Below, one piece after another: positions 1-64,000 of a stretch of 64,000 nt of DNA (positions are counted from its first letter, which is position 1; every line of letters begins with the position of its first letter). A program made the translations under genes and the position numbers. The stretch is from Ornithinicoccus hortensis (GTDB lineage: Bacteria > Actinomycetota > Actinomycetes > Actinomycetales > Dermatophilaceae): contig NZ_VFOP01000001.1 in NCBI RefSeq assembly GCF_006716185.1, positions 1,488,001-1,552,000 of the forward strand, in the 5' to 3' direction. The notes under the pieces are model-generated. The model was not told where the DNA came from. It saw nothing but the letters and a program-made list of their open reading frames with translations, and did not search any database.

Positions 1-1
1 G

Positions 2-1660
2 GTGTTGCGCAGCCGCTGGCAGCGCGCGGTGGCGGGCCTGCTGTGGGCGGGACTGCCGCCGCTGGCCGCCGGGGTGGAGGAGGGCCGGGTCGGCCCGGTC
101 CTGGCGCACGTCCTGCTGCCGCTCGTCGTCGCCGGCTTCCTGGCAGCGGCACGGCGCGGCGAGGGCACCAGGCGCACCGCCGCCACCTTCGGCACCGCCC
201 TGCTGCTCGGCCTCCTCGGCATGTTCGTGCCGGGCCTGCTCGTCCTCGCCACGGTCGCCGGACTGTTCCTGTTCGTGCTGGGTCCGGGGTGGAGCCGGGC
301 GCGCGGGCTGGTGCTCGCCGCCCTGCCGTGGCTGCTGCTCGGCCCCTGGCTGCAGACGGTGTGGAGCGACCCACGGCTGGTCCTGGGCGGCGCCGGGGCC
401 ACCACGACCCACCCCGCCAGCGAGCCCTGGCAGACCCTCCTGCTGCATCCCGGGGGAGCCCAGTCGCCGACCCTCTGGTGGACCATCCCGCTGCTCGTGC
501 TGGCCGCGGTGGGGATCTTCCGTCGGGGGGAGCGCGGTCGGCGCGCGGGGGTGCTGCTGGTCGGCGGGGTCCTCTCCCTGGCGGCCGCCCTGGCCGTGCC
601 GCTGCTGGAGCTGGGGACGCTGCCCGAGGGGCACGGCGCAGCCGGGGCCGCCGTCACCGCCTGGCCGGGCACCTACCTCAGCGCGGTCGGTGCCTGCGCC
701 CTGCTCGCCGCGGGCCTCTCGGTGGACCGGGTCAGCCGGATGTCCCGGGCGGGGCGCCCGACCGTGGCGGTCCTCGCCGGCGTCGCCGTGGTCGCCGGGC
801 TGGGCCTGCTCGGCTCGACCGTATGGAGCGGGACCGGCCCCTCGTTGACGGTTGCCTCGCCGCCGCACCCCGCGGTCGTGGCGGAACAGGCCAGCGGCCG
901 CGACGCGCTGCGCATCTTGGAACTCACCCCCGAGGGCCCTTCCGTCACCTACCGGCTCGAGGGGCGCGAGCCCGGGCTGTGGCTCCGCGACCGGGCCCGT
1001 GAGGTCAGCGGGCTCACCGTGCCTGCGGCCGGCCCCGGCGAGGAGCACTTGGCCGCCACGGTCAACGCCCTCGTCGGCCAGCCGTCGACCGCATCCACGG
1101 ACGGCGCGGACGGGGAGGGTGCCGGCACGCTGGCGGACCTGCACGACCTCGGCGTCGGGTTCGTGGGGCTGCGGGCCGACGCCGACCACGCCCTGGTGGA
1201 GGTCCTGGACGGCACGCCCGGACTGACCCGGCTGGGTGGCTCCGAGGACCTCGTGCTGTGGCGGGTCGCCGCCATCGGCGAGGGTGAGGACCTCGTCTCC
1301 CCGGCCCGTATCTGGGTCCGCGACACGGACGGCGACGCCCTCACCACGGTGCCGGTGAGCGGCGGCCACGCCCGCACCGACGGCGCGGAGCCGGGCACCG
1401 CCGTGCCGGCCGGGACCTCCCTGGTGGTGTCCGAGGGTGCCGACTGGCCCGACCACGTCACCGTGACGGCGGACGGTGCCGAACTGGTGGCCGACCCCAC
1501 GGCCTGGCCCCCCGCCTACGCGCTGCCGCAGGGCGCCGGGGAGATCACGGTGGCGCCGGTCGCCGAGGACTCCACCTGGCACCTGGTCACCCTGGCGATC
1601 GCCGTGCTCGCCGCCTTCCTGGCGCTACCGCTGGGTTCCCGTAGCAGGAGCATCCGATGA
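2..1660 (+). CDS. C-terminal part of a polytopic membrane protein, probably a glycosyltransferase (5' end outside window)
   Basis: The frame is open from the first bases, so the true start lies upstream; the GTG at base 2 is not taken as a start. About 250 residues of closely spaced hydrophobic helices are followed by a soluble region of about 260 residues rich in Ala, Gly, Asp and Thr, and a final helix (LVTLAIAVLAAFLALPLG) ending in a basic tail. This fits the membrane and outer part of the large actinobacterial glycosyltransferase family 2 proteins often found before a DUF5719 gene. No catalytic GT-A motif is in view, so the family call rests on context. The stop overlaps the next start (ATGA), indicating translational coupling. 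Confidence 0.55.
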   Translation: MLRSRWQRAVAGLLWAGLPPLAAGVEEGRVGPVLAHVLLPLVVAGFLAAARRGEGTRRTAATFGTALLLGLLGMFVPGLLVLATVAGLFLFVLGPGWSRARGLVLAALPWLLLGPWLQTVWSDPRLVLGGAGATTTHPASEPWQTLLLHPGGAQSPTLWWTIPLLVLAAVGIFRRGERGRRAGVLLVGGVLSLAAALAVPLLELGTLPEGHGAAGAAVTAWPGTYLSAVGACALLAAGLSVDRVSRMSRAGRPTVAVLAGVAVVAGLGLLGSTVWSGTGPSLTVASPPHPAVVAEQASGRDALRILELTPEGPSVTYRLEGREPGLWLRDRAREVSGLTVPAAGPGEEHLAATVNALVGQPSTASTDGADGEGAGTLADLHDLGVGFVGLRADADHALVEVLDGTPGLTRLGGSEDLVLWRVAAIGEGEDLVSPARIWVRDTDGDALTTVPVSGGHARTDGAEPGTAVPAGTSLVVSEGADWPDHVTVTADGAELVADPTAWPPAYALPQGAGEITVAPVAEDSTWHLVTLAIAVLAAFLALPLGSRSRSIR

Positions 1661-3381
1661 TCCGACGCCGCCGGCACGAACCGGACGAGGACCCGATCCG
1701 CACCGAGGAACTGGTGCGTCCCGAACCCGAACCCTGGGAGGGGAACGACGACGGGGACGACGGGATCCAGGATGACCTGCCCGACCCCGACGGCGACGCG
1801 GCCCCCGGGGCGGCGTCCGGCGAAGGGCGCCCCACGGCGGACGGGGAGGCACCGGCCGTCCGGCGCCGCGGCCGGGGTGCGGCGGTGAAGGTGCTGGCCT
1901 TCCTCGGGTTCGGCGCGGTGGTGACCGGCCTGGTGCTGGGTGCCGGCCGGATCCCCGGTGGGCTGGACCTGTCCGACTACCTGGGACCGGACGTCCCGGA
2001 GCCGGTGTCGGTGACCGTCACGGATCCCCGCGTCACCGAGACGGTGCTCAGCTGCCCCGGGCCCGAGCAGGTCGGTCTGGACGACCCCACGGTGCAGGAG
2101 CAGCGGATGGTCGTGCGGGTGCTGGCCGGGGTGGCGCCACCGGCAGCGCTGCCCGAGGAACTCGACGCCGGCACCGACGGGCAGCTCACCCTCGACCTGA
2201 TCCCCGACGGGCCGTCGCAGCGGGAGACCGCGCGGGATGCCGTGCTGCTCCAGGACATCGAGGGCGCCGAGGCCGCCCGGATCACGGCGACCGGGGACCT
2301 CGCGGTGGGTGCGACGGGGGCGCAGTGGCACCTGAGCCAGGCCGCCGAACGGCGCGGCCTCACCGCCGCCCCGTGCCTGCCGGCCACGACCGAGTCCTGG
2401 CTGCTGGCCGGGGGCGACGAACCGGGCCGGGTGGAACGGATCGTGCTGACCAACCCCGGCGCCAACCCGGTGACCGTGCGGGTCCAGGTGTTCGGTGCGG
2501 AGGGAGAGCTGCCCGCCCCCGGCGGACAGGGCGTCGTGGTCCCGCCCGACGGTCGCAGGGTGCTGCTGCTCGACGCGCTGGCCTCCGGGGAGTCCACGCC
2601 CGCCATCCGGGTGACGTCCACCGGCGGACCGGTGGCCGCGGTGCTGGGCGACCGCTGGCTGGAGGGGACGCTCGACCGGGGGCTGGAGCTCACCGTGCCG
2701 GCCGCGGCCCCGGCGGAGGAACTGCTGGTCCCGGCCGTCCCGATGCCCCATGACCTCGCCGCCGGTTCCGCGCAGCTGCGGGTCGTCGTGCCCGGGGAGA
2801 ACGACGCCATCGTGCAGGTCCGGGCGCTGACGGGGGACGGGCCGACCCGGGTGGAGCACGACGTGACCGTGGTCGACGCTGGCTCGGTGGCCGACATCGA
2901 CATCTCCGACCTCCCGGAGGGCACCCAGGCCCTGCAGGTGACCAGCGACGAGCCGGTGACCGCCGCGGCCCGGATGGAGCGCCGGTCCGGGGAGGACCTC
3001 CCGTCGGAGATGGCCTGGGTCCCGGCGACGGAGCCGGTCACCGAGCTCGCCGGTGCCCCGGTCTTCCACCACGACACGGTCCCGGTGCGCACCCAACTGG
3101 TGCTCGCGGCCATCGAACCCGCACGGGTCGAGGTGGTCACCGTCGACGCCGAGGGCGGGACCACGACCGAGGAGGTCTCCGTCCCCGAGGCGAGCAACGT
3201 GACCGTGCGGGTGCCGGAGGAGGCGATGAGTGTCTGGGTGCGCCCGGTCTCCGGTGCGCCGCACGCCGCGCTCGTGGCCTTCGACGTGGAGGCCGAGGGC
3301 GGCACGATGCTCGCCGGTCTCCCGCTGCAGGACCTGCCGTTGACCCGTGACCTGCTCGACGTGAGGCCCTGGCTGCCCTGA
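1657..3381 (+). CDS. DUF5719 family membrane-anchored protein
   Basis: 574 residues. It has a very acidic cytoplasmic N-terminus (about 1-60), a basic stretch, one transmembrane helix at about 73-95 (VLAFLGFGAVVTGLVLGAG), and then an extracytoplasmic region of beta-rich, repeated modules. Examples are the VERIVLTNPGANPVTVRVQV and TMLAGLPLQDLPL segments. This architecture is typical of actinobacterial DUF5719 proteins, whose function is not known. It overlaps the upstream membrane-protein gene by 4 bp and is followed by a convergent gene, so the two plus-strand genes form a unit. A role in assembling or exporting a surface polysaccharide is an inference from the neighbouring sugar-nucleotide genes. 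Confidence 0.8.
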   Translation: MIRRRRHEPDEDPIRTEELVRPEPEPWEGNDDGDDGIQDDLPDPDGDAAPGAASGEGRPTADGEAPAVRRRGRGAAVKVLAFLGFGAVVTGLVLGAGRIPGGLDLSDYLGPDVPEPVSVTVTDPRVTETVLSCPGPEQVGLDDPTVQEQRMVVRVLAGVAPPAALPEELDAGTDGQLTLDLIPDGPSQRETARDAVLLQDIEGAEAARITATGDLAVGATGAQWHLSQAAERRGLTAAPCLPATTESWLLAGGDEPGRVERIVLTNPGANPVTVRVQVFGAEGELPAPGGQGVVVPPDGRRVLLLDALASGESTPAIRVTSTGGPVAAVLGDRWLEGTLDRGLELTVPAAAPAEELLVPAVPMPHDLAAGSAQLRVVVPGENDAIVQVRALTGDGPTRVEHDVTVVDAGSVADIDISDLPEGTQALQVTSDEPVTAAARMERRSGEDLPSEMAWVPATEPVTELAGAPVFHHDTVPVRTQLVLAAIEPARVEVVTVDAEGGTTTEEVSVPEASNVTVRVPEEAMSVWVRPVSGAPHAALVAFDVEAEGGTMLAGLPLQDLPLTRDLLDVRPWLP

Positions 3382-3444
3382 CCCCGTCCGACCACCCCTG
3401 GGCGCCGGCCCTCCGGAACCTCTGGGTGCCGGTCCCTCAGGACC

Positions 3445-3840
3445 TCAGAACAGGTCCTCGGGATCCATCCCGAGCATCGAGGCGACCTGCTCGGCGAGCA
3501 CCTCGTAGATCATCGCGGCCAGTTCTGCAGGGTCCTGCGCCCTGGTCTCCAGCGGGCGGCGGTACAGCACCACCCGGGTCGGCAGCGAGCCCTGCGCCGG
3601 GAACAACCGGCCCAGCGCCACCCGCGTCTCCCAGGGTGAGGGGTCCGAGGGCGGCACGTCCTCGACGGCGACCTCGAGGCCGTCGAGCTGCCGCTCCAGC
3701 CGACGCTCGAGGGAGGCCACGGCGTCCAGCACCATCTCGTCGAACACCCGGGCGCGCGAGGTCATCAACGGCACCCGCGGCCAGGCCAACGGCCCCCGCA
3801 TCCCGTGTCCGTGCCGGTCCCGGCGACGTATCCCGCTCAC
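3445..3840 (-). CDS. Zincin-like (DUF1025) metallopeptidase-family protein, active site degenerate
   Basis: 131 residues starting at GTG 3840 (VSGIRRRDRHGHGMRG). The RRRDRHG...RGPL opening is typical of the actinobacterial members next to manB. A -10 box TAGGGT lies 7 nt before the GTG, so the mRNA is probably leaderless. The body has the family features LDAVASLERRLE and TRVVLYRRPLE. The HExxH zinc motif expected near the C-terminus reads YEVLAEQVASMLGMDPEDL, so both metal-binding histidines are absent and proteolysis is unlikely. The gene is divergent from the DUF3499 gene, as in other actinobacteria (the Rv3259 region), and convergent with the DUF5719 gene. Confidence 0.8.
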   Translation of the reverse strand: MSGIRRRDRHGHGMRGPLAWPRVPLMTSRARVFDEMVLDAVASLERRLERQLDGLEVAVEDVPPSDPSPWETRVALGRLFPAQGSLPTRVVLYRRPLETRAQDPAELAAMIYEVLAEQVASMLGMDPEDLF

Positions 3841-3940
3841 GGGCACGACCCTACGCCGGGTGACCGGGCGGTCCGGCCCGCTGGGTCCCCCGGCGGCGTG
3901 GTTGACCGCCCGCGGCGGCCGGACGACATACAGTGCTCGG

Positions 3941-4303
3941 GTGACCGTTTCCCGCCACTGCTCGAAGACCGCGTGCGGCAACCGCGCCGTGGCCACGCTC
4001 ACCTACGTCTACGCCGAGCAGACGGCAGTGCTGGGTCCGTTGGCCACCTACGCGGAGCCGCACTCCTACGACCTGTGCGACCAGCACGCCGCCCGGCTCA
4101 CCGCCCCCCGCGGGTGGGACGTCGTGCGCCTGGAGCACGGCCAGGACGTGCCCACCGACGACCTGGTGGCCCTGGCCGAGGCGGTCCGCGAGTACCGGTC
4201 CGGCGTGGTCGCGGGCAGTGTCCGCCCCGCTGAGGACCAGGACGGGGACGTTGCCACCGGGACGGGGCGGCGCGGTCACCTGCGCGTCCTGCGCGACACC
4301 TAG
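3941..4303 (+). CDS. DUF3499 family protein
   Basis: 120 residues: SRHCSKTACGNRAVATLTYV at the N-terminus, then ATYAEPHSYDLCDQHAARLT. Cysteines at CSKTAC and the YDLCDQH segment look like a small zinc-binding unit. Function is unknown, and the family is restricted to actinobacteria. GTG 3941 is chosen because a TACAGT -10 box sits 6 nt upstream (leaderless pattern) and the protein then begins where homologues begin. It lies 9 nt before manB in the same direction, so it is probably co-transcribed with it. Confidence 0.9.
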   Translation: MTVSRHCSKTACGNRAVATLTYVYAEQTAVLGPLATYAEPHSYDLCDQHAARLTAPRGWDVVRLEHGQDVPTDDLVALAEAVREYRSGVVAGSVRPAEDQDGDVATGTGRRGHLRVLRDT

Positions 4304-4312
4304 GACCCGCGG

Positions 4313-5731
4313 GTGAGCACCGTCCGGTTGACCGATTTCATCAAGGCCTATGACGTGCGGGGCCTGGTCCCCGAGCAACTCGACGCGTCCGTCTGCCGGG
4401 CGCTGGGTTCCTCCTTCGCCCAGGTCGTCGCCCTCCCCGAGGGGGCGAGCGGGATCGTCGTGGGCTACGACATGCGCCCGTCCTCCCCGGAGCTGTCCCG
4501 TGCCTTCGCGGCCGGGGCCGCCGCGGCGGGGGTCGACGTCACCGTCATCGGGCTGTGCTCGACCGACGGTCTCTACTTCGCCAGCGGGCACCTCGGGCTC
4601 CCGGGGGCGATGTTCACGGCGAGCCACAACCCGGCGGAGTACAACGGGATCAAGCTGTGCCGGGCCGGGGCGCGGCCGGTGGGACTGGACAGCGGGCTCG
4701 CCGAGGTGCGCGACCTGGCGCAGTGGCAGCTGGACCGGGGTCACCTGCACGGCGGCACGGCCGCCGCGACCCCGGGGACGGTCACCGAGACCGACCTCAC
4801 CACGGCATACGGGGACTTCCTGCACGGGCTGGTCGACCTGCGCGGGGGACGGCCGCTCAAGGTCGTCATCGATGCCGGCAACGGGATGGCCGGCCTCACC
4901 GCCCCGGCCGTGCTGCAGCGCGAGGGGCTGCCGCTGGAGGTGGTCCCGCTGTACTTCGAGCTGGACGGCACCTTCCCCAACCACGAGGCCAACCCGCTGG
5001 AGCCGGAGAACCTGCGCGACCTGCAGGCGGCCGTGCCGGCGCACGGGGCCGACCTGGGACTTGCCTTCGACGGCGACGCGGACCGGTGCTTCGTCGTGGA
5101 CGAACGCGGGGAACCGGTGACCCCGAGTGCGATCACCGCGCTGATCGCGTCCCGGGAGGTCGCCCGAGAGGTCGCTGCCGGCCGGTCGCCCGAGGACGTC
5201 GCGATCGTCTACAACGTGATCTGCTCGCGGGCCGTCGCCGAGACCGTGGCCGAGCTGGGGGCCACCGGGGTGCGGACCAGGGTGGGGCACTCCTACATCA
5301 AGGCGGTCATGGCCGAGCACGAGGCGGTGTTCGGCGGGGAGCACTCGGCGCACTACTACTTCCGCGACTTCTTCTTCGCCGACACCGGGATGCTGGCGGC
5401 GCTGCACGTGCTGGCCGCGCTCGGCGGGCAGGACCGGTCGTTGAGCGAGCTGGTCGCCGGCTACGACCCGTACGTCGCGTCCGGGGAGATCAACTCCACC
5501 GTCGCCGACGTGGCGGCCGCCACCGAGCGGGTGCTGGCCTGGGGGCGGGAGCAGGGCGCGCGGGTGGACACCCTCGACGGCCTCATCCTGACCGGACCGG
5601 GCGAGCCGATGTGGTGGTTGAGCCTGCGCCCGAGCAACACCGAGCCGTTGTTGCGGCTGAATGTCGAGGCGGTGGACACTGAGACCATGACGCGGGTGCG
5701 GGACACGGTGCTGGGTATGGTGCGGGCGTGA
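4313..5731 (+). CDS. manB: Phosphomannomutase/phosphoglucomutase
   Basis: 472 residues, normal length for the alpha-D-phosphohexomutase family. All four functional signatures are present: catalytic serine loop TASHNPAEYNGIK (Ser about 104), metal loop DGDADRC (from about 253), sugar-binding GEHSAHYYFRD, and the C-terminal phosphate-binding RPSNTEPLLRLN. It interconverts mannose-6-P and mannose-1-P, feeding GDP-mannose for glycolipid and wall glycan synthesis. It starts with GTG and is coupled to the Trm112-like gene by a 4-bp overlap. Confidence 0.95.
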   Translation: MSTVRLTDFIKAYDVRGLVPEQLDASVCRALGSSFAQVVALPEGASGIVVGYDMRPSSPELSRAFAAGAAAAGVDVTVIGLCSTDGLYFASGHLGLPGAMFTASHNPAEYNGIKLCRAGARPVGLDSGLAEVRDLAQWQLDRGHLHGGTAAATPGTVTETDLTTAYGDFLHGLVDLRGGRPLKVVIDAGNGMAGLTAPAVLQREGLPLEVVPLYFELDGTFPNHEANPLEPENLRDLQAAVPAHGADLGLAFDGDADRCFVVDERGEPVTPSAITALIASREVAREVAAGRSPEDVAIVYNVICSRAVAETVAELGATGVRTRVGHSYIKAVMAEHEAVFGGEHSAHYYFRDFFFADTGMLAALHVLAALGGQDRSLSELVAGYDPYVASGEINSTVADVAAATERVLAWGREQGARVDTLDGLILTGPGEPMWWLSLRPSNTEPLLRLNVEAVDTETMTRVRDTVLGMVRA

Positions 5732-5934
5732 GCAACGAACTGGAGCCCTGGGTCCGTCAGATCCTGCGCTGCCCCGTGGGCCGGCACGAACTCCTGGACG
5801 TCGTCGACGACACCGGTGCCCCGGTGCTGGAGTGCGCGGAGGACTGTGGTGGGCCCGGGCAGCGGAGGCAGTATGCCGTCCGGTCCGGGATTCCCGTCCT
5901 GCTGGCCGACGAGGCCGTCCTGGTGACCCGCTGA
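5728..5934 (+). CDS. Trm112 family small zinc-ribbon-like protein
   Basis: 68 residues. It follows the Trm112 pattern: LRCPVGRHEL near the N-terminus, LECAEDC in the middle and the closing signature YAVRSGIPVLLADEA. In bacteria these proteins are thought to be methyltransferase activators or general partners, but no function is established for this clade. It overlaps manB (GTGA at 5728) and sits before the SIS-domain gene, the usual actinobacterial order. Only one cysteine remains in the first ribbon half, so zinc binding may be weak. Confidence 0.85.
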   Translation: MSNELEPWVRQILRCPVGRHELLDVVDDTGAPVLECAEDCGGPGQRRQYAVRSGIPVLLADEAVLVTR

Positions 5935-5988
5935 CCGGACCCGTCCCACCGTCCACCTGACCACCACCGCTGGAGATCGAGGCCGCTC

Positions 5989-7278
5989 GTGGCGCCATAC
6001 ATCGACGAAGCACTGCTGGACGACCCGGACGAACTGCTGCGCAAGGACAGCCGGCAGACCCTGCGGGCGCTGGCCACCGCCGGTGCCCAGGTGCGCGAGA
6101 GCGTGACGCTCACCGAGGAGGCGGGGCTCACCCGGCTCGCCGAGCAGGACCGGCCCAGGTCCGTGCTGGTCGCCGCGCTCGGCGGGTCGGCGCTGGTGGC
6201 CGACGTGCTGGAGCTGCTGGCCGAGCCGGGGTCCCCGGTGCCGGTGCAGGCGCGCCGCAACCTGCCGCTGCCCGGCTGGGTGGGGCCCCTGGACCTGGTC
6301 GTGGCGGTCTCGTTGTCCGGCAGGGCGCCCGGGCCCCTGGCGGTCGCCGCGGAGGCGGCCCGGCGAGGGGCCTCGCTGCTCACCGTCGGTGCCGACGACT
6401 CGCCGCTGGCAGAGGTGTGCCACCGGGCGCGAGGAGTCCACGTGGGGATCGGCCGGGGCCGGGAGAACTCGCGCACCTCGTTATGGACACTGCTCACGCC
6501 CGCGCTGCTGGGGGCGGACGCCATCGGCCTGATCGACTGCACGCCGGAGACCATGACCGAGGTCGCGCGGCGGCTGGACGAGCGGGCCGAGGCCTACCGA
6601 CCGACGTCCGAGAGCTTCGTGAACCCGGCCAAGCTCCTGGCGGTCCAGCTCGCCGAGACGGTGCCAATGGTGCTGGGCGACGGGCCGATGGGTGGGGTGG
6701 CGGCAGCCCGCGCCTCCTCGATGCTGGCCCGCACCGCGCGCATCCCGGCGGCGTTCGGTGAGCTGCCGGACGCGGCGAGCCAGATCGTGGCCTGCTTCGA
6801 CGGGCCGTACACCCGGATCGGCGGCCGCCGACCCGGCACCTATGACAACGCGCGGATCCGGCTGGGGGACATCGACACCAGCACCTGGGAACCCCGGCAC
6901 TTCGACACCCCCGACGGCCCCCTGCTGGAGGAGCCCCGCGGCCCGCAGGGGCACCCCGGCGACGACATCTTCGCCGACCCCTACCTGGACGGGCCCTCCC
7001 CGCCGCAGCTGGGGCTGCTCGTGCTGCGGGACGCCCCCGCGACCCCGCCGACCCGCGAGTCGGAGGAGGGACGGGCGCTGACCGACGCCGTGTTCAGCAC
7101 CGCCCGGGAGGCCGGGGTGCGGGTGATGGAGGCCCAGGCCGAGGCGGGCCAGCCGATCACCCGGCTCGCCGACCACGTCGCCACGGTCGACTTCACCGCC
7201 ACCTACCTGGCCCTGGGCCTCGGCCTCGACCCCTCGGTCTCCCCGCACGTCGCGGACCTGCGCGACCGCACCCGTTAG
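5989..7278 (+). CDS. SIS-domain phosphosugar isomerase-like protein
   Basis: 429 residues from GTG 5989, preceded by a purine-rich stretch (ctGGAGatcgagg). Residues about 55-160 form a SIS fold (SVLVAALGGSALVADVLELL; VVAVSLSGRAPGPLAVA; ASLLTVGADDSPLAEVC), and a second SIS-like half follows with MVLGDGPMGGVAAARASSML. This is the layout of bifunctional phosphoglucose/phosphomannose isomerases and of the actinobacterial TobH-like proteins located next to manB. Mannose-6-P supply is the likely role; catalytic activity cannot be confirmed by eye. Confidence 0.75.
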   Translation: MAPYIDEALLDDPDELLRKDSRQTLRALATAGAQVRESVTLTEEAGLTRLAEQDRPRSVLVAALGGSALVADVLELLAEPGSPVPVQARRNLPLPGWVGPLDLVVAVSLSGRAPGPLAVAAEAARRGASLLTVGADDSPLAEVCHRARGVHVGIGRGRENSRTSLWTLLTPALLGADAIGLIDCTPETMTEVARRLDERAEAYRPTSESFVNPAKLLAVQLAETVPMVLGDGPMGGVAAARASSMLARTARIPAAFGELPDAASQIVACFDGPYTRIGGRRPGTYDNARIRLGDIDTSTWEPRHFDTPDGPLLEEPRGPQGHPGDDIFADPYLDGPSPPQLGLLVLRDAPATPPTRESEEGRALTDAVFSTAREAGVRVMEAQAEAGQPITRLADHVATVDFTATYLALGLGLDPSVSPHVADLRDRTR

Positions 7279-7292
7279 GGGGCTCGGAGCGG

Positions 7293-7389
7293 CTGCAGGA
7301 TTATCGGGTCACCCGGTAATCCTGCGCTTCGTAGGAGAAACTTCCCGGTCGATAGCGCCAGGTTTCGGGGTAACCCGATAATCCTGCAG
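7293..7389. repeat. Dispersed palindromic repeat, copy A (complete)
   Basis: 97 bp bounded on both sides by CTGCAG. It opens with a near-perfect palindrome (CTGCAGGATTATCGGG, TC, ACCCGGTAATCCTGC), followed by a conserved spacer containing CTTCCCGGTCGATAGCGCCA and a second inverted half ending AACCCGATAATCCTGCAG. Copies B (near 50.6 kb) and C (split around 60.2/61.5 kb) share the same sequence. It fills the gap between two convergent genes, so it can act as a terminator for both strands. Confidence 0.9.
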
Positions 7390-7402
7390 GGCCGGCCGAG
7401 CG

Positions 7403-8761
7403 TCAGTCGGCGGTGCGGACGGTCGAGCCGGTGACGCGGGTCAGCAGCGGGGCGGTGGCCAGGAGGGACAGCCAGACGATGCCGATGCCGGCGGCGAGCG
7501 CGGCGGCGATGACCAGCCCGGAGAGCGGGTCGGTGAGGAGCGCGATGCCCGACAGGGGCGCGATCAGCAGGGCGGCCACCAGGGCCGAGCCCAGCGAGAC
7601 GACCCGCAGCGGGGAGAGTACGGCGCGACGACGGGCGGTGTCGACCCGGCTGCGGGGCATCCCCATCCGGTCCAGGCTCACGTAGAGGTCGCGCCGGTCC
7701 AGGATGTCCGCGGACTGGTTCACCGCGACCGAGGCGGCGACGGTGACGAACGAGATCACCAGGGTCAACAGGATCCCGGTGCGCAGGTCGACCAGCATGA
7801 TGGCGTCCTCGCGGGCCATCGGGCCGGTCCCCGCCATCCCGTTGCTGAGCGCCAGACCGACCCCGGCGAAGACGGCGACGAAGGAAGTCAGGGAGACGCC
7901 GCTGACCTGGCGCCAGGCCGCCTTGGGGGAGTCCAGCACGGTGCGGGCGGCGAGCAGCCGCTCGGCCGACTTCGGTCCGGAGGCGGTGCGGGCCTGGCGG
8001 CGGGCGATGGTGCGCAGCACCCAGGGCCCGAGGGTGTTGAGGACCGCCATGGTCACCCCGAAGGTCGCGACGAGGCCGATCACCAGGCCGACGATGTCCT
8101 GGGCGTCTCCCAGTTGGTCGCCGGCCACCAGCCCCAGCCCGACGGCCAGCAGGATCGCCACCACCCGCACGAGGCTCATCCGCGGGGCGTCCTGCCGGGT
8201 CCGGACCCCGAGGGGTGAGACGACCACGGTCCGCAGGCCGACCAGCGAGCTGACGGCGGCCATGACGACCAGCGCCACGACGCAGAGCACGGTGCCGGGG
8301 ACGCCCAGCAGGACGTTGCCGGCGCCGAGCCGGCTGTCATGGAAGGAGACCAGGCCGACCAACGGTGCGAGCAGCAGGTGGCCGAGGACCCCGGCGAGGG
8401 TGCCGGCGGCGGCCAGCAGGGTGGACTCCAGGACGGTCATCGAGGTGACCGTGCTCGTGGGGGCCCCGAGCAGGCGCAGCGTCGACAGGTGCTCGTCCCG
8501 GCGCCGGGCCGACAGCCGGGCCGCCGACCCGCACAGGGTGAGCAGCGGGATCACCAACAGGATCACCGCGAGCGCGGCCAGGCTCTGGTAGGTCTCGGCC
8601 ATCGGGCCCCGGATCGTGAAGAAGAACCGGGCGCCGCCCAGCACCGTGAGCATGAGCGCGGTGACCACCCCGAAGGCGGCCACGGGGAGCAGGAGCGCAC
8701 CGCGGTCGGTGTCACCGCCGCGACGCAGGAGCAACAGCGTCAACCGGGCGGCGGGCCTCAT
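7403..8761 (-). CDS. ABC transporter permease, FtsX/MacB-like
   Basis: 452 residues from ATG 8761. Two FtsX-type blocks of helices are separated by a soluble stretch: an N-terminal helix (LLLPVAAFGVVTALMLTVLG), a cluster at about 100-240 containing ARLSARRRDEHLSTLRLLGA, and a C-terminal cluster from about 340. The basic RRDEHLSTLRLLGA loop is the typical FtsX coupling segment. It overlaps the ATPase gene by 4 bp, so the two form one exporter. The permease is actinobacterial in type, with no substrate indicated. Confidence 0.85.
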   Translation of the reverse strand: MRPAARLTLLLLRRGGDTDRGALLLPVAAFGVVTALMLTVLGGARFFFTIRGPMAETYQSLAALAVILLVIPLLTLCGSAARLSARRRDEHLSTLRLLGAPTSTVTSMTVLESTLLAAAGTLAGVLGHLLLAPLVGLVSFHDSRLGAGNVLLGVPGTVLCVVALVVMAAVSSLVGLRTVVVSPLGVRTRQDAPRMSLVRVVAILLAVGLGLVAGDQLGDAQDIVGLVIGLVATFGVTMAVLNTLGPWVLRTIARRQARTASGPKSAERLLAARTVLDSPKAAWRQVSGVSLTSFVAVFAGVGLALSNGMAGTGPMAREDAIMLVDLRTGILLTLVISFVTVAASVAVNQSADILDRRDLYVSLDRMGMPRSRVDTARRRAVLSPLRVVSLGSALVAALLIAPLSGIALLTDPLSGLVIAAALAAGIGIVWLSLLATAPLLTRVTGSTVRTAD

Positions 8762-9474
8762 GCGACCACCTCCGCGGGACGGGCGCCACCGGCGTGCTCC
8801 TGGACGACCAGGCCGTCGCGCAGCCGGACCACCCGGTGGCACCCGGCGGCGACCTGCTCGTCGTGGGTGACCACGACGAGGCTGCGACCCGCCCCGACGG
8901 TGGTGTCCAGCAGGGCCTGCATGACCTGGGCCGAGGTGCGGGAGTCCAGGGCACCGGTCGGCTCGTCGGCGAAGACCACCGCGGGGCCGGTCACCTGGGC
9001 ACGGGCCACGGCGACCCGCTGGGCCTGGCCGCCGGACAGCTGCCCGGGGCGACGGTCCTCCATGCCGGCGAGCCCCAGGTGGTGCAGCCACCGGGCCGCC
9101 TCCGCCTCGGCGGCGCGGCGCTCGGTGCCGCCCAGCAGCAGCGGAAGGGCGACGTTCTCCACCGCGGTGAGCTCGGGCAGCAGGAGCCCCTGCTGGAAGA
9201 CGAAGCCGTAGTGGTCGCGACGCAGCCTGGCACGTCCCTCCGGAGGGAGTTGGTGCACCTGCTGGGGCCCTTGCGGGGCGTGCAGGGTGACGGTGCCGTT
9301 GTCCGGCGTGATGATCCCGGCCAGGCAGTGCAGCAGGGTGGTCTTGCCCGACCCGGAGGCCCCCATCACGGCGACCGCCTCGGCCACGCCGATCTGGAGG
9401 GACACCCCGGCCAGGGCCACGGTGCTGCCGTAGGTCTTGGTGAGGGACTGCGCGGTGAGTACTGGTGTGAACAT
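8758..9474 (-). CDS. ABC transporter ATP-binding protein (MacB/LolD class)
   Basis: 238 residues from ATG 9474 (MFTPVLTAQSLTKTYG). Walker A is GASGSGKTT, the Q-loop is FVFQQGLLLPELTAVEN, the ABC signature is LSGGQAQRVAVARA, Walker B is VVFADEPTGALD, and the switch is VVVTHD. The GALD extension after Walker B is characteristic of the MacB/LolD group that pairs with FtsX-like permeases. The frame stays open upstream of 9474, but that translation is Arg/Pro/Gly-rich and unlike a protein. It pairs with the downstream permease; stress or peptide export is possible but not shown. Confidence 0.9.
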   Translation of the reverse strand: MFTPVLTAQSLTKTYGSTVALAGVSLQIGVAEAVAVMGASGSGKTTLLHCLAGIITPDNGTVTLHAPQGPQQVHQLPPEGRARLRRDHYGFVFQQGLLLPELTAVENVALPLLLGGTERRAAEAEAARWLHHLGLAGMEDRRPGQLSGGQAQRVAVARAQVTGPAVVFADEPTGALDSRTSAQVMQALLDTTVGAGRSLVVVTHDEQVAAGCHRVVRLRDGLVVQEHAGGARPAEVVA

Positions 9475-9599
9475 GTCATCCAGGGTGCGCCGCGCGGGGG
9501 GCCCGGCGCGTCGGACCGGGGGACCGACCTGGCGGGGCGGGCCTGCGACCGCGGTCGGGGCACCGGCCCCACGGCATACGACCCAGGGGTGAGCCGCGC

Positions 9600-10168
9600 T
9601 CAGCCCCGGGAGAGCAGCGCGACCTTCTGGAAGATCTTGGCCGACATGTGCGTGGTGAGGGTCTCCACGTTGCTCACCGTGTCCAGCACCCGCCCGTCGG
9701 AGGTGTCCTCGGCGCACAGCGCCGCGGTCTTGGCGACCAGCGACAACAGCTCGGTGCAGTAGTCCAGGTAGTGGTGCAACTGGTCCTCGGTGAGGTCGTG
9801 CGGCTCGCTCTGCTCCGTGGCGCGGTAGCCGACGCGGAACCGTTCCGGCTCCTTGGTCAGCTGGTGCATGTCGACCACGTGCGCCAGCGAGCGGAGCCGG
9901 TAGAGCAGGGCGAGCGTCTCGCCACGCTGGGACCGCTCGGGCGCTCCCACAGGAAGAGCACGGCGATCGCCACGAAGACCACGTTGTTGATGCCGCTCTC
10001 GACCAGCGGCACCCAGTCCACGGCGTGCCCGGGGCTGGTCGCGACGACGTCCACCACGGCCAGGGCCGCGGCGCGGCGGTGCAGGCGGAGGACGGTCTCC
10101 CGGACCCGGTCGACCTCCAGGTGCTGGTACACCGGGTCGTTGTCAGCTGGCTGCCTCAGCACCGGCAC
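9600..10168 (-). pseudogene. Membrane-anchored protein gene split by a frameshift
   Basis: Two minus-strand frames join into one protein. The first (from GTG 10168 or 10162) has a helix VPLVESGINNVVFVAIAVLF and reads LWERP at about 9940. The second frame carries ERSQRGETLALLYRLRSLAH, VVDMHQLTKEPERF and LDYCTELLSLVAKTAAL to the stop at 9600. The LRSLAHVVDMHQLTK pattern belongs, from memory, to an actinobacterial membrane protein family in which both parts are continuous. The break lies within the run gagcgcccgagcgg, and a one-base indel restores continuity. It may be a decayed gene, an assembly error or a programmed shift. Function is unknown. It is divergent from kynA. Confidence 0.65.
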
Positions 10169-10278
10169 AGCGTATGCCGTGCCGTCGCCCGACCCGCTCA
10201 CCCGCCCGACCCGGCCGTCCCGCCCCGGAGGGCCGGGTCGATACTGGGGGCACCGCAACACGAGGAGGTGGAGGCGCC

Positions 10279-11175
10279 GTGAGCAGCGACCAGGCGAGCG
10301 ACAACCGGAGCACCCGGGAGCTCGAGTCGGGCATCGAGCGCGACTTCAGCAAGAACCTGTCCTACGGGGAGTACCTCGACCTGGAGCGGGTGCTCTCCGC
10401 CCAGCACCCGCGCGCCGTCCCGCCGCGGCACGACGAGCTGCTCTTCATCATCCAGCACCAGACCTCCGAGCTGTGGCTGAAGCTGATGCTGCACGAGCTG
10501 CGCTCGGCCCGGGAGCTGATCCGCGCGGACGAGACCAAGCCGGCGCTGAAGCGGTTGGCCCGGGTCAAGCACATCCAGGTCACGCTGACCGAGCAGTGGT
10601 CGGTGCTGGCCACCCTCACCCCCAGCGAGTACGCCGAGTTCCGCTCCTTCCTGGCCACCGGGTCGGGCTTCCAATCCTGGCAGTACCGCTCGGTGGAGTT
10701 CATCCTCGGCAACAAGAACCCCGACATGCTCAGCGTGTTCAAGCACAACCCGACGGTGCAGCAGGAGCTGGCCGACCTGCTCCACGAGCGCAGCCTCTAC
10801 GACGAGTTCCTGGCCTACCTGGCCCGGGAGGGCTTCGCGGTGCCCGCGGAGGTGCTGGAGCGGGACTGGCAGCAGCCGTACACCTCCCAGGAGGGGGTGG
10901 TGGACGTGTTCCGCACGATCTACAACGACACGCACCGCTACTGGGCCGCCTACGAGATGGCCGAGGCGCTGGTGGACGTCGAGGACAACTTCCAGTTCTG
11001 GCGGTTCCGGCACCTGAAGACGGTCGAGCGGATCATCGGGTCCAAGCGCGGCACCGGCGGCTCCTCCGGGGTCCCCTTCCTGCGCAAGGCCCTCGAGCTC
11101 ACCTTCTTCCCCGAGCTGTATGCCGTGCGCTCGCGGATCCAGGACGTGGAAGCACCCGGCTACCACCACCACTAG
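10279..11175 (+). CDS. kynA: Tryptophan 2,3-dioxygenase
   Basis: 298 residues from GTG 10279 with a GGAGG ribosome site upstream. Family signatures are ELLFIIQHQTSELWLKLMLH, FQSWQYRSVEFILGNKN and the heme region FRHLKTVERIIG with its ligand His near residue 245, followed by KRGTGGSSG. It oxidises L-tryptophan to N-formylkynurenine, the first step toward anthranilate or NAD. The stop is immediately followed by the next start with no gap, and kynU comes two genes later, so this is a kynurenine-pathway operon. No formamidase gene is seen in the cluster. Confidence 0.95.
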   Translation: MSSDQASDNRSTRELESGIERDFSKNLSYGEYLDLERVLSAQHPRAVPPRHDELLFIIQHQTSELWLKLMLHELRSARELIRADETKPALKRLARVKHIQVTLTEQWSVLATLTPSEYAEFRSFLATGSGFQSWQYRSVEFILGNKNPDMLSVFKHNPTVQQELADLLHERSLYDEFLAYLAREGFAVPAEVLERDWQQPYTSQEGVVDVFRTIYNDTHRYWAAYEMAEALVDVEDNFQFWRFRHLKTVERIIGSKRGTGGSSGVPFLRKALELTFFPELYAVRSRIQDVEAPGYHHH

Positions 11176-12276
11176 GTGAGCAGCCCCCTGCCCGCGCGGT
11201 CCCGGGTCGTCGTCATCGGCGCCGGCCAGGCCGGGCTATCGGCCGCCTGGTTCCTGCGCCGCGCCGGGCTGGCGCCGGGCGAGGGCTACGTCGTGCTGGA
11301 CCACAACGACGCCCCGGGCGGGGCCTGGCAGCACCGGTGGCCCTCGCTGACGCTGAGCACCGTCAACCGCGTGCACGACCTGCCCGGAATGGCCCTGGCG
11401 GACGCCGTCGACGACACGGGCGGCCGGGTGCGCGCCGCCGACGCCGTCCCCCGGTACTTCGCCGCGTACGAGTCCCGCTTCGACCTGCCCGTCCACCGGC
11501 CGGTCGGGGTCCGCCTGGTCCGGTATGCCGACGGCCGGGGAGGTCCGCCGGACTTCGTGGTCGAGACGGACGCGGGGGAGGTCCGGGCGCACGGGATCAT
11601 CAACGCCACCGGCACCTGGGAACGACCGTTCCGGCCGTACTACCCGGGCCGGGACGACTTCTCCGGTGAGCAGCTGCACACCGCGGACTACCGCACGCCG
11701 GAGGCCTTCGCGGGACGTCACGTCGTCGTGGTCGGCGGCGGCATCTCCGCGGTGCAGCTGCTCGTCGAGATCGCCGCCGTGACGACCACCACGTGGGTTA
11801 CCCGCCGGGAGCCGGTGTGGACGGAGGAGGAGTTCACCCCCGAGCGGGGCAGGGCGGCCGTCGCGCTGGTGGAGGAACGGGTCCGCCAGGGGTTGCCGCC
11901 CGGGTCGGTGGTCTCCGTGACCGGGCTGCCGCTGACCGAGCCGATGCGGCAGGCCCGGCGGGCCGGGATCCTGCATCGGCGCCCGATGTTCGAGCGGATC
12001 GTGCCCGACGGCGTGCAGTGGTCGGACGGCACGCTGCAACGGGCCGAGGTCATCCTGTGGTGCACCGGGTTCCGCACCGCGCTGGACCACCTCGCACCGC
12101 TGCGCCTGCGCGGGCCCGGGGGCGGGATCGTCCTCGACGGGGCCATCCCCACGCGCGTCGCCGGGCACCGTCGCCTGCACCTGCTCGGCTACGGCCCCTC
12201 GGCCAGCACGATCGGTGCCAACCGGGGCGGTCGGGTGGCGGTCCGGGAACTGCTGGCGACCCTCGGCATACATTGA
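11176..12276 (+). CDS. FAD/NAD(P)-dependent monooxygenase-like flavoprotein
   Basis: 366 residues from GTG 11176, directly abutting kynA. The N-terminal FAD site is VVVIGAGQAGLSAAWFLRRA, the second dinucleotide site is VVVVGGGISAVQLLVEIAA at about 178-197, and the C-terminal part includes ILWCTGFRTALDHLAPLRL. This is the two-Rossmann arrangement of class B flavin monooxygenases and related oxidoreductases, shorter than Baeyer-Villiger enzymes. It is unlike kynurenine 3-monooxygenase, which has a single N-terminal FAD site. Its place between kynA and kynU suggests a tryptophan or kynurenine derivative as substrate, which is inference only. Confidence 0.8.
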   Translation: MSSPLPARSRVVVIGAGQAGLSAAWFLRRAGLAPGEGYVVLDHNDAPGGAWQHRWPSLTLSTVNRVHDLPGMALADAVDDTGGRVRAADAVPRYFAAYESRFDLPVHRPVGVRLVRYADGRGGPPDFVVETDAGEVRAHGIINATGTWERPFRPYYPGRDDFSGEQLHTADYRTPEAFAGRHVVVVGGGISAVQLLVEIAAVTTTTWVTRREPVWTEEEFTPERGRAAVALVEERVRQGLPPGSVVSVTGLPLTEPMRQARRAGILHRRPMFERIVPDGVQWSDGTLQRAEVILWCTGFRTALDHLAPLRLRGPGGGIVLDGAIPTRVAGHRRLHLLGYGPSASTIGANRGGRVAVRELLATLGIH

Positions 12277-12280
12277 GGGC

Positions 12281-13531
12281 ATGAGCGCCACCGACGAACC
12301 CACGGCCTGGGACTGGGCCGACGCAGCAGCCCGGCTCGACCGGGAGGATCCGCTCGGGTCGTATGCCGAGCAGTTCGAGACCGCGGAGGGCGTGGTCGCC
12401 TACTTCGACGGCAACTCCCTGGGCCGACCGGTGCGCGGGGTGGCCGACCGGATGGCCGCCTTCGTCCGGGAGGACTGGGGCACCCGGCTGATCCGCAACT
12501 GGGACGAGGCGTGGATGCGCTGGCCGGAGGAGACCGGGGACCTGGTCGCCGCCGCGGCCCTCGGGGCCGCACCCGGGCAGACAGTCGTGGCCGACTCCAC
12601 GACGGTGCTGCTCTACAAGATGCTGCGGGCGCTGGCCGACGCCCAGGTCGCGGCGGACCCGCAGCGCACCGAGATCGTGGTCGACACCGACAACTTCCCG
12701 ACCGACCGCTACGTCGCCGAGGGGATCGCCGCCGAGCGGGGGATGCGCCTGGTCTGGATCGAGGCGGACCCGGCGACCGGGGTCACGCAGGAGCAGGTGG
12801 CGCAGGTGGTGGGCGGGCGCACCGCCGTGGTGCTGCTCAGCCACGTCGCCTACCGCTCCGGCTACCTCGCCGACGCACCCGCGATCACCACGGCGGTGCA
12901 CGCGGCCGGCGGGTTGGTGCTGTGGGACCTGTGCCACTCCGCCGGCTCGGTCCCGGTCGAACTGGATGCCTGGCAGGTCGACGCCGCGGTGGGCTGCACC
13001 TACAAGTACCTCAACGGCGGGCCGGGGTCCCCGGCCTTCGCCTACCTGGCGCAGCGGCACCAGGCGACGGTGCGCCAGCCGGTGCAGGGCTGGATGGGGC
13101 GGCGCGACCCGTTCCTGATGGGGCCTGGCTACGAGCCCGCCCCCGGGGTCCGTTCCCTGGTGAGCGGCACCCCACCGGTGGTCGCCATGGTGCCGGTCCG
13201 GGCGGGGGTGCAGATGCTGGCCGAGGCCGGCATCGGGGCCGTCCGCGAGAAGTCCCTGGCGCTGACCGACTTCGCCTGGGACATCGTGGCGTCCTGGCCC
13301 GCCGAGCTCGGCGTCAGCATCGCCTCGCCGCGGGAGCACGAGTGCCGCGGCGGCCACATCACCATCCGCCGGCACGACTTCGCGGAGGTCAACCGCGAGC
13401 TCTGGCAGCGCGGGGTGATCCCGGACTTCCGGGAGCCCGACGGGCTGCGCCTGGGCCTGGCGCCGCTGTCCACCACGTTCGCGGAGGTGGCCGCCGGGCT
13501 CGCGGTGGTCCGGGGGCTGATCGGTCCCTGA
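12281..13531 (+). CDS. kynU: Kynureninase
   Basis: 416 residues from ATG 12281. PLP-enzyme features are YFDGNSLGRP at the N-terminus, DTDNFPTDRYVAEG, VLLSHVAYRSGY, the aspartate region LVLWDLCHSAGS and the Schiff-base lysine in GCTYKYLNGGPGSPAF (Lys about 242). It cleaves L-kynurenine to anthranilate and alanine. It lies 4 nt after the flavoprotein gene and is co-transcribed with kynA. No downstream anthranilate or quinolinate genes follow here. Confidence 0.95.
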   Translation: MSATDEPTAWDWADAAARLDREDPLGSYAEQFETAEGVVAYFDGNSLGRPVRGVADRMAAFVREDWGTRLIRNWDEAWMRWPEETGDLVAAAALGAAPGQTVVADSTTVLLYKMLRALADAQVAADPQRTEIVVDTDNFPTDRYVAEGIAAERGMRLVWIEADPATGVTQEQVAQVVGGRTAVVLLSHVAYRSGYLADAPAITTAVHAAGGLVLWDLCHSAGSVPVELDAWQVDAAVGCTYKYLNGGPGSPAFAYLAQRHQATVRQPVQGWMGRRDPFLMGPGYEPAPGVRSLVSGTPPVVAMVPVRAGVQMLAEAGIGAVREKSLALTDFAWDIVASWPAELGVSIASPREHECRGGHITIRRHDFAEVNRELWQRGVIPDFREPDGLRLGLAPLSTTFAEVAAGLAVVRGLIGP

Positions 13532-13551
13532 GCGGGACGTAGGGTGCTGCC

Positions 13552-14946
13552 GTGACGGACTTCGACCTCGTGATCATCGGCAGCGGCTCGGGCAACTCTC
13601 TGGTCACGCCCGACTTCGACGGGTCGCGGGTGGCCGTGGTGGAACGGGGCACCTTCGGCGGCACCTGCCTCAACGTGGGCTGCATCCCGACCAAGATGTT
13701 CGTGTATGCCGCGGACGTCGCCACCACCATCCGGGAGGCCTCCCGCTACGGCGTCGACGCCACCCTGGACGGGGTGCGCTGGCAGGACATCCGGGACCGG
13801 GTCTTCGGCCGGATCGACCCGATCTCGGCCGGGGGCCGGGACTACCGGGTCGACGGACCCAACACCACGGCATACCTCGGGCAGGCCACGTTCACCGGCC
13901 CCGGACAGCTCGAGGTCGAGATCACCCAGCCCGGTGGGGAGCACGCGGTCGGCCAGCGGGTCCCGATCACCGGGAAGCAGATCGTGCTCGCCGCCGGCAG
14001 CCGCGCGGTCGTGCCGGACGTGTTCACCGACTCCGGTGTGCCGTTCCACACCTCGGACACCATCATGCGGATCGAGGAGCTGCCCGGCAGCCTGGCGATC
14101 GTCGGCGGTGGGTTCATCGCGGCCGAGTTCGCGCACGTGTTCTCGGCGCTCGGGGTCCGGGTCCACCAGATCGCCCGCGGTGACGCGCTGCTGCGACACC
14201 TGGACACCGAGATCAGCCAGCGGTTCACCGAGCAGGCCCGGCAGCAGTGGGACGTCCGCCTGAACACCCAGGTCACGGGGCTGAGCGAGCAGGACGGTGG
14301 GACCGTGCTCGCGCTGTCGGACGGCACCGAACTCGCGGTCGACCAGCTGCTGGTGGCCGTCGGGCGGGTGCCGAACAGCGACGGGATGGGCCTGGACCTG
14401 GCCGGGGTCGAGGTCCATGACGACGGGCGGATCAAGGTCGACGAGTTCGGGCGCACCGCGGCGCAGGGCGTCTGGTCGTTGGGCGACGCGAGCTCGCCCT
14501 ACCAGCTCAAGCACGTGGCCAACCACGAGGCGCGGGCGGTCGCGCACAACCTGGTCCACCCCGAGGACCTGCGTGCCTTCGACCACCGGTACGTGCCCTC
14601 GGCCGTCTTCACCCACCCGCAGATCGCCACCGTCGGGCTCACCGAGGACGAGGCCCGCGCGGCCGGGTACCGGGTGAGCGTGAAGGTGCAGAACTACGGC
14701 GACACGGCATACGGCTGGGCGATGGAGGACACCACCGGGATCGCCAAGCTGGTCGGGGACGCGGACACCGGCCGGATCCTGGGCGCGCACCTGATGGGGC
14801 CGCACGCATCCAGCCTGATCCAGCCGCTGATCCAGGCGATGAGCTTCGACCAGCCGGCGCAGGCCGTGGCCCGCGGGCAGTACTGGATCCACCCCGCGCT
14901 CGCCGAGGTGGTGGAGAACGCCCTGCTCGGCCTGCAGTCCTCCTGA
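13552..14946 (+). CDS. mtr: Mycothione reductase
   Basis: 464 residues. It is a group I pyridine nucleotide disulfide reductase with redox pair GTCLNVGCIPTK (Cys39/Cys44), FAD site DLVIIGSGSGNSL, second nucleotide site AIVGGGFIAAEFAHV and the C-terminal His-Glu pair in HPALAEVVENALL. The GSGSGNSL and MFVYAADVA forms are typical of mycothione reductase. It keeps mycothiol reduced with NADPH. GTG 13552 has a TAGGGT -10 box 6 nt upstream, so it is probably leaderless and separately transcribed from kynU. Confidence 0.92.
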   Translation: MTDFDLVIIGSGSGNSLVTPDFDGSRVAVVERGTFGGTCLNVGCIPTKMFVYAADVATTIREASRYGVDATLDGVRWQDIRDRVFGRIDPISAGGRDYRVDGPNTTAYLGQATFTGPGQLEVEITQPGGEHAVGQRVPITGKQIVLAAGSRAVVPDVFTDSGVPFHTSDTIMRIEELPGSLAIVGGGFIAAEFAHVFSALGVRVHQIARGDALLRHLDTEISQRFTEQARQQWDVRLNTQVTGLSEQDGGTVLALSDGTELAVDQLLVAVGRVPNSDGMGLDLAGVEVHDDGRIKVDEFGRTAAQGVWSLGDASSPYQLKHVANHEARAVAHNLVHPEDLRAFDHRYVPSAVFTHPQIATVGLTEDEARAAGYRVSVKVQNYGDTAYGWAMEDTTGIAKLVGDADTGRILGAHLMGPHASSLIQPLIQAMSFDQPAQAVARGQYWIHPALAEVVENALLGLQSS

Positions 14947-14969
14947 CCGTTCTCCGCAGGTCGGGACCG

Positions 14970-14975
14970 TACGAT
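14970..14975 (+). promoter_or_regulatory. Predicted -10 box of ahcY
   Basis: TACGAT, 45 nt before the ahcY start, predicts a short leader with a purine-rich site (acGGAGcacgc) before the ATG. No clear -35 hexamer is visible, and the leader is too short for an S-adenosylhomocysteine riboswitch. Confidence 0.45.
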
Positions 14976-15019
14976 AGGGCCGGACCCGACTGAACCCGAG
15001 GACTACGGAGCACGCAGCG

Positions 15020-16489
<1,470 letters not shown>

Positions 16490-16505
16490 CCCGGAGCGAC
16501 CTGCG

Positions 16506-17183
16506 ATGAATCCCAAAGTGCTTGTCGTCGACGATGACCAGGCCCTGGCCGAGATGCTCGGCATCGTGCTGCGCAAGGAGGGTCTGGACGTGGCGCACTG
16601 TGCCGACGGCGGTCGTGCCGTGGCCATGTTCCGCGAGTTCCGCCCCGACCTGGTGCTGCTCGACGTGATGCTTCCCTCGATGTCGGGCGTGGAGGTGTGC
16701 CGGCACCTGCGGGCCGAGTCCGGCGTGCCGATCGTGATGCTCACCGCCCGCACCGACACCCGAGACGTGGTGGCGGGGCTGGAGGCCGGGGCCGACGACT
16801 ACGTCGTCAAGCCGTTCAAGCCGCAGGAGCTGCTGGCCCGGATCCGGGCCAGGCTGCGCCGGACGGAGAGCAACCAGACGGAGCAGCTGCGGGTCGGCGA
16901 CATCGTGATCGACGTGGCCGGGCACACCGTGAAGCGGGACGGGGAGACCCTGCCGCTCACGCCGCTGGAGTTCGACCTGCTGGTGGCCTTGGCGAGCCGG
17001 CCCAACCAGGTGTTCGACCGGGAGTCCCTGCTGGAGAAGGTCTGGGGCTACCGCCACGCCGGTGACACCCGGCTGGTCAACGTGCACGTTCAGCGCCTGC
17101 GCTCCAAGATCGAGAAGGACCCGGAGAACCCGACGATCGTGCTCACCGTGCGCGGCGTCGGGTACAAGGCCGGAGGGTCCTGA
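16506..17183 (+). CDS. mtrA: Two-component response regulator MtrA
   Basis: 225 residues. The receiver domain has VLVVDDDQALAEML and the phospho-acceptor Asp53 in LVLLDVMLP, then Lys in VVKPFKPQELLARI. An OmpR-type winged helix follows (LTPLEFDLLVALASRPNQVF; RLVNVHVQRLRSKIEKDPE; VRGVGYKAG). It starts 16 nt after ahcY. In actinobacteria it controls cell division, wall hydrolase and osmotic genes. It is followed by mtrB and lpqB, the conserved order. Confidence 0.96.
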   Translation: MNPKVLVVDDDQALAEMLGIVLRKEGLDVAHCADGGRAVAMFREFRPDLVLLDVMLPSMSGVEVCRHLRAESGVPIVMLTARTDTRDVVAGLEAGADDYVVKPFKPQELLARIRARLRRTESNQTEQLRVGDIVIDVAGHTVKRDGETLPLTPLEFDLLVALASRPNQVFDRESLLEKVWGYRHAGDTRLVNVHVQRLRSKIEKDPENPTIVLTVRGVGYKAGGS

Positions 17184-17188
17184 GCCCG

Positions 17189-18835
17189 ATGCCCGCACCC
17201 GGGCCGACCGGCGGGGGCCTGCCCACGTGGTGGCGGTCCTCCCTACGGGTGCGGGTCATCACCTCCACGATGGCGCTGGGCATCGTCCTGGTGCTGCTGC
17301 TGTTCAACCTGCTCTTCGCCCAGATCGCCCAGGGGCTGGTGGGACAGGCCGTGGACACGGCGAGCCGGGACGCGGCGCAACGGGTGCGGCAGGCGCAGGA
17401 ACAGTTCGACGCGATCGACCGCCGGGACAACTCCAGCCTGAACAACACCGCCTTCGACGTGGTCGGCGCCGTGGCACCCGCCGACCAGCAGACCCGGGCG
17501 GTGCTGGCCCGGTCCATCGGCAACGACCGGGAGGCGATCATCAGCACCAACACCTCCTCCGACATCGGCCTCGGGGACGTCCCGATGCAACTGCGGGAGG
17601 CGCTGGAGGCGGAGGAGGGCACCCAGCAGCTGATGGTGACCGAGGTCGAGCTGGGGGAGGGCCAGCCGATGCCCTCGGTGCTGATCGGGTCGCGGGTGGA
17701 CATCCCGCGCGCCGGGGCCTACGACCTGTACCTCGTCTACCCGATGGCCCGGGAGCAGGAGACGCTCGACCTGGTCCGCCGCTGGTTCGTGGTGGGTGGC
17801 CTGGGCTTCCTGGTCCTCGTGGGGGGCGTGGCCTGGCTGGCCTCCCAGATGGTGACCGCGCCCGTCGGCCGGGCCGCCCGGGTCAGTCAGGAGCTGGCCA
17901 CCGGGCGGCTCGACGAACGGCTCCCGGTCACCGGCTCGGAGGACGAGCTGGACCGGCTGGCGCTGTCGTTCAACACGATGGCCGACAGCCTGCAGAACCA
18001 GATCCGCCAGCTGGAGACGCTGTCCCAGCTGCAGCAGCGGTTCGTCTCCGACGTGTCCCACGAGCTGCGCACCCCGCTGACCACGATCCGGATGGCGGGC
18101 GAGGTGCTGCACGCGTCCCGCGACGAGTTCTCCGGTCCGGTCGCCCGGTCGGCGGAGCTGCTGTACGGCGAGCTCGGCCGGTTCGAGGAACTGCTCACCG
18201 AGCTGCTCGAGATCAGCCGCTACGACTCCGGGGCGGCCGACCTGGAGATGGACCGGGTCGACATGGTCGGCGTGGTCAACAGCGCGGTCGCCGGCGTCGC
18301 CACCCTGGCCCGGCACAGCGGGAGCACGATGACGGTGCACAGCAGCCGGCCCTCGCTCCCGGTCGACATGGACCAGCGGCGGATCTCCCGGATCCTGCGC
18401 AACCTGCTCGGCAACGCCATCGAGCACGGGGAGGGTCGGCCCATCGAGGTCGCCGTCGGTCGGGACGACCTGGCGGTGTCGGTGTCCGTCCGGGACCACG
18501 GCATCGGCCTGGACGCCGAGCAGCTGAGCCACGTCTTCGAGCGGTTCTGGCGGGCGGACTCGGCCCGGACCCGCACCACCGGCGGCACCGGGCTGGGGCT
18601 GGCCATCTCGATGGAGGACGCCAAACTGCACGGGGGGTGGCTGCAGGTGACCAGCCGGCCCGGCGAGGGCGCGCTGTTCCGGCTGACCCTGCCGCAGGCG
18701 GCGGGCAGCGTCGTGCCCGAGCCCCCGCCCCCGGTCCTGCCGCCGGCGCCGCGTCCGGCGACCGAGGCCCCGGAGCCGGACCGGACACCGGTCCGGCAGG
18801 TCACCACCCCGAGCAGGACGGAGGAGTCCCGATGA
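17189..18835 (+). CDS. mtrB: Sensor histidine kinase MtrB
   Basis: 548 residues. Topology is a first helix at about 25-50 (MALGIVLVLLLFNLLFAQIA), an extracytoplasmic loop to about 195, a second helix (FVVGGLGFLVLVGGVAWLA), a HAMP segment (VGRAARVSQELATGRLDERL), an H-box SDVSHELRTPLTTIR with His291, and an ATPase region with N, G1 and G2 motifs (NLLGNAIEHG, DHGIGLDAEQ, TGLGLAIS). A Pro-rich tail follows. It phosphorylates MtrA. The end overlaps the lpqB start by 4 bp. Confidence 0.96.
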   Translation: MPAPGPTGGGLPTWWRSSLRVRVITSTMALGIVLVLLLFNLLFAQIAQGLVGQAVDTASRDAAQRVRQAQEQFDAIDRRDNSSLNNTAFDVVGAVAPADQQTRAVLARSIGNDREAIISTNTSSDIGLGDVPMQLREALEAEEGTQQLMVTEVELGEGQPMPSVLIGSRVDIPRAGAYDLYLVYPMAREQETLDLVRRWFVVGGLGFLVLVGGVAWLASQMVTAPVGRAARVSQELATGRLDERLPVTGSEDELDRLALSFNTMADSLQNQIRQLETLSQLQQRFVSDVSHELRTPLTTIRMAGEVLHASRDEFSGPVARSAELLYGELGRFEELLTELLEISRYDSGAADLEMDRVDMVGVVNSAVAGVATLARHSGSTMTVHSSRPSLPVDMDQRRISRILRNLLGNAIEHGEGRPIEVAVGRDDLAVSVSVRDHGIGLDAEQLSHVFERFWRADSARTRTTGGTGLGLAISMEDAKLHGGWLQVTSRPGEGALFRLTLPQAAGSVVPEPPPPVLPPAPRPATEAPEPDRTPVRQVTTPSRTEESR

Positions 18836-20658
18836 GGAAGCACCGCGCGCGGCCCCGCACCCGGCGCCGGGTCCTGGTCTCCGCGCTGGCCGCCTCGGCG
18901 GTCTTCCTGGCCGGGTGCGCCGGGTTGCCGATCGACAACACGGTCGAGCCCGGCCTCCCGGTGCTCGGGCAGGCGCAACAGGGCGTCCAGGTGATCACCG
19001 ACGGCCCGGAGGACGGCATGGACCCCGGCCAGATCGTGCGGGGTTTCCTGCGGGCCAACCAGGGCTTCACCGACGACCACGACACGGCCCGGGACTACCT
19101 GACCGACGAGATGGCCGGGCAGTGGCAACCCACCTCCCAGGTCCTCGTCTACGGCGGGGACATCCAGGTGTCCACGGACGGTGACCGGGTGATGGCGCGG
19201 GTGTCGGTCGTGGGCACCGTGGACGAGGACGGCCGGCTCACCGAGACCCCCAGCGGGACGGTGCTGAACGAGTACTTCGAGATGACCCGGGTCGGCGGGC
19301 AGTGGCGGATCCAGGACCTGCCGACCAGCTTCGGGCTGTGGCTGACCCGGCCCGACTTCGAGCGGCTCTACCGGGCCCTGACCGTCAACTATGCCTCGTC
19401 CACCTCCGACGAGTTCGTGGCCGACGTGCGGTGGTTCCCCCGCTACCCCCAGGCGGCCGGGCTACCGACGGCGCTGGCCCGGGCCCAGCTGGAACCGACC
19501 CCGGAGCACCTGCGCGGTGCGGTGCGCAACGGCATACCGACCGGCCTCGACCTGGTGGCCGGCGGGGTGCCGGTCGACCCCGCGACGGGGGTGGCCACGG
19601 TCGACCTGAGCGGCCTGGGGTCCGGGAGCTCCACGGAGCAGCAGCAACTCATCTGGGCCCAGTTCGCCCGCACCCTCCGGCAGGCGCCGGGCGTCAGCGG
19701 GGTGCGGATCCAGGCCAACGGTCGGACCCTGCCGGTCGACGCCCCCGAGGAGGACTCCGTCGGGGACCCCGCCGATATCGGGTTCACCGACCCCCGGCCG
19801 GCGGTCGACTTCGCGCTGCGGCGGGTGCGTAACGAACTGACCATCGTCGACCCGGCCAACTACCGGCTGGCGGAGTACTCACCCACCGGCGGGGAGGAAC
19901 TGCCCGAGCTGCCCAGCGTCCCGATCCGGTGGGTCAACCTGGCCACCGACCCGGAGGTGACCGACTTCGCCGCGGTGTCCATCGACCGGGAGACCGTCTG
20001 GCGGTGGCGGGCCGGCAACGAGCAGGAGATGCGGCAGATCGGCACCGAGCTGACCGGCCCGAGCTTCGACGGGGCCGGGCACTTCTGGATCGCCGGGGCG
20101 TCGGGGGAGCGGCCGCGGGTCTGGGTGGTGGACCTCTCGGTCTCGCTGAACCAGGCGGTGGCCCGGCCGGTCGAGGCGGAGTGGCTCACCGAGCGCTGGC
20201 AGGTGCTGGACTTCGAGGTGGCGCCCGGCGGGCAGCAGGCGCTGATCCACCTGCGGGACCGGGTGTCGGGGCGGGAGGAGCTCGGGCTGACCGGGATCGT
20301 GCGCACCGGCGACGGCGACCCCGACGACGCGGGCGACCCGGTCTCGCTGACCGAGCCGGAGCCGCTGGCCCCCACCCTGCAGACGGTGACCAGTGTCGGG
20401 TGGCTCAACCCGTTGACGCTGGTGGCGCTCGGGCAGCGGCGGGAGGACACGGTCGTCACGCCGTTCCTGGTGCCCGTCGGTGGTTTCCTCGAGCCGTTCG
20501 CGCCGATCCCCGGGGACACCCCGACCGCGATCCGCGGCGTGCCCGGTGACGAGGAGGTCGTCCTGGTGCTCACCGAGCAGGGGCGGATCTACCTGCCGGA
20601 GGCCAGCACCTGGGAGACCTACCGGCCCGGCGACGACCTGGTGATCCCGGGCCACTGA
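18832..20658 (+). CDS. lpqB: Lipoprotein LpqB, MtrAB accessory factor
   Basis: 608 residues. It has a strongly basic N-terminus, a hydrophobic segment and a lipobox LAGC (Cys29), so it is an outer-face membrane lipoprotein. A GerMN domain lies at about 190-320 (RAALTVNYASS-like RALTVNYASSTSDEFVADV; APGVSGVRIQANGR), with a C-terminal beta-propeller-like region to 608. LpqB binds the MtrB sensor region and modulates MtrA output. ATG 18832 is used because it is translationally coupled (ATGA) to mtrB and gives the full signal sequence. Confidence 0.95.
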   Translation: MRKHRARPRTRRRVLVSALAASAVFLAGCAGLPIDNTVEPGLPVLGQAQQGVQVITDGPEDGMDPGQIVRGFLRANQGFTDDHDTARDYLTDEMAGQWQPTSQVLVYGGDIQVSTDGDRVMARVSVVGTVDEDGRLTETPSGTVLNEYFEMTRVGGQWRIQDLPTSFGLWLTRPDFERLYRALTVNYASSTSDEFVADVRWFPRYPQAAGLPTALARAQLEPTPEHLRGAVRNGIPTGLDLVAGGVPVDPATGVATVDLSGLGSGSSTEQQQLIWAQFARTLRQAPGVSGVRIQANGRTLPVDAPEEDSVGDPADIGFTDPRPAVDFALRRVRNELTIVDPANYRLAEYSPTGGEELPELPSVPIRWVNLATDPEVTDFAAVSIDRETVWRWRAGNEQEMRQIGTELTGPSFDGAGHFWIAGASGERPRVWVVDLSVSLNQAVARPVEAEWLTERWQVLDFEVAPGGQQALIHLRDRVSGREELGLTGIVRTGDGDPDDAGDPVSLTEPEPLAPTLQTVTSVGWLNPLTLVALGQRREDTVVTPFLVPVGGFLEPFAPIPGDTPTAIRGVPGDEEVVLVLTEQGRIYLPEASTWETYRPGDDLVIPGH

Positions 20659-20759
20659 CCCGGGCGGGCCGCTCGTCCACAGCGGGCGGGGAGGACCGGA
20701 GCGTCCACAGGCAGGTTCGGCGGTCGGCGCGCCGGGGCGCGCGCGACCGACGATTCGGT

Positions 20760-21503
20760 ATGCCGTCAGCCGCGCCCTTCGCCTCCCTCACCGACCTGGT
20801 CGACCTCGTCCTGCCGCGGGAGTGTGGCGGGTGCGGGACCGTGGGGGAGCGGTGCTGCCCGGCCTGTCGGGCGGTGCTCGCGGGGGCCTCTCCGCGGCCG
20901 TGGCGGCCGGACCCGTGCCCGGACGGTTTCCCCCGGGCCTGGGCGGGGCTGCCCTACGAGGGACCCGTCCGGCAGTTGGTGGTGACCTGGAAGGACGGGG
21001 GGCGTCGCGACCTCACCCCGGTGCTGGGCCACGTCCTGGCCCGCTGCCTGGCGGCCGCGGTCGCCGAGCTGCTCGACGTCGGTCTCCTGACGGCCGGGGC
21101 GGGCCGGGTGCCCGGGGCACCCGCGTTGCTCGTCGTGCCGGCACCCTCCTCGAGGGCGACGACCCGGCAGCGCGGGGACCGGCCGCTCGTGCAGCTGTGC
21201 CGTGTCGCCGCACGTGCCCTGCCGCCCGGTCTCACGCGGCTCCTGCCGGCCCTGCGGCAGGGCCGGGCGGTGGCCGACCAGGCGGGTCTGGACCAGCGCG
21301 CCCGGGCCGTCAACCTCGCCGGATCCATGGTCCTGGTCCCCCGGACGGAGCGCCGCGTGGCCGGGGCGCACTGCCTGCTGGTCGACGACGTCGTGACCAC
21401 CGGCGCCACCCTGGCCGAGGCGACACGGGTGCTGCGCGGCGCGGGTGCGCGCACGGTGGTGGCGGTCACCGTGGCCGCGACACGGCGCTGGTCAGCGTCC
21501 TGA
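20760..21503 (+). CDS. comF: ComF-family phosphoribosyltransferase-like protein
   Basis: 247 residues. The N-terminal Cys cluster CGGCGTVGERCCPACRAVL is a zinc-ribbon-like unit, and the C-terminal PRTase fold has the PRPP loop HCLLVDDVVTTGATLAEA. YEGPVRQLVVTWKDGGRRDL and GRAVADQAGLDQRARAVNL are typical of ComFC. In transformable bacteria ComF helps uptake of DNA; in actinobacteria the role is unclear. The start ATG is embedded in a GTATGCCG motif with a GACGAT box 5 nt before it. Confidence 0.9.
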   Translation: MPSAAPFASLTDLVDLVLPRECGGCGTVGERCCPACRAVLAGASPRPWRPDPCPDGFPRAWAGLPYEGPVRQLVVTWKDGGRRDLTPVLGHVLARCLAAAVAELLDVGLLTAGAGRVPGAPALLVVPAPSSRATTRQRGDRPLVQLCRVAARALPPGLTRLLPALRQGRAVADQAGLDQRARAVNLAGSMVLVPRTERRVAGAHCLLVDDVVTTGATLAEATRVLRGAGARTVVAVTVAATRRWSAS

Positions 21504-21703
21504 CCACCGGGGCTGTCCTCACCCCAGGCGGGGGGCTAGTGTGTCTCCATGGAGCAGGTTCTCGGCCCTCGGACCGCACGGCGGCCGGGGCCGGGCCGGG
21601 TCCGCAACGATCTCCCGGAGGGGGTGGTGGCGAGACGATCGAGGGCATCCTGAATGCTCGTTGCACCACATCCCATCCTGCCTTGCCTCGCTGAGGAGGA
21701 CAC

Positions 21704-22384
21704 ATGGAAATCACCGTGACCGGCCGCAAGAAGACCGTCACCGACCGCTTCCGCCGACACCTGGAGGAGAAGCTCGAAAAGATCCCGCAGCTGGCCCCGA
21801 GGACCAGCCGGGTCGACGTGGTTCTCACCCATGAGAGCAACCCGCGGCTGACCAAGACCAGTGAGCGGGTGGAGATCACCTGCTACGTCAAGCGCACCGT
21901 CGTCCGGGCGGAGGGCGCCGCGGACGAGGAGTACGCCGCACTCGACCTGGTCATGACCAAGCTCACCGAACGGCTGCGCCGGCTGGGGGACAAGAAGCGG
22001 ATCAGCCATACCGGCAAGCACCGGCTCCCCTCCGTGGCCGAGGCCACCTTCGGTCTGACCACCGAGCCGCTGATCAGCGAGGAGCCGAGTGCCAACGGGG
22101 CCGGACGGACCGCGGAGGAGGCGGTGGACGAGGCCCTCGGGACCGAGGGGAACTCGCCGATCGAGCTGCGCGAGAAGGTCCATGCGTCCGAGCCGATGAC
22201 GGTGGGCCAGGCGCTGAACGAGATGGAGCTCGTCGGGCACGACTTCTACCTGTTCGAGGACGTCGACAGCGGGCACCCGAGCGTGGTGTACCGGCGGCGC
22301 GGTTGGTCCTACGGCGTGCTGCGGTTGGACACCGGGGAGCGGAACACCCAGGACGAGGAGGGCGCGGCGGAACGGGTCGGCTGA
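21704..22384 (+). CDS. hpf: Ribosome hibernation-promoting factor, long form
   Basis: 226 residues with a strong ribosome site (GAGGAGG) before ATG 21704. The N-terminal S30AE domain (1-105: MEITVTGRKKTVTDRFRRHL; DLVMTKLTERLRRLGDKKRI) binds the 30S decoding and mRNA channel. A linker leads to the C-terminal dimerisation domain (about 165-215: MTVGQALNEMELVGHDFYLF; VVYRRRGWSYGVL). It makes inactive 100S ribosomes in stationary phase. About 200 nt of leader precede it with no other ORF, leaving room for regulated transcription. Confidence 0.96.
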   Translation: MEITVTGRKKTVTDRFRRHLEEKLEKIPQLAPRTSRVDVVLTHESNPRLTKTSERVEITCYVKRTVVRAEGAADEEYAALDLVMTKLTERLRRLGDKKRISHTGKHRLPSVAEATFGLTTEPLISEEPSANGAGRTAEEAVDEALGTEGNSPIELREKVHASEPMTVGQALNEMELVGHDFYLFEDVDSGHPSVVYRRRGWSYGVLRLDTGERNTQDEEGAAERVG

Positions 22385-22453
22385 CCCGGCACCACCGGCG
22401 CCCCGGGGGCCACCGACACAGCGGGTGTCGGTGGCCCCCGTTACGTTGGGTGG

Positions 22454-23656
22454 GTGCCCCCCACCCTGACCCTGCCCCAGGCCCGGCGGATCGCGCTGGC
22501 GGCCCAGGGCTTCGCCGACGGACGGCCCGCTCCCTGGTCGGCCTCGATGCGGCAGGTCCAGCGCGTGATCGACCGGCTGCAGGTCGTCCAGATCGACAGC
22601 GTCAACGTGGTCACCCGCAGCCAGTACCTCCCGTTCTTCGCCCGGCTCGGCCCCTACGACACGGCCCTGCTGGACCGGGCCCGCGACGGTGCCGGCCCGC
22701 GGTCCCAGGCCCCTCGGCGCCTGGTCGAGGCCTGGGCGCACGAGGCGAGCCTGATCCCGCCGGAGACCTGGCCCTACCTGGGGTTCCGGATGCAGCGGGC
22801 CTCGGTGGACTCCTGGTCCCGCCGGGTCGAGTCAGAGCACCCGGGTGTGCTCGGCGCCGTCCTGGACACGGTGACCCGGCACGGACCGATCACCGCGCGG
22901 GAGGTCGACCGGTGGGTCGAGCACGACGTGCCACGCACCCGGGAGCACTGGGGCTGGAACTGGTCGCTGGTCAAGCAGTGCCTGGAGCACCTGTTCTGGG
23001 CCGGCCGGATCGTCAGCGCCGGGCGCAACAGCCAGTTCGAGCGGCGGTATGCGCTGCCCTCCTACCTGTTGCCGGCCGACATCGTGGCCAGGGGGCCGGG
23101 GGAGCCCGGGGCCCCCGACCAGGAGGAGTCCGGCCTGGCCCTGATGCGGCGCGCCGTCCGGGCCCACGGCATCGGCACCGAGGCGGACCTGCGGGACTAC
23201 TTCCGGCTCCGGCAGCAGATGGCCGCCCCGGCCCTGGCCGAGCTGGTCCGGCGGGGAGAGGTCGAGCAGGTGCAGGTGCGCGGCTGGGACCGACCCGCCT
23301 ACCTGGACCCGTCCGCCCGGCGTCCCCGCGCGGTCCGCGCCAGCGCGCTGCTCAGCCCGTTCGACTCCCTGGTCTGGGAGCGGGCCCGCACCGAACGGCT
23401 CTTCGGCTTCCGCTACCGGATCGAGATCTACGTCCCCGCGCCCAAGCGGGTGCACGGCTACTACGTGCTGCCGTTCCTGTGGAACGAGCAGTTGGTCGCC
23501 CGGGTGGACCTCAAGGCCGACCGCGCCGCCGACCGGTTGTGGGTGCGGGCCGTGCACCTGGAGCCGGACGCGCCCCGGGGCTCGCGGGAGGCCCTGGCCG
23601 AGGAGCTGGCGCTGCTGGCGGACTGGCTGCAACTGGGCCGGGTCGAGGTCACCTGA
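22454..23656 (+). CDS. Winged-helix DNA glycosylase-like protein (YcaQ/AlkX family)
   Basis: 400 residues of the HTH_42/YcaQ family. The signature LQVVQIDSVNVVTRSQYLPF contains the Q-phi-D motif (VQID) that marks the AlkX branch; the AlkZ branch has Q-phi-Q. FARLGPYD and the central helices match three tandem winged helices, and the C-terminal part has LLSPFDSLVWERARTERLFG. Characterised members unhook DNA interstrand crosslinks. GTG 22454 has a TACGTT -10 box 6 nt upstream (leaderless). Confidence 0.85.
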   Translation: MPPTLTLPQARRIALAAQGFADGRPAPWSASMRQVQRVIDRLQVVQIDSVNVVTRSQYLPFFARLGPYDTALLDRARDGAGPRSQAPRRLVEAWAHEASLIPPETWPYLGFRMQRASVDSWSRRVESEHPGVLGAVLDTVTRHGPITAREVDRWVEHDVPRTREHWGWNWSLVKQCLEHLFWAGRIVSAGRNSQFERRYALPSYLLPADIVARGPGEPGAPDQEESGLALMRRAVRAHGIGTEADLRDYFRLRQQMAAPALAELVRRGEVEQVQVRGWDRPAYLDPSARRPRAVRASALLSPFDSLVWERARTERLFGFRYRIEIYVPAPKRVHGYYVLPFLWNEQLVARVDLKADRAADRLWVRAVHLEPDAPRGSREALAEELALLADWLQLGRVEVT

Positions 23657-23670
23657 CCGGCACATTCCGT

Positions 23671-23724
23671 TCATGTAACGATCCCCGCAGGGCGACCCCG
23701 CGGGCTACCCGTTGCCCCTAGGCT
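23671..23724 (+). promoter_or_regulatory. Putative promoter of the secreted nuclease gene
   Basis: A -10-like TAGGCT at 23719-23724 is preceded about 45 nt earlier by GTTCATGTAACG (from 23672), which weakly resembles a PHO-box unit. Phosphate control is plausible for an extracellular nuclease but only suggested. The gene's ribosome site GAAGG sits just before the chosen ATG 23779. Confidence 0.3.
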
Positions 23725-23778
23725 CAGCGGACGTCCGGCTCCCGGACCATCCCTGTCCAGCTCACGAAGGTGTATGCC

Positions 23779-26700
23779 ATGACACGACGTGCCGCCACCC
23801 GGCGCACGGCGGTCCTCGGCGCCTCGTCCCTGGTCCTCACCGGACTCCTCGGGACGGCGCTGCCCGCGACCGCCACACCCACCCCGTCAGCCCCGGTGGC
23901 CCCCCAGGCCGAGGGGCTGATCATCAGCGAGTACATCGAGGGGTCCGGCTTCAACAAGGCCCTGGAGATCTACAACGGCAGCGCCGCGGAGGTGGACCTG
24001 GCCGACTACGTCATCCAGGGTTACCAGAACGGGAGTGCCCAGGTCAGCTACACGCGCTACCCCGAGGGGACGCTGCAGCCGGGCGAGGTGCACGTGGTCG
24101 CGCACGCCGATTGGGCACTCGGCGACGACCTCGTGGACCAGACGCTGGACCTGCAGTTCAACGGGGACGACGCGGTCGTGCTGGCCACGGCGGGTGAGGA
24201 CGGCGTGGTCGTCGACTCCATCGGGCAGGTGGGGGTGGATCCCGGGACCCGCTGGGGCACCCCACCGGAGACGACGATGGACGCGACCCTGGTGCGCAAC
24301 CCCGACGTCTGCGCCGGTGACGTGGTCCCGGACGACGCCTTCGACCCGGCGACCGAGTGGACCGGCCTGCCGACGAACGACGTCAGCGACCTGGGGCACC
24401 ACACCGCCGAGTGTGGTCCGGCGGGTCCGGTCGACGTCGTGCTCAACGAGTTCTCCGTCAGCACCGTCGGGGCAGACCTGGAGTTCCTCGAGGTGTACGG
24501 CGAGGCCGACACCGACTACTCCGACCTGACCATCCTCGAGGTCGAGGGCGATGCCGACTCCTCCTCGCGCGGGACCGTGGTGAGCCAGCACGCCGTCGGC
24601 AGTACCGACGCGGACGGGTTCTGGTCCGAGGACCTGCCGGTCAACACGATCCAGAACGGCACGCTGACCCTCTTGCTGGTCTCCGGCTACACCGGCGAGG
24701 CCGTGCTGGACGCGGACCAGGACGGGGAGATCGACGCCCCCGCCTGGGACGAGCTGCTCGACTCCGTGGCGGTCAACGGCAGCGCCACCGGCGACCTCGT
24801 CTACTCCGAGACGGTCCTGGCCGTGGAGTACGACGGCGCGGACTTCGCCCCCGGGGGTGCCTCGCGGATCCCGGACGGCACGGACACCGACACCACCGCC
24901 GACTGGGTGCGCAACGACTACGACCTGGCCGGCTTCCCCGGCTTCGACGGTCCGCCGGTCGACGGGCAGGCCTGGAACACCCCCGGTGCGCCCAACGAGG
25001 TCTACCACGCCGAGGAGCCGCCCCCCGGCGGCGCCTGCGGTGAACCCGCGACGGCGGTCGGCGCCGTCCAGGGTGAGGACGACTCGACCCCGCTGGACGG
25101 CCAACAGGTCGACATCGAGGGCACCGTCGTCGGTGACTTCCAGACCGGCGGCTTCCAGGGCTTCTACGTGCAGGACGGCGGCGACGACAACCCCGCCACC
25201 TCCGACGGCATCTTCGTGTACGCCCCCGGCGGCACGGACGTGGCGATGGGCGACTCCGTCCGGGTGTCCGGCACCGCGGGCGAGAACTTCGGGATGACCC
25301 AGGTCAGCGCGGGCACCATCACGGTGTGCGCGACCGGTGGCGAGCTGCCCGAGCCGACCGTGCTCGAGCTGCCGATCGAGGACCACGAGCCCTACGAGGG
25401 GATGTACGTCACGTTCCCCCAGGACCTGGCCATCCTGGAGTACTTCAACTACGGACGGTTCGGTGAGATCGCGATCGGCACCGACCGGCAGTACCAGCCG
25501 ACCGCCACCTACGAGCCGGGTTCGCCGGAGGCCGTGGCGCTCGCGGAGGCCAACCTGGCCAACCGGATCACCCTGGACGACGGCCGCAGCACGCAGAACC
25601 CGGACCCGGCCATCCACCCGAACGGCGAGGAGTTCACCCTCGACAACCTGTTCCGTGGCGGGGACCTGGTCACCGGTGCCACCGGCGTCCTGGACTACCG
25701 GTTCGACCTGTGGCGGATCCAGCCCACCCAGGGCGCGGAGTTCACCGTGGCCAACCCGCGGCCGACCCTGCCGGACGTCGGGGGCGACCTCACCGTGGCC
25801 TCGTTCAACGTGCTGAACTACTTCACCACGTTGAACGACCGTGGGGCGAACACCCCGGAGGAGTTCGAGCGCCAGGAGGCCAAGATCGTGGCCGCCCTGG
25901 CGGAGATGGACGCCGACGTGGTCGGTCTCATCGAGATCGAGAACAACGACGACGTGGCGCTGGAGACGCTCACCCAGGCGCTGAACGACGAGGTGGGAGC
26001 GGGCACCTACGAGTTCGTGGCGACCGGCAAGGTCGGCACCGACGCGATCACCACGGCGTTCATCTACCAGCCCGATTCGGTGACCCCCGTCGGGGACTTC
26101 GCGACGCTGACCACCGAGGACGACCCGCGCTTCCTGGACGACTTCAACCGTCCCACGCTGGCGCAGACCTTCCAGGACAACGCGACCGGTGAGTCCGTCG
26201 TGGTCGCCGTGAACCACCTGAAGTCCAAGGGCTCGGACTGCCTGGCGGTCGGGGACCCGGAGGACCCGGACGGTCAGGGCAACTGCAACGGGGTGCGCAC
26301 CGACGCGGCCGAGGCGATGGCGGACTGGCTGGCCGGGGACCCGACCGGGACCGGTGTCGCCGAGACGCTGATCATCGGTGACCTGAACTCCTACGACAAG
26401 GAGGACCCGATCGTGGCCCTCGAGTCGGCCGGGTTCACCGACCTGCTGCTCGAGCACTCGGGTGAGGACGCCTACTCCTACGTCTTCGACGGCCAGCTGG
26501 GCTACCTGGACCACGCGTTGGCCAACGAGGCGCTGGCCGGCAAGGTCGCCGACACCACGGTGTGGACGATCAACGCCGACGAGGCCAGCCTCATCGACTA
26601 CGACATGACGTTCAAGCTGCCCCCGCAGCAGGAACTGTTCGCCCCGGACCCGTTCCGGTCCAGCGACCACGACCCGGTCCTGATCGGGCTGTCCCTGGCG

Positions 26701-27615
26701 CAGGACCCGGAGCCGGTCGTCGTGGACCGGATCCGCGGCGCCGACCGCTACGAGACCTCGGCCGAGATCGTCGGGAGCTACGGCGACGTGGACACCCTGG
26801 TCCTGGCCAGCGGCCAGGCGTTCCCGGACGCGCTGTCCGGTGGTGCCCCGGCCATCCGCGACGACCAGCCGGTCCTGCTCACCCGGACCGACTGGCTGGA
26901 GCAGTCGACCGCCGACGCGCTGACCGCGGCGGCGCCGGAGCGGATCATCGTGCTGGGCGGCGGCAGTGCCGTGTCGGACACCGTGGTGGAGGAGGTCGAG
27001 GCGCTGACCGGCGCGCAGATCACCCGGGTCAGCGGCCCGGACCGCTACGCCACGGCGGCGGAGGTGGCCGCGCAGCTGTTCGACGCGGCCGACGTCGACA
27101 CCGTCTACGTCGCCTCGGGCCAGGACTACGCCGATGCGCTTGCCGGTGCCCCGCTGGCGGGACGGGACGGTTACCCGATCCTGCTGGTGCGGGAGACCGA
27201 GGCGCCGGACTCCACGCAGGAGGCGCTGGAGGGCCTGTCCCCGGAGCGGATCGTGGTGCTCGGCGGGACGAACCGGATCTCGGACACGGTCCTGGAGCAG
27301 CTGGCACCCTACGCCAACAGCGTCGAGCGCCTGTCCGGACCGACCCGGTACGAAACCGCCGCCCTGATCGCCGCGGAGTTCGAGCCCACCGGCGCCGAGT
27401 TCGTCGCCTCGGGCCTGGCCTTCCCGGACGCGCTGTCCGGTGCGGCCCTGGTGGGTCACCTGGGCGGGCCGCTGCTGCTCACCAACCCGGCTGAGCTGCC
27501 GGGCGCGACGGCGGACGCCCTGGTCGAGCGGGAGCCCGGCTCGGTCACCCTCTTCGGTGGGACCGCAGCCATCTCGACCGCGGTCGAGGAGGCGATCGCC
27601 GCGCTCTTCGAGTAG
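23779..27615 (+). CDS. Secreted ExeM/NucH-type endonuclease with lamin-tail domains and three cell-wall-binding repeats
   Basis: 1278 residues. The signal peptide is 1-33 (RRAATRRTAVLGASS..., ending near ATATPTP). A lamin-tail domain covers about 37-165 (LIISEYIEGSGFNKALEIYN) and a second lamin-tail-like part about 210-400. An OB-like ExeM segment spans about 420-540 (TPLDGQQVDIEGTVVGDFQT). The endonuclease/exonuclease/phosphatase fold is at about 672-972: FNVLNYF, EIENND, VNHLKSKGSDC, IIGDLNSYD and the catalytic SSDHDPVL. Three CWB2 repeats (about 983-1278) begin RIRGADRYETSA, RVSGPDRYATAA and RLSGPTRYETAA. It probably degrades extracellular DNA while held on the wall. ATG 23779 is preferred over GTG 23770 because GAAGG is correctly spaced. 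Confidence 0.93.
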   Translation: MTRRAATRRTAVLGASSLVLTGLLGTALPATATPTPSAPVAPQAEGLIISEYIEGSGFNKALEIYNGSAAEVDLADYVIQGYQNGSAQVSYTRYPEGTLQPGEVHVVAHADWALGDDLVDQTLDLQFNGDDAVVLATAGEDGVVVDSIGQVGVDPGTRWGTPPETTMDATLVRNPDVCAGDVVPDDAFDPATEWTGLPTNDVSDLGHHTAECGPAGPVDVVLNEFSVSTVGADLEFLEVYGEADTDYSDLTILEVEGDADSSSRGTVVSQHAVGSTDADGFWSEDLPVNTIQNGTLTLLLVSGYTGEAVLDADQDGEIDAPAWDELLDSVAVNGSATGDLVYSETVLAVEYDGADFAPGGASRIPDGTDTDTTADWVRNDYDLAGFPGFDGPPVDGQAWNTPGAPNEVYHAEEPPPGGACGEPATAVGAVQGEDDSTPLDGQQVDIEGTVVGDFQTGGFQGFYVQDGGDDNPATSDGIFVYAPGGTDVAMGDSVRVSGTAGENFGMTQVSAGTITVCATGGELPEPTVLELPIEDHEPYEGMYVTFPQDLAILEYFNYGRFGEIAIGTDRQYQPTATYEPGSPEAVALAEANLANRITLDDGRSTQNPDPAIHPNGEEFTLDNLFRGGDLVTGATGVLDYRFDLWRIQPTQGAEFTVANPRPTLPDVGGDLTVASFNVLNYFTTLNDRGANTPEEFERQEAKIVAALAEMDADVVGLIEIENNDDVALETLTQALNDEVGAGTYEFVATGKVGTDAITTAFIYQPDSVTPVGDFATLTTEDDPRFLDDFNRPTLAQTFQDNATGESVVVAVNHLKSKGSDCLAVGDPEDPDGQGNCNGVRTDAAEAMADWLAGDPTGTGVAETLIIGDLNSYDKEDPIVALESAGFTDLLLEHSGEDAYSYVFDGQLGYLDHALANEALAGKVADTTVWTINADEASLIDYDMTFKLPPQQELFAPDPFRSSDHDPVLIGLSLAQDPEPVVVDRIRGADRYETSAEIVGSYGDVDTLVLASGQAFPDALSGGAPAIRDDQPVLLTRTDWLEQSTADALTAAAPERIIVLGGGSAVSDTVVEEVEALTGAQITRVSGPDRYATAAEVAAQLFDAADVDTVYVASGQDYADALAGAPLAGRDGYPILLVRETEAPDSTQEALEGLSPERIVVLGGTNRISDTVLEQLAPYANSVERLSGPTRYETAALIAAEFEPTGAEFVASGLAFPDALSGAALVGHLGGPLLLTNPAELPGATADALVEREPGSVTLFGGTAAISTAVEEAIAALFE

Positions 27616-27632
27616 GCACGCGGCACACGAAC

Positions 27633-27674
27633 ACGGCTGCCGGGTCACCCCTCGCGGGGAGACCCGGCAGCCGT
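27633..27674. terminator. Bidirectional hairpin terminator
   Basis: A perfect 14-bp inverted repeat (ACGGCTGCCGGGTC and its complement) around a 14-nt loop lies between the convergent nuclease and tctA genes. No T-tract is present, as is usual in high-G+C genomes. Confidence 0.8.
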
Positions 27675-27708
27675 GTCTGGTGGCTCGGACGAGCGGTGCC
27701 GCGACGGG

Positions 27709-29247
27709 TCAGTCGCCGGTGCGCACGTCCTCGGCCGGGCTGTCGGCCGCGGCGGCGGCCCGGGAGTTCCGGCGCCACTGGAGCAGCGGGGGCACCACCA
27801 CGCCCAGCACGATCAGCACCAGGATGGTCAGCGAGATCGGTCGGGTGAAGAAGACCGTCCAGTCACCGTTGGCGATCAGCAGGGAGCGGCGCAGGTTCAG
27901 CTCCAACAGGGGGAGCAGCACCGCCGCCAGGATGGCCGGCGTCAGCGGGAAGTCGTGCTCCTGCATGACGAACCCGATCAGACCGATCACGACCAGCGTG
28001 AGCAGCGAGAACAGGCTGAAGGTCAGCGCGTAGGCGCCCAGCATGACGAACGCCACGACCCCGCCGTACAACAGCGGCGGCGGCACCTTGAGCAGCTTCA
28101 CGAAGACCCGGACCATCGGCAGGTTCAGCACCAGCAGCATGGCGTTGCCGACCAACATCGAGGCGATGATGGTCCACACCAGGTCGCCGTCGTTCTGGAA
28201 CAGCTGCGGACCCGGCTGCAGGCCGTACATCTGGAAGACGAACAGCAGCAGCGCCGTGGTGGCCGACCCGGGGATGGCCAGCGCCAGCATCGGCACCATC
28301 GCGCCACCGACGCCCGCGTTGTTCGCGGTCTCCGGTCCGGCGACGCCCTCGATGGCGCCCCGGCCGAACACCTTGCGGCGCTCCGGCTTGGCGACCCGCC
28401 GCTCCAGGGCATACGAGGCGAACGAGCCCAGGGTCGGGCCGAGCCCCGGCATCACGCCGGCGATAAAGCCGACGACGGTGCCCCGGGCATACGGCGCCGA
28501 GGACCGCCTGAGGTCCTCCTTGTCCATCCAGGCCCGCTGCACGTTGAGGGCGGAGGGCGCCCTGCGCTCCCCGACCGACAGGTGCCGCAGCGCCTCCGGG
28601 ATCGCGAACAGGGCCATCGCCAGCAGCGCGATGTCGATGCCGTCGGAGAGCTCGATCTGGCCGAAGGTCCAGCGCTGCACCGAGTCCTGGGGGTCCAAGC
28701 CGATGATGCCCACGCACATCCCGAAGAGCACCGAGATCAGCGCCTTGATCCGGGACCCGGTCATCAGCGAGGTGGTGAGCGCGAGCGCACCCACCAGCAG
28801 CACGGCATACTCCGCCGCGCCGAACGAGGTCGACACGTCGACCAGGACCGGGGACAGGAAGACCAGCCCCAGCACGGCCAGCGACCCACCGATGAAGGAC
28901 CCGACCGCGGCGGTGGCCAGGGCGGGCCCCGCCTTGCCCCGTTTGGCCATCTCGTAGCCCTCGAGGGCGGTCACCGCGGAGGCGACCTCGCCGGGGGTCC
29001 GGATCAGGATCGAGGTGATCGACCCGCCGTACATCGCGCCGTAGTAGACGCCGCACAGCATGATCAGGCCCGCGGTGGGCGGGAGCTGGAAGGAGAACGG
29101 GATGAGCAGCGCGATCGAGGTGATCGGGCCCAGCCCCGGCAGCACCCCGACGACGGTGCCGATCAGCACGCCGATGAAGACGTACATGAGGTGCTCCGGG
29201 GTGAGGGCACCGGCCAGTCCGGACAACAGGGAGTTCAGTGCGTCCAT
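27709..29247 (-). CDS. tctA: Tripartite tricarboxylate transporter, large membrane subunit
   Basis: 512 residues of a DUF112/TctA protein: LMYVFIGVLIGTVVGVLPGL, SFQLPPTAGLIMLCGVYYGA, MYGGSITSILIRTPGEVASA, and VMPGLGPTLGSFASYALERR. The repeated GVLPGLGP and MPGLGP elements are the substrate/ion-binding loops of the two halves. About 12 helices are predicted. ATG 29247 is preceded by GGAGGCAGCC. It is the last gene of the nine-gene minus-strand operon and works with TctB and TctC to import a carboxylate using the ion gradient. Confidence 0.94.
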   Translation of the reverse strand: MDALNSLLSGLAGALTPEHLMYVFIGVLIGTVVGVLPGLGPITSIALLIPFSFQLPPTAGLIMLCGVYYGAMYGGSITSILIRTPGEVASAVTALEGYEMAKRGKAGPALATAAVGSFIGGSLAVLGLVFLSPVLVDVSTSFGAAEYAVLLVGALALTTSLMTGSRIKALISVLFGMCVGIIGLDPQDSVQRWTFGQIELSDGIDIALLAMALFAIPEALRHLSVGERRAPSALNVQRAWMDKEDLRRSSAPYARGTVVGFIAGVMPGLGPTLGSFASYALERRVAKPERRKVFGRGAIEGVAGPETANNAGVGGAMVPMLALAIPGSATTALLLFVFQMYGLQPGPQLFQNDGDLVWTIIASMLVGNAMLLVLNLPMVRVFVKLLKVPPPLLYGGVVAFVMLGAYALTFSLFSLLTLVVIGLIGFVMQEHDFPLTPAILAAVLLPLLELNLRRSLLIANGDWTVFFTRPISLTILVLIVLGVVVPPLLQWRRNSRAAAAADSPAEDVRTGD

Positions 29248-29257
29248 GGCTGCCTCC

Positions 29258-29815
29258 TCAGCCGAGCACGCCGGCGGGAAGCCGGACGCTCAGCAGCTCG
29301 GTGAACCCGAAGTAGACGATGACCCCGAACAGGACCGCGTAGATCAGGTTGCGCTTCCAGCGGGCCGGGTCGATGAGGGTCACCGCGGTCGTCAGGTAGA
29401 GCGCGGTGGACAGGATGTAACCCAGCGGGATGAAGACGAGGGCGTAGCCGATGAACAGGGCCACGTGCACCGCCAGCTTGCCCCACGGGATCGGTGGCTC
29501 CTCGGGGAAGACCAGGTCCTCGAACAGCTCGGCGTCGTCGGTGTCCAACACCTCCGCCTCGATGCCCTGCACCGGCCGCTTGCGCAGGCCGACGATGCTA
29601 AGCGCGAGGCCGGAGAGCACCAGGGCGGCGGCCAGGAAGGTGGGCAGGGTGCCGGGCCCGATGCCGGGGGCCGGCCGGACCGCGTCCCCGATGTTCAGGG
29701 CGGCCACCAGCAGGACCGCCCCGGCCGCCGCCACGACGAGACCGGCGATGACGTCGCTCCGGCCGGATCGTGGCGGGCCGACCGGGGCGTCCTGCTCGGG
29801 GTGGGCGGAGGTCAC
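29258..29815 (-). CDS. tctB: Tripartite tricarboxylate transporter, small membrane subunit
   Basis: 185 residues from GTG 29815, which overlaps the tctC stop by 4 bp. Four helices are present: VIAGLVVAAAGAVLLVAALN, TLPTFLAAALVLSGLALSIV, and, after a soluble loop rich in Glu/Asp, LAVHVALFIGYALVFIPLGY and LIYAVLFGVIVYFGFTELLS. The DAVRPAPGIGPGTLP segment is typical of TctB. It forms the membrane complex with TctA. Confidence 0.9.
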   Translation of the reverse strand: MTSAHPEQDAPVGPPRSGRSDVIAGLVVAAAGAVLLVAALNIGDAVRPAPGIGPGTLPTFLAAALVLSGLALSIVGLRKRPVQGIEAEVLDTDDAELFEDLVFPEEPPIPWGKLAVHVALFIGYALVFIPLGYILSTALYLTTAVTLIDPARWKRNLIYAVLFGVIVYFGFTELLSVRLPAGVLG

Positions 29816-30804
29816 TGGGAGCCGATCTCTTCGAAGGCCTGGGTGACCTGGTCGTTGGTGTCCTTCAGGTAGGTGTCGAGCTCGTCGCCGGTCATGAAGG
29901 TGGTCACCCACTGGTTCTTCTCCGCGGCGTCCGCCCAGGACGGGGTCTCGACGGCCTCGGCCAGGACACCCTCCCAGTACTCCACGGCGTAGTCGGGCAT
30001 GTCCGGCGGGCCGTAGATGCCGCGCCAGTTGGAGATGGTCACGTCGTACCCCTCCTCCTGGGCGGTGGGCACGTCCGGGAGCCCTTCGAGCCGGTCGTCA
30101 CCGATCACGGTCAGCGCGCGGAGCTCGCCGGACTCGATGAGCGGGAGGAACTCGCTGGTGCCGGCGATGGCGACCTGGATGTCACCGGAGAGCAGGGCGT
30201 TGCTCTGCTCCCCGCCGCCCTCGTAGGCGACGAAGTTGATCTGCGAGGCGTCCCCGCCGGCCTCGTTGACCAGGAGGGCGAAGGGCAGCTGGTCGTCGGA
30301 GGCCGCGCCGACCGGGACGGCGCCCGGGTCCTCGACGATGGCGTTGAGGACCGACTCCAGGTCCTGGTAGTCGGTGTCGGCACTGACGACGACCACGAAG
30401 TACTCCGACAGCAGCCGGGCGATCATCGTGACGTCCTCGTAGTTGTAGTCGGACTGGCCCCGGGCGTTGTTGGTCATCAGCACCAACGAGGTGACCGACA
30501 CCTGGTCGTCCGCGCCGGCGTGCTGTTCCACCATCTGGGCGGTCCAGACCGCGGAGGCGGCACCGGGGCGGTTCTCGATCGGCATCGGGACCTCGACCAG
30601 CTCCTCCTTCTGGAGGACCTCCACCAGGGTGCGCATGGTGAGGTCGAACCCGCTGCCGGGGTCGGCGCCGACGGACATGTTGACCGGACCGCTGGGGTAG
30701 TCCGCGCCGTCGCCCTCGCCGCCACCTCCGCCGCCGTCGTCGGAGCAGGCGGTCAGGGTCAGGCCGAGGGCGAGTGCACCGGCAAGGAAAGGCGTCTTCT
30801 TCAT
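29812..30804 (-). CDS. tctC: TctC/Bug-family solute-binding lipoprotein
   Basis: 330 residues from ATG 30804. The signal and lipobox TLTAC (Cys20) are followed by an Asp/Gly-rich linker. The Bug fold is seen in YPSGPVNMSVGADPGSGFDL, the conserved ENRPGAASAVW and GTSEFLPLIESGELRALTVI. It binds the substrate outside the cell and delivers it to TctAB. The usual N-terminal WP/ADP pocket residues are somewhat changed, so ligand identity is not predicted. An 85-nt gap separates it from the RraA-like gene. Confidence 0.92.
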   Translation of the reverse strand: MKKTPFLAGALALGLTLTACSDDGGGGGGEGDGADYPSGPVNMSVGADPGSGFDLTMRTLVEVLQKEELVEVPMPIENRPGAASAVWTAQMVEQHAGADDQVSVTSLVLMTNNARGQSDYNYEDVTMIARLLSEYFVVVVSADTDYQDLESVLNAIVEDPGAVPVGAASDDQLPFALLVNEAGGDASQINFVAYEGGGEQSNALLSGDIQVAIAGTSEFLPLIESGELRALTVIGDDRLEGLPDVPTAQEEGYDVTISNWRGIYGPPDMPDYAVEYWEGVLAEAVETPSWADAAEKNQWVTTFMTGDELDTYLKDTNDQVTQAFEEIGSQ

Positions 30805-30889
30805 TGAATGGTCTTCTTCCGTGAGGGGTGGTGGTGTGCTGCCGGCGGGACGGGGCGGTCGGGCCGGCACGGGGTGGGCGGACGGGGTC

Positions 30890-31534
30890 TCAGTACCGAC
30901 CACCCCCCGAGTTCTCGTGGGCGACGAGCGCTTCGGCGGTGGCCAGGACCTCCCCGGCCCGGTCCCGCGGCACGACGACGGTCCCCGAGCCGTCGGCGAG
31001 GACGAGGTCGCCGGGCGCGACGGGGACCCCCGCCAGCGAGACGGGGACGTCGGTGGCCACGCTGCGCAGACGGTGCAGCGCCGAGCGCGGGGTGCGTCCG
31101 CGGCTCCACACCGGGATCCCGGTGCCGCCGAGCTCGTCCAGGTCCCGGACCGAACCGTCCACCAGGACGCCCGCGACACCGGCGGCGTGCAGGGCGGACC
31201 CGGAGCGGCCCCCGATCACGGCCAGGTCGTGGGTGCCCCCGCAGTCGATGACCACGACGTCACCGGGGCGGCAGGCCGCCCGCAGCTCGGCGTGTCCCAT
31301 CCGGGGCGCGGTGCCCGCCGCGCGCAGCGACTCGGCCGGTTCGTCCTCGCGCTCGTAGCGCAGCGTCCGCGCGGGGCCGCACACCCGCATACCGTGGGCG
31401 AGGGGCGCGAGCACGTGGGCGGGCACCACCGGAGCGGGCAGACCGTTCGCCTCCAGCGCGTCGGCAGCGGCGGCCGTGAGGTCCTCGAGGGCCAGGAAGC
31501 GCGTGACGACCTCGGTGAGTCGCTCGTCGGTCAT
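30890..31534 (-). CDS. RraA-like metal-dependent aldolase/decarboxylase family protein
   Basis: 214 residues from ATG 31534, overlapping the leuD stop by 4 bp. The fold signature GDVVVIDCGG, then IGGRSGSALHAAGVAGVLVD and DGSVRDLDEL carries the conserved Arg-Asp pair of the class II aldolases of this family (4-hydroxy-4-methyl-2-oxoglutarate aldolase and oxaloacetate decarboxylase). True RNase E inhibitors of E. coli share the fold. Placement in a carboxylate catabolic operon favours an enzyme producing pyruvate over an RNase regulator. Confidence 0.8.
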   Translation of the reverse strand: MTDERLTEVVTRFLALEDLTAAAADALEANGLPAPVVPAHVLAPLAHGMRVCGPARTLRYEREDEPAESLRAAGTAPRMGHAELRAACRPGDVVVIDCGGTHDLAVIGGRSGSALHAAGVAGVLVDGSVRDLDELGGTGIPVWSRGRTPRSALHRLRSVATDVPVSLAGVPVAPGDLVLADGSGTVVVPRDRAGEVLATAEALVAHENSGGGRY

Positions 31535-32142
31535 CGCACCGCCCCTTCGCCCGGGCGGCGGGTGGTCGGCAGGGCGGGCCGGCGGCGCTGCTCGTATGCC
31601 GTGATGTCGGCCGCGTGCGCCAGCGTCAGCGCGATGTTGTCCAGCCCCTGGAGCAACCGGGTGCGGTCGTCGGGATCCACCTCGAAGGGCTGGTGGATCC
31701 CCTGCGCCCGGACCTCGCACTGTTCCAGGTCGACGGTGACCGGGGTGTCCGGCTGCGCGTCGACCAGGTCCCACAGGGCCTCGACGCACGCCTGCGGCGC
31801 GATGACCGGCAGCAGCCCGTTCTCGATGGCGTTGCCGCGGAAGATGTCGCCGTAGCGCGGGGCGATGACCGCCCGGAAGCCCCACCCGGTGAGCGCCCAC
31901 ACGGCGGACTCGCGGGAGGAACCGGTGCCGAAGTCGGTGCCGGCCACCAGGATGGTCGCCGCGGAGTGGCGCGGGTCGTTGAGCACGAAGTCGGGGTCGT
32001 CGCGCCAGTCGTTGAACAGGTTCTCGCCGTAGCCGGCGATCGTGCTGCGGGTCAGGAAGCGCACCGGGATGATCTGGTCGGTGTCGACGTTGCTGCGCCG
32101 CAACGGGGCGGCGGTGCCGGTGTGCACGGTGAACGGACGCAT
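31531..32142 (-). CDS. leuD: LeuD-like hydro-lyase small subunit
   Basis: 203 residues from ATG 32142, 4 nt after leuC. Signatures are RSNVDTDQIIPVRFL, the cap loop GTDFGTGSSRESAVWAL and FRGNAIENGLLPV. These match 3-isopropylmalate dehydratase small subunits and related citraconate/dimethylmaleate hydratases. Motifs alone do not separate these substrates. In this operon a catabolic hydration of a C5 unsaturated dicarboxylate is more likely than leucine synthesis; the gene symbol denotes family only. Confidence 0.88.
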   Translation of the reverse strand: MRPFTVHTGTAAPLRRSNVDTDQIIPVRFLTRSTIAGYGENLFNDWRDDPDFVLNDPRHSAATILVAGTDFGTGSSRESAVWALTGWGFRAVIAPRYGDIFRGNAIENGLLPVIAPQACVEALWDLVDAQPDTPVTVDLEQCEVRAQGIHQPFEVDPDDRTRLLQGLDNIALTLAHAADITAYEQRRRPALPTTRRPGEGAVR

Positions 32143-32146
32143 CGGG

Positions 32147-33550
32147 TCAGCCCTCCAGGTCCGCGGGAGCGGCCAACCGGCCGGCGACGGCGGTGGCGGC
32201 GGCGACGGCGGGGGAGACGATGTGGGTCCGCGACCCCTTGCCCTGCCGCCCCTCATAGTTGCGGTTGTTGGTGGAGGCGGCGCGCTGCCCCGCCCGCAGC
32301 CGGTCCTCGTTCACGGCCGCGCACATCGAGCAGCCTGCGTGCCGCAGCTGCATCCCGGCCTCCTCGAAGACCCGGTCCAAACCCTCCTCGATCGCCTGGT
32401 TGCGGACCGTCTCGGAGCCGGGCACCAGGACGGCCTCGACCCCGTCCTTGACCCGGCGCCCGCGCAGCACCTCGGCCGCCGCGCGCAGGTCCTCGATCCG
32501 GCTGTTGGTGCAGGACCCGATGAAGACGGCGTCGACCGGGATGTCGCGCAGCGCCGTCCCGGGGGTGAGGTCCATGTAGGCCAGCGCGCGGCGGGCCGCG
32601 ACCCGCTCCTCCTCGGTCGCGAAGCAGTCGGGGTCCGGGACCGTGCCGTCCAGGCCGGTGCTCTGCGCGGGGTTGGTGCCCCAGGACACGAACGGGGTCA
32701 GCGCGCTGCCGTCGAACCGGACCTCCTTGTCGAACAACGCATCCGGGTCCGAGCGCAGCGTCCTCCAGTACGCCACCTCGGTGTCCCAGTCGGCTCCGGT
32801 GGGGGCGTGCGGGCGCCCGCGGAGGTAGTCGAAGGTGGTCTCGTCCGGGGCGATCATCCCGGCCCGGGAGCCCGCCTCGACGGTCATGTTGCACACCGTC
32901 ATCCGGGCCTCCATCGACAGGGCCTCGATGGCCGGGCCGGTGTACTCGATGATGTGGCCCTGACCGCCGGCGGTGCCGATCCGGGAGATCAGCGCCAGGA
33001 TCAGGTCCTTCGCGCTGACCCCGGCGGGGAGCACGCCGTCGACGTGCACGCGCATGTTCTTCAACGGGTGCAGCGGCAGCGTCTGGGTAGCCAGGACGTG
33101 CTCGACCTGGGAGGTCCCGATGCCGAACGCCAGCGCGCCGAAGGCGCCCTGGGTCGTGGTGTGGCTGTCGCAGCACACGATGGTCATCCCGGGCTGGGCC
33201 AGCCCCAGCTCCGGCCCGATGATGTGCACGATGCCCTGCTGGTCCTCGCCCAGCCGGTAGTGCTCGATCCCGAACTCGGCGCAGTTGGCCCGCATCAGGT
33301 CGACCTGGTGCCGGGCCGCGTGGTCCTCGATCCGCTTGCGGATGTCCTGGGTCGGGGTGTTGTGGTCCTCGGTGCCCAGGGTCAGGTCCGGGCGCCGCAC
33401 GGTGCGTCCGCTGGCCCGCAGCTGGTCGAAGGCCACGGGCGTGTTCAGCTCGTGCAGCATGTGGAGGTCGATGTAGAGCAGGTCGGGTTCGCCCTGTGCC
33501 GCACGCACCACGTGCGACTCCCACACCTTGGTGGCCAGTGTCTTGCCCAT
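32147..33550 (-). CDS. leuC: LeuC-like hydro-lyase large subunit (4Fe-4S)
   Basis: 467 residues. Aconitase-superfamily features are [11 protein letters not shown], the cysteine-containing [35 protein letters not shown] and [13 protein letters not shown], which give the three cluster cysteines, and the C-terminal [20 protein letters not shown]. It forms a heterodimer with LeuD. The segment CAAVNEDRL differs from the common leucine-enzyme form (CLGMNPD), which hints at a different substrate. ATG 33550 starts 7 nt after the preceding stop. Confidence 0.88.
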
Positions 33551-33556
33551 GTGCTG

Positions 33557-34558
33557 TTATGCCCCTGCCAGTTCCTGCCGCTGGGGCGGGGTGTGCAGGA
33601 CCCAGGAGGGGTCGGCCTTCTCGAAGGAGGACTCCAGCTTGTGCCGGACGGCGGTGGCCACGGGTCCGCGCGCGATCGTGGTGAGCGCGTCCAGGTCGAC
33701 CCCGGTGTGCACGCCGAGCAGGTCCAGCAGGTGGACCAGTTCCTCGGTGGCGATGTTGCCGGTGGCGCCGGGGGCGTACGGGCAGCCGCCGAGGCCGCCG
33801 ACCGAGGTGTCGAAGTCGGTGATGCCCGCCGCCATGCCCGCGAGCGCGTTGGCGATGCCCAGGCCGCGGGTGTTGTGCAGGTGCAGCGTGAACCGCAGGT
33901 CCGGGTACTCCTGGCGCAGCTTGGCGGAGATCTCGTAGACGTGTGCCGGGTCGGCCAGGCCGGCGGTGTCGGCGACGGTCACGTGCGAGACCCCGGCCTC
34001 GGCATACAGTCCGACGACCCAGGCGACCCGCTCGAACGGCGTCCGTCCCTCGAAGGGGCAACCCAGCGAGGTGGCCATCCCGCCCACCAGGTGCTTGCCC
34101 TGCGCCAGGCCGAGCTCGATGACCGGGCGGAGCCGCTCGAAGGCCTCGGCGGTGGGGCGATTCGCGTTGGCGATGCTGTGCGCGTCGGTGCTGGACAGCA
34201 TCAGCTCCCAGCAGTCGGCGCTGGTCTCCAGGGCGCGCTCGGCGCCCTTGAGGTTGGGCACCAGGACGGAGTACTCGACGCCCGATGCGGGGGTGTAGCC
34301 GGCCATCACCTCGGCCGCGTCGGACAGTTGCGGCACCGCGTCGGGGCGGACGAACGAGGTCACCTGGACCCGGGGGACGCCGGTGGCCGACAGCGCGTCG
34401 ATGATCGCGATCTTGTCGGGGGTGCTGATGACGCCGGGCTCCAGCTGGAACCCGTCCCGGGGGCCGACCTCCTGGATGGTGACCTGCTCGGGGATCGGGA
34501 AGGGCAGCGGGGCGGTGCCGGCGGCGTAGGCGCGGGCCCGGTCGAAACTGGTGGTCAT
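33557..34558 (-). CDS. Hydroxymethylglutaryl-CoA lyase-like enzyme (candidate citramalyl-CoA lyase)
   Basis: 333 residues from ATG 34558, overlapping the caiB stop by one base. It is an HMGL-type TIM barrel: QEVGPRDGFQLEPGVISTPD (metal Asp and Arg), SSTDAHSIANANRP, LHLHNTRGLGIANALAG (metal His pair) and the catalytic cysteine loop GGLGGCPYAPGATGNIATEE. It cleaves a beta-hydroxyacyl-CoA. With the CoA-transferase next door, HMG-CoA or citramalyl-CoA is the likely substrate, giving acetyl-CoA plus acetoacetate or pyruvate. Confidence 0.85.
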   Translation of the reverse strand: MTTSFDRARAYAAGTAPLPFPIPEQVTIQEVGPRDGFQLEPGVISTPDKIAIIDALSATGVPRVQVTSFVRPDAVPQLSDAAEVMAGYTPASGVEYSVLVPNLKGAERALETSADCWELMLSSTDAHSIANANRPTAEAFERLRPVIELGLAQGKHLVGGMATSLGCPFEGRTPFERVAWVVGLYAEAGVSHVTVADTAGLADPAHVYEISAKLRQEYPDLRFTLHLHNTRGLGIANALAGMAAGITDFDTSVGGLGGCPYAPGATGNIATEELVHLLDLLGVHTGVDLDALTTIARGPVATAVRHKLESSFEKADPSWVLHTPPQRQELAGA

Positions 34559-35748
34559 CAGATGACTCCCTTGTCCTGGAGGTCGGTGATCTGGTCGGGG
34601 GTGTAGCCCAGCTCGGTCAGGACCGAGGAGGTGTGCTCGCCCATCTCCGGGCCGGCGTTGCGGATGGAGCCGGGGTTCACGCTGAACTTGGGCACCACGC
34701 CGGGCAGCGTGATCGAGCCGAGCGAGGGGTGGCTGACCTCGACCAGCATGTCCCGGGCCCGATAGTGCTCGTCGGCGAAGATGTCGGCGGCGCTGTAGAC
34801 GGGGGAGTGCGGCACGGAGAACTCGTCGAGCCGCTCGTGCAGTTCCTCGCGGGTCAACGCGCCGACCCAGTCGGTGAGGATCTGGTTCATCTCGGTGCGG
34901 CGGGCGAGGCGTTCCCGGTTGGTGGAGTAGCGCGGGTCGCTGAGCATGTCCTCGCGGTCCATCGCGGCAGCCAGCCGGGCGAAGGTGCGCTCGGTGCTGG
35001 TCACGATGACGATCCAGTGCCCGTCGCGGGACTGGTAGATCCCGGCGGGGGAGGACGCGGCGAGCTCGTTGCCGGTGCGTTCCCGGACGGTGCCGAGCAC
35101 GTCGTACTCGGCCACGACGACCTCCAGCATCCGGAAGATCGACTCGTAGAGGGCGACGTCGACCTCCTCGGCCGGGCCGCCGGACACCTTGAGCTGGTAG
35201 ACCGCGGCCAGGGCGCCCATCGCGGCATACATCCCGGTCAGGTAGTCCACCAGGGAGACCGAGGGCAGCACCGGGGGGCGGTCGGGGTAACCGTTGATGT
35301 GCGCGTAGCCGCTGTAGGCCGTGGCGGGCGTGCCGAAGCCCGCCTTGCCGGCGTTGGGGCCGGTCTGGCCGTAGCCCGAGACGTGCACCACGATGAGGTC
35401 CGGGTTCGCCGAGCGCAGCCGCTCCAGGCTCAACCCCCACCGTTCCAGAGTGCCGGGGCGGAAGTTCTCGATCAGGACGTCCCGGTCGGCCACCAGCTTC
35501 AGTAGGACCTCCTGTCCGGCCTCGGAGCGCAGGTCCAGGGTGATGCTGCGCTTGTTGCGGGCCGAGGCCGCCCAGGTCAGCGAGGTATCGCCCTTGAACG
35601 GGCCGAGCGCGCGCAGCGGGTCGCCCACGCCGGGCATCTCCACCTTGATCACGTCGGCGCCCATGTCGCCGAGCAGGGCCGCGGCGAACGGCCCGGCGAA
35701 GACGGTAGCGATGTCCAGGACCTTCAGGTCCGAAAGCGGGCCGTTCAT
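34558..35748 (-). CDS. CaiB/BaiF family (type III) CoA-transferase
   Basis: 396 residues. Class III signatures are LSDLKVLDIATVFAGPFAAA, GDMGADVIKVEMPGVGDPLR, NKRSITLDLRSEAGQEVLLK, FRPGTLERWGLSLE and the active-site region SLVDYLTGMYAAMGALAAVY with its catalytic aspartate. It moves CoA from a donor such as succinyl-CoA to a dicarboxylate. Together with the downstream lyase and hydratase it could activate citramalate, itaconate or a similar acid. ATGA overlap with the IclR gene indicates coupling. Confidence 0.9.
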   Translation of the reverse strand: MNGPLSDLKVLDIATVFAGPFAAALLGDMGADVIKVEMPGVGDPLRALGPFKGDTSLTWAASARNKRSITLDLRSEAGQEVLLKLVADRDVLIENFRPGTLERWGLSLERLRSANPDLIVVHVSGYGQTGPNAGKAGFGTPATAYSGYAHINGYPDRPPVLPSVSLVDYLTGMYAAMGALAAVYQLKVSGGPAEEVDVALYESIFRMLEVVVAEYDVLGTVRERTGNELAASSPAGIYQSRDGHWIVIVTSTERTFARLAAAMDREDMLSDPRYSTNRERLARRTEMNQILTDWVGALTREELHERLDEFSVPHSPVYSAADIFADEHYRARDMLVEVSHPSLGSITLPGVVPKFSVNPGSIRNAGPEMGEHTSSVLTELGYTPDQITDLQDKGVI

Positions 35749-36524
35749 CCGAGGGTCTCCTGCTCCTGCTCGTGCGGGGTGGGGTAGCCCAGCTCGCCGG
35801 AGACGGCACGGGCGGTCCTGCGAAGTTCGTGGATGACCTCTGCGCGGTGGGTGTCGTCGGCCAGCCGGGTCATCGTGGAGGAGACGACGAGGGCCGCCAC
35901 GACGTAGCCCTCCGCGTCGTGGACCGGCGCGGAGACGGCGGACGTCTCGGGGTCGCGCTCACCGTCGCTGTACTCCCAGCCCTGGTCGCGGACCTGGCGC
36001 AGCCGGGACCGGTAGGTGTCGGCGTCCCAGGCTCGTCCGGGCCACTCGGCGGCGCTCTCCGCGGCCAGCTCCATCGCCCGCTCCTCGTTCAGCCAGGCGA
36101 TGAGGACCCGGCTGCTGGCGCCCATGTGGATCGGCAGCGGCACTCCGATCTGGCCCGTGGTGCGCACGGTCCGGCGACCTACGGCCATCTCGATCGGCAC
36201 CCGGCGGTGACCGGTGCGGATCTGCAGCTCGACGGTCTCGCCCAGCGCGTCGCGCAGCGCCCTCATGTGGGGGAGGGCGACGGTGCGGACGTGGACCCCG
36301 GTGCGGGCACGGGAGCCCAGCTCGAGCAGTCGGCTGCCGAGTCGGTAGTCCCGCTCCTCCAGGTCCAGCAACCGGTGCTGGCTCATCGCCTTCATTAGCC
36401 GGTAGGTGGTCGGCGTGCTGAACCCGACGCGGCTCGCGACGGCGGCAGGGTCGAGGCGGGTGGCGCCGTCCTCGAAGGCATCGAGGATCGCCATCACCTT
36501 GTCGAGCACGCCGACCGCGGTCAT
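35745..36524 (-). CDS. IclR-family transcriptional regulator
   Basis: 259 residues from ATG 36524, chosen because GGAG lies 6 nt upstream; a TTG and another ATG slightly upstream are poorer. The N-terminal winged helix includes VLDKVMAILDAFEDG and VASRVGFSTPTTYRLMKAMS, and the C-terminal effector domain has GETVELQIRTGHRRVPIEMA and HMGASSRVLIAWLNE. It is the first gene of the operon it presumably controls, and it probably senses the transported carboxylate or a product of its breakdown. Confidence 0.9.
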   Translation of the reverse strand: MTAVGVLDKVMAILDAFEDGATRLDPAAVASRVGFSTPTTYRLMKAMSQHRLLDLEERDYRLGSRLLELGSRARTGVHVRTVALPHMRALRDALGETVELQIRTGHRRVPIEMAVGRRTVRTTGQIGVPLPIHMGASSRVLIAWLNEERAMELAAESAAEWPGRAWDADTYRSRLRQVRDQGWEYSDGERDPETSAVSAPVHDAEGYVVAALVVSSTMTRLADDTHRAEVIHELRRTARAVSGELGYPTPHEQEQETLG

Positions 36525-36531
36525 CATCGAC

Positions 36532-36575
36532 TCCAATATATGGACGATCAGTTCATGATGTGGACAAGGTAGTGC
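36532..36575 (-). promoter_or_regulatory. Predicted promoter/operator of the IclR-led operon
   Basis: An AT-rich island unlike its surroundings contains the near-palindrome TCCAATATATGGA just before the regulator start, and GTTCATGATGTGGAC further upstream. Position and symmetry fit an autoregulated IclR operator. No clear -35/-10 pair can be assigned. Confidence 0.45.
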
Positions 36576-36623
36576 ATCCCCGCGGTTCTGTCACGCACCC
36601 GGTCGGCCTCCACCCCTCGTCCG

Positions 36624-36996
36624 GACGTCTCATCTGGCGCTCCGCCCACCCCACCGAACGTGTCGTCGGTCGGTCCCACCAGCCCACCGAGCGCGTCATC
36701 GGTCGCTCTCCGACCCCGTCCGGACGTCTCGTCTGTCGGTCGTCGGTGGGTAGGAGGGTCCGTCGCTGGTCGCTGCGGTGGATGGAAGCGCCCGGTCGAG
36801 CGTTCGGTCAGGTTGTAGGGCCGCCAGGTCAGGCGTCCGGTGGGGGGTGGAGACCGCCCGGTCAGACGTCTGGTGGGGGGGAGACCGTCAGGTCAGGCGT
36901 TCGGTCAGGTGGTGGGGCCGCCAGGTCAGGCGTCCGGTGGGGTGGTGGGGCCGCCCGGTCGGACGTCCGGTCGGGTTGTGGGGGCGTCCGGTGGGG
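36624..36996. repeat. 33-bp minisatellite in two inverted blocks
   Basis: Degenerate 33-bp units such as GACGYCTGACCTGGCGGYCC followed by CACCACCCCACCG. Four units (36624-36750) read on the plus strand and about six to seven units (36784-36996) read on the minus strand, giving a large inverted structure around a 30-nt centre. The minus block continues into the last 20-odd codons of the GNAT gene, and its stop TGA is part of a repeat unit. The rest of the 36541-36925 gap holds no credible gene. Confidence 0.85.
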
Positions 36997-39349
36997 GCCA
37001 CTCGCTGCGGAGCAGGTCGAAGCGGACGAGGTCCTCGACGGTGCCGTCGCGGAGCCGCTCGGCAGCCCGGTCGCGGCCGGTCTCGGTGAAGCCGGCGCGC
37101 AGCACCACCCGCTGGGACGCCGCGTTGCCGGCCGCCGCGGTGATCGCCAGCCGGGCCAGGCCGAGTCCGCCGTCCGCCACGTCGATAAAGGCGTGGCGCA
37201 CCGCGCGGCGCACCGCCTCGGTCATGACGCCGCGGCCGCGCGCACGGGGGTGCGACCAGTAGCCGATGAGTCCGCCCACCGCACGGTCGGCGGGTCCCCG
37301 GTGCCGGTCCAGCTCCATGATCGCCAGCGAGCCCAGGCACTCGTCCGAGACGGGATCGGCCAGGCACCAGGGCAGCATGCTGCCGGCCAGCGCGGCGGTC
37401 CGACAGCTGGCCAGGAAGGTCGCGGCCTCCGCCTCGGTGTACGGCGACGGCAGGTCGGTAAGGAACCGCTGGGCGAGCGGGTCGTTGCACGCCTCCACGA
37501 GCAGCGGGACGTCGGAGTCGCGCCACGGCCGCAGCCGCACGCTCTGGCCCTCGATGACCGGGACCTCCAGGGTGGCGGCGACGCCCAGCGCCGCCTGCGC
37601 GACCCGGTCGACGCCCTCGGGGACCGCCAGGTCCAGCCGCACCCTCCCGTCCGGCAGGGGTTCCCGCCCCCAGACCCGGAAGCCGCTGTGCCGCAGGATC
37701 GTCTGGGAGGCCAGGTTGTCCAGGGTGGTGTCCGCCCGCAGGGTGCTCAGCCCGGCCCCACCGTCCTCCGCGGCGCCCGTCAGGTGGTCCAGGACCGTGT
37801 CCAGCGCCTCCAGCGCCAGCCCGTGCCCCCGGTGGGCGGGGTCCAACCAGTACCCGACGTGGGCCGTGCCACCGGTGTCCCCGCGCCGTATGCCGTAGGC
37901 GCGCACGACCCCCAGGGGGTCCCCGGCCGCCGCCGCGATCCCGGGCTCCGGCGTGCGCAGGCAGATCGCCCACGTCCACTGGGTGCCCTCCCACTGCAGG
38001 TGCCGCAGGGCGGCCCACCACCGTTCGGCCTCGGCGGTCCCGGCCCGCGGGTGGTGGCCGGGACCGATGTCCGGGTGCCGCAGCAGGTCGGCCACGACCG
38101 GCAGGTCCCGCTCCGTGAACGGCCGCAGGGAGAGCCGCTCGGTCGTCAGCGTGGCCGGCGCGCCCAGGGTGGGACGCAGCCCGGCCCGCCCGGCCGGCTC
38201 GGCGACCAGCTCGAAGGAGGCCGTGTCGTGGCGCTCGCCGCCCGGCTCGTAGACGCAGGAGTCCTGCTCGGTGCCGGTGTACCGCCAGCCCGCGCGGACC
38301 AGCGCGGCCTGGGAGGCGGCGTTGCGCACGTCGGTGTTGGCGGCGAGCCGGTGCAGGCCCAGTCCCGACCTGCCGTCGGCCGGGTCGCCCGGGGCCGGGG
38401 CGAAGGCGTGGGCGGCGGCCAGTCGCAGCGCCTCGGTCAGCACCCCGCGCCCCCGGGCGGCGGGCACCGTCCAGTAGCCGAGCGTGGCGTTCCCGTAGGC
38501 GAAGCGCTGGTCGATGGCGAAGATGCCGAGCCAGCCCAGCGGGGAGTCCGTATGGGGATGCGCCAGGCACCAGTCGAGCTCCGCCCCGCTGGCCGCGGAC
38601 TCCCGCATCCGGAGCAGGTATGCCGTGAACCCCTCGGGGGTCAGGGGCGGCAGCGCGGCCCCGACATAGCGGTGCGCGAGGTCGTCCAGCTGCAGCCCGG
38701 CACGGTCCTCCTCGCGCCAGGGCCGCAGGACGACCCGGTCACCCGCCAGCACCGGCGGGACCAGCCAGCGGGAGGCGGGCACCCGCGGCTGGTCGGACCG
38801 CAGGGTGCCGACCCAGCCGGTCCGCACCACACCCCGCCGGTCCACCCGCCAGCCCGGCACGGTGCTGATCCGGAAGCCGAAGCCCCAGGCGATCCGCCGC
38901 GATCCCCAGTTGCCCTGGTAGGCCGCCCACTGCATGGTCCGGACCCCGCCCTCCCCGAAGGCGTGGTCGAGCACCAGGGCGACCGCCTGCGTCATCACGC
39001 CCTGGCCGCGTGCCCACGGGGCGGTGGCGAAGTCGAGCGAGGCCACCTCCTCGCCGCGGTACCGGTAACCGATCGTCCCGGCATACCGGCGTTCCCCCCG
39101 GTCATCGATCTCGATGGCCCAGCGCCGGTGCGCCTGCTCCCCGTCCGCCGCCCACCCGGCGCGCACCCGGTCCAGGAACGCGCGGGCCTGCCCCTCGTCA
39201 TACGGCTCCGGGGTGCTGGTGAACAGCAGGGTCTGCGGGTCCCGGGCCTGCTCGATCAGGCCCGGGAGATCCCCTTCGGTGTGCCCGCGCAGCAGGAGGT
39301 CCCCGCCCCGCAGCGCGGGGACGGCGGCGGGAGGACGTGCGCCGGACAT
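36926..39349 (-). CDS. Four-domain GNAT acetyltransferase
   Basis: 807 residues from ATG 39349, which has a TACGTT box 7 nt upstream (leaderless). Four RimJ/RimL-like GNAT units lie in tandem at about 10-190, 200-385, 395-575 and 590-785. Each keeps its own acetyl-CoA loop: PWARGQGVMTQAV, PAARGRGVLTEAL, PAHRGHGLALEAL and PRARGRGVMTEAV. Each also has the typical Asn...A/S-S-x-x-x-x-x-x-G-F/W end (GNAASQRVVLRAGF in the last). Ordinary RimL proteins carry one. The last ~22 residues (PPDAPTTRPDVRPGG...) are encoded by the minisatellite. Substrates are unknown. Confidence 0.85.
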   Translation of the reverse strand: MSGARPPAAVPALRGGDLLLRGHTEGDLPGLIEQARDPQTLLFTSTPEPYDEGQARAFLDRVRAGWAADGEQAHRRWAIEIDDRGERRYAGTIGYRYRGEEVASLDFATAPWARGQGVMTQAVALVLDHAFGEGGVRTMQWAAYQGNWGSRRIAWGFGFRISTVPGWRVDRRGVVRTGWVGTLRSDQPRVPASRWLVPPVLAGDRVVLRPWREEDRAGLQLDDLAHRYVGAALPPLTPEGFTAYLLRMRESAASGAELDWCLAHPHTDSPLGWLGIFAIDQRFAYGNATLGYWTVPAARGRGVLTEALRLAAAHAFAPAPGDPADGRSGLGLHRLAANTDVRNAASQAALVRAGWRYTGTEQDSCVYEPGGERHDTASFELVAEPAGRAGLRPTLGAPATLTTERLSLRPFTERDLPVVADLLRHPDIGPGHHPRAGTAEAERWWAALRHLQWEGTQWTWAICLRTPEPGIAAAAGDPLGVVRAYGIRRGDTGGTAHVGYWLDPAHRGHGLALEALDTVLDHLTGAAEDGGAGLSTLRADTTLDNLASQTILRHSGFRVWGREPLPDGRVRLDLAVPEGVDRVAQAALGVAATLEVPVIEGQSVRLRPWRDSDVPLLVEACNDPLAQRFLTDLPSPYTEAEAATFLASCRTAALAGSMLPWCLADPVSDECLGSLAIMELDRHRGPADRAVGGLIGYWSHPRARGRGVMTEAVRRAVRHAFIDVADGGLGLARLAITAAAGNAASQRVVLRAGFTETGRDRAAERLRDGTVEDLVRFDLLRSEWPPPDAPTTRPDVRPGGPTTPPDA

Positions 39350-39417
39350 GGCGCCCAACGTAGCCCGAACGCCTGCGGCCTGAGCATACGGTTTCCGCTC
39401 TGCACAGCCTGAGCGTT

Positions 39418-39423
39418 TAGCCT
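39418..39423 (+). promoter_or_regulatory. Predicted -10 box of secA
   Basis: TAGCCT in a relatively AT-rich stretch about 35 nt before the secA GTG, followed by a CAGGAG ribosome site. No convincing -35. Confidence 0.45.
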
Positions 39424-39457
39424 AGGGGAGTTCACCACGACGTGTCAGGAGACCTGG

Positions 39458-42226
<2,769 letters not shown>

Positions 42227-42236
42227 GCGCCGCCGG

Positions 42237-42290
42237 GGTCCTCGAGGGACGTCAGCCCGGCTCGGGCGACGTCAGCCCAGCTCGAGGACC
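42237..42290. terminator. Inverted repeat after secA
   Basis: GGTCCTCGAG at 42237 pairs perfectly with CTCGAGGACC ending at 42290, enclosing two copies of GACGTCAGCCC. It spans the convergent ends of secA and the Rv3235-like gene, partly inside the latter. Confidence 0.5.
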
Positions 42291-42811
42291 GTCATCAGCC
42301 ACCGGCCGTCGACCCCGCACAACCGGGCGGCGACGGCCCGGATCCGGCCCCCGTGGTCGACCACTGCGGCGACCTCGGCGACGCCGTCGGCCGGCTGGCA
42401 GACCCGCAGGGCCCGCACCCGGACGGGGCGCTGGCGCTGCAGCCGACGTCGCGCCAGCACCCCGCGCCGGGTGAACCGGCCCAGGATGTCCTCGGTGACC
42501 CACCGGCTCAGCTGTCCGGCCGGGCGGGTGCCGTCGCCGACCTCCAGGAGGACGCGCAGCAGCCGGCCCGCCCAGTCGGCGGGATCCGGGAGGTCCTGCG
42601 CCGTGGTCGCCTGCGGCCCGAAGTAGGAGTCCTCGAAGCCCCGGCGGAAGTCCACCGCGAGCACCCCCTGCACGAAGTCGTCATCCGGCGGTGGGATGAC
42701 GAAGTCGCCCGGGGCCGGCTCGGTGGCCGGGATCGGGAGCACCCGTAGCTCGGCCTGGACCGGGTGCGCCGGGGTGCTGGCCCAGGCCGCCGGCTGGGGC
42801 TGGGCGCTCAT
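42272..42811 (-). CDS. Rv3235-like family protein (DUF6459 type)
   Basis: 179 residues from ATG 42811, coupled to the LysM gene by ATGA. The N-terminal half is Pro-rich and low complexity, and the C-terminal half is conserved in secA neighbours (PADWAGRLLRVLLEVGDGTR; ILGRFTRRGVLARRRLQRQR; VRALRVCQPADGVAEVAAVV). No catalytic motif is seen and the function is unknown. Its location downstream of and convergent to secA is a conserved actinobacterial feature. Confidence 0.7.
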   Translation of the reverse strand: MSAQPQPAAWASTPAHPVQAELRVLPIPATEPAPGDFVIPPPDDDFVQGVLAVDFRRGFEDSYFGPQATTAQDLPDPADWAGRLLRVLLEVGDGTRPAGQLSRWVTEDILGRFTRRGVLARRRLQRQRPVRVRALRVCQPADGVAEVAAVVDHGGRIRAVAARLCGVDGRWLMTVLELG

Positions 42812-43641
42812 GACGCCGCCCCGTGGGGGACGTGCGCCGACGGCGCCACGAGCACCTGTCCCGGCCGGATCAGGTCGGGGTCCGGGCCGATCACGTCCCG
42901 GTTGGCCGCGTGCCAGCGGGGCCACTCCGCTGCGACGTCCTCGGGCGTGGCCTCCGGCCCCAGGTGTCGCGCGGCGATCGACCAGAGGGTGTCCCCGGAC
43001 CGGACCACGACCCGCTCCGAGACGTCCGGGGTGCCCGACCCGGTGGTGCGCGGCCCGCCGCCGACCAGGAGCCTGACGTCGGCCCGGTGCGCCGGCTCCG
43101 GCGGCTGCCATCCCGGCTGCGGGGCCGGCCTCCCGTCGGTGTCACCGCCGCGGCCGAGCGAGGTGTCCGCGGGCCCAGTGCGCCAGTCCGGGACCGGAGC
43201 GGGTGCGGGCGCGGGTGCCGTGGCCGTCGCGGTGACGGCCGGTGACTCCAGCGCCGTCGAGGCGTGGGCCGCGGTGGGGCCCGCGACCGCCACGGCCAGC
43301 AGGAGGGCCGCGACCCGGGCTGCCGAGCGCGGCGCGACCAGACGGCCCAGCCGCCGGACCGGGCGCAGGGCGCGACCGCGGGTCACCAGCGCCGCACCGA
43401 GCAGGAGCAGGACGGCCAACCAGCCGAGCAGGAGTGCTCCGGCGGTGCCGGCCAGGTGCTCGATCCCGGTCGCCACCGGTTGCGGGGGTGCGGACCCGGT
43501 CACCAGGTCCAGCCACCACCCGACCTGCGCCCGCCCCACGGCCAGGGCGCCGGCCGCGGCGAGCAACCCGGCAGCGCCGCCCAGCAGGCCTGCCCGCCGT
43601 GAGGTGGGGACCGGGATGGGGGCCGAGGCGGTGACTTTCAT
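42808..43641 (-). CDS. LysM-domain membrane protein
   Basis: 277 residues from ATG 43641, preceded by CCAGGAGCG. Three hydrophobic segments (AGLLGGAAGLLAAAGALAVG, LLLGWLAVLLLLGAALVTRG, VAALLLAVAVAGPTAAHAST) are followed by an Ala/Pro linker and a C-terminal LysM (about 215-268: VVRSGDTLWSIAARHLGPEA, LIRPGQVLVAP). It probably binds peptidoglycan from the membrane. It is the first gene of a two-gene unit with the Rv3235-like gene. Confidence 0.85.
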   Translation of the reverse strand: MKVTASAPIPVPTSRRAGLLGGAAGLLAAAGALAVGRAQVGWWLDLVTGSAPPQPVATGIEHLAGTAGALLLGWLAVLLLLGAALVTRGRALRPVRRLGRLVAPRSAARVAALLLAVAVAGPTAAHASTALESPAVTATATAPAPAPAPVPDWRTGPADTSLGRGGDTDGRPAPQPGWQPPEPAHRADVRLLVGGGPRTTGSGTPDVSERVVVRSGDTLWSIAARHLGPEATPEDVAAEWPRWHAANRDVIGPDPDLIRPGQVLVAPSAHVPHGAAS

Positions 43642-43662
43642 GGGACGCTCCTGGCTCAATGC

Positions 43663-43698
43663 GTGCGTTTGCATTCGATTGCGAACAGTTAAACGCAC
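43663..43698. promoter_or_regulatory. Nested palindrome between divergent genes
   Basis: Outer arms GTGCGTTT and AAACGCAC are perfect 8-bp complements and surround an inner palindrome TTCGATTGCGAA. The site lies just upstream of the LysM gene and also upstream of the plus-strand hypothetical, so it may be an operator. The bound protein is unknown. Confidence 0.5.
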
Positions 43699-43776
43699 AT
43701 GCGGCTCGACGGCAAGGGTGGGTCCGTGGCTGTGGACAACCTGCGGCCGCCCCCGGGCCGGGGCAGGATGGGCCGT

Positions 43777-44364
43777 ATGCGGTGGAGCCGGTTGTTCGAC
43801 GACCTCGAGGCGCAGCTGCGGGCCGAGGAGCGCGCCGAGTTGCTCGCCGACGTCGCCGAGCACACCCGGGCCAGGCGGGGGCAGCAGGGACTGACCGACC
43901 GGATGGCCGCCGACCTGGGGCGCCCGCTGCGTCTCCGGGTAGCGGCGGCCGGCGTGCTCGAGGGGACGTTGGCCGAGTTGGGGGCCGACTGGCTGGTGCT
44001 GCGGGTGGAGCTACCCGGGGCGCGGGCCCGGTCCGTGCTGGTCCCGGTGGCGGCGGTCCGGGCGGTCTGGGGGCTCAGCGGCCGGGCCGACCCGCACGAG
44101 GGGGTGGCCCAGCGCCGCCTGGGGCTGCGCCATGCGCTGCGGGCGATCAGCCGGGACCGGGCCCAGGTGCGGCTCACTGACCTCGAGGGCGGTCAGCTGT
44201 CCGGGACCATCGACCGGGTGGGCAGGGACCACGTCGACCTGCGGGAGGTGCCCGAGGACGGCACGGGACGCGGCCGGGGGCACACCGTCGTCATGCCGCT
44301 GGCGGCACTGGCGCTGGTGGCGTCCGCTCCCTCCGCCGGTTCGCCCGGCGCCGGCGGGGCCTGA
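43777..44364 (+). CDS. Conserved actinobacterial hypothetical protein
   Basis: 195 residues from ATG 43777 (MRWSRLFDDLEAQLRAEERA). ATG 43768 in the same frame is possible, but a CAGGAT box sits 7 nt before 43777. It has an N-terminal amphipathic helix (ELLADVAEHTRARRGQQGLT) and then two small beta-rich repeats, LRLRVAAAGVLEGTLAELGA and VRLTDLEGGQLSGTIDRVGR, reminiscent of Sm/SH3-like barrels. Function is unknown. It is convergent with the HTH gene. Confidence 0.7.
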   Translation: MRWSRLFDDLEAQLRAEERAELLADVAEHTRARRGQQGLTDRMAADLGRPLRLRVAAAGVLEGTLAELGADWLVLRVELPGARARSVLVPVAAVRAVWGLSGRADPHEGVAQRRLGLRHALRAISRDRAQVRLTDLEGGQLSGTIDRVGRDHVDLREVPEDGTGRGRGHTVVMPLAALALVASAPSAGSPGAGGA

Positions 44365-44394
44365 CCCCGGATACCGGGCCGGCGCCGGCGGACC

Positions 44395-44640
44395 TCAATC
44401 CGCCTCGGAGTCGGAGTCCGGCTCCGACTCGGCCAGTTCCTCCCCGCGCGCGATGGATTCCCGGGTCTCGGCATACATCCGCTGGATGTAGTCCTCCAGC
44501 GCGGAGTCCTCCACCCGCCAGACCCCGCGGCCCCCCACCTTGATGCCGGCCAGGGCCCCGCTGCGGACCAGCGCCTTGGCCTGGGCCAACGTGACGTTCA
44601 ACGTCTCGGCGACGTCGGTCAGGGTCAGGAAGCGTGGCAC
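44395..44640 (-). CDS. Small helix-turn-helix DNA-binding protein (excisionase/BldC-like)
   Basis: 81 residues from GTG 44640, with AGAGG upstream. MerR/excisionase-type HTH: FLTLTDVAETLNVTLAQAKA, LVRSGALAGIKVGGRGVWRV, EDSALEDYIQRMYAETRE, followed by a very acidic tail (ESEPDSDSEAD). No recombinase or phage gene is adjacent, so it is more likely a chromosomal regulator than an excisionase. It is divergent from the SAF-domain gene and may control it. Confidence 0.85.
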   Translation of the reverse strand: MPRFLTLTDVAETLNVTLAQAKALVRSGALAGIKVGGRGVWRVEDSALEDYIQRMYAETRESIARGEELAESEPDSDSEAD

Positions 44641-44818
44641 CGGCCACCTCTTTCGTCACGGCTACGGGGTCGCGGGGGAGATCGACTTGTGCCAGATTTT
44701 AACCGTCCCGGGGTTCCCGCCGGAGGGACCTGTGGACAAGATGGGTGCGCCGGCGGGGTGCAGGGTTAGCGTGCCTCGTGGCGGTGACCTCGATGGCGAG
44801 GGGACAGGAGGCTGGAGG

Positions 44819-45484
44819 ATGGCCGCAGAGGAGCAGGCCCGGAAGGCACGCAGGCTCCAGGTGCCGGGGTGGCGCGACGCCCGGCTGCTCGTGGGGGCCC
44901 TGCTGGTGCTCCTCTCGGTGGCCGGTGGCGCACGCCTGGTGGCCGCGCTGGACGACACGACACCGGTGTATGCCGCGGCCCGGGTCCTGCTCCCCGGTGA
45001 GCAGGTGGCTGCCGAGGACCTGACGGCCGTCCCGGTCCGGATCGGGGAGCCGTTGGAGCACTACTTGGACGGGAGCCAGGCGGTGCAGCCGGGCACCTAC
45101 GTGCTGCGGCAGGTCGCCGCCGGTGAACTCGTCCCGCGTGCCTCCTTGGGCACCTCGCGGGAGGTGGACGACAAGACGGTGACCGTGCCGGTGGACCCGA
45201 CCGCAGCCGGCACCCTCGCGCTCGGTGACGTCGTGGACCTGTGGGTGAGCCGGCGCGACCCGGAGTCACCGGGTGCCACCTACCTGGCCCCGGAGCTGCT
45301 CCTCGAGCAGGCCGTCGTCGCCGGGGTGCCGACCGGTGGCCGCGCGCTGGGCGTCGGCGTCGGACGCGCCGCGGTCCAGGTGGTCGTCCCGGCCGATGCG
45401 GTGGGCTCGGTCATCGCCAGCGTGGACCAGGAGGCCCGGGTCACCCTGGTGCCCGCCCCGCGCAGCGCGCCCACCGGGGACTGA
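44819..45484 (+). CDS. SAF-domain (CpaB/RcpC-like) membrane-anchored protein
   Basis: 221 residues from ATG 44819 after AGGAGGCTGGAGG. There is a short cytoplasmic start, one helix (LLVGALLVLLSVAGGARLVA), and then a SAF domain (VYAAARVLLPGEQVAAEDLT; GTYVLRQVAAGELVPRASLG) and a second beta domain (KTVTVPVDPTAAGTLALGDV). CpaB-like proteins assemble Flp/Tad pili, but no TadA, TadB or pilin genes are nearby. It is followed 2 nt later by the CpaE-like gene. Confidence 0.8.
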   Translation: MAAEEQARKARRLQVPGWRDARLLVGALLVLLSVAGGARLVAALDDTTPVYAAARVLLPGEQVAAEDLTAVPVRIGEPLEHYLDGSQAVQPGTYVLRQVAAGELVPRASLGTSREVDDKTVTVPVDPTAAGTLALGDVVDLWVSRRDPESPGATYLAPELLLEQAVVAGVPTGGRALGVGVGRAAVQVVVPADAVGSVIASVDQEARVTLVPAPRSAPTGD

Positions 45485-45486
45485 GC

Positions 45487-46905
45487 GTGCCCGGCAGCAG
45501 TCAGCCGTTGTTGACGGCCATCACGCACCGGTGGGAGTCCGGGCTGGCCGAGCGACTCGGACGGTCGGATGTCGTGCACGTCGTGCACCGCTGCGCCGAC
45601 CTCGCCGAACTGCTCGGAACCGTCGAGGCCGGGCTGGGTCGGGTCGTCGTCGTGTCCAGCGACCTGCGGGGGCTGGACCGCGCCGTGGTCAGCGACCTCG
45701 GCGGGCACGGGCTGCAGGTGCTCGGTGTCCACCCACCCGACGACGAGGACGGGGCACGGGCACTGCGCCGCTGGGGCGTCACGGAGGTGCTGCCGGCGGA
45801 CGCGGACCTGGCGACCCTGGAGACCGCGCTGGAGCGGCTGCTGGGGGAGCGTGCCGGCCCCGCGTCGGACTGGGACCGGGCGGTCGAGGACGAGCTGGAG
45901 CAGGAGCCCGCCGCCGACCCGGGCGAGGCCCGCGCGGCCGGTGCCGAGGACGCCGACGGGGCCCCCGCGGCCGGGGACGTCGCTGCCGACCGCGACGGGC
46001 CCGGGGCCCAGGAGCCCCGGGAGCCCCACGAGCCCGAGGACGGGGTACCGGGCCGGGGCCGGGTCGTCGTGGTCTGGGGTCCTGCGGGGTCGCCGGGGCG
46101 GACCACCGTGGCGGTGAACCTCGCGGCGGAGATCGCCTCACCGGTCTGCGGGGTGCTGTTGATCGACGCGGACACGTATGCCGCGTCGGTGGCCCAGGTG
46201 CTCTCCGTGCTCGACGAGGCACCCGGTGTCGCCGCCGCGGCCCGGGCCGCCGACCAGGGGACGCTGGACCGGGAGGCGCTGGCCGCGCTCGCCCCCGAGG
46301 TCCTGCCCGGGTTGCGGGTCCTCACCGGGTTGCCCCGGGCCGACCGGTGGCCGGAGCTGCGCGAGCACGCGTTCGCCGACATCCTGGAGATCTCCCGGCA
46401 GCTGGCGGACTGGGTCGTGGTGGACGTCGGCTTCGGCCTCGAGCAGGACGAGGAGCTCAGCTTCGACACCCGCGCGCTCCGGCGCAACGGCCCCACCCTC
46501 GCCGCGCTGGAGGTCGCCGACCAGGTGGTCGTGGCCGGCGCGGGGGACCCGGTCGGGCTGCAGCGACTGGTCCGGGGGCTCGACGCGCTCGACGAGGTGA
46601 ACCGGGCACCGCGCACGGTGGTGGTGACCAGGGTCAGGGCCAGCGCGGTCGGCAGCGACCCGCACCGCCGGGTGAGGGACGCACTGGCCCGGTTCGCCGG
46701 GCTCCGCGACGTGCACCTGGTGCCGGACGACCGCGCGGCACTGGACGGCGCGCTCCTCGCGGGCCGGGTGCTGCGGGAACACGCCCCGCGGTCCCTGGCG
46801 CGCCAGGCGCTCCGCGACCTGGCCGAGCGCCTCACCGGCGGGGCGGGGGCGGCCGTGCCGGCCGGTCGACAGCCCCGTCGCTGGCGTCTCCGGTCGTCGG
46901 GGTGA
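45487..46905 (+). CDS. CpaE/MinD-like P-loop ATPase
   Basis: 472 residues from GTG 45487. The N-terminal receiver-like part (1-130: VVVVSSDLRGLDRAVVSDLG) is followed by an acidic low-complexity linker (about 140-190) and an ATPase of the SIMIBI class. The deviant Walker A is GPAGSPGRTT (198-207), with Arg205 where Lys is expected. VLLIDADTYAASVAQVLSVL and WVVVDVGFGLEQDEE follow. The loss of the lysine may impair hydrolysis. It pairs with the SAF protein, and membrane placement of a surface assembly is inferred. Confidence 0.8.
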   Translation: MPGSSQPLLTAITHRWESGLAERLGRSDVVHVVHRCADLAELLGTVEAGLGRVVVVSSDLRGLDRAVVSDLGGHGLQVLGVHPPDDEDGARALRRWGVTEVLPADADLATLETALERLLGERAGPASDWDRAVEDELEQEPAADPGEARAAGAEDADGAPAAGDVAADRDGPGAQEPREPHEPEDGVPGRGRVVVVWGPAGSPGRTTVAVNLAAEIASPVCGVLLIDADTYAASVAQVLSVLDEAPGVAAAARAADQGTLDREALAALAPEVLPGLRVLTGLPRADRWPELREHAFADILEISRQLADWVVVDVGFGLEQDEELSFDTRALRRNGPTLAALEVADQVVVAGAGDPVGLQRLVRGLDALDEVNRAPRTVVVTRVRASAVGSDPHRRVRDALARFAGLRDVHLVPDDRAALDGALLAGRVLREHAPRSLARQALRDLAERLTGGAGAAVPAGRQPRRWRLRSSG

Positions 46906-46972
46906 GACCGGAGACCTTCGGGGTGGGGCCTGGGACTGTGGAACCGGCGGTCGGATCTGCGACGATGGCCCG

Positions 46973-48388
46973 GTGTTGGACCGCCTGAGCCCCCTGGACT
47001 CCTCCTTCCTCTACCTGGAGGAGTCCGTCACCGCCATGCACGTGGGGTCCGTGCTGATCTTCGAGACCCCCGAGCAGGGCTTCGACTACGAGGAGCTGCT
47101 GGCCCTGGTGGCCAACCGGATCGCCTACGTCCACCGCTACCGGCAGCGGGTCCGTCAGGTCCCCGCGGGGCTGGGCGGCCCGGTGTGGGTGGACGACGCC
47201 GACTTCGACCTGACCTACCACGTCCGGCGGTCGGCACTGCCCCGGCCGGGGACCGTCGAGCAGCTCGGGGAGTTCGTCGCCCGGGTCCAGTCCCGGCTGC
47301 TGGACCGGAGCCGGCCGCTGTGGGAGGTCTACCTGGTCGAGGGCCTGGAGGGCAACCGGTTCGCGCTGGTGACCAAGACCCACCAGGCCATGGTCGACGG
47401 CGTCACCGGCATCGACATCGGCCAGGTGATCCTGGACGACGCACCCAATGACGTCGTGCCCATCGCGCAGACGTGGTCGCCCAAGGAGGAGCCGAGCGAC
47501 CTGGAGCTGCTGGCGCGCGCCGGGCTCGGGACCGCCACCAGCCCCCGGCGCCTGCTGTCCGGCCTGCGCGGGGGACTGGAAGACCTCCGGCATACCGGTG
47601 CCCGCGTCGTTGAGGCCGCCGGGCAGGCCGCCACCGCCCTGGTGCGCACCGCCGCGAGCCCCGCCCCGTCCACCCCGCTGAACACCACGATCGGCAACGC
47701 CCGCCGGGTCGAGCTGGTCGAGCTGGACCTCAAGGACTTCCGGACGGTGCGCAGCCGCCGCTTCGGCGCCACCGCCGACCACGGGCACGTGACGGTCAAC
47801 GACGTGGTGCTGGCCACGCTCACCGGGGCGCTGCGGGAGTGGCTTATGAACCGCGGCGAACCGGTGAGCGCCTCGACCACGCTGCGGGCGATGGTGCCGT
47901 TGTCGGTCACCGACACCGCGGTCGACTCCCACGTCGGGGGCCCCGTGGTGGCCGCCTTCATCGACCTGCCCGTGGGTGAGCCGAGCACCGGGATGCGGTT
48001 GCGCCAGGTGAGCTACCGGATGAGCCAGCAGCTGCAGCACGGCCAGGCGGTCGGGGCGGCGGGGCTGGCGGGCCTGGCCGGGTTCGCCCCCTCGACGCTG
48101 CACTCGATGGCGGCCCGGTTGGCCAGCGCCATGTCCCGCCGGATGTTCAACCTGGTGATCAGCAACGTCCCCGGGCCCCAGGCCTCCCGGTATGCCGGGC
48201 ACGCCCGGATGGTCGCCTCCTACCCGGTGATCCCGCTGGCGCGGGGGCAGGCGCTCGCGGTCGGGTTGACCTCCTACGACGGCCGGGTCTTCCTCGGCCT
48301 GAACGGTGACCGGGATGCGATGGTGGACCTCGACGTGCTGGCCGAGGCCGTCCACAGCGCCCTGGCCGAACTGGTCGAGTACGCCTGA
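46973..48388 (+). CDS. Wax ester synthase/diacylglycerol acyltransferase family protein
   Basis: 471 residues from GTG 46973, with a GACGAT box 6 nt upstream (leaderless). WS/DGAT features are LSPLDSSFLYLEESVTAMHV, SRPLWEVYLVEGLEGNRFAL, and the acyl-transfer motif as THQAMVDGVTG (His137). The second His of HHxxxDG is Gln138. VNDVVLATLTGALREWL, AMVPLSV and NLVISNVPGPQ complete the family pattern. The normal product would be triacylglycerol or wax ester. Altered motif means activity is uncertain. Confidence 0.88.
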   Translation: MLDRLSPLDSSFLYLEESVTAMHVGSVLIFETPEQGFDYEELLALVANRIAYVHRYRQRVRQVPAGLGGPVWVDDADFDLTYHVRRSALPRPGTVEQLGEFVARVQSRLLDRSRPLWEVYLVEGLEGNRFALVTKTHQAMVDGVTGIDIGQVILDDAPNDVVPIAQTWSPKEEPSDLELLARAGLGTATSPRRLLSGLRGGLEDLRHTGARVVEAAGQAATALVRTAASPAPSTPLNTTIGNARRVELVELDLKDFRTVRSRRFGATADHGHVTVNDVVLATLTGALREWLMNRGEPVSASTTLRAMVPLSVTDTAVDSHVGGPVVAAFIDLPVGEPSTGMRLRQVSYRMSQQLQHGQAVGAAGLAGLAGFAPSTLHSMAARLASAMSRRMFNLVISNVPGPQASRYAGHARMVASYPVIPLARGQALAVGLTSYDGRVFLGLNGDRDAMVDLDVLAEAVHSALAELVEYA

Positions 48389-48403
48389 GATGAGGAGCCG
48401 CCC

Positions 48404-48835
48404 GTGAGCCGCCACGCCCGGATCTACCTGCCGCTCTCCCCGGACCAGTGCCGGCAGCTGAGCACGGCACGCTCGGTGCCCGGACCGTTGGAGGGGTATG
48501 CCGTGACGCAGGCGGTCCGCACCTCCGACCCGCAGGGCGACGAGGAGTCGTGGGAGTTCGCGGCACTCCAGGACGCCGCGCTGTCCTGCGCCGTCCGGTC
48601 CGCGCCGGTCCTCGTGGCGGCCGCGGACCTGGACGTCGCGGACCTCGACGACTCCGCCCCGGCCGGGTCGCGGGTGCGGGTCACCGGGGCGTTGCCGCTG
48701 CAGCGGGTCGCCGCCTTCCACGTAGGTGACGACGTCCTCACGCGGCAGCCGCCGGCCCCGGCCGACCCCGGGTCGGAGATCGAGTTGTCCTGGTACGACA
48801 CGACCGAACTGGACCACCTGGTTAGCCTGGTCTGA
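48404..48835 (+). CDS. DUF6912-like hypothetical protein
   Basis: 143 residues from GTG 48404 after GATGAGGAG. It begins RHARIYLPLSPDQCRQL, then EGYAVTQAVRTSDPQGDEES and RVAAFHVGDDVL. This is a small alpha/beta protein found in many actinobacteria, with no known function. It lies 15 nt after the WS/DGAT gene and is probably co-transcribed. Confidence 0.7.
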   Translation: MSRHARIYLPLSPDQCRQLSTARSVPGPLEGYAVTQAVRTSDPQGDEESWEFAALQDAALSCAVRSAPVLVAAADLDVADLDDSAPAGSRVRVTGALPLQRVAAFHVGDDVLTRQPPAPADPGSEIELSWYDTTELDHLVSLV

Positions 48836-48915
48836 GAGACCGAACCGGGCAGACCCCATACCGCCGGAACACGGTGGATCGGGCCGCCCCGCCGACAGCA
48901 CGGAAGGAAGTCATC

Positions 48916-50544
48916 GTGGATGCATTTGCCCAGGTACCGGACCCGGTGAACGAGCCGGTGGGGGATTACGCGCCGGGGAGTCCGGAGCGGGCCGAGTTGG
49001 AGGTGGCGCTGGCGGAGATGGCGGCGTCGCCGGTGGAGTTGCCGCACGTGATCGGTGGGGAGCCGGTGGCGGGTGAGGGCAAGGTCGTGGAGGTGGTGCA
49101 GCCGCACGCGCACGGTGAGGTGTTGGGGACCTTGCGCGACGGGACGGCGGCGGAGGCGACGGCGGCGATCGAGGCGGCGCGGGCGGCGGCGCCGGGGTGG
49201 CGGGCGTTGTCGTTCGAGGACCGGGCGGGGGTGTTGTTGAAGGCGGCGGAGTTGTTGGCTGGTCCGTGGCGGGCCCGGTTGAACGCGGCGACGATGTTGG
49301 GGCAGTCGAAGACGGCGTACCAGGCGGAGATCGACTCGGCGTGTGAGTTGATCGATTTCTGGCGGTTCAACGTGCACTATGCCCGGCAGATCCTGGCCGA
49401 GCAGCCGACGGCGAATGCGCGGGGGGTGTGGAACCGGTTGGACCACCGGCCGTTGGAGGGGTTCGTGTATGCGGTGACGCCGTTCAACTTCACCGCGATC
49501 TCTGGGAACCTGCCGACGGCGCCGGCGTTGATGGGCAACACGGTGGTGTGGAAGCCGGCGACGACGCAGCAGCGGGCGGCGTCGGTGGTGATGGACATCC
49601 TCATCGAGGCGGGGATGCCGCCGGGGGTGATCAACATGGTCACCGGGTCCGGGGTGGAGGTCTCGGACGTGGTGTTGGAGCACCCGGATCTGGCGGGGAT
49701 CCACTTCACGGGGTCGACGCGGGTGTTCCAGATGTTGTGGGGCAAGGTCGGGGCGAACCTGGCCGGGTACCGGTCCTACCCGCGGATCGTGGGGGAGACC
49801 GGTGGGAAGGACTTCGTGGTGGCCCACCCCTCGGCCGATCCGGCGGTGTTGCGGACGGCGTTGGTGCGGGGTGCGTTCGAGTACCAGGGTCAGAAGTGTT
49901 CGGCGGCCTCGCGGGCGTATGTGCCGAAGTCGTTGTGGGCCTCGTTGCGCGACGAAGTGGCGCAGGTGACCGAGTCGATCCCGATGGGGGACGTGCGGGA
50001 CCTGTCCAACTTCATGGGCGCGGTGATCGACAAGCGGGCCTTCGACAAGCACGCGAAGGTGCTGGAGCAGGCGGGTTCGGACGACGCGGTGACCGTATTG
50101 GCCGGTGGCACGTGTGATGACTCGGTGGGGTACTTCGTGCGGCCGACGGTGCTGGAGGTGACGCAGCCCTCGCACGACTTCCTGACCACGGAGTTCTTCG
50201 GGCCGATCCTGTCGGTGCACGTGTATGAGGACAAGGACTACGAGGCGATGCTGTCCCAGATGGAGTCGGTCGCGCCCTATGCGTTGACCGGGGCGGTGAT
50301 CGCCCAGGACCGGGCGGCGATCGCCCACGCCAGCGAGGCGTTGCGGTTCGCGGCCGGCAACTTCTACATCAACGACAAGCCGACCGGGGCGGTCGTGGGG
50401 CAGCAGCCGTTCGGTGGTGCCCGGGCCTCGGGCACCAACGACAAGGCCGGTTCGGCCGCCAACCTGATGCGCTGGACCAGCACCCGGGCCATCAAGGAGA
50501 CCTTCGTCCCGGCGACCGACTGGCGCTACCCCCACATGGGCTGA
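48916..50544 (+). CDS. pruA: L-glutamate gamma-semialdehyde dehydrogenase
   Basis: 542 residues from GTG 48916 after GGAAGGAAG. It is a type 4-type aldehyde dehydrogenase: TPFNFTAISGNLPTAPALMG, the glutamate GETGGKDFVVAHPSAD, the catalytic cysteine in FEYQGQKCSAASRAYVPKSL and TEFFGPILSVHVYED. It oxidises glutamate semialdehyde (from proline) to glutamate. Codon use is odd: the first ~80% is dominated by TTG Leu and G-ending codons (GCG, CCG, GGG), whereas neighbours prefer CTG and C endings. No proline dehydrogenase gene is adjacent; the downstream gdh could use its product. Confidence 0.95.
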   Translation: MDAFAQVPDPVNEPVGDYAPGSPERAELEVALAEMAASPVELPHVIGGEPVAGEGKVVEVVQPHAHGEVLGTLRDGTAAEATAAIEAARAAAPGWRALSFEDRAGVLLKAAELLAGPWRARLNAATMLGQSKTAYQAEIDSACELIDFWRFNVHYARQILAEQPTANARGVWNRLDHRPLEGFVYAVTPFNFTAISGNLPTAPALMGNTVVWKPATTQQRAASVVMDILIEAGMPPGVINMVTGSGVEVSDVVLEHPDLAGIHFTGSTRVFQMLWGKVGANLAGYRSYPRIVGETGGKDFVVAHPSADPAVLRTALVRGAFEYQGQKCSAASRAYVPKSLWASLRDEVAQVTESIPMGDVRDLSNFMGAVIDKRAFDKHAKVLEQAGSDDAVTVLAGGTCDDSVGYFVRPTVLEVTQPSHDFLTTEFFGPILSVHVYEDKDYEAMLSQMESVAPYALTGAVIAQDRAAIAHASEALRFAAGNFYINDKPTGAVVGQQPFGGARASGTNDKAGSAANLMRWTSTRAIKETFVPATDWRYPHMG

Positions 50545-50573
50545 GGGCCCCCGGTCGCTGGCCGGCGAGGGCG

Positions 50574-50656
50574 CTTCACCCCGGAACCTGGCGCTATCGA
50601 CCGGGAAGGTTCTGCTACGAAGCGCAGGATTATCGGGTGACCCGATAATCCTGCAG
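50574..50656. repeat. Dispersed palindromic repeat, copy B (inverted orientation)
   Basis: On the minus strand it reads CTGCAGGATTATCGGG, TC, ACCCGATAATCCTGC, then CTTCCCGGTCGATAGCGCCA and CCGGGGTGAA, matching copy A with few changes but lacking the second outer half. It lies between the convergent pruA and DUF2505 genes. Confidence 0.9.
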
Positions 50657-50673
50657 CCTGCCCACGCCCCCGG

Positions 50674-51177
50674 TCAGGAGTCCTGACCGAGGGACTCGGC
50701 GACGACCCGGCCCTCCAGGCGCACGGCGCGGACCAGGATCGGGGCGACGGCCTTCTCGATCTTGCCGCCGAGGAGCGGGACGTGGGCCTTGAGCTCGCCG
50801 TCGACCCGCTGGGTCGAGCCGCCGTCGGACGGTTCCAGGTCGATGCCGCCCACGAACTGCACGGGGGTGCCGGGGATCTCCACCTCCAGCGCCGCCTCGC
50901 GGGCGCCGTCCTCGCCGGCGGCGCCCCACCGCTGGGTCTCCACCACCTCGATGGTCTTGCCCACGAAGCTCTTGGCGAAGTCGGGCAGGCCGTCGCTGGG
51001 CAGGGAGCGCCGGGTCACGACGGTGACGGCGTCACCCTCGACCTCGATGGCGACGTCGTGGTCGGTCGCGCCGCTGCGGGTGCACTTCAGCTCCTGGTAC
51101 TCCGTGGAGCAGAACAGGGCGAATACCTGGTCAGGTGAGGCCTGGTGCTCGATCGTCTCGGTGATCCTCGTCGTCAT
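50674..51177 (-). CDS. DUF2505 family protein (SRPBCC-like)
   Basis: 167 residues from ATG 51177. Begins MTTRITETIEHQASPDQVFA, then FCSTEYQELKCTRSGATDHD and TQRVDGELKAHVPLLGGKIE, the conserved DUF2505 pattern with a START/SRPBCC-like ligand-pocket fold. The partner or ligand is unknown. Its start lies inside the 3' end of the next upstream gene (47-bp overlap), so the two minus-strand genes are coupled. Confidence 0.88.
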   Translation of the reverse strand: MTTRITETIEHQASPDQVFALFCSTEYQELKCTRSGATDHDVAIEVEGDAVTVVTRRSLPSDGLPDFAKSFVGKTIEVVETQRWGAAGEDGAREAALEVEIPGTPVQFVGGIDLEPSDGGSTQRVDGELKAHVPLLGGKIEKAVAPILVRAVRLEGRVVAESLGQDS

Positions 51178-51721
51178 GGGGCAAAGGTAGTGGTCCCGGG
51201 GCCGGGTCGTCGCCCCCAGGGCCCTCCGGACCCGCCCGCAGCAGGTCGTATGCCGTGCCGAGACCGCGCAGCACCGCCCGGTCGCACTCGGCCCGGCCGG
51301 CCGCGGTGGTGGCGGTCACCAGCGCGACGGCGTGGTCCTGCAGGCAGTCCGCCAGGACCCCGGCGGCCTGCCGCACCCGGTCCAGGAGCGGACCGGTCGG
51401 GGCAGGGTCGGGCCACGGGCCGTCCAGCACGGCCGCCACCCGGCGCAACCGGGCCGCGAGGGCGCTGCAGGAGGCCCGGTCGTCGACGCCCGAGCGCACG
51501 CCGTCGACGACCACCCCGCGGCGCAGCCCCTCGGACCGTGGCGGCCACCGCAGTGACTGGGTCGGGGCGGTGCGGCCGTCGGCCAGGTCCACCAGGGCGT
51601 GGGCGAGGGCGTCCACCACGACGGTGAGACGTTGCTGGGCGAGCGGGTCCCCCAGGTCGGCGTCCTCACCCGCGACGTCCTGCGCCAGCCGGAGCAGACG
51701 GACACGGGTGGGCGTCGGCAT
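51131..51721 (-). CDS. Hypothetical protein, mostly helical
   Basis: 196 residues from ATG 51721, with a TAGGGT box 7 nt upstream (leaderless). The start ATG lies in a GTATGCCG motif. Predicted helices include LAQQRLTVVVDALAHALVDL and LLDRVRQAAGVLADCLQDHA. The C-terminal 30 residues are Pro/Asp-rich and overlap the DUF2505 start. I do not recognise a family. Codon use matches that of neighbours and the leaderless start supports a real gene. Confidence 0.6.
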   Translation of the reverse strand: MPTPTRVRLLRLAQDVAGEDADLGDPLAQQRLTVVVDALAHALVDLADGRTAPTQSLRWPPRSEGLRRGVVVDGVRSGVDDRASCSALAARLRRVAAVLDGPWPDPAPTGPLLDRVRQAAGVLADCLQDHAVALVTATTAAGRAECDRAVLRGLGTAYDLLRAGPEGPGGDDPAPGPLPLPHDDEDHRDDRAPGLT

Positions 51722-51782
51722 ACCGCCAACCCTACGGTGACCGGGCCACCGCACCCCGTCATCCCCAGGGACCCGATCAGCG

Positions 51783-51788
51783 CTAGGC
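51783..51788 (+). promoter_or_regulatory. Predicted -10 box of gdh
   Basis: TAGGCT about 63 nt before the gdh ATG, giving a leader that ends in an AGGAGCG ribosome site. Confidence 0.4.
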
Positions 51789-51850
51789 TCGGCTCCGGGC
51801 CACACAGTCGTGTCCCGACAGACCTCGTCAGCTCAGGAGCGATAACCAAG

Positions 51851-54800
51851 ATGACGTCCGACGACGCACTGTTGCAACGGTTCTACCAGCACGTGGCCAC
51901 CCAGGACCTGTTGGGCAAGGAACCCGAGGTCAGAGCGGCGATCGTCGAGGGGGTGCGGAACCTGTCCGCCGGGCGGCCCGAGGGGGAGGCCGCGGTCCGG
52001 GTGTTCAACCCCGCCGACGCGACGGACGGCTGGACCAGCCGCTACACCGTCGTCCAGGCCTGCACCGACGACATGCCGTTCCTGGTCGACTCGGTGCTCG
52101 CCGAGCTGCAGCAGCGCGGGCTGGACGTGCACCTGCTCATCCACCCGCAGGTCGTCGTCCGCGCCGACGGGTCCGGTGCCGTCCTGGAGCAGGACGCCGC
52201 TCCCGACGACGGGGAGCGGCTGGAGTCCTGGATGCACCTGGAGATCGACCGGGTCCCGGAGGAGGAGGTCCGCGCCGAGCTCACCGAGCGCCTGACCGGG
52301 GTGCTGCGCGACGTGCGCCGGGCCTGCCAGGACTGGCAGGCGATGCGCGCCCAGGTCCGCACCGTGATCGAGGACATCGAGGAGTGGGTCCCCAGCGTCG
52401 TCGACCCGGACACGGTGGAGCCGACCCTGGAGTTCCTGCGCTGGCTGGAGGACAACCACTTCACCTTCCTGGGCTACCGCGAGTACACCCTGGAGACCCT
52501 CGACGGCGAGGAGGTCCTCGTCTCGGTGCCCGGCAGCGGGCTGGGGATCCTGCAGGACGAGGGCGCCGAGGAGGGGACGGTGAGCCGGCTCGGTCCGGAG
52601 GCCCAGGCGACCGCCCGCGAGGGCCGGCTGCTGACCATCACCAAGGCCAACTCCCGGGCGACGGTGCACCGGCCCGTCTACCTGGACTACGTGGGGGTCC
52701 GCAAGTTCGACGCCGACGAGAATGTGGTCGGCGAGCGCCGCTTCCTCGGGCTGTTCACGCAGAGCGCGTATGCCGACTCGGTCACCCGGTTGCCGGTGAT
52801 CGGCGGCAAGGTGCGCAGCATCCTGGAGAGCAGCGGCTTCGCCCCGGACAGCCACTCCGGCAAGGACCTGATGGGGGTCATGGAGAACTTCCCCCGGGAC
52901 GAGCTGTTCCAGGTGGACACCGACCTGTTGGCCCGGACCGCCCACGAGGTGCTCCACCTGCAGGAGCGGGCCGGCACCCGGTTGTTCGTCCGCAAGGACG
53001 AGTTCGGGCGGTTCGCCACGGCGCTGGTCTACCTGCCGCGGGACCGGTTCAACACCACGGTCCGGCTGGCCATCGAGGAGCTGTTGCGCGAGGCATACGG
53101 CCCCGAGTCGGTGGACTACAACACCAAGGTGGGGGAGTCCGCCCTGGCCCAGATCCACTACATCCTCCGGATGCCGCGGGGCAGCTCGATCCCCGACGTC
53201 GACCTGGACTCCCTCCAGGACAAGGTGCAGGAGGCCACCCGGACCTGGACGGAGCGGCTGGCCGGCGCCGTCGACGAGCACTTCGGGGACGCCGAGACCA
53301 CCGGTGAGGTGCTGGCCCGCTACGCCGGGGGGATCCCGGAGGCCTACAAGGAGGACTTCGACGCCCAGACCGGCTTCGAGGACCTCAAGTTCGTGTCCAC
53401 CCTCGAGTCCGGCGAGGTCCGGCTGCCGCTGCACGTGTATGCCGAGGCGGACCACGAGCCCGGCGCCCGGCGGCTCAAGGTCTACCGCAACGCCGAGACC
53501 TCGCTGACCGACGTCCTGCCGATCTTCAGCCACCTCGGGGTCCACGTCACCGACGAGCGGCCCTACAGCCTGGAGGCCCGCGACGGGACGACGACCTACA
53601 TCTACGACTTCGGCATGGTCGCCGCCAGCGAGGAGGTGTGGGAGCCCGCGGACCGGGACGCCGGTGAGGTCGCCTCCGCCTTCGAGGAGGTCTTCGCCGC
53701 GGTCTGGAACAACCGGGCCGAGAGCGACTCGCTGAACGCGCTGGTGCTCACCGCCGGGCTGACCTGGCGCGAGGTCGTGATCCTGCGCACCCTGGTCCGC
53801 TACCTGCGTCAGGTCGGGGCCAACTCCCTGGACTACCTGGAGGAGGCGCTGGTCGCGAACCCGGAGATCGCCGCCCGCGTGGTGGACCTGTTCGCGGCCA
53901 AGTTCGACCCGGCCCGCGAGGGCGACCGGGAGCAGGCCTGCGAGGAGATCACCGGGGACATCACCGGCCTGCTCGACCAGGTCGCCAGCCTGGACCAGGA
54001 CCGGACCATCCGGGGGGTGCTCGCGGTGCTGCAGGGCACGCTCCGGACCAACTACTACCAGGTGCTGCCCGACGGCAGCCCCAAGCCGCACGTCTCCCTC
54101 AAACTGTCGCCGCAGCAGATCGACCTGCTGCCCGAGCCGCGGCCCGCCTTCGAGATCTGGGTCTACGCCCCGCGCGTGGAGGGCGTCCACCTCCGGTTCG
54201 GCGCCGTGGCCCGCGGCGGCCTCCGGTGGAGCGACCGGCGGGAGGACTTCCGCACCGAGATCCTGGGCCTGGTCAAGGCGCAGATGGTCAAGAACGCGGT
54301 GATCGTCCCGACCGGCTCCAAGGGTGGCTTCTTCGCCAAGCAGCTGCCCGACCCGGCCCAGGACCGGGAGGCCTGGCAGGCCGAGGGGGTCGCGGCATAC
54401 CAGATCTTCATCAAGGGCCTGCTCGACGTGACGGACAACCGGGTCGACGGTGCGATCGTGCCGCCCGAGCAGGTCGTGCGGCACGACGGCGACGACTCCT
54501 ACCTGGTGGTCGCGGCCGACAAGGGCACCGCCAAGTTCAGCGACATCGCCAACGGCGTGGCCCGCGAGTACGGCTTCTGGCTGGACGACGCGTTCGCCTC
54601 CGGCGGGTCCGCCGGCTACGACCACAAGGGCATGGGCATCACCGCCCGCGGCGCGTGGGAGTCGGTGAAGCGGCACTTCCGCGAGCTGGGCCTGGACACC
54701 CAGTCCGAGGAGTTCACGGCCGTCGGCATCGGCGACATGAGCGGCGACGTCTTCGGCAACGGAATGCTGTTGTCCGAGCACATCCGTCTGGTCGCCGCCT

Positions 54801-56635
54801 TCGACCACCGGCACGTCTTCCTGGACCCCTCCCCGGACGCCGCGACCTCGTATGCCGAGCGTCGCCGGCTCTTCGACCTGCCCCGCTCGAGCTGGGAGGA
54901 CTACGACGCCTCGCTGATCAGCGAGGGCGGCGGTGTGTACGCGCGCAGCGCCAAGTCCGTGCCGGTCAGCCCGCAGGTCCGGGAGGTCCTCGGGCTGGAG
55001 GAAGGCGTCACCTCGGCCACACCGGCCGAGCTGCTCAGGGCGATCCTGAAGGCCCCGGTCGACCTGCTGTGGAACGGTGGGATCGGCACCTACGTGAAGG
55101 CGTCGGAGGAGAGCGACGCGCAGATCGGCGACCGCAGCAACGACGCGATCCGGGTCAACGGCAAGGACCTGCGGGTCAGGGTCGTCGGCGAGGGCGGCAA
55201 CCTCGGGTTCAGCCAGCGCGGCCGGATCGAGGCGGCGCGCGCCGGGGTGCAGCTCAACACCGACGCCATCGACAACTCCGCCGGGGTGGACACCTCCGAC
55301 CACGAGGTGAACATCAAGATCGCGCTCAGCCCGCTGGTGCGGGAGGGCCTGCTGGACATGCCCGCGCGGGACGAGCTGCTGGCCTCGATGACCGACGAGG
55401 TCGCCGACCGGGTGCTGCGGCACAACTACGAGCAGAACGTGCTGATCGGCAACGCCCGGTTCCAGGGTGGTGTGATGGCCCCGGTCCACGAGCGGTTGAT
55501 GACCGCCCTGGCCGACTCGGCGGGCCTGGACCGGGAGCTGGAGTTCCTGCCCGACACCGCGGCCCTGGAGGAGCGGGAGCAGGCCGGCGAGGGCCTGACC
55601 AGCCCGGAGTTCTCGGTGCTGGTGGCCTACTCCAAGCTGGCCCTGAAGAGCGCCCTGCTGGACTCGGAGTTCCCCGACGACCCCTACTTCAACGACACGC
55701 TGACCCACTACTTCCCGCAGGCCCTGCAGGACCGGTTCGGGGACCGGCTGGCCGAGCACCCGCTGCGGCGGGAGATCATCGTCAACGACCTGGCCAACGC
55801 GATGGTCAACCGGGGCGGGGTCACCTTCGCGTTCCGGGCGGCAGAGGAGACCGGCGCCACCCTGGTGCAGGTGGCCCGGGCGTTCGTGGTGTGCCGCGAG
55901 GTGTTCGGCCTGGCCGACTTCGTCGCGGCCGTCGAGGCGCTGGACAACAAGGTGTCGACCGCCACCCAGACCGAGCTCTACCTGGAGTTCCGCCGGCTGC
56001 TGGACCGCAGCGTCCGGTGGTTCCTGAACAACCAGTCCCTGTCCGGCGGCATGCCGGCCGAGATCGAGCGGTTCGCCGGTCCGGTCGCCACGCTGACCCC
56101 GCAGTTCAGCACCCTCCTGCAGGGCGTCGAGCGGGACCGGTGGACGGCCCAGCGCGACGAGGCGGTCGGTGCCGGGGTCCCCGAGGAGCTGGCCAACCGC
56201 TACGCCTCGCTGCTGGACTCGTTCTCGCTGCTGGACATCGTGGAGACGGCCGAGGACACCGACCGCCCGGTCGAGGAGGTCGCCGCCATGTACTTCGCGG
56301 TCTCCGAACGGTTCCGGATCGACGTCCTGCTCACCCACATCTCGCACCTGGAGCGGGAGGACCGCTGGGACTCGCTGGCCCGCGGGGCGGTGCGCGACGA
56401 CATGTACGGCGTGCTGCGCGCCCTGGCCCGCACCCTCGTCCAGAGCACCGACGGGGCCGAGGGGCAGGACGCCCCGTCCCGGATCGACCGGTGGGCGGAG
56501 AGCAACCGGGAGGCGCTGGACAGGACCTCCCAGGTGCTGACCACGGTCGGTGGTCTGGACCAGCCCGGGCTGGCGCCCCTGTCGGTGGCGCTGCGCACGC
56601 TGCGCGGACTGGTCCGGCAGGGCACGTCGAACTGA
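51851..56635 (+). CDS. gdh: NAD-specific glutamate dehydrogenase, large (180-kDa) type
   Basis: 1594 residues, the size of the L-180 class known from Streptomyces. A long N-terminal regulatory region with ACT-like parts (FLVDSVLAELQQRGLDVHLL) is followed by the catalytic core near 790-850: GGLRWSDRREDFRTEILGLV and KAQMVKNAVIVPTGSKGGFF. The NAD-binding part contains GIGDMSGDVFGNGMLLSEHI and a C-terminal helical domain follows. It converts glutamate to 2-oxoglutarate and ammonia. Placed near pruA, it completes proline/glutamate catabolism. Confidence 0.96.
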   Translation: MTSDDALLQRFYQHVATQDLLGKEPEVRAAIVEGVRNLSAGRPEGEAAVRVFNPADATDGWTSRYTVVQACTDDMPFLVDSVLAELQQRGLDVHLLIHPQVVVRADGSGAVLEQDAAPDDGERLESWMHLEIDRVPEEEVRAELTERLTGVLRDVRRACQDWQAMRAQVRTVIEDIEEWVPSVVDPDTVEPTLEFLRWLEDNHFTFLGYREYTLETLDGEEVLVSVPGSGLGILQDEGAEEGTVSRLGPEAQATAREGRLLTITKANSRATVHRPVYLDYVGVRKFDADENVVGERRFLGLFTQSAYADSVTRLPVIGGKVRSILESSGFAPDSHSGKDLMGVMENFPRDELFQVDTDLLARTAHEVLHLQERAGTRLFVRKDEFGRFATALVYLPRDRFNTTVRLAIEELLREAYGPESVDYNTKVGESALAQIHYILRMPRGSSIPDVDLDSLQDKVQEATRTWTERLAGAVDEHFGDAETTGEVLARYAGGIPEAYKEDFDAQTGFEDLKFVSTLESGEVRLPLHVYAEADHEPGARRLKVYRNAETSLTDVLPIFSHLGVHVTDERPYSLEARDGTTTYIYDFGMVAASEEVWEPADRDAGEVASAFEEVFAAVWNNRAESDSLNALVLTAGLTWREVVILRTLVRYLRQVGANSLDYLEEALVANPEIAARVVDLFAAKFDPAREGDREQACEEITGDITGLLDQVASLDQDRTIRGVLAVLQGTLRTNYYQVLPDGSPKPHVSLKLSPQQIDLLPEPRPAFEIWVYAPRVEGVHLRFGAVARGGLRWSDRREDFRTEILGLVKAQMVKNAVIVPTGSKGGFFAKQLPDPAQDREAWQAEGVAAYQIFIKGLLDVTDNRVDGAIVPPEQVVRHDGDDSYLVVAADKGTAKFSDIANGVAREYGFWLDDAFASGGSAGYDHKGMGITARGAWESVKRHFRELGLDTQSEEFTAVGIGDMSGDVFGNGMLLSEHIRLVAAFDHRHVFLDPSPDAATSYAERRRLFDLPRSSWEDYDASLISEGGGVYARSAKSVPVSPQVREVLGLEEGVTSATPAELLRAILKAPVDLLWNGGIGTYVKASEESDAQIGDRSNDAIRVNGKDLRVRVVGEGGNLGFSQRGRIEAARAGVQLNTDAIDNSAGVDTSDHEVNIKIALSPLVREGLLDMPARDELLASMTDEVADRVLRHNYEQNVLIGNARFQGGVMAPVHERLMTALADSAGLDRELEFLPDTAALEEREQAGEGLTSPEFSVLVAYSKLALKSALLDSEFPDDPYFNDTLTHYFPQALQDRFGDRLAEHPLRREIIVNDLANAMVNRGGVTFAFRAAEETGATLVQVARAFVVCREVFGLADFVAAVEALDNKVSTATQTELYLEFRRLLDRSVRWFLNNQSLSGGMPAEIERFAGPVATLTPQFSTLLQGVERDRWTAQRDEAVGAGVPEELANRYASLLDSFSLLDIVETAEDTDRPVEEVAAMYFAVSERFRIDVLLTHISHLEREDRWDSLARGAVRDDMYGVLRALARTLVQSTDGAEGQDAPSRIDRWAESNREALDRTSQVLTTVGGLDQPGLAPLSVALRTLRGLVRQGTSN

Positions 56636-56663
56636 GCGGGGGGCACGCGGGTACCCTGCCCGC

Positions 56664-58172
56664 ATGCCCACGCTCCGTGACGTGCTCTCCGAGGTGGCCG
56701 CCCTGCCCCAGGCCGATGCGGAGTGGCTGCACCGGCTGGTCGGCGACTGGCAGATGGTGGCCGACCTGTCCTTCTCCGACCTGACCCTCTGGGTACCCGC
56801 GGGCAGGTCGGCGGACCCGGACTGGGTGCTGGCCTCGCACGCCCGGCCGTCGACCGGACCCAACTTCTACCCCGACGACGTCGTGGGGACCATCGCCGAC
56901 GACCGGCGCCGACCCCGCCTCGAACAGGCCAGGGAGTCCGACTCGATCTCGCTGCCGGACGAGGTCGGCTACGTCCGGGAGCAGTACGTGCCGGTGGTCC
57001 GGGCCGGCCGGTCGATCGCGGTCCTGGTGCGGCATACCGACCTGCAGGCGATGCGCGCCCAGGGGGGACTCGAGGTCAACTACCTGCAGACCGCCCAGGC
57101 GCTGCTGCGGATGGTCAGCCAGGGTTCGTTCCCCGCGGAGAGTTCCCCGACCGGCGTCGGCCGCGGGACCCCGCGGGTCGGGGACGGCGTGGTGCGGCTC
57201 GACGCGGAGGGGCAGATCGAGTACGCCAGCCCCAACGCGGTGTCGGCGCTGCGCCGGCTGGGACACACCGACCAGGTGCACGGGGCGGACCTGTCCGAGA
57301 TCGTCACCCGGCGGCTGCCGTCGGGGGTGACCGTCGACGAGACGATGCCGCTGGTGCTCACCGGACGGGCCCCGTGGGGCACCGAGATCGAGACCCGTGG
57401 GCTGAACCTCACGCTCCGCGCGGTGCCGCTGTATGCCGACGGTTCCCGGGTCGGGGCGCTGATCCTGATGCGCGACGTCAGCGAGATCCGCCGGCGCGAG
57501 CGGGAACTGCTCACCAAGGACGCCACGATCCGGGAGATCCACCACCGGGTGAAGAACAACCTGCAGACGGTCGCCGCGCTGTTGCGGTTGCAGTCCCGGC
57601 GGATGGAGGACCCGGCGGCGAAGGCCGCGCTGCAGGAGGCCGGTCGCCGGCTCACCACGGTGGCGCTGGTGCACGACACGTTGAGCCAGGGGTTCGACGA
57701 GACCCTCGTCTTCGACGAGATCGCGGTCCGGGTCGCCCGGGCCACCGTCGAGGTCGCGGCCCGGGGGACCCGGGTCACGGCGCTGCACTCCGGTTCCTTC
57801 GGCCGGTTGCGCGCCGAGGACGCGACACCGCTGGCCACCGTCCTGGCCGAGCTGGTGCACAACGCGGTCGAGCACGGCTTCAGCACCGAGCCGGGGGCGT
57901 TCGACTCCGGGACGGTGGAGGTGACCGCGCACCGGACGAGTTCCACCGAGCTGGGGGACCTGCTCGAGGTGACCGTGGCGGACAACGGGAAGGGTCTACC
58001 GGAGGGCCACCAGCCGGGGCGGACCGGGCTGGGGATGCAGATCGTCGACGCGCTCATCGCCGACCTGCGCGGCGAGATCCGCTGGGAACCGGCGAAGCCG
58101 CACGGGACCGTCGCGCGGTTCGTCGTGCGGCTTCGACCTGTGCCTGCGCCGGGCGGGGCCCGCGCCGGTTAG
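56664..58172 (+). CDS. pdtaS: PdtaS-type sensor histidine kinase
   Basis: 502 residues from ATG 56664, with a TACCCT box 6 nt upstream (leaderless). No membrane helix, so it is cytosolic. The GAF-like N-terminal domain (about 1-155) is followed by a PAS domain (about 170-285: GVVRLDAEGQIEYASPNAVS), then HisKA_2 IREIHHRVKNNLQTVAALLR (His293/294) and an HWE-related ATPase with ELVHNAVEHGF and DNGKGLPEGH. Homologues control an RNA-binding ANTAR regulator (PdtaR), which is not in this window. Confidence 0.93.
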   Translation: MPTLRDVLSEVAALPQADAEWLHRLVGDWQMVADLSFSDLTLWVPAGRSADPDWVLASHARPSTGPNFYPDDVVGTIADDRRRPRLEQARESDSISLPDEVGYVREQYVPVVRAGRSIAVLVRHTDLQAMRAQGGLEVNYLQTAQALLRMVSQGSFPAESSPTGVGRGTPRVGDGVVRLDAEGQIEYASPNAVSALRRLGHTDQVHGADLSEIVTRRLPSGVTVDETMPLVLTGRAPWGTEIETRGLNLTLRAVPLYADGSRVGALILMRDVSEIRRRERELLTKDATIREIHHRVKNNLQTVAALLRLQSRRMEDPAAKAALQEAGRRLTTVALVHDTLSQGFDETLVFDEIAVRVARATVEVAARGTRVTALHSGSFGRLRAEDATPLATVLAELVHNAVEHGFSTEPGAFDSGTVEVTAHRTSSTELGDLLEVTVADNGKGLPEGHQPGRTGLGMQIVDALIADLRGEIRWEPAKPHGTVARFVVRLRPVPAPGGARAG

Positions 58173-58244
58173 GCGGGCCGATCGGGCCCGGTCCTGCGGG
58201 GTCGGGGGCCCTGCCGGTCGCCCGCGGTCAGGTGTGGGGCAGCG

Positions 58245-58493
58245 TCAGCCGGCGCGGCGGGCGCGGGCCTTGCGGCGCTTCAGGGCGCGCCGCTCGTCCT
58301 CGGAGAGGCCTCCCCAGACCCCGGCGTCCTGCCCGGTCTCCAGCGCCCACTTCAGGCAGGTGTCCATGACCGGGCACCGGCGGCACACGGCTTTGGCGTC
58401 CTCGATCTGCTGCAGGGCCGGCCCGGTGTTGCCGATCGGGAAGAACAGCTCGGGATCCTCGTCCAAGCAAGCAGCGCGACTGCGCCAATCCAT
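58245..58493 (-). CDS. whiB1: WhiB-family iron-sulfur regulator (WhiB1-like)
   Basis: 82 residues from ATG 58493 with AAGGAG upstream. The four cluster cysteines are Cys9, 37, 40 and 46 ([29 protein letters not shown]), followed by [20 protein letters not shown]. The 4Fe-4S protein senses NO/O2 and acts with the principal sigma factor. The short form and FFPIGNTG pattern fit WhiB1. An AT-rich promoter region about 240-330 nt upstream suggests a long leader. Confidence 0.92.
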
Positions 58494-58963
58494 CTGGGTT
58501 GCTCCTTGTGTGTCACCCGGCGGGCGGACTGGTGTCCGTCCCGTCCGGGACTCGTGTTCGGTGGGGTCAAGTCTGTGGGCCGGCGGTCGGTACCGCGGCG
58601 GTCCTGCTGCGGTGCGGCTGTTGCGTGGCGGGCACTGCGTCCTGTCCAGGGTGGTCCCACCATTCCTCAGGGCGGGCACCGCATTGTGTCCGTGGGTCGT
58701 TCCATGCCGTCCAACGTCGTGGAGCAGCATGCTGTTCCCTCATACTCACAGGTCACTTCAGGGGGACACAAGGGTTTCGAGAGTATTTATTGGGTATAGA
58801 GATGAGGTTTCAATCACATCACGGATCGGTGACGGTGGGCAGCAAAGCGCGAGGTCAGCCGGTGGCCCACGGTGGGGCTCCCTCGGGCCGGCCACGCGCG
58901 GCCCGTAGGGTGGGTGGGCCGCGCAACCCCACGGCATACCCACACCGTCTGCGGGAGGACCCC
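58494..58963. other. Divergent intergenic region between whiB and the amidohydrolase gene
   Basis: 470 nt with no credible gene. An AT-rich island at about 58730-58825 (including TTTATTGGGTATAG on the plus strand) probably holds the whiB promoter, implying a leader of over 200 nt. On the plus strand, TAGGGT at 58906-58911 is a likely -10 for the amidohydrolase, whose ribosome site is GGGAGGA. No riboswitch was recognised. Confidence 0.5.
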
Positions 58964-60154
58964 ATGACCCTGGCCATCAGCAACGCGCACGTGGTGCCCA
59001 TCGAGGGCGAGCCGTTCACCGGGACGGTGGTGCTCGCGGAGGGCAAGATCGCCGCGCTGGGCCCGGACGTGGCGGTGCCGGACGGCGCCGAGGTGGTCGA
59101 CGCCGGCGGCCGGTGGGTCCTCCCCGGGCTGATCGACGCCCACGTGCACCTGGGGGTGCACGAGGAGGGCGAGGGCTGGGCTGGCCAGGACACCAACGAG
59201 ATGACCGACCCGGTCATGGCCGCGGCCCGGGCGCTGGACGCCATCAACCCGCGGGAGCTCGGCTTCGACGACGCGCTGGCCGGGGGCATCACCGCCGTCA
59301 ACGTCAACCCGGGGTCGGGCAACCCGATCGGTGGGCTGACCGTGGCGCTGAAGACCTACGGCCGGTACGTGGACGAGATGGTGCTCCTCAGCCCGTCCGG
59401 TCTGAAGGCCGCGCTGGGGGAGAACCCGAAGCGGGTCTACGGGGACCAGAAGAAGACGCCGTCCACCCGGCTCGGGGTCGCCCTGGTGCTGCGCAGGGCG
59501 TTCACCGAGGCCCGCAACTACCAGGCCAAGGTGGAGAAGGCCGGCAAGGACGGGGAGGCGGCCGAGGGCCACCTGGTGTACCAGGCGCTCGTGCAGGTGC
59601 TCAACCGGGAGATCCCGTGGCGCCAGCACTGCCACCGGGCCGACGACATCGCCACGGCCATCCGGATCTCCGAGGAGTTCGGCTACCAGTTGGTGCTGGA
59701 CCACGGCACCGAGAGCTACCTGCTGGCCGACCTGGTGGCCGAGAAGGGCGTGCCGGTGCTCTACGGCCCGCTCATCGTCAGCCGGTCCAAGGTCGAGGTC
59801 CGGGAGCGCTCGCTCGCCGCTCCCGGCATCCTGGACCGCGCCGGCGTGAAGGTCTCGATCATCACCGACCACCCGGTCGTGCCGATCGACCACCTGATCA
59901 CCCAGGTGGCGCTGGCCGTCAAGGAGGGCCTGGACCCCGAGGCCGGGTTGCGCGCCGTGACGATCAACCCCGCCGAGGTCATGGGCGTCGCCGACCGCGT
60001 CGGCTCGCTGGCCCCCGGCAAGGACGCCGACGTCGTCCTCTGGTCCGGCGACCCGCTCGACCTGCGGTCCCGCGCCCTGCGCGTCTGGGTCGGCGGCGAG
60101 GAGGTCTACAGCTACGACGAGGAGCAGCGCACCGGCACCGTCCGCCCGCGGTAG
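58964..60154 (+). CDS. Amidohydrolase-superfamily protein (imidazolonepropionase-like)
   Basis: 396 residues from ATG 58964. N-terminal beta sandwich ([20 protein letters not shown]), metal site [42 protein letters not shown] and the metal aspartate in [13 protein letters not shown]. The C-terminal part is [20 protein letters not shown], ending [13 protein letters not shown]. This is the COG1228 group; the substrate is not predictable. Ends 10 nt before the target repeat of the IS110 element. Confidence 0.88.
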
Positions 60155-60163
60155 GTGGAAGAC

Positions 60164-60179
60164 CTGCAGGATTATCGGG
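60164..60179. repeat. Dispersed palindromic repeat, copy C, left part
   Basis: CTGCAGGATTATCGGG, identical to the first half of copies A and B. It is interrupted by the IS110 element and resumes at 61516. Confidence 0.9.
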
Positions 60180-60195
60180 ACGCTCCTATGGACCG

Positions 60196-61257
60196 TCAAG
60201 GCCTGATCGGGCCTGCTTCGAGCAGGCGGTAGAGATCGCGAGCGATGTAGCGCTTGAGGCAGCGTGTGATTTCGCGGTTGGTCTTGCCCTCGGCGGTGCG
60301 ACGGGTGACGTATTCGCGGGTGGTTTGGTCGTAGTGGATGCGGGAGAGCGCGATGGTGTGCAGTGCCCGGTTGAGCTGTCGGTCGCCGTACTGGTTGAGG
60401 CGGTGTCGGGTGGTGACCTGGCCGCTGTTGGCCGGGATCGGGGCTACGCCGGCGAGCATCGCGAAGGCGGCCTCGGAGTGGATCCGGCCTGGGTGGGACC
60501 AGGCGCACAGCACGGTCGCGGCCACGATCGGCCCGACACCGGGCTGGGCCAGGACGTCGGGGCGCCAGGCCAGCACGATCGCCCGGATGGCGTTCTCGTG
60601 CTCGGCGGCCTCCTTCGACAGGGCACGTGCCCGCCGGGCCAGGGCGCGCAAGGTCCTGACGGTCGTAGTGGTCTCCAGGTCCCACGTTGAGTTCAGACGC
60701 ATTTTCGCCGCGGTCCTGATCATCGCCGGGACCTTCTGGCCGCGGAACCGCTCGCGGATCGGCTCGGGCGCGGCGATGAGGAGGCTGAACAGCTGGCGTT
60801 GGGCGTCGGTGGAGGCGTTGACTGCGGACCGGCGCGCGGCCAGCAGCACCGAGAGCGCCTGGCGGTCCCCGCCACTGCGCGGGGTGCCGAGCTTCGCGCG
60901 GGACAGTGCTTCGCGGGCGGCGCGGATCGCGTCGAGCGGGTCGGACTTGGCGCCGTTACGTCGCTTAGCGCGTTCGGGACGGTCGAGCTCGACCACGACC
61001 TCCTGGTTGCGCTCGAGGTGCCGGGTCAGGCCGGCGCCGTGCCCGCCGGTGCCTTCGATCGCCCACGCCCGCAGTGCTGCGTGCTCGTTAGCGAACTCCA
61101 CCAGTCGGGCATAGCCGTCGGTCGTGGCTTCGACGGTGATCTCCTCAAGCACACCGCCGGTCCGCGCGTCGACCACGGCCGCTGAGTGAGTCTGGACGTG
61201 GGTGTCGACGCCGATGACGGTATCGACGACGTCACGTAGATCGGTCACACTGGTCAT
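60196..61257 (-). CDS. IS110-family DEDD transposase
   Basis: 353 residues from ATG 61257 with GGAGAG upstream. The N-terminal RuvC-like domain carries Asp18 (VIGVDTH), Glu68 (AIEGTGG), Asp106 and Asp109 (SDPLDA). The C-terminal domain has LAQPGVGPIVAATVL, MLAGVAPIPANSGQ with the catalytic Ser near 278, and RHRLNQYGDRQLNRALH. All catalytic residues are intact, so it appears functional. The frame is open further upstream, but that part lies in the RNA-coding left end. Confidence 0.95.
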   Translation of the reverse strand: MTSVTDLRDVVDTVIGVDTHVQTHSAAVVDARTGGVLEEITVEATTDGYARLVEFANEHAALRAWAIEGTGGHGAGLTRHLERNQEVVVELDRPERAKRRNGAKSDPLDAIRAAREALSRAKLGTPRSGGDRQALSVLLAARRSAVNASTDAQRQLFSLLIAAPEPIRERFRGQKVPAMIRTAAKMRLNSTWDLETTTTVRTLRALARRARALSKEAAEHENAIRAIVLAWRPDVLAQPGVGPIVAATVLCAWSHPGRIHSEAAFAMLAGVAPIPANSGQVTTRHRLNQYGDRQLNRALHTIALSRIHYDQTTREYVTRRTAEGKTNREITRCLKRYIARDLYRLLEAGPIRP

Positions 61258-61264
61258 GCGTTCT

Positions 61265-61505
61265 CTCCTTGCCTGGGAGCGGATGTGGTTCCGGTCCGGG
61301 GCGGAGACTCGGCAGGACTGTGATGAGACACGACCGGTGCGTGAACACCGGACGGTCAAGCTCCTGATCAGGCCAACTGCTCCGACCGGGCCGGGGCCGG
61401 CAACCCCAAGCGGACAAGTCCCGAGAAAGGCACAAAGCCAGTCACCCGAAGGGTCACACTCACGGTCACCGACCAACAGCCCAGCACCATCAGGCTGCAA
61501 AGGGA
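61265..61505 (-). ncRNA. Predicted IS110 bridge RNA
   Basis: On the minus strand the left end carries four guide-like segments in order. Left target guide TCGGGTGACTG (61449-61439) is identical to the junction 61523-61513. Right target guide TCGGGA (61424-61419) pairs with the other flank. Left donor guide AGGAGC (61365-61360) equals the element's right end (60187-60182). Right donor guide TCACAGT (61323-61317) is complementary to the left end (61516-61510). This is the target-loop then donor-loop order of IS621-type bridge RNA. Exact RNA ends are not determined. Confidence 0.7.
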
Positions 61506-61515
61506 ATCCTCACAG

Positions 61516-61583
61516 TCACCCGATAATCCTGCACTTCGTGGGGAACCTTCCCGGTCGATAGCGCCAGGTTCCGGGGTGAAGCG
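61516..61583. repeat. Dispersed palindromic repeat, copy C, right part
   Basis: TCACCCGATAATCCTGC followed by CTTCCCGGTCGATAGCGCCA and CCGGGGTGAAGCG. With the left part it makes a complete copy between the amidohydrolase gene and the convergent Lys-rich gene. Confidence 0.9.
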
Positions 61584-61616
61584 AGGCGGAGAAGGGTCTC
61601 AGGGTCCTTCGGGCGC

Positions 61617-62006
61617 CTAACTGGCCAGCGGTGCCCGGGCGGCCTTCGCACCGGGCTGGTCGCCGCTGTCCACCTGCTCGCCGGCTGCCGGCTCCTCCAC
61701 GGCACGCGACTCCCGGGCCCGCGCCTCCAACGCCCTGGCTTCCCGGGCCCGCGCCTCCCGCTTGCGCTTCTTGTCCTTCTTCCGCTTCTTCTTCGAGCGC
61801 TTCGGGTCCTCCAGGGGCAGGCCGTCGATCCGGACCAACCTGCGGTGCTTGACGTCGTAGCCCGCCGGGAGGGTGCCCTCGTTCAGCATGCGCAGCGGAC
61901 AGCGCCGACACTTCGGCTTGCTGTCGCAGCACTTCTTCTTCGGCGGCTTCACCTTGGCCTTCGCGGCGTCCTTGCCTTTGCCCTTGGCCTTGGCCTTCTT
62001 CGACAC
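61617..62006 (-). CDS. Small Lys-rich, Cys-containing basic protein
   Basis: 129 residues from GTG 62006, with a TACGAT box 6 nt upstream (leaderless). It begins SKKAKAKGKGKD, contains a compact cysteine group KKKCCDSKPKCRRCPLRML that could hold a metal, then a conserved GYDVKHRRLVRIDGLPLEDP stretch, a basic run SKKKRKKDKKRKREARARE and an acidic C-terminus. I do not recognise a named family. The composition suggests nucleic acid or ribosome contact, which is inference. Confidence 0.65.
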   Translation of the reverse strand: MSKKAKAKGKGKDAAKAKVKPPKKKCCDSKPKCRRCPLRMLNEGTLPAGYDVKHRRLVRIDGLPLEDPKRSKKKRKKDKKRKREARAREARALEARARESRAVEEPAAGEQVDSGDQPGAKAARAPLAS

Positions 62007-62105
62007 GCGAGCATCGTAGGGCACCGGGGTCGCCCGCCCTGGGGCGACCGGTGCGTCCCGGACGGGGAGCCGGGCCCCGGCGCGTCGGGGTGGAGTCGGC
62101 CGCGG

Positions 62106-62948
62106 TCAGTGGTGCTCGTCAGCGGGCCGTCCCGGACCGACGAGGACGCAGTCGGGGCACAGCCCGTGACCGGGGAGCCGGTAGTACAGGCAGCAGCCCC
62201 GCCGGCGGAACTGGGACCCCCCGTCGGGGAACGACCCGCCCCCGGCCAGCCGCCGGTCCGCGAGCAGACCCCGGACGACCGCGTCGACCTGCGCCTCGAG
62301 GTCGGGGCGGCGGCGCACCAGCATCCGCCCGGAGTTCACCAGGGCCGAGGCCGTATTGCTGACCATCACCCGGGCCGAAGTGCGCCCCAGCCGGGCGCAG
62401 GCCCGGTCGACATCATGGACGGAGCCGGCCAGGATGAGGTCGCGCAGGGCGCCGACCGTCTCGACGGGACCGGACACGGAACGACCGGCGAGCGGGTCGG
62501 CGGACGCGAGCGGCACCGGGCTGCGGTGTCCGGCGGACACGTGCAGCAGCGACGTGGACAGGTCGGGCACCCACCCGTGCAGGAGGGCGGACGCCAGCCC
62601 GACCGACCAGAGGCGTGAGACCAGGCCGACCTGCACCGCGGACACCGCGACCCGTGGGTCGACCACGGGGTCTGCCCCGGGAGCGTCCCCCGACGCACCG
62701 TCGGACGCCCGGCCGACGTTGGCCAGCGCCTCCCGGACCGCATCGAAGCGCGCCGGGAGGAGGGGCTCGGCCAGGGCCCGACCCAGCGGGACCAGCCCGT
62801 CGGTGGAGACCTGCCAGCCGAAGAACCCCTGGAGCGCGTCGAGGGACCTGGCCAGCCCTACCGGGTCGGGAGCCGTCAGCCGACGGTCCCGTCGAGCACC
62901 GCGCGGGCCGCGGAGAAGCGGGCGATCGGCACCCGGTAGGGGGAGCAC
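62106..62948 (-). CDS. FhuF-like (2Fe-2S) ferric siderophore reductase
   Basis: Up to 280 residues. The C-terminal FhuF motif RRGCCLYYRLPGHGLCPDC gives the Cys-Cys-x10-Cys-x2-Cys set that binds the 2Fe-2S cluster. Upstream, RLWSVGLASALLHGWVPDLS and SARVMVSNTASALVNSGRML fit the family. It would reduce iron from siderophores in the cytosol. The start is uncertain: GTG 62948 would overlap ppdK by 73 bp, and no other ATG/GTG/TTG exists in the first 60 codons; a CTG near 62880 is possible. Confidence 0.8.
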   Translation of the reverse strand: MLPLPGADRPLLRGPRGARRDRRLTAPDPVGLARSLDALQGFFGWQVSTDGLVPLGRALAEPLLPARFDAVREALANVGRASDGASGDAPGADPVVDPRVAVSAVQVGLVSRLWSVGLASALLHGWVPDLSTSLLHVSAGHRSPVPLASADPLAGRSVSGPVETVGALRDLILAGSVHDVDRACARLGRTSARVMVSNTASALVNSGRMLVRRRPDLEAQVDAVVRGLLADRRLAGGGSFPDGGSQFRRRGCCLYYRLPGHGLCPDCVLVGPGRPADEHH

Positions 62949-64000
62949 GACACGTAGTCCAACCCGATCGACTCGAACAGCGCGATCGAGGCGGGGTCGC
63001 CGCCGTGCTCACCGCAGACGCCGACCTTGAGGTCGCCCTTGGTCTGCCGGCCGCGGTCGGTCCCGATCCGGACCAGGCCGCCCACGCCGTCGGCGTCGAT
63101 GGAGGCGAACGGGTTGTTCGGCACGACGTCGTCGTCCACGTAGGCCGCCAGGAAGCTGCCCTCGGCATCGTCCCGGGAGATCCCGATGCCGGTCTGGGTC
63201 AGGTCGTTGGTGCCGAAGCTGAAGAAGTCGGCGTGCTCGGCGATCTGGTCGGCCACCACGGCGGCCCGCGGGAGTTCGATCATGGTGCCCACCGTGTAGG
63301 GGAACTCCTTGCCGGCGGACTCGAACTCCTCCGCCAGCGTCTCGTCGATCAGCTCGCGCATCCGGCGCAACTCCTCGGCATACGCCACGAGCGGGACCAT
63401 GATCTCCACGAGCGGCTCCCCGCCCCGCTCGGCGACGGCGAACGCCGCCCGGGCGATGGCCCGGACCTGCATCTGCGGGATCTCCGGGTAGAGCAGCGCC
63501 AGCCGGACGCCGCGGGTGCCCAGCATGGGGTTCATCTCGGTGAGCTTCTTGACCTGGGCCAGCAGCACGCGGGCCTCGCGCAGCTCGGTCTCGTCGCCGC
63601 CCTGGAGCTCCAGGCGCTGCACCAGCAGGGCCTGCTCCACCAGGTCGGGCAGGAACTCGTGCAGCGGCGGGTCGAGCAGCCGGATGGTGACCGGTAGGCC
63701 GGACATCGCCTCGAAGATCGCCTCGAAGTCCTCCTGCTGCATCGGCAGGATGGTCTCCAGCGCGGCGGCCCGCTCCTCCTCGTCGCCGGCCAGGATCATC
63801 TTGCGCACGGCGGGCAGCCGGTCCTCGGCCATGAACATGTGCTCGGTGCGGCAGAGGCCGATCCCCTGGGCACCGAACTCGCGGGCCCGGGCGGCGTCCT
63901 CACCGGTGTCGGCATTGGCCCGCACCTGGAGGCGGCGGACCTCGTCGGCCCAGCCGACGACCGCCTGGAAGTCCTCGTTGATCTGCGGCGGGACCAGCTC
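62876..64000 (-). CDS. ppdK: Pyruvate, phosphate dikinase, C-terminal part (5' end outside window)
   Basis: About 375 residues of the PEP-binding TIM barrel: EFGAQGIGLCRTEHMFMAED, MLGTRGVRLALLYPEIPQMQ, VGTMIELPRAAVVADQIAEH, FFSFGTNDLTQTGIGISRDD and the catalytic cysteine near the end in YVSCSPYRVPIARF. The N-terminal ATP-grasp and phosphohistidine domains lie beyond the window. It interconverts pyruvate/ATP/Pi and PEP/AMP/PPi. The following FhuF-like gene starts at or inside its 3' end. Confidence 0.95.
   Translation of the reverse strand, partial: ELVPPQINEDFQAVVGWADEVRRLQVRANADTGEDAARAREFGAQGIGLCRTEHMFMAEDRLPAVRKMILAGDEEERAAALETILPMQQEDFEAIFEAMSGLPVTIRLLDPPLHEFLPDLVEQALLVQRLELQGGDETELREARVLLAQVKKLTEMNPMLGTRGVRLALLYPEIPQMQVRAIARAAFAVAERGGEPLVEIMVPLVAYAEELRRMRELIDETLAEEFESAGKEFPYTVGTMIELPRAAVVADQIAEHADFFSFGTNDLTQTGIGISRDDAEGSFLAAYVDDDVVPNNPFASIDADGVGGLVRIGTDRGRQTKGDLKVGVCGEHGGDPASIALFESIGLDYVSCSPYRVPIARFSAARAVLDGTVG

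What the first reader, a model, noticed from the sequence alone, without database searches (positions are those of the whole stretch)
60164..61583. IS110 element whose bridge-RNA guides can be read and which targets a host palindromic repeat
Seen: the element splits a copy of a chromosomal palindrome at its centre. Its non-coding left end (minus strand) has TCGGGTGACTG identical to the left junction and TCGGGA complementary to the right flank. AGGAGC is identical to the element's right end, and ATCACAGTC is complementary to the left end across the junction (8 nt, GACTGTGA). The order LTG-RTG-LDG-RDG is that of the IS621 bridge RNA (established for IS110). The left junction has CT and the right has CC at the core, suggesting a CT donor core used on a CC target. 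Inference: this is an autonomous, natural programmable recombinase with repeat-directed, harmless targeting. I cannot tell whether this IS subgroup has been described.
Basis: partly seen in the sequence, partly recalled or inferred. Interest (0 to 1): 0.85.

Follow-up and report, generated by a model that had tools for sequence, protein, structure and literature searches.

The report
RNA-guided jumping gene targeting host repeats
This stretch is a small mobile DNA element that appears to carry its own guide RNA, and comparison with dozens of relatives shows that the RNA's guide loops spell out where it lands (here, inside a palindromic repeat of its host), a solid new natural example of an already known kind of programmable recombinase.

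Summary
Confirmed and sharpened. Window 61515-60179 (minus) is an IS110-group element (353-aa DEDD transposase; closest solved structures IS621 and ISCro4) with a bridge-RNA-like left end. The genome holds six near-identical copies, all at the same point and orientation in a ~90-bp two-palindrome host repeat with at least 31 further, empty copies. The guide-coded 13-mer TCGGGTGACCCGA occurs 9 times unoccupied, each time in the repeat; all six occupied copies match it perfectly (p = 0.002). Across relatives the target guides covary with the flanks (0 of 50,000 shuffles as high). The consensus fold puts the four guides in two internal loops in IS621 order. Handshake guides are present too and covary with the target in a second, 40-48% identical group.

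Correction: 'CT donor core used on CC target' is better read as one shared base, C, with donor and target differing on both sides of it. IS621 shares a CT dinucleotide.

Repeat targeting recurs in one other genus with another guide and repeat, but guide-type patterns showed no high-copy repeat in other relatives' genomes, so it is not a clade rule. REP targeting by IS110 elements is long known. No RNA data: expression and activity are inferred.

The parts
60180..61514 (-). IS110-group element (plus one shared core base C at either end, 60179 or 61515)
   Evidence: six-copy alignment, empty repeats, coordinates
60196..61257 (-). transposase/recombinase gene, 353 aa; presumed active-site residues D18, E68, D106, D109, S278
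   Evidence: Pfam PF01548 + PF02371, NF033542; in the 23-row alignment A2 E68, D106, D109, S278 are invariant, D18 at least 90%; IS621/ISCro4 by sequence and fold; that these are the catalytic residues is by analogy with IS621
61292..61474 (-). bridge-RNA-like structured region: target-binding loop (61474-61395) and donor-binding loop (61393-61292)
   Evidence: consensus folds and covariation, coordinates
61441..61449 (-). left target guide (LTG) TCGGGTGAC, identical to target positions 1-9
61420..61424 (-). right target guide (RTG) TCGGG, complementary to target positions 9-13 CCCGA
61418..61419 (-). handshake guide of the target loop, AC, complementary to donor GT; AU in the second group, whose donor has AT
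61360..61365 (-). left donor guide (LDG) AGGAGC, identical to the right element end
61318..61323 (-). right donor guide (RDG) UCACAG, complementary to CTGTGA at the left element end
61316..61317 (-). handshake guide of the donor loop, UC, complementary to target GA
61515..61523 (-). left target half TCGGGTGAC (host repeat)
60175..60178 (-). right target half CCGA (host repeat), preceded by the shared C at 60179
60194..60199 (-). -35-like TTGACG at the right end; with GAGGAT in the left end (61511-61506) it would form a promoter with an 18-nt spacer in the circular form
   Evidence: TTGAC at this place in 54 of 60 loci checked; sequence
61515..61583 (+). right part of the split host repeat (arm CACCCGATAATCCTG plus second hairpin)
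60164..60179 (+). left part of the split host repeat (arm)

Best explanation
An IS110-group insertion sequence whose left end encodes a bridge RNA. In the excised circle, the right end (TTGACG) and the left end (GAGGAT) would form a promoter that makes the RNA. The target loop reads nine bases of one strand (LTG) and about two to five of the other (RTG) of the host palindromic repeat. The donor loop reads the joined element ends. Two-base handshake guides after RTG and RDG pair with the other DNA after strand exchange. Exchange happens directly after a single shared C. Shown by sequence: guides, loops, covariation, one-base overlap, choice of repeat copies. Inferred: transcription, circle, catalysis, timing of the handshake, exact cut.
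For: Six copies at one point of a repeat with different outer flanks; empty repeats give the pre-insertion site. Guide 13-mer: 9 exact unoccupied sites, all in repeat copies; 6 of 6 occupied copies perfect against 9 of 31 empty ones, p = 0.002. LTG positions 1-6 match own flank 5.26 of 6 against 2.68 shuffled (35 elements); RTG positions 10-15 3.38 against 2.05 (34 elements); 0 of 50,000 shuffles reach either, also with one element per distinct guide (21 and 17). Fold: 50 pairs, 97.3% of cells paired, 11 pairs with changes on both sides against 4.1 shuffled, 0 of 500; guides in two internal loops. Handshake pairs 25 of 26 in 13 elements, 23 of 24 in 12 with one repeat guide dropped; 0 of 100,000 shuffles either way. 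Protein.
Against: No RNA reads and no activity data. No Rfam match. RTG covariation is strong only at the first two positions; later ones agree in 0.53 or less. The window's RTG mismatches the target at position 14. Same-guide copies sit in imperfect targets: L132 4 of 6, L090 5 of 6, L103 4 of 6; L136 is out of register; L137 mismatches at the first RTG position. L086 was dropped by my motif: its LTG agrees 6 of 6 but mismatches at position 7. Elements and flanks are related by descent, so shuffles overstate significance; the structure counted was derived from the same alignment. My motif fixed target base 7 as G (or N), the core C, and the donor CTGTGA in the first group, so their constancy there is partly assumed. 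The AF2 model agrees with IS621 only at domain level (whole-chain TM 0.39-0.45, rmsd about 13 A).
Confidence: 0.9

Rival explanations
1. Same bridge-RNA system, but with an IS621-like two-base core (donor CT, target C-N): the top strand is cut after the second base and the mismatched heteroduplex is always resolved the same way.
For: Places the handshake guides exactly as published for IS621 (two bases 5' of the core). Left junctions read CT in the first group (CT was part of the motif).
Against: Random repair should mix outcomes, but in 6 of 6 own copies the left junction is CT and the right CC. In the second group the donor base after C is A in 12 of 12 while the LTG has U in 9, C in 2 and A in 1 there, so it is mostly not a paired core base.
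Confidence: 0.25
2. Copies spread by homologous recombination or gene conversion between repeats rather than by guided insertion each time.
For: Each repeat arm offers homology; the six elements are 99-100% identical.
Against: Outer flanks are unrelated; all six occupied copies match the 13-mer against 9 of 31 empty ones (p = 0.002); arms keep private differences (GATAATCC or GAGAATCC).
Confidence: 0.08
3. Protein-directed site specificity; the RNA-like matches are coincidence or captured target sequence.
For: Left-end segments repeat element termini, as binding sites might.
Against: Guide-flank covariation in opposite strand senses within one conserved fold.
Confidence: 0.02

Closest known systems
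IS621 (E. coli) bridge recombinase, PMC11208160 and PMC11208158
   Same: DEDD + serine transposase, RNA in the left end, LTG-RTG-LDG-RDG in two internal loops, handshake guides, junction promoter, REP targeting
   Different: about 20% protein identity in the structural match; single shared C instead of a CT core; different guides and RNA sequence
ISCro4 (PDB 9t56)
   Same: best sequence hit among solved structures, E 7.5e-5
   Different: distant; match limited to the C-terminal domain by sequence
REP-targeting IS110 elements ISPpu9, ISPpu10, ISPa11, ISRm19 (PMC1525189)
   Same: all counted copies in REP sequences (7/7, 7/7, 6/6, 4/4 in the paper's table)
   Different: Pseudomonas and Sinorhizobium elements, described in 2006 without an RNA guide
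seekRNA of IS1111/IS110 (PMC11187229)
   Same: non-coding RNA selects the target; natural reprogramming; non-coding region upstream of tnp in the IS110 type (passages)
   Different: best-studied examples are of the IS1111 type, with the RNA region downstream of tnp

Membership tests
IS110 family (IS110 group) | DEDD RuvC-like plus C-terminal serine transposase domains | tested here: met
   PF01548 and PF02371 above cutoffs, NF033542 157.8 bits against cutoff 140; E, D, D, S columns invariant in 23 rows
IS110 family (IS110 group) | long left end holding the structured RNA, short right end (IS1111 is the reverse) | tested here: met
   257 nt left, 16 nt right of the gene (coordinates); fold
IS621-type bridge RNA | two internal loops with guides in order LTG-RTG-LDG-RDG | tested here: met
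IS621-type bridge RNA | guide-target covariation | tested here: met
IS621-type bridge RNA | handshake guides pairing with the non-cognate DNA | tested here: met
   (complementarity only)
IS621-type bridge RNA | shared CT core in donor and target | tested here: not met
   one shared C; empty target GAC-CC, junctions GAC-TG and GTC-CC
IS621-type bridge RNA | RNA expressed and bound by the recombinase, RNA-dependent recombination | not testable with these tools
   no reads or assays
REP-targeting IS | copies confined to a repeated extragenic palindrome | tested here: met
   6 of 6; at least 37 repeat copies in all; that each copy is extragenic was checked only for the window's

The most novel reading that the evidence does not exclude
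An actinobacterial IS110 branch (two groups, about 45% identical) works with a one-base core: strand exchange directly after a single shared C, the base before it differing between donor (T) and target (A in 43, G in 2, C in 2, T in none of 47 elements), so that each handshake guide can pair at that base only after exchange. Nature would thus already use the 'post-handshake' design that engineering found best in IS621, and the base after the core would be programmable.
Probability: 0.55. Interest if true: 0.6.

Novelty: new variant of a known kind. Interest (0 to 1): 0.45.

Why it matters
Bridge recombinases are being developed as genome-writing tools, and IS621 strongly prefers a CT core in target and donor, which limits target choice. 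This branch looks as if only one C is shared, and it shows the handshake rule as natural covariation. It also gives a clean case, with six filled and at least 31 empty copies, of an element tuned to a repeat not found in the 30 other genomes of its genus that were searched.

Tried and rejected
Rfam search for a known bridge-RNA family: no match near the element at E up to 5 nor in the whole window at gathering scores. RNAalifold on the whole left end paired the element's first ten bases with the RDG; this is the RDG's complementarity to its own donor and would lie outside the expected transcript, so the donor loop was refolded without columns 1-12. Five weak pairs between LDG and RDG sides were left out of the count.

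Generality of repeat targeting: pattern CGGNNNGACGCANCA in ten relatives' genomes. Only six of the ten carry an element whose guide, as read, fits it: G139 11 matches against 11 for the reversed control, G172 12/11, G146 8/11, G182 9/8, G055 6/3, G140 9/11. The other four (G168 11/7, G069 11/12, G176 11/12, G064 7/1) do not test their own guide. A looser repeat, CGRWRDGACGC in seven genomes: G139 73/83, G172 110/61, G146 98/87, G182 78/81, G168 81/69, G055 91/60, G176 107/60. Three are 1.5-1.8 times over control, but where places were listed (G055 whole, G139 in part, the others not) no guide-coded sequence had more than four copies. Counted as no sign of a high-copy repeat; low-copy repeats are not excluded.

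First parse mis-set the right flank by one base and mis-picked LTG in some rows; replaced. In one search, 80 loci were offered and 38 distinct elements kept (35 with a left, 34 with a right flank); the rest were duplicates, cut by contig ends, or lacked the first-group motifs (among these L086, whose LTG has AAC, and L135, whose target loop is deleted). In one search, 50 loci were scanned; the 12 second-group elements with both left junction and RDG were used with the window element. L051 had an RDG but no left junction and was not used; L069 and L076 are first-group; L066 and L154 were spurious parses. In one search the script picked a wrong copy for L151; its U was read. Centre-base and orientation tests of the palindrome alone were weaker than the 13-mer test and are not leaned on (2 of the 9 empty perfect sites face the other way in the repeat).

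Literature: no paper holding 'IS110', 'Actinobacteria' and 'bridge RNA' together, and three holding 'bridge RNA' and 'core dinucleotide'; open-licence PMC only, so this is no proof of novelty.

Full report
What is there. The window lies in a 3.94-Mb single-contig genome (G000). A relative placed in the same genus (G017; locus L080, 2586 bases) has the same locus length as L110, named Ornithinimicrobium pekingense, so the host is probably Ornithinimicrobium or close to it (inference). On the minus strand, 61257-60196 encodes a 353-aa transposase with PF01548 and PF02371 and the NCBIfam IS110 model (both scans used the longer 434-aa frame). Sequence search of the PDB at E up to 1 gives only ISCro4 (7.5e-5) and IS621 (3.1e-4). 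An AlphaFold2 model (mean pLDDT 81.5) has IS621 and ISCro4 chains as its top eleven Foldseek matches (E 4.6e-11 to 1e-9, 18-21% identity), though whole-chain superposition is poor.

Six copies, one target. The element occurs six times at 99-100% identity. Aligned with 250 bases of flank (the window copy with about 165-180), all six sit at the same point and in the same orientation in a repeat, and the outer flanks differ. Empty copies read, on the element's strand, GGATTATCGGGTGACCCGATAATCC with variation at the centre and elsewhere. One search gives 30 with at most one mismatch to the pattern; one more is seen: 31 empty copies and 37 in all, as a minimum. The guide-coded 13-mer TCGGGTGACCCGA occurs exactly nine times in the genome, unoccupied and every time in a repeat copy, and the pre-insertion sequence of all six occupied copies, read from their two flanks, matches it perfectly; with 15 perfect of 37, six of six has p = 0.002. 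The repeat was not found in the 30 other genus genomes searched at E up to 0.001.

Guides read from relatives. A scan of genome contigs gave 52 loci and a family search close hits in 21 of 186 genomes. Aligning the left ends shows constant donor guides (AGGAGC, UCACAG) and variable stretches where the target guides should be. Over 38 distinct elements, LTG positions 1-6 agree with the element's own left flank at 5.26 of 6 (35 elements; shuffled 2.68) and RTG positions 10-15 with the right flank at 3.38 of 6 (34 elements; shuffled 2.05); none of 50,000 shuffles reaches either, also with one element per distinct guide (21 and 17). RTG agreement is 0.97 and 0.88 at the first two positions and 0.53 or less beyond. 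Several same-guide copies sit in imperfect targets (L132, L090, L103), L136 is out of register, and L086, which my motif dropped, mismatches at position 7, so guidance tolerates mismatches.

Fold. The consensus fold of 30 left ends has a long stem closing an internal loop with LTG on one side and RTG on the other, and a second stem closing a loop with LDG and RDG. For the named structure, which was derived from the same alignment, 97.3% of 1,498 cells pair and 11 of 50 pairs show changes on both sides against 4.1 in shuffles (0 of 500); slid versions drop to 36-47% paired. Nine of the eleven are in the target-loop stem and two in the donor-loop hairpin; the outer donor-loop stem has none and so says little. 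The single-strand fold of the window has z = -3.8.

Handshake and core. In IS621 the published handshake guides follow RTG and RDG and pair with the other DNA after exchange; pairing with their own DNA locks the complex (PMC11208158, section 11 read). Here RTG is followed by AC, complementary to the donor's GT, and RDG by UC, complementary to the target's GA. In a second group (40-48% protein identity) the right end has AT (11 of 12; not found for L150) and the RTG is followed by AU (12 of 12); the target's two bases are GA, CA, GC, AA or GG and the RDG is followed by UC, UG, GC, UU or UC. Over 13 elements 25 of 26 handshake pairs are Watson-Crick, the exception being G-U; 0 of 100,000 shuffles do as well. 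The target base before C is A in 43, G in 2, C in 2 and T in none of 47 elements (35, 12), as expected if T there would pair too early with the RTG-side guide.

The overlap between junctions and empty site is one base. Left junction GAC-TGTGAGG, right junction AGGAGCGTC-CCGA, empty target GAC-CCGA: only C is ambiguous. In the first group the base after it is T on the donor side (fixed by my motif, but seen in every left end of the alignment) and G in 21, C in 10, A in 2, T in 1 of 34 on the target side; in the second group it is A on the donor side. The alternative, a two-base IS621-like core with one-sided repair, remains open.

How it probably works. The right end carries TTGAC (54 of 60 loci) and the left end GAGGAT, 18 bases apart once the ends join, matching the published scheme in which the circle forms a promoter for the bridge RNA (PMC11208158 and PMC11208160, passages). 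The RNA then brings the circle to the repeat and recombination restores the integrated form. Transcription, circle and catalysis are inferred.

Generality. In G120, of another genus, two copies carry a different guide (GTATCGAGAC + CAGGC) and sit in different surroundings; that 15-mer has 4 exact matches and 126 with at most one mismatch, none for the reversed control, and many of the listed ones lie in opposite-strand pairs 25 bases apart, so it is another palindromic repeat. In other genomes two patterns of the commonest guide type gave no sign of a high-copy repeat (six genomes whose guide fits; seven genomes, three of them 1.5-1.8 times over control without a dominant sequence where places were listed). 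Repeat targeting thus recurs but is not universal.

Known or new. REP targeting by IS110 elements has been reported since 2003-2006 (Choi et al. 2003, seen only as a reference in PMC11208160; PMC1525189 abstract and passages). Bridge RNAs and seekRNAs were reported in 2024 (PMC11208160: sections 7 and 12 and passages; PMC11208158: section 11 and passages; PMC11187229: passages). This is therefore a new instance of a known system. The one-base core and the strict handshake rule would be a new variant; I found no statement of it in what I read, and the searches cover open-licence PMC only. The six further elements whose loops Durrant et al. show aligned on their cores are in a figure that I could not see.

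Noticed in passing
window 50573-50656 and 7293-7389; at least 37 copies genome-wide: The target repeat itself is a ~90-bp two-hairpin unit (GGATTATCGGGTNACCCGATAATCC plus a GCTTC...GAAGC hairpin), like a REP pair; not found in 30 other genus genomes. Origin and mover unknown.
   Followed up: partly
G000:C1:2211972-2212159: Three repeat units in tandem, 62 bases apart, unlike the mostly scattered copies elsewhere.
   Followed up: no
G120 (L088, L102, L191-L202): A relative's genome carries 126 matches with at most one mismatch to GTATCGAGACCAGGC (4 exact), a high-copy palindromic repeat, with two IS copies guided to it.
   Followed up: partly
L116 flanks: The right flank of this Nocardioides copy holds another copy of the repeat-like left flank, including GTATGACGCAGC, close to its own guide-coded target.
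   Followed up: no
L135: A relative whose target loop looks deleted while its left end (ACTGTGAGGAT) and donor loop are present: a possibly immobilised copy.
   Followed up: no
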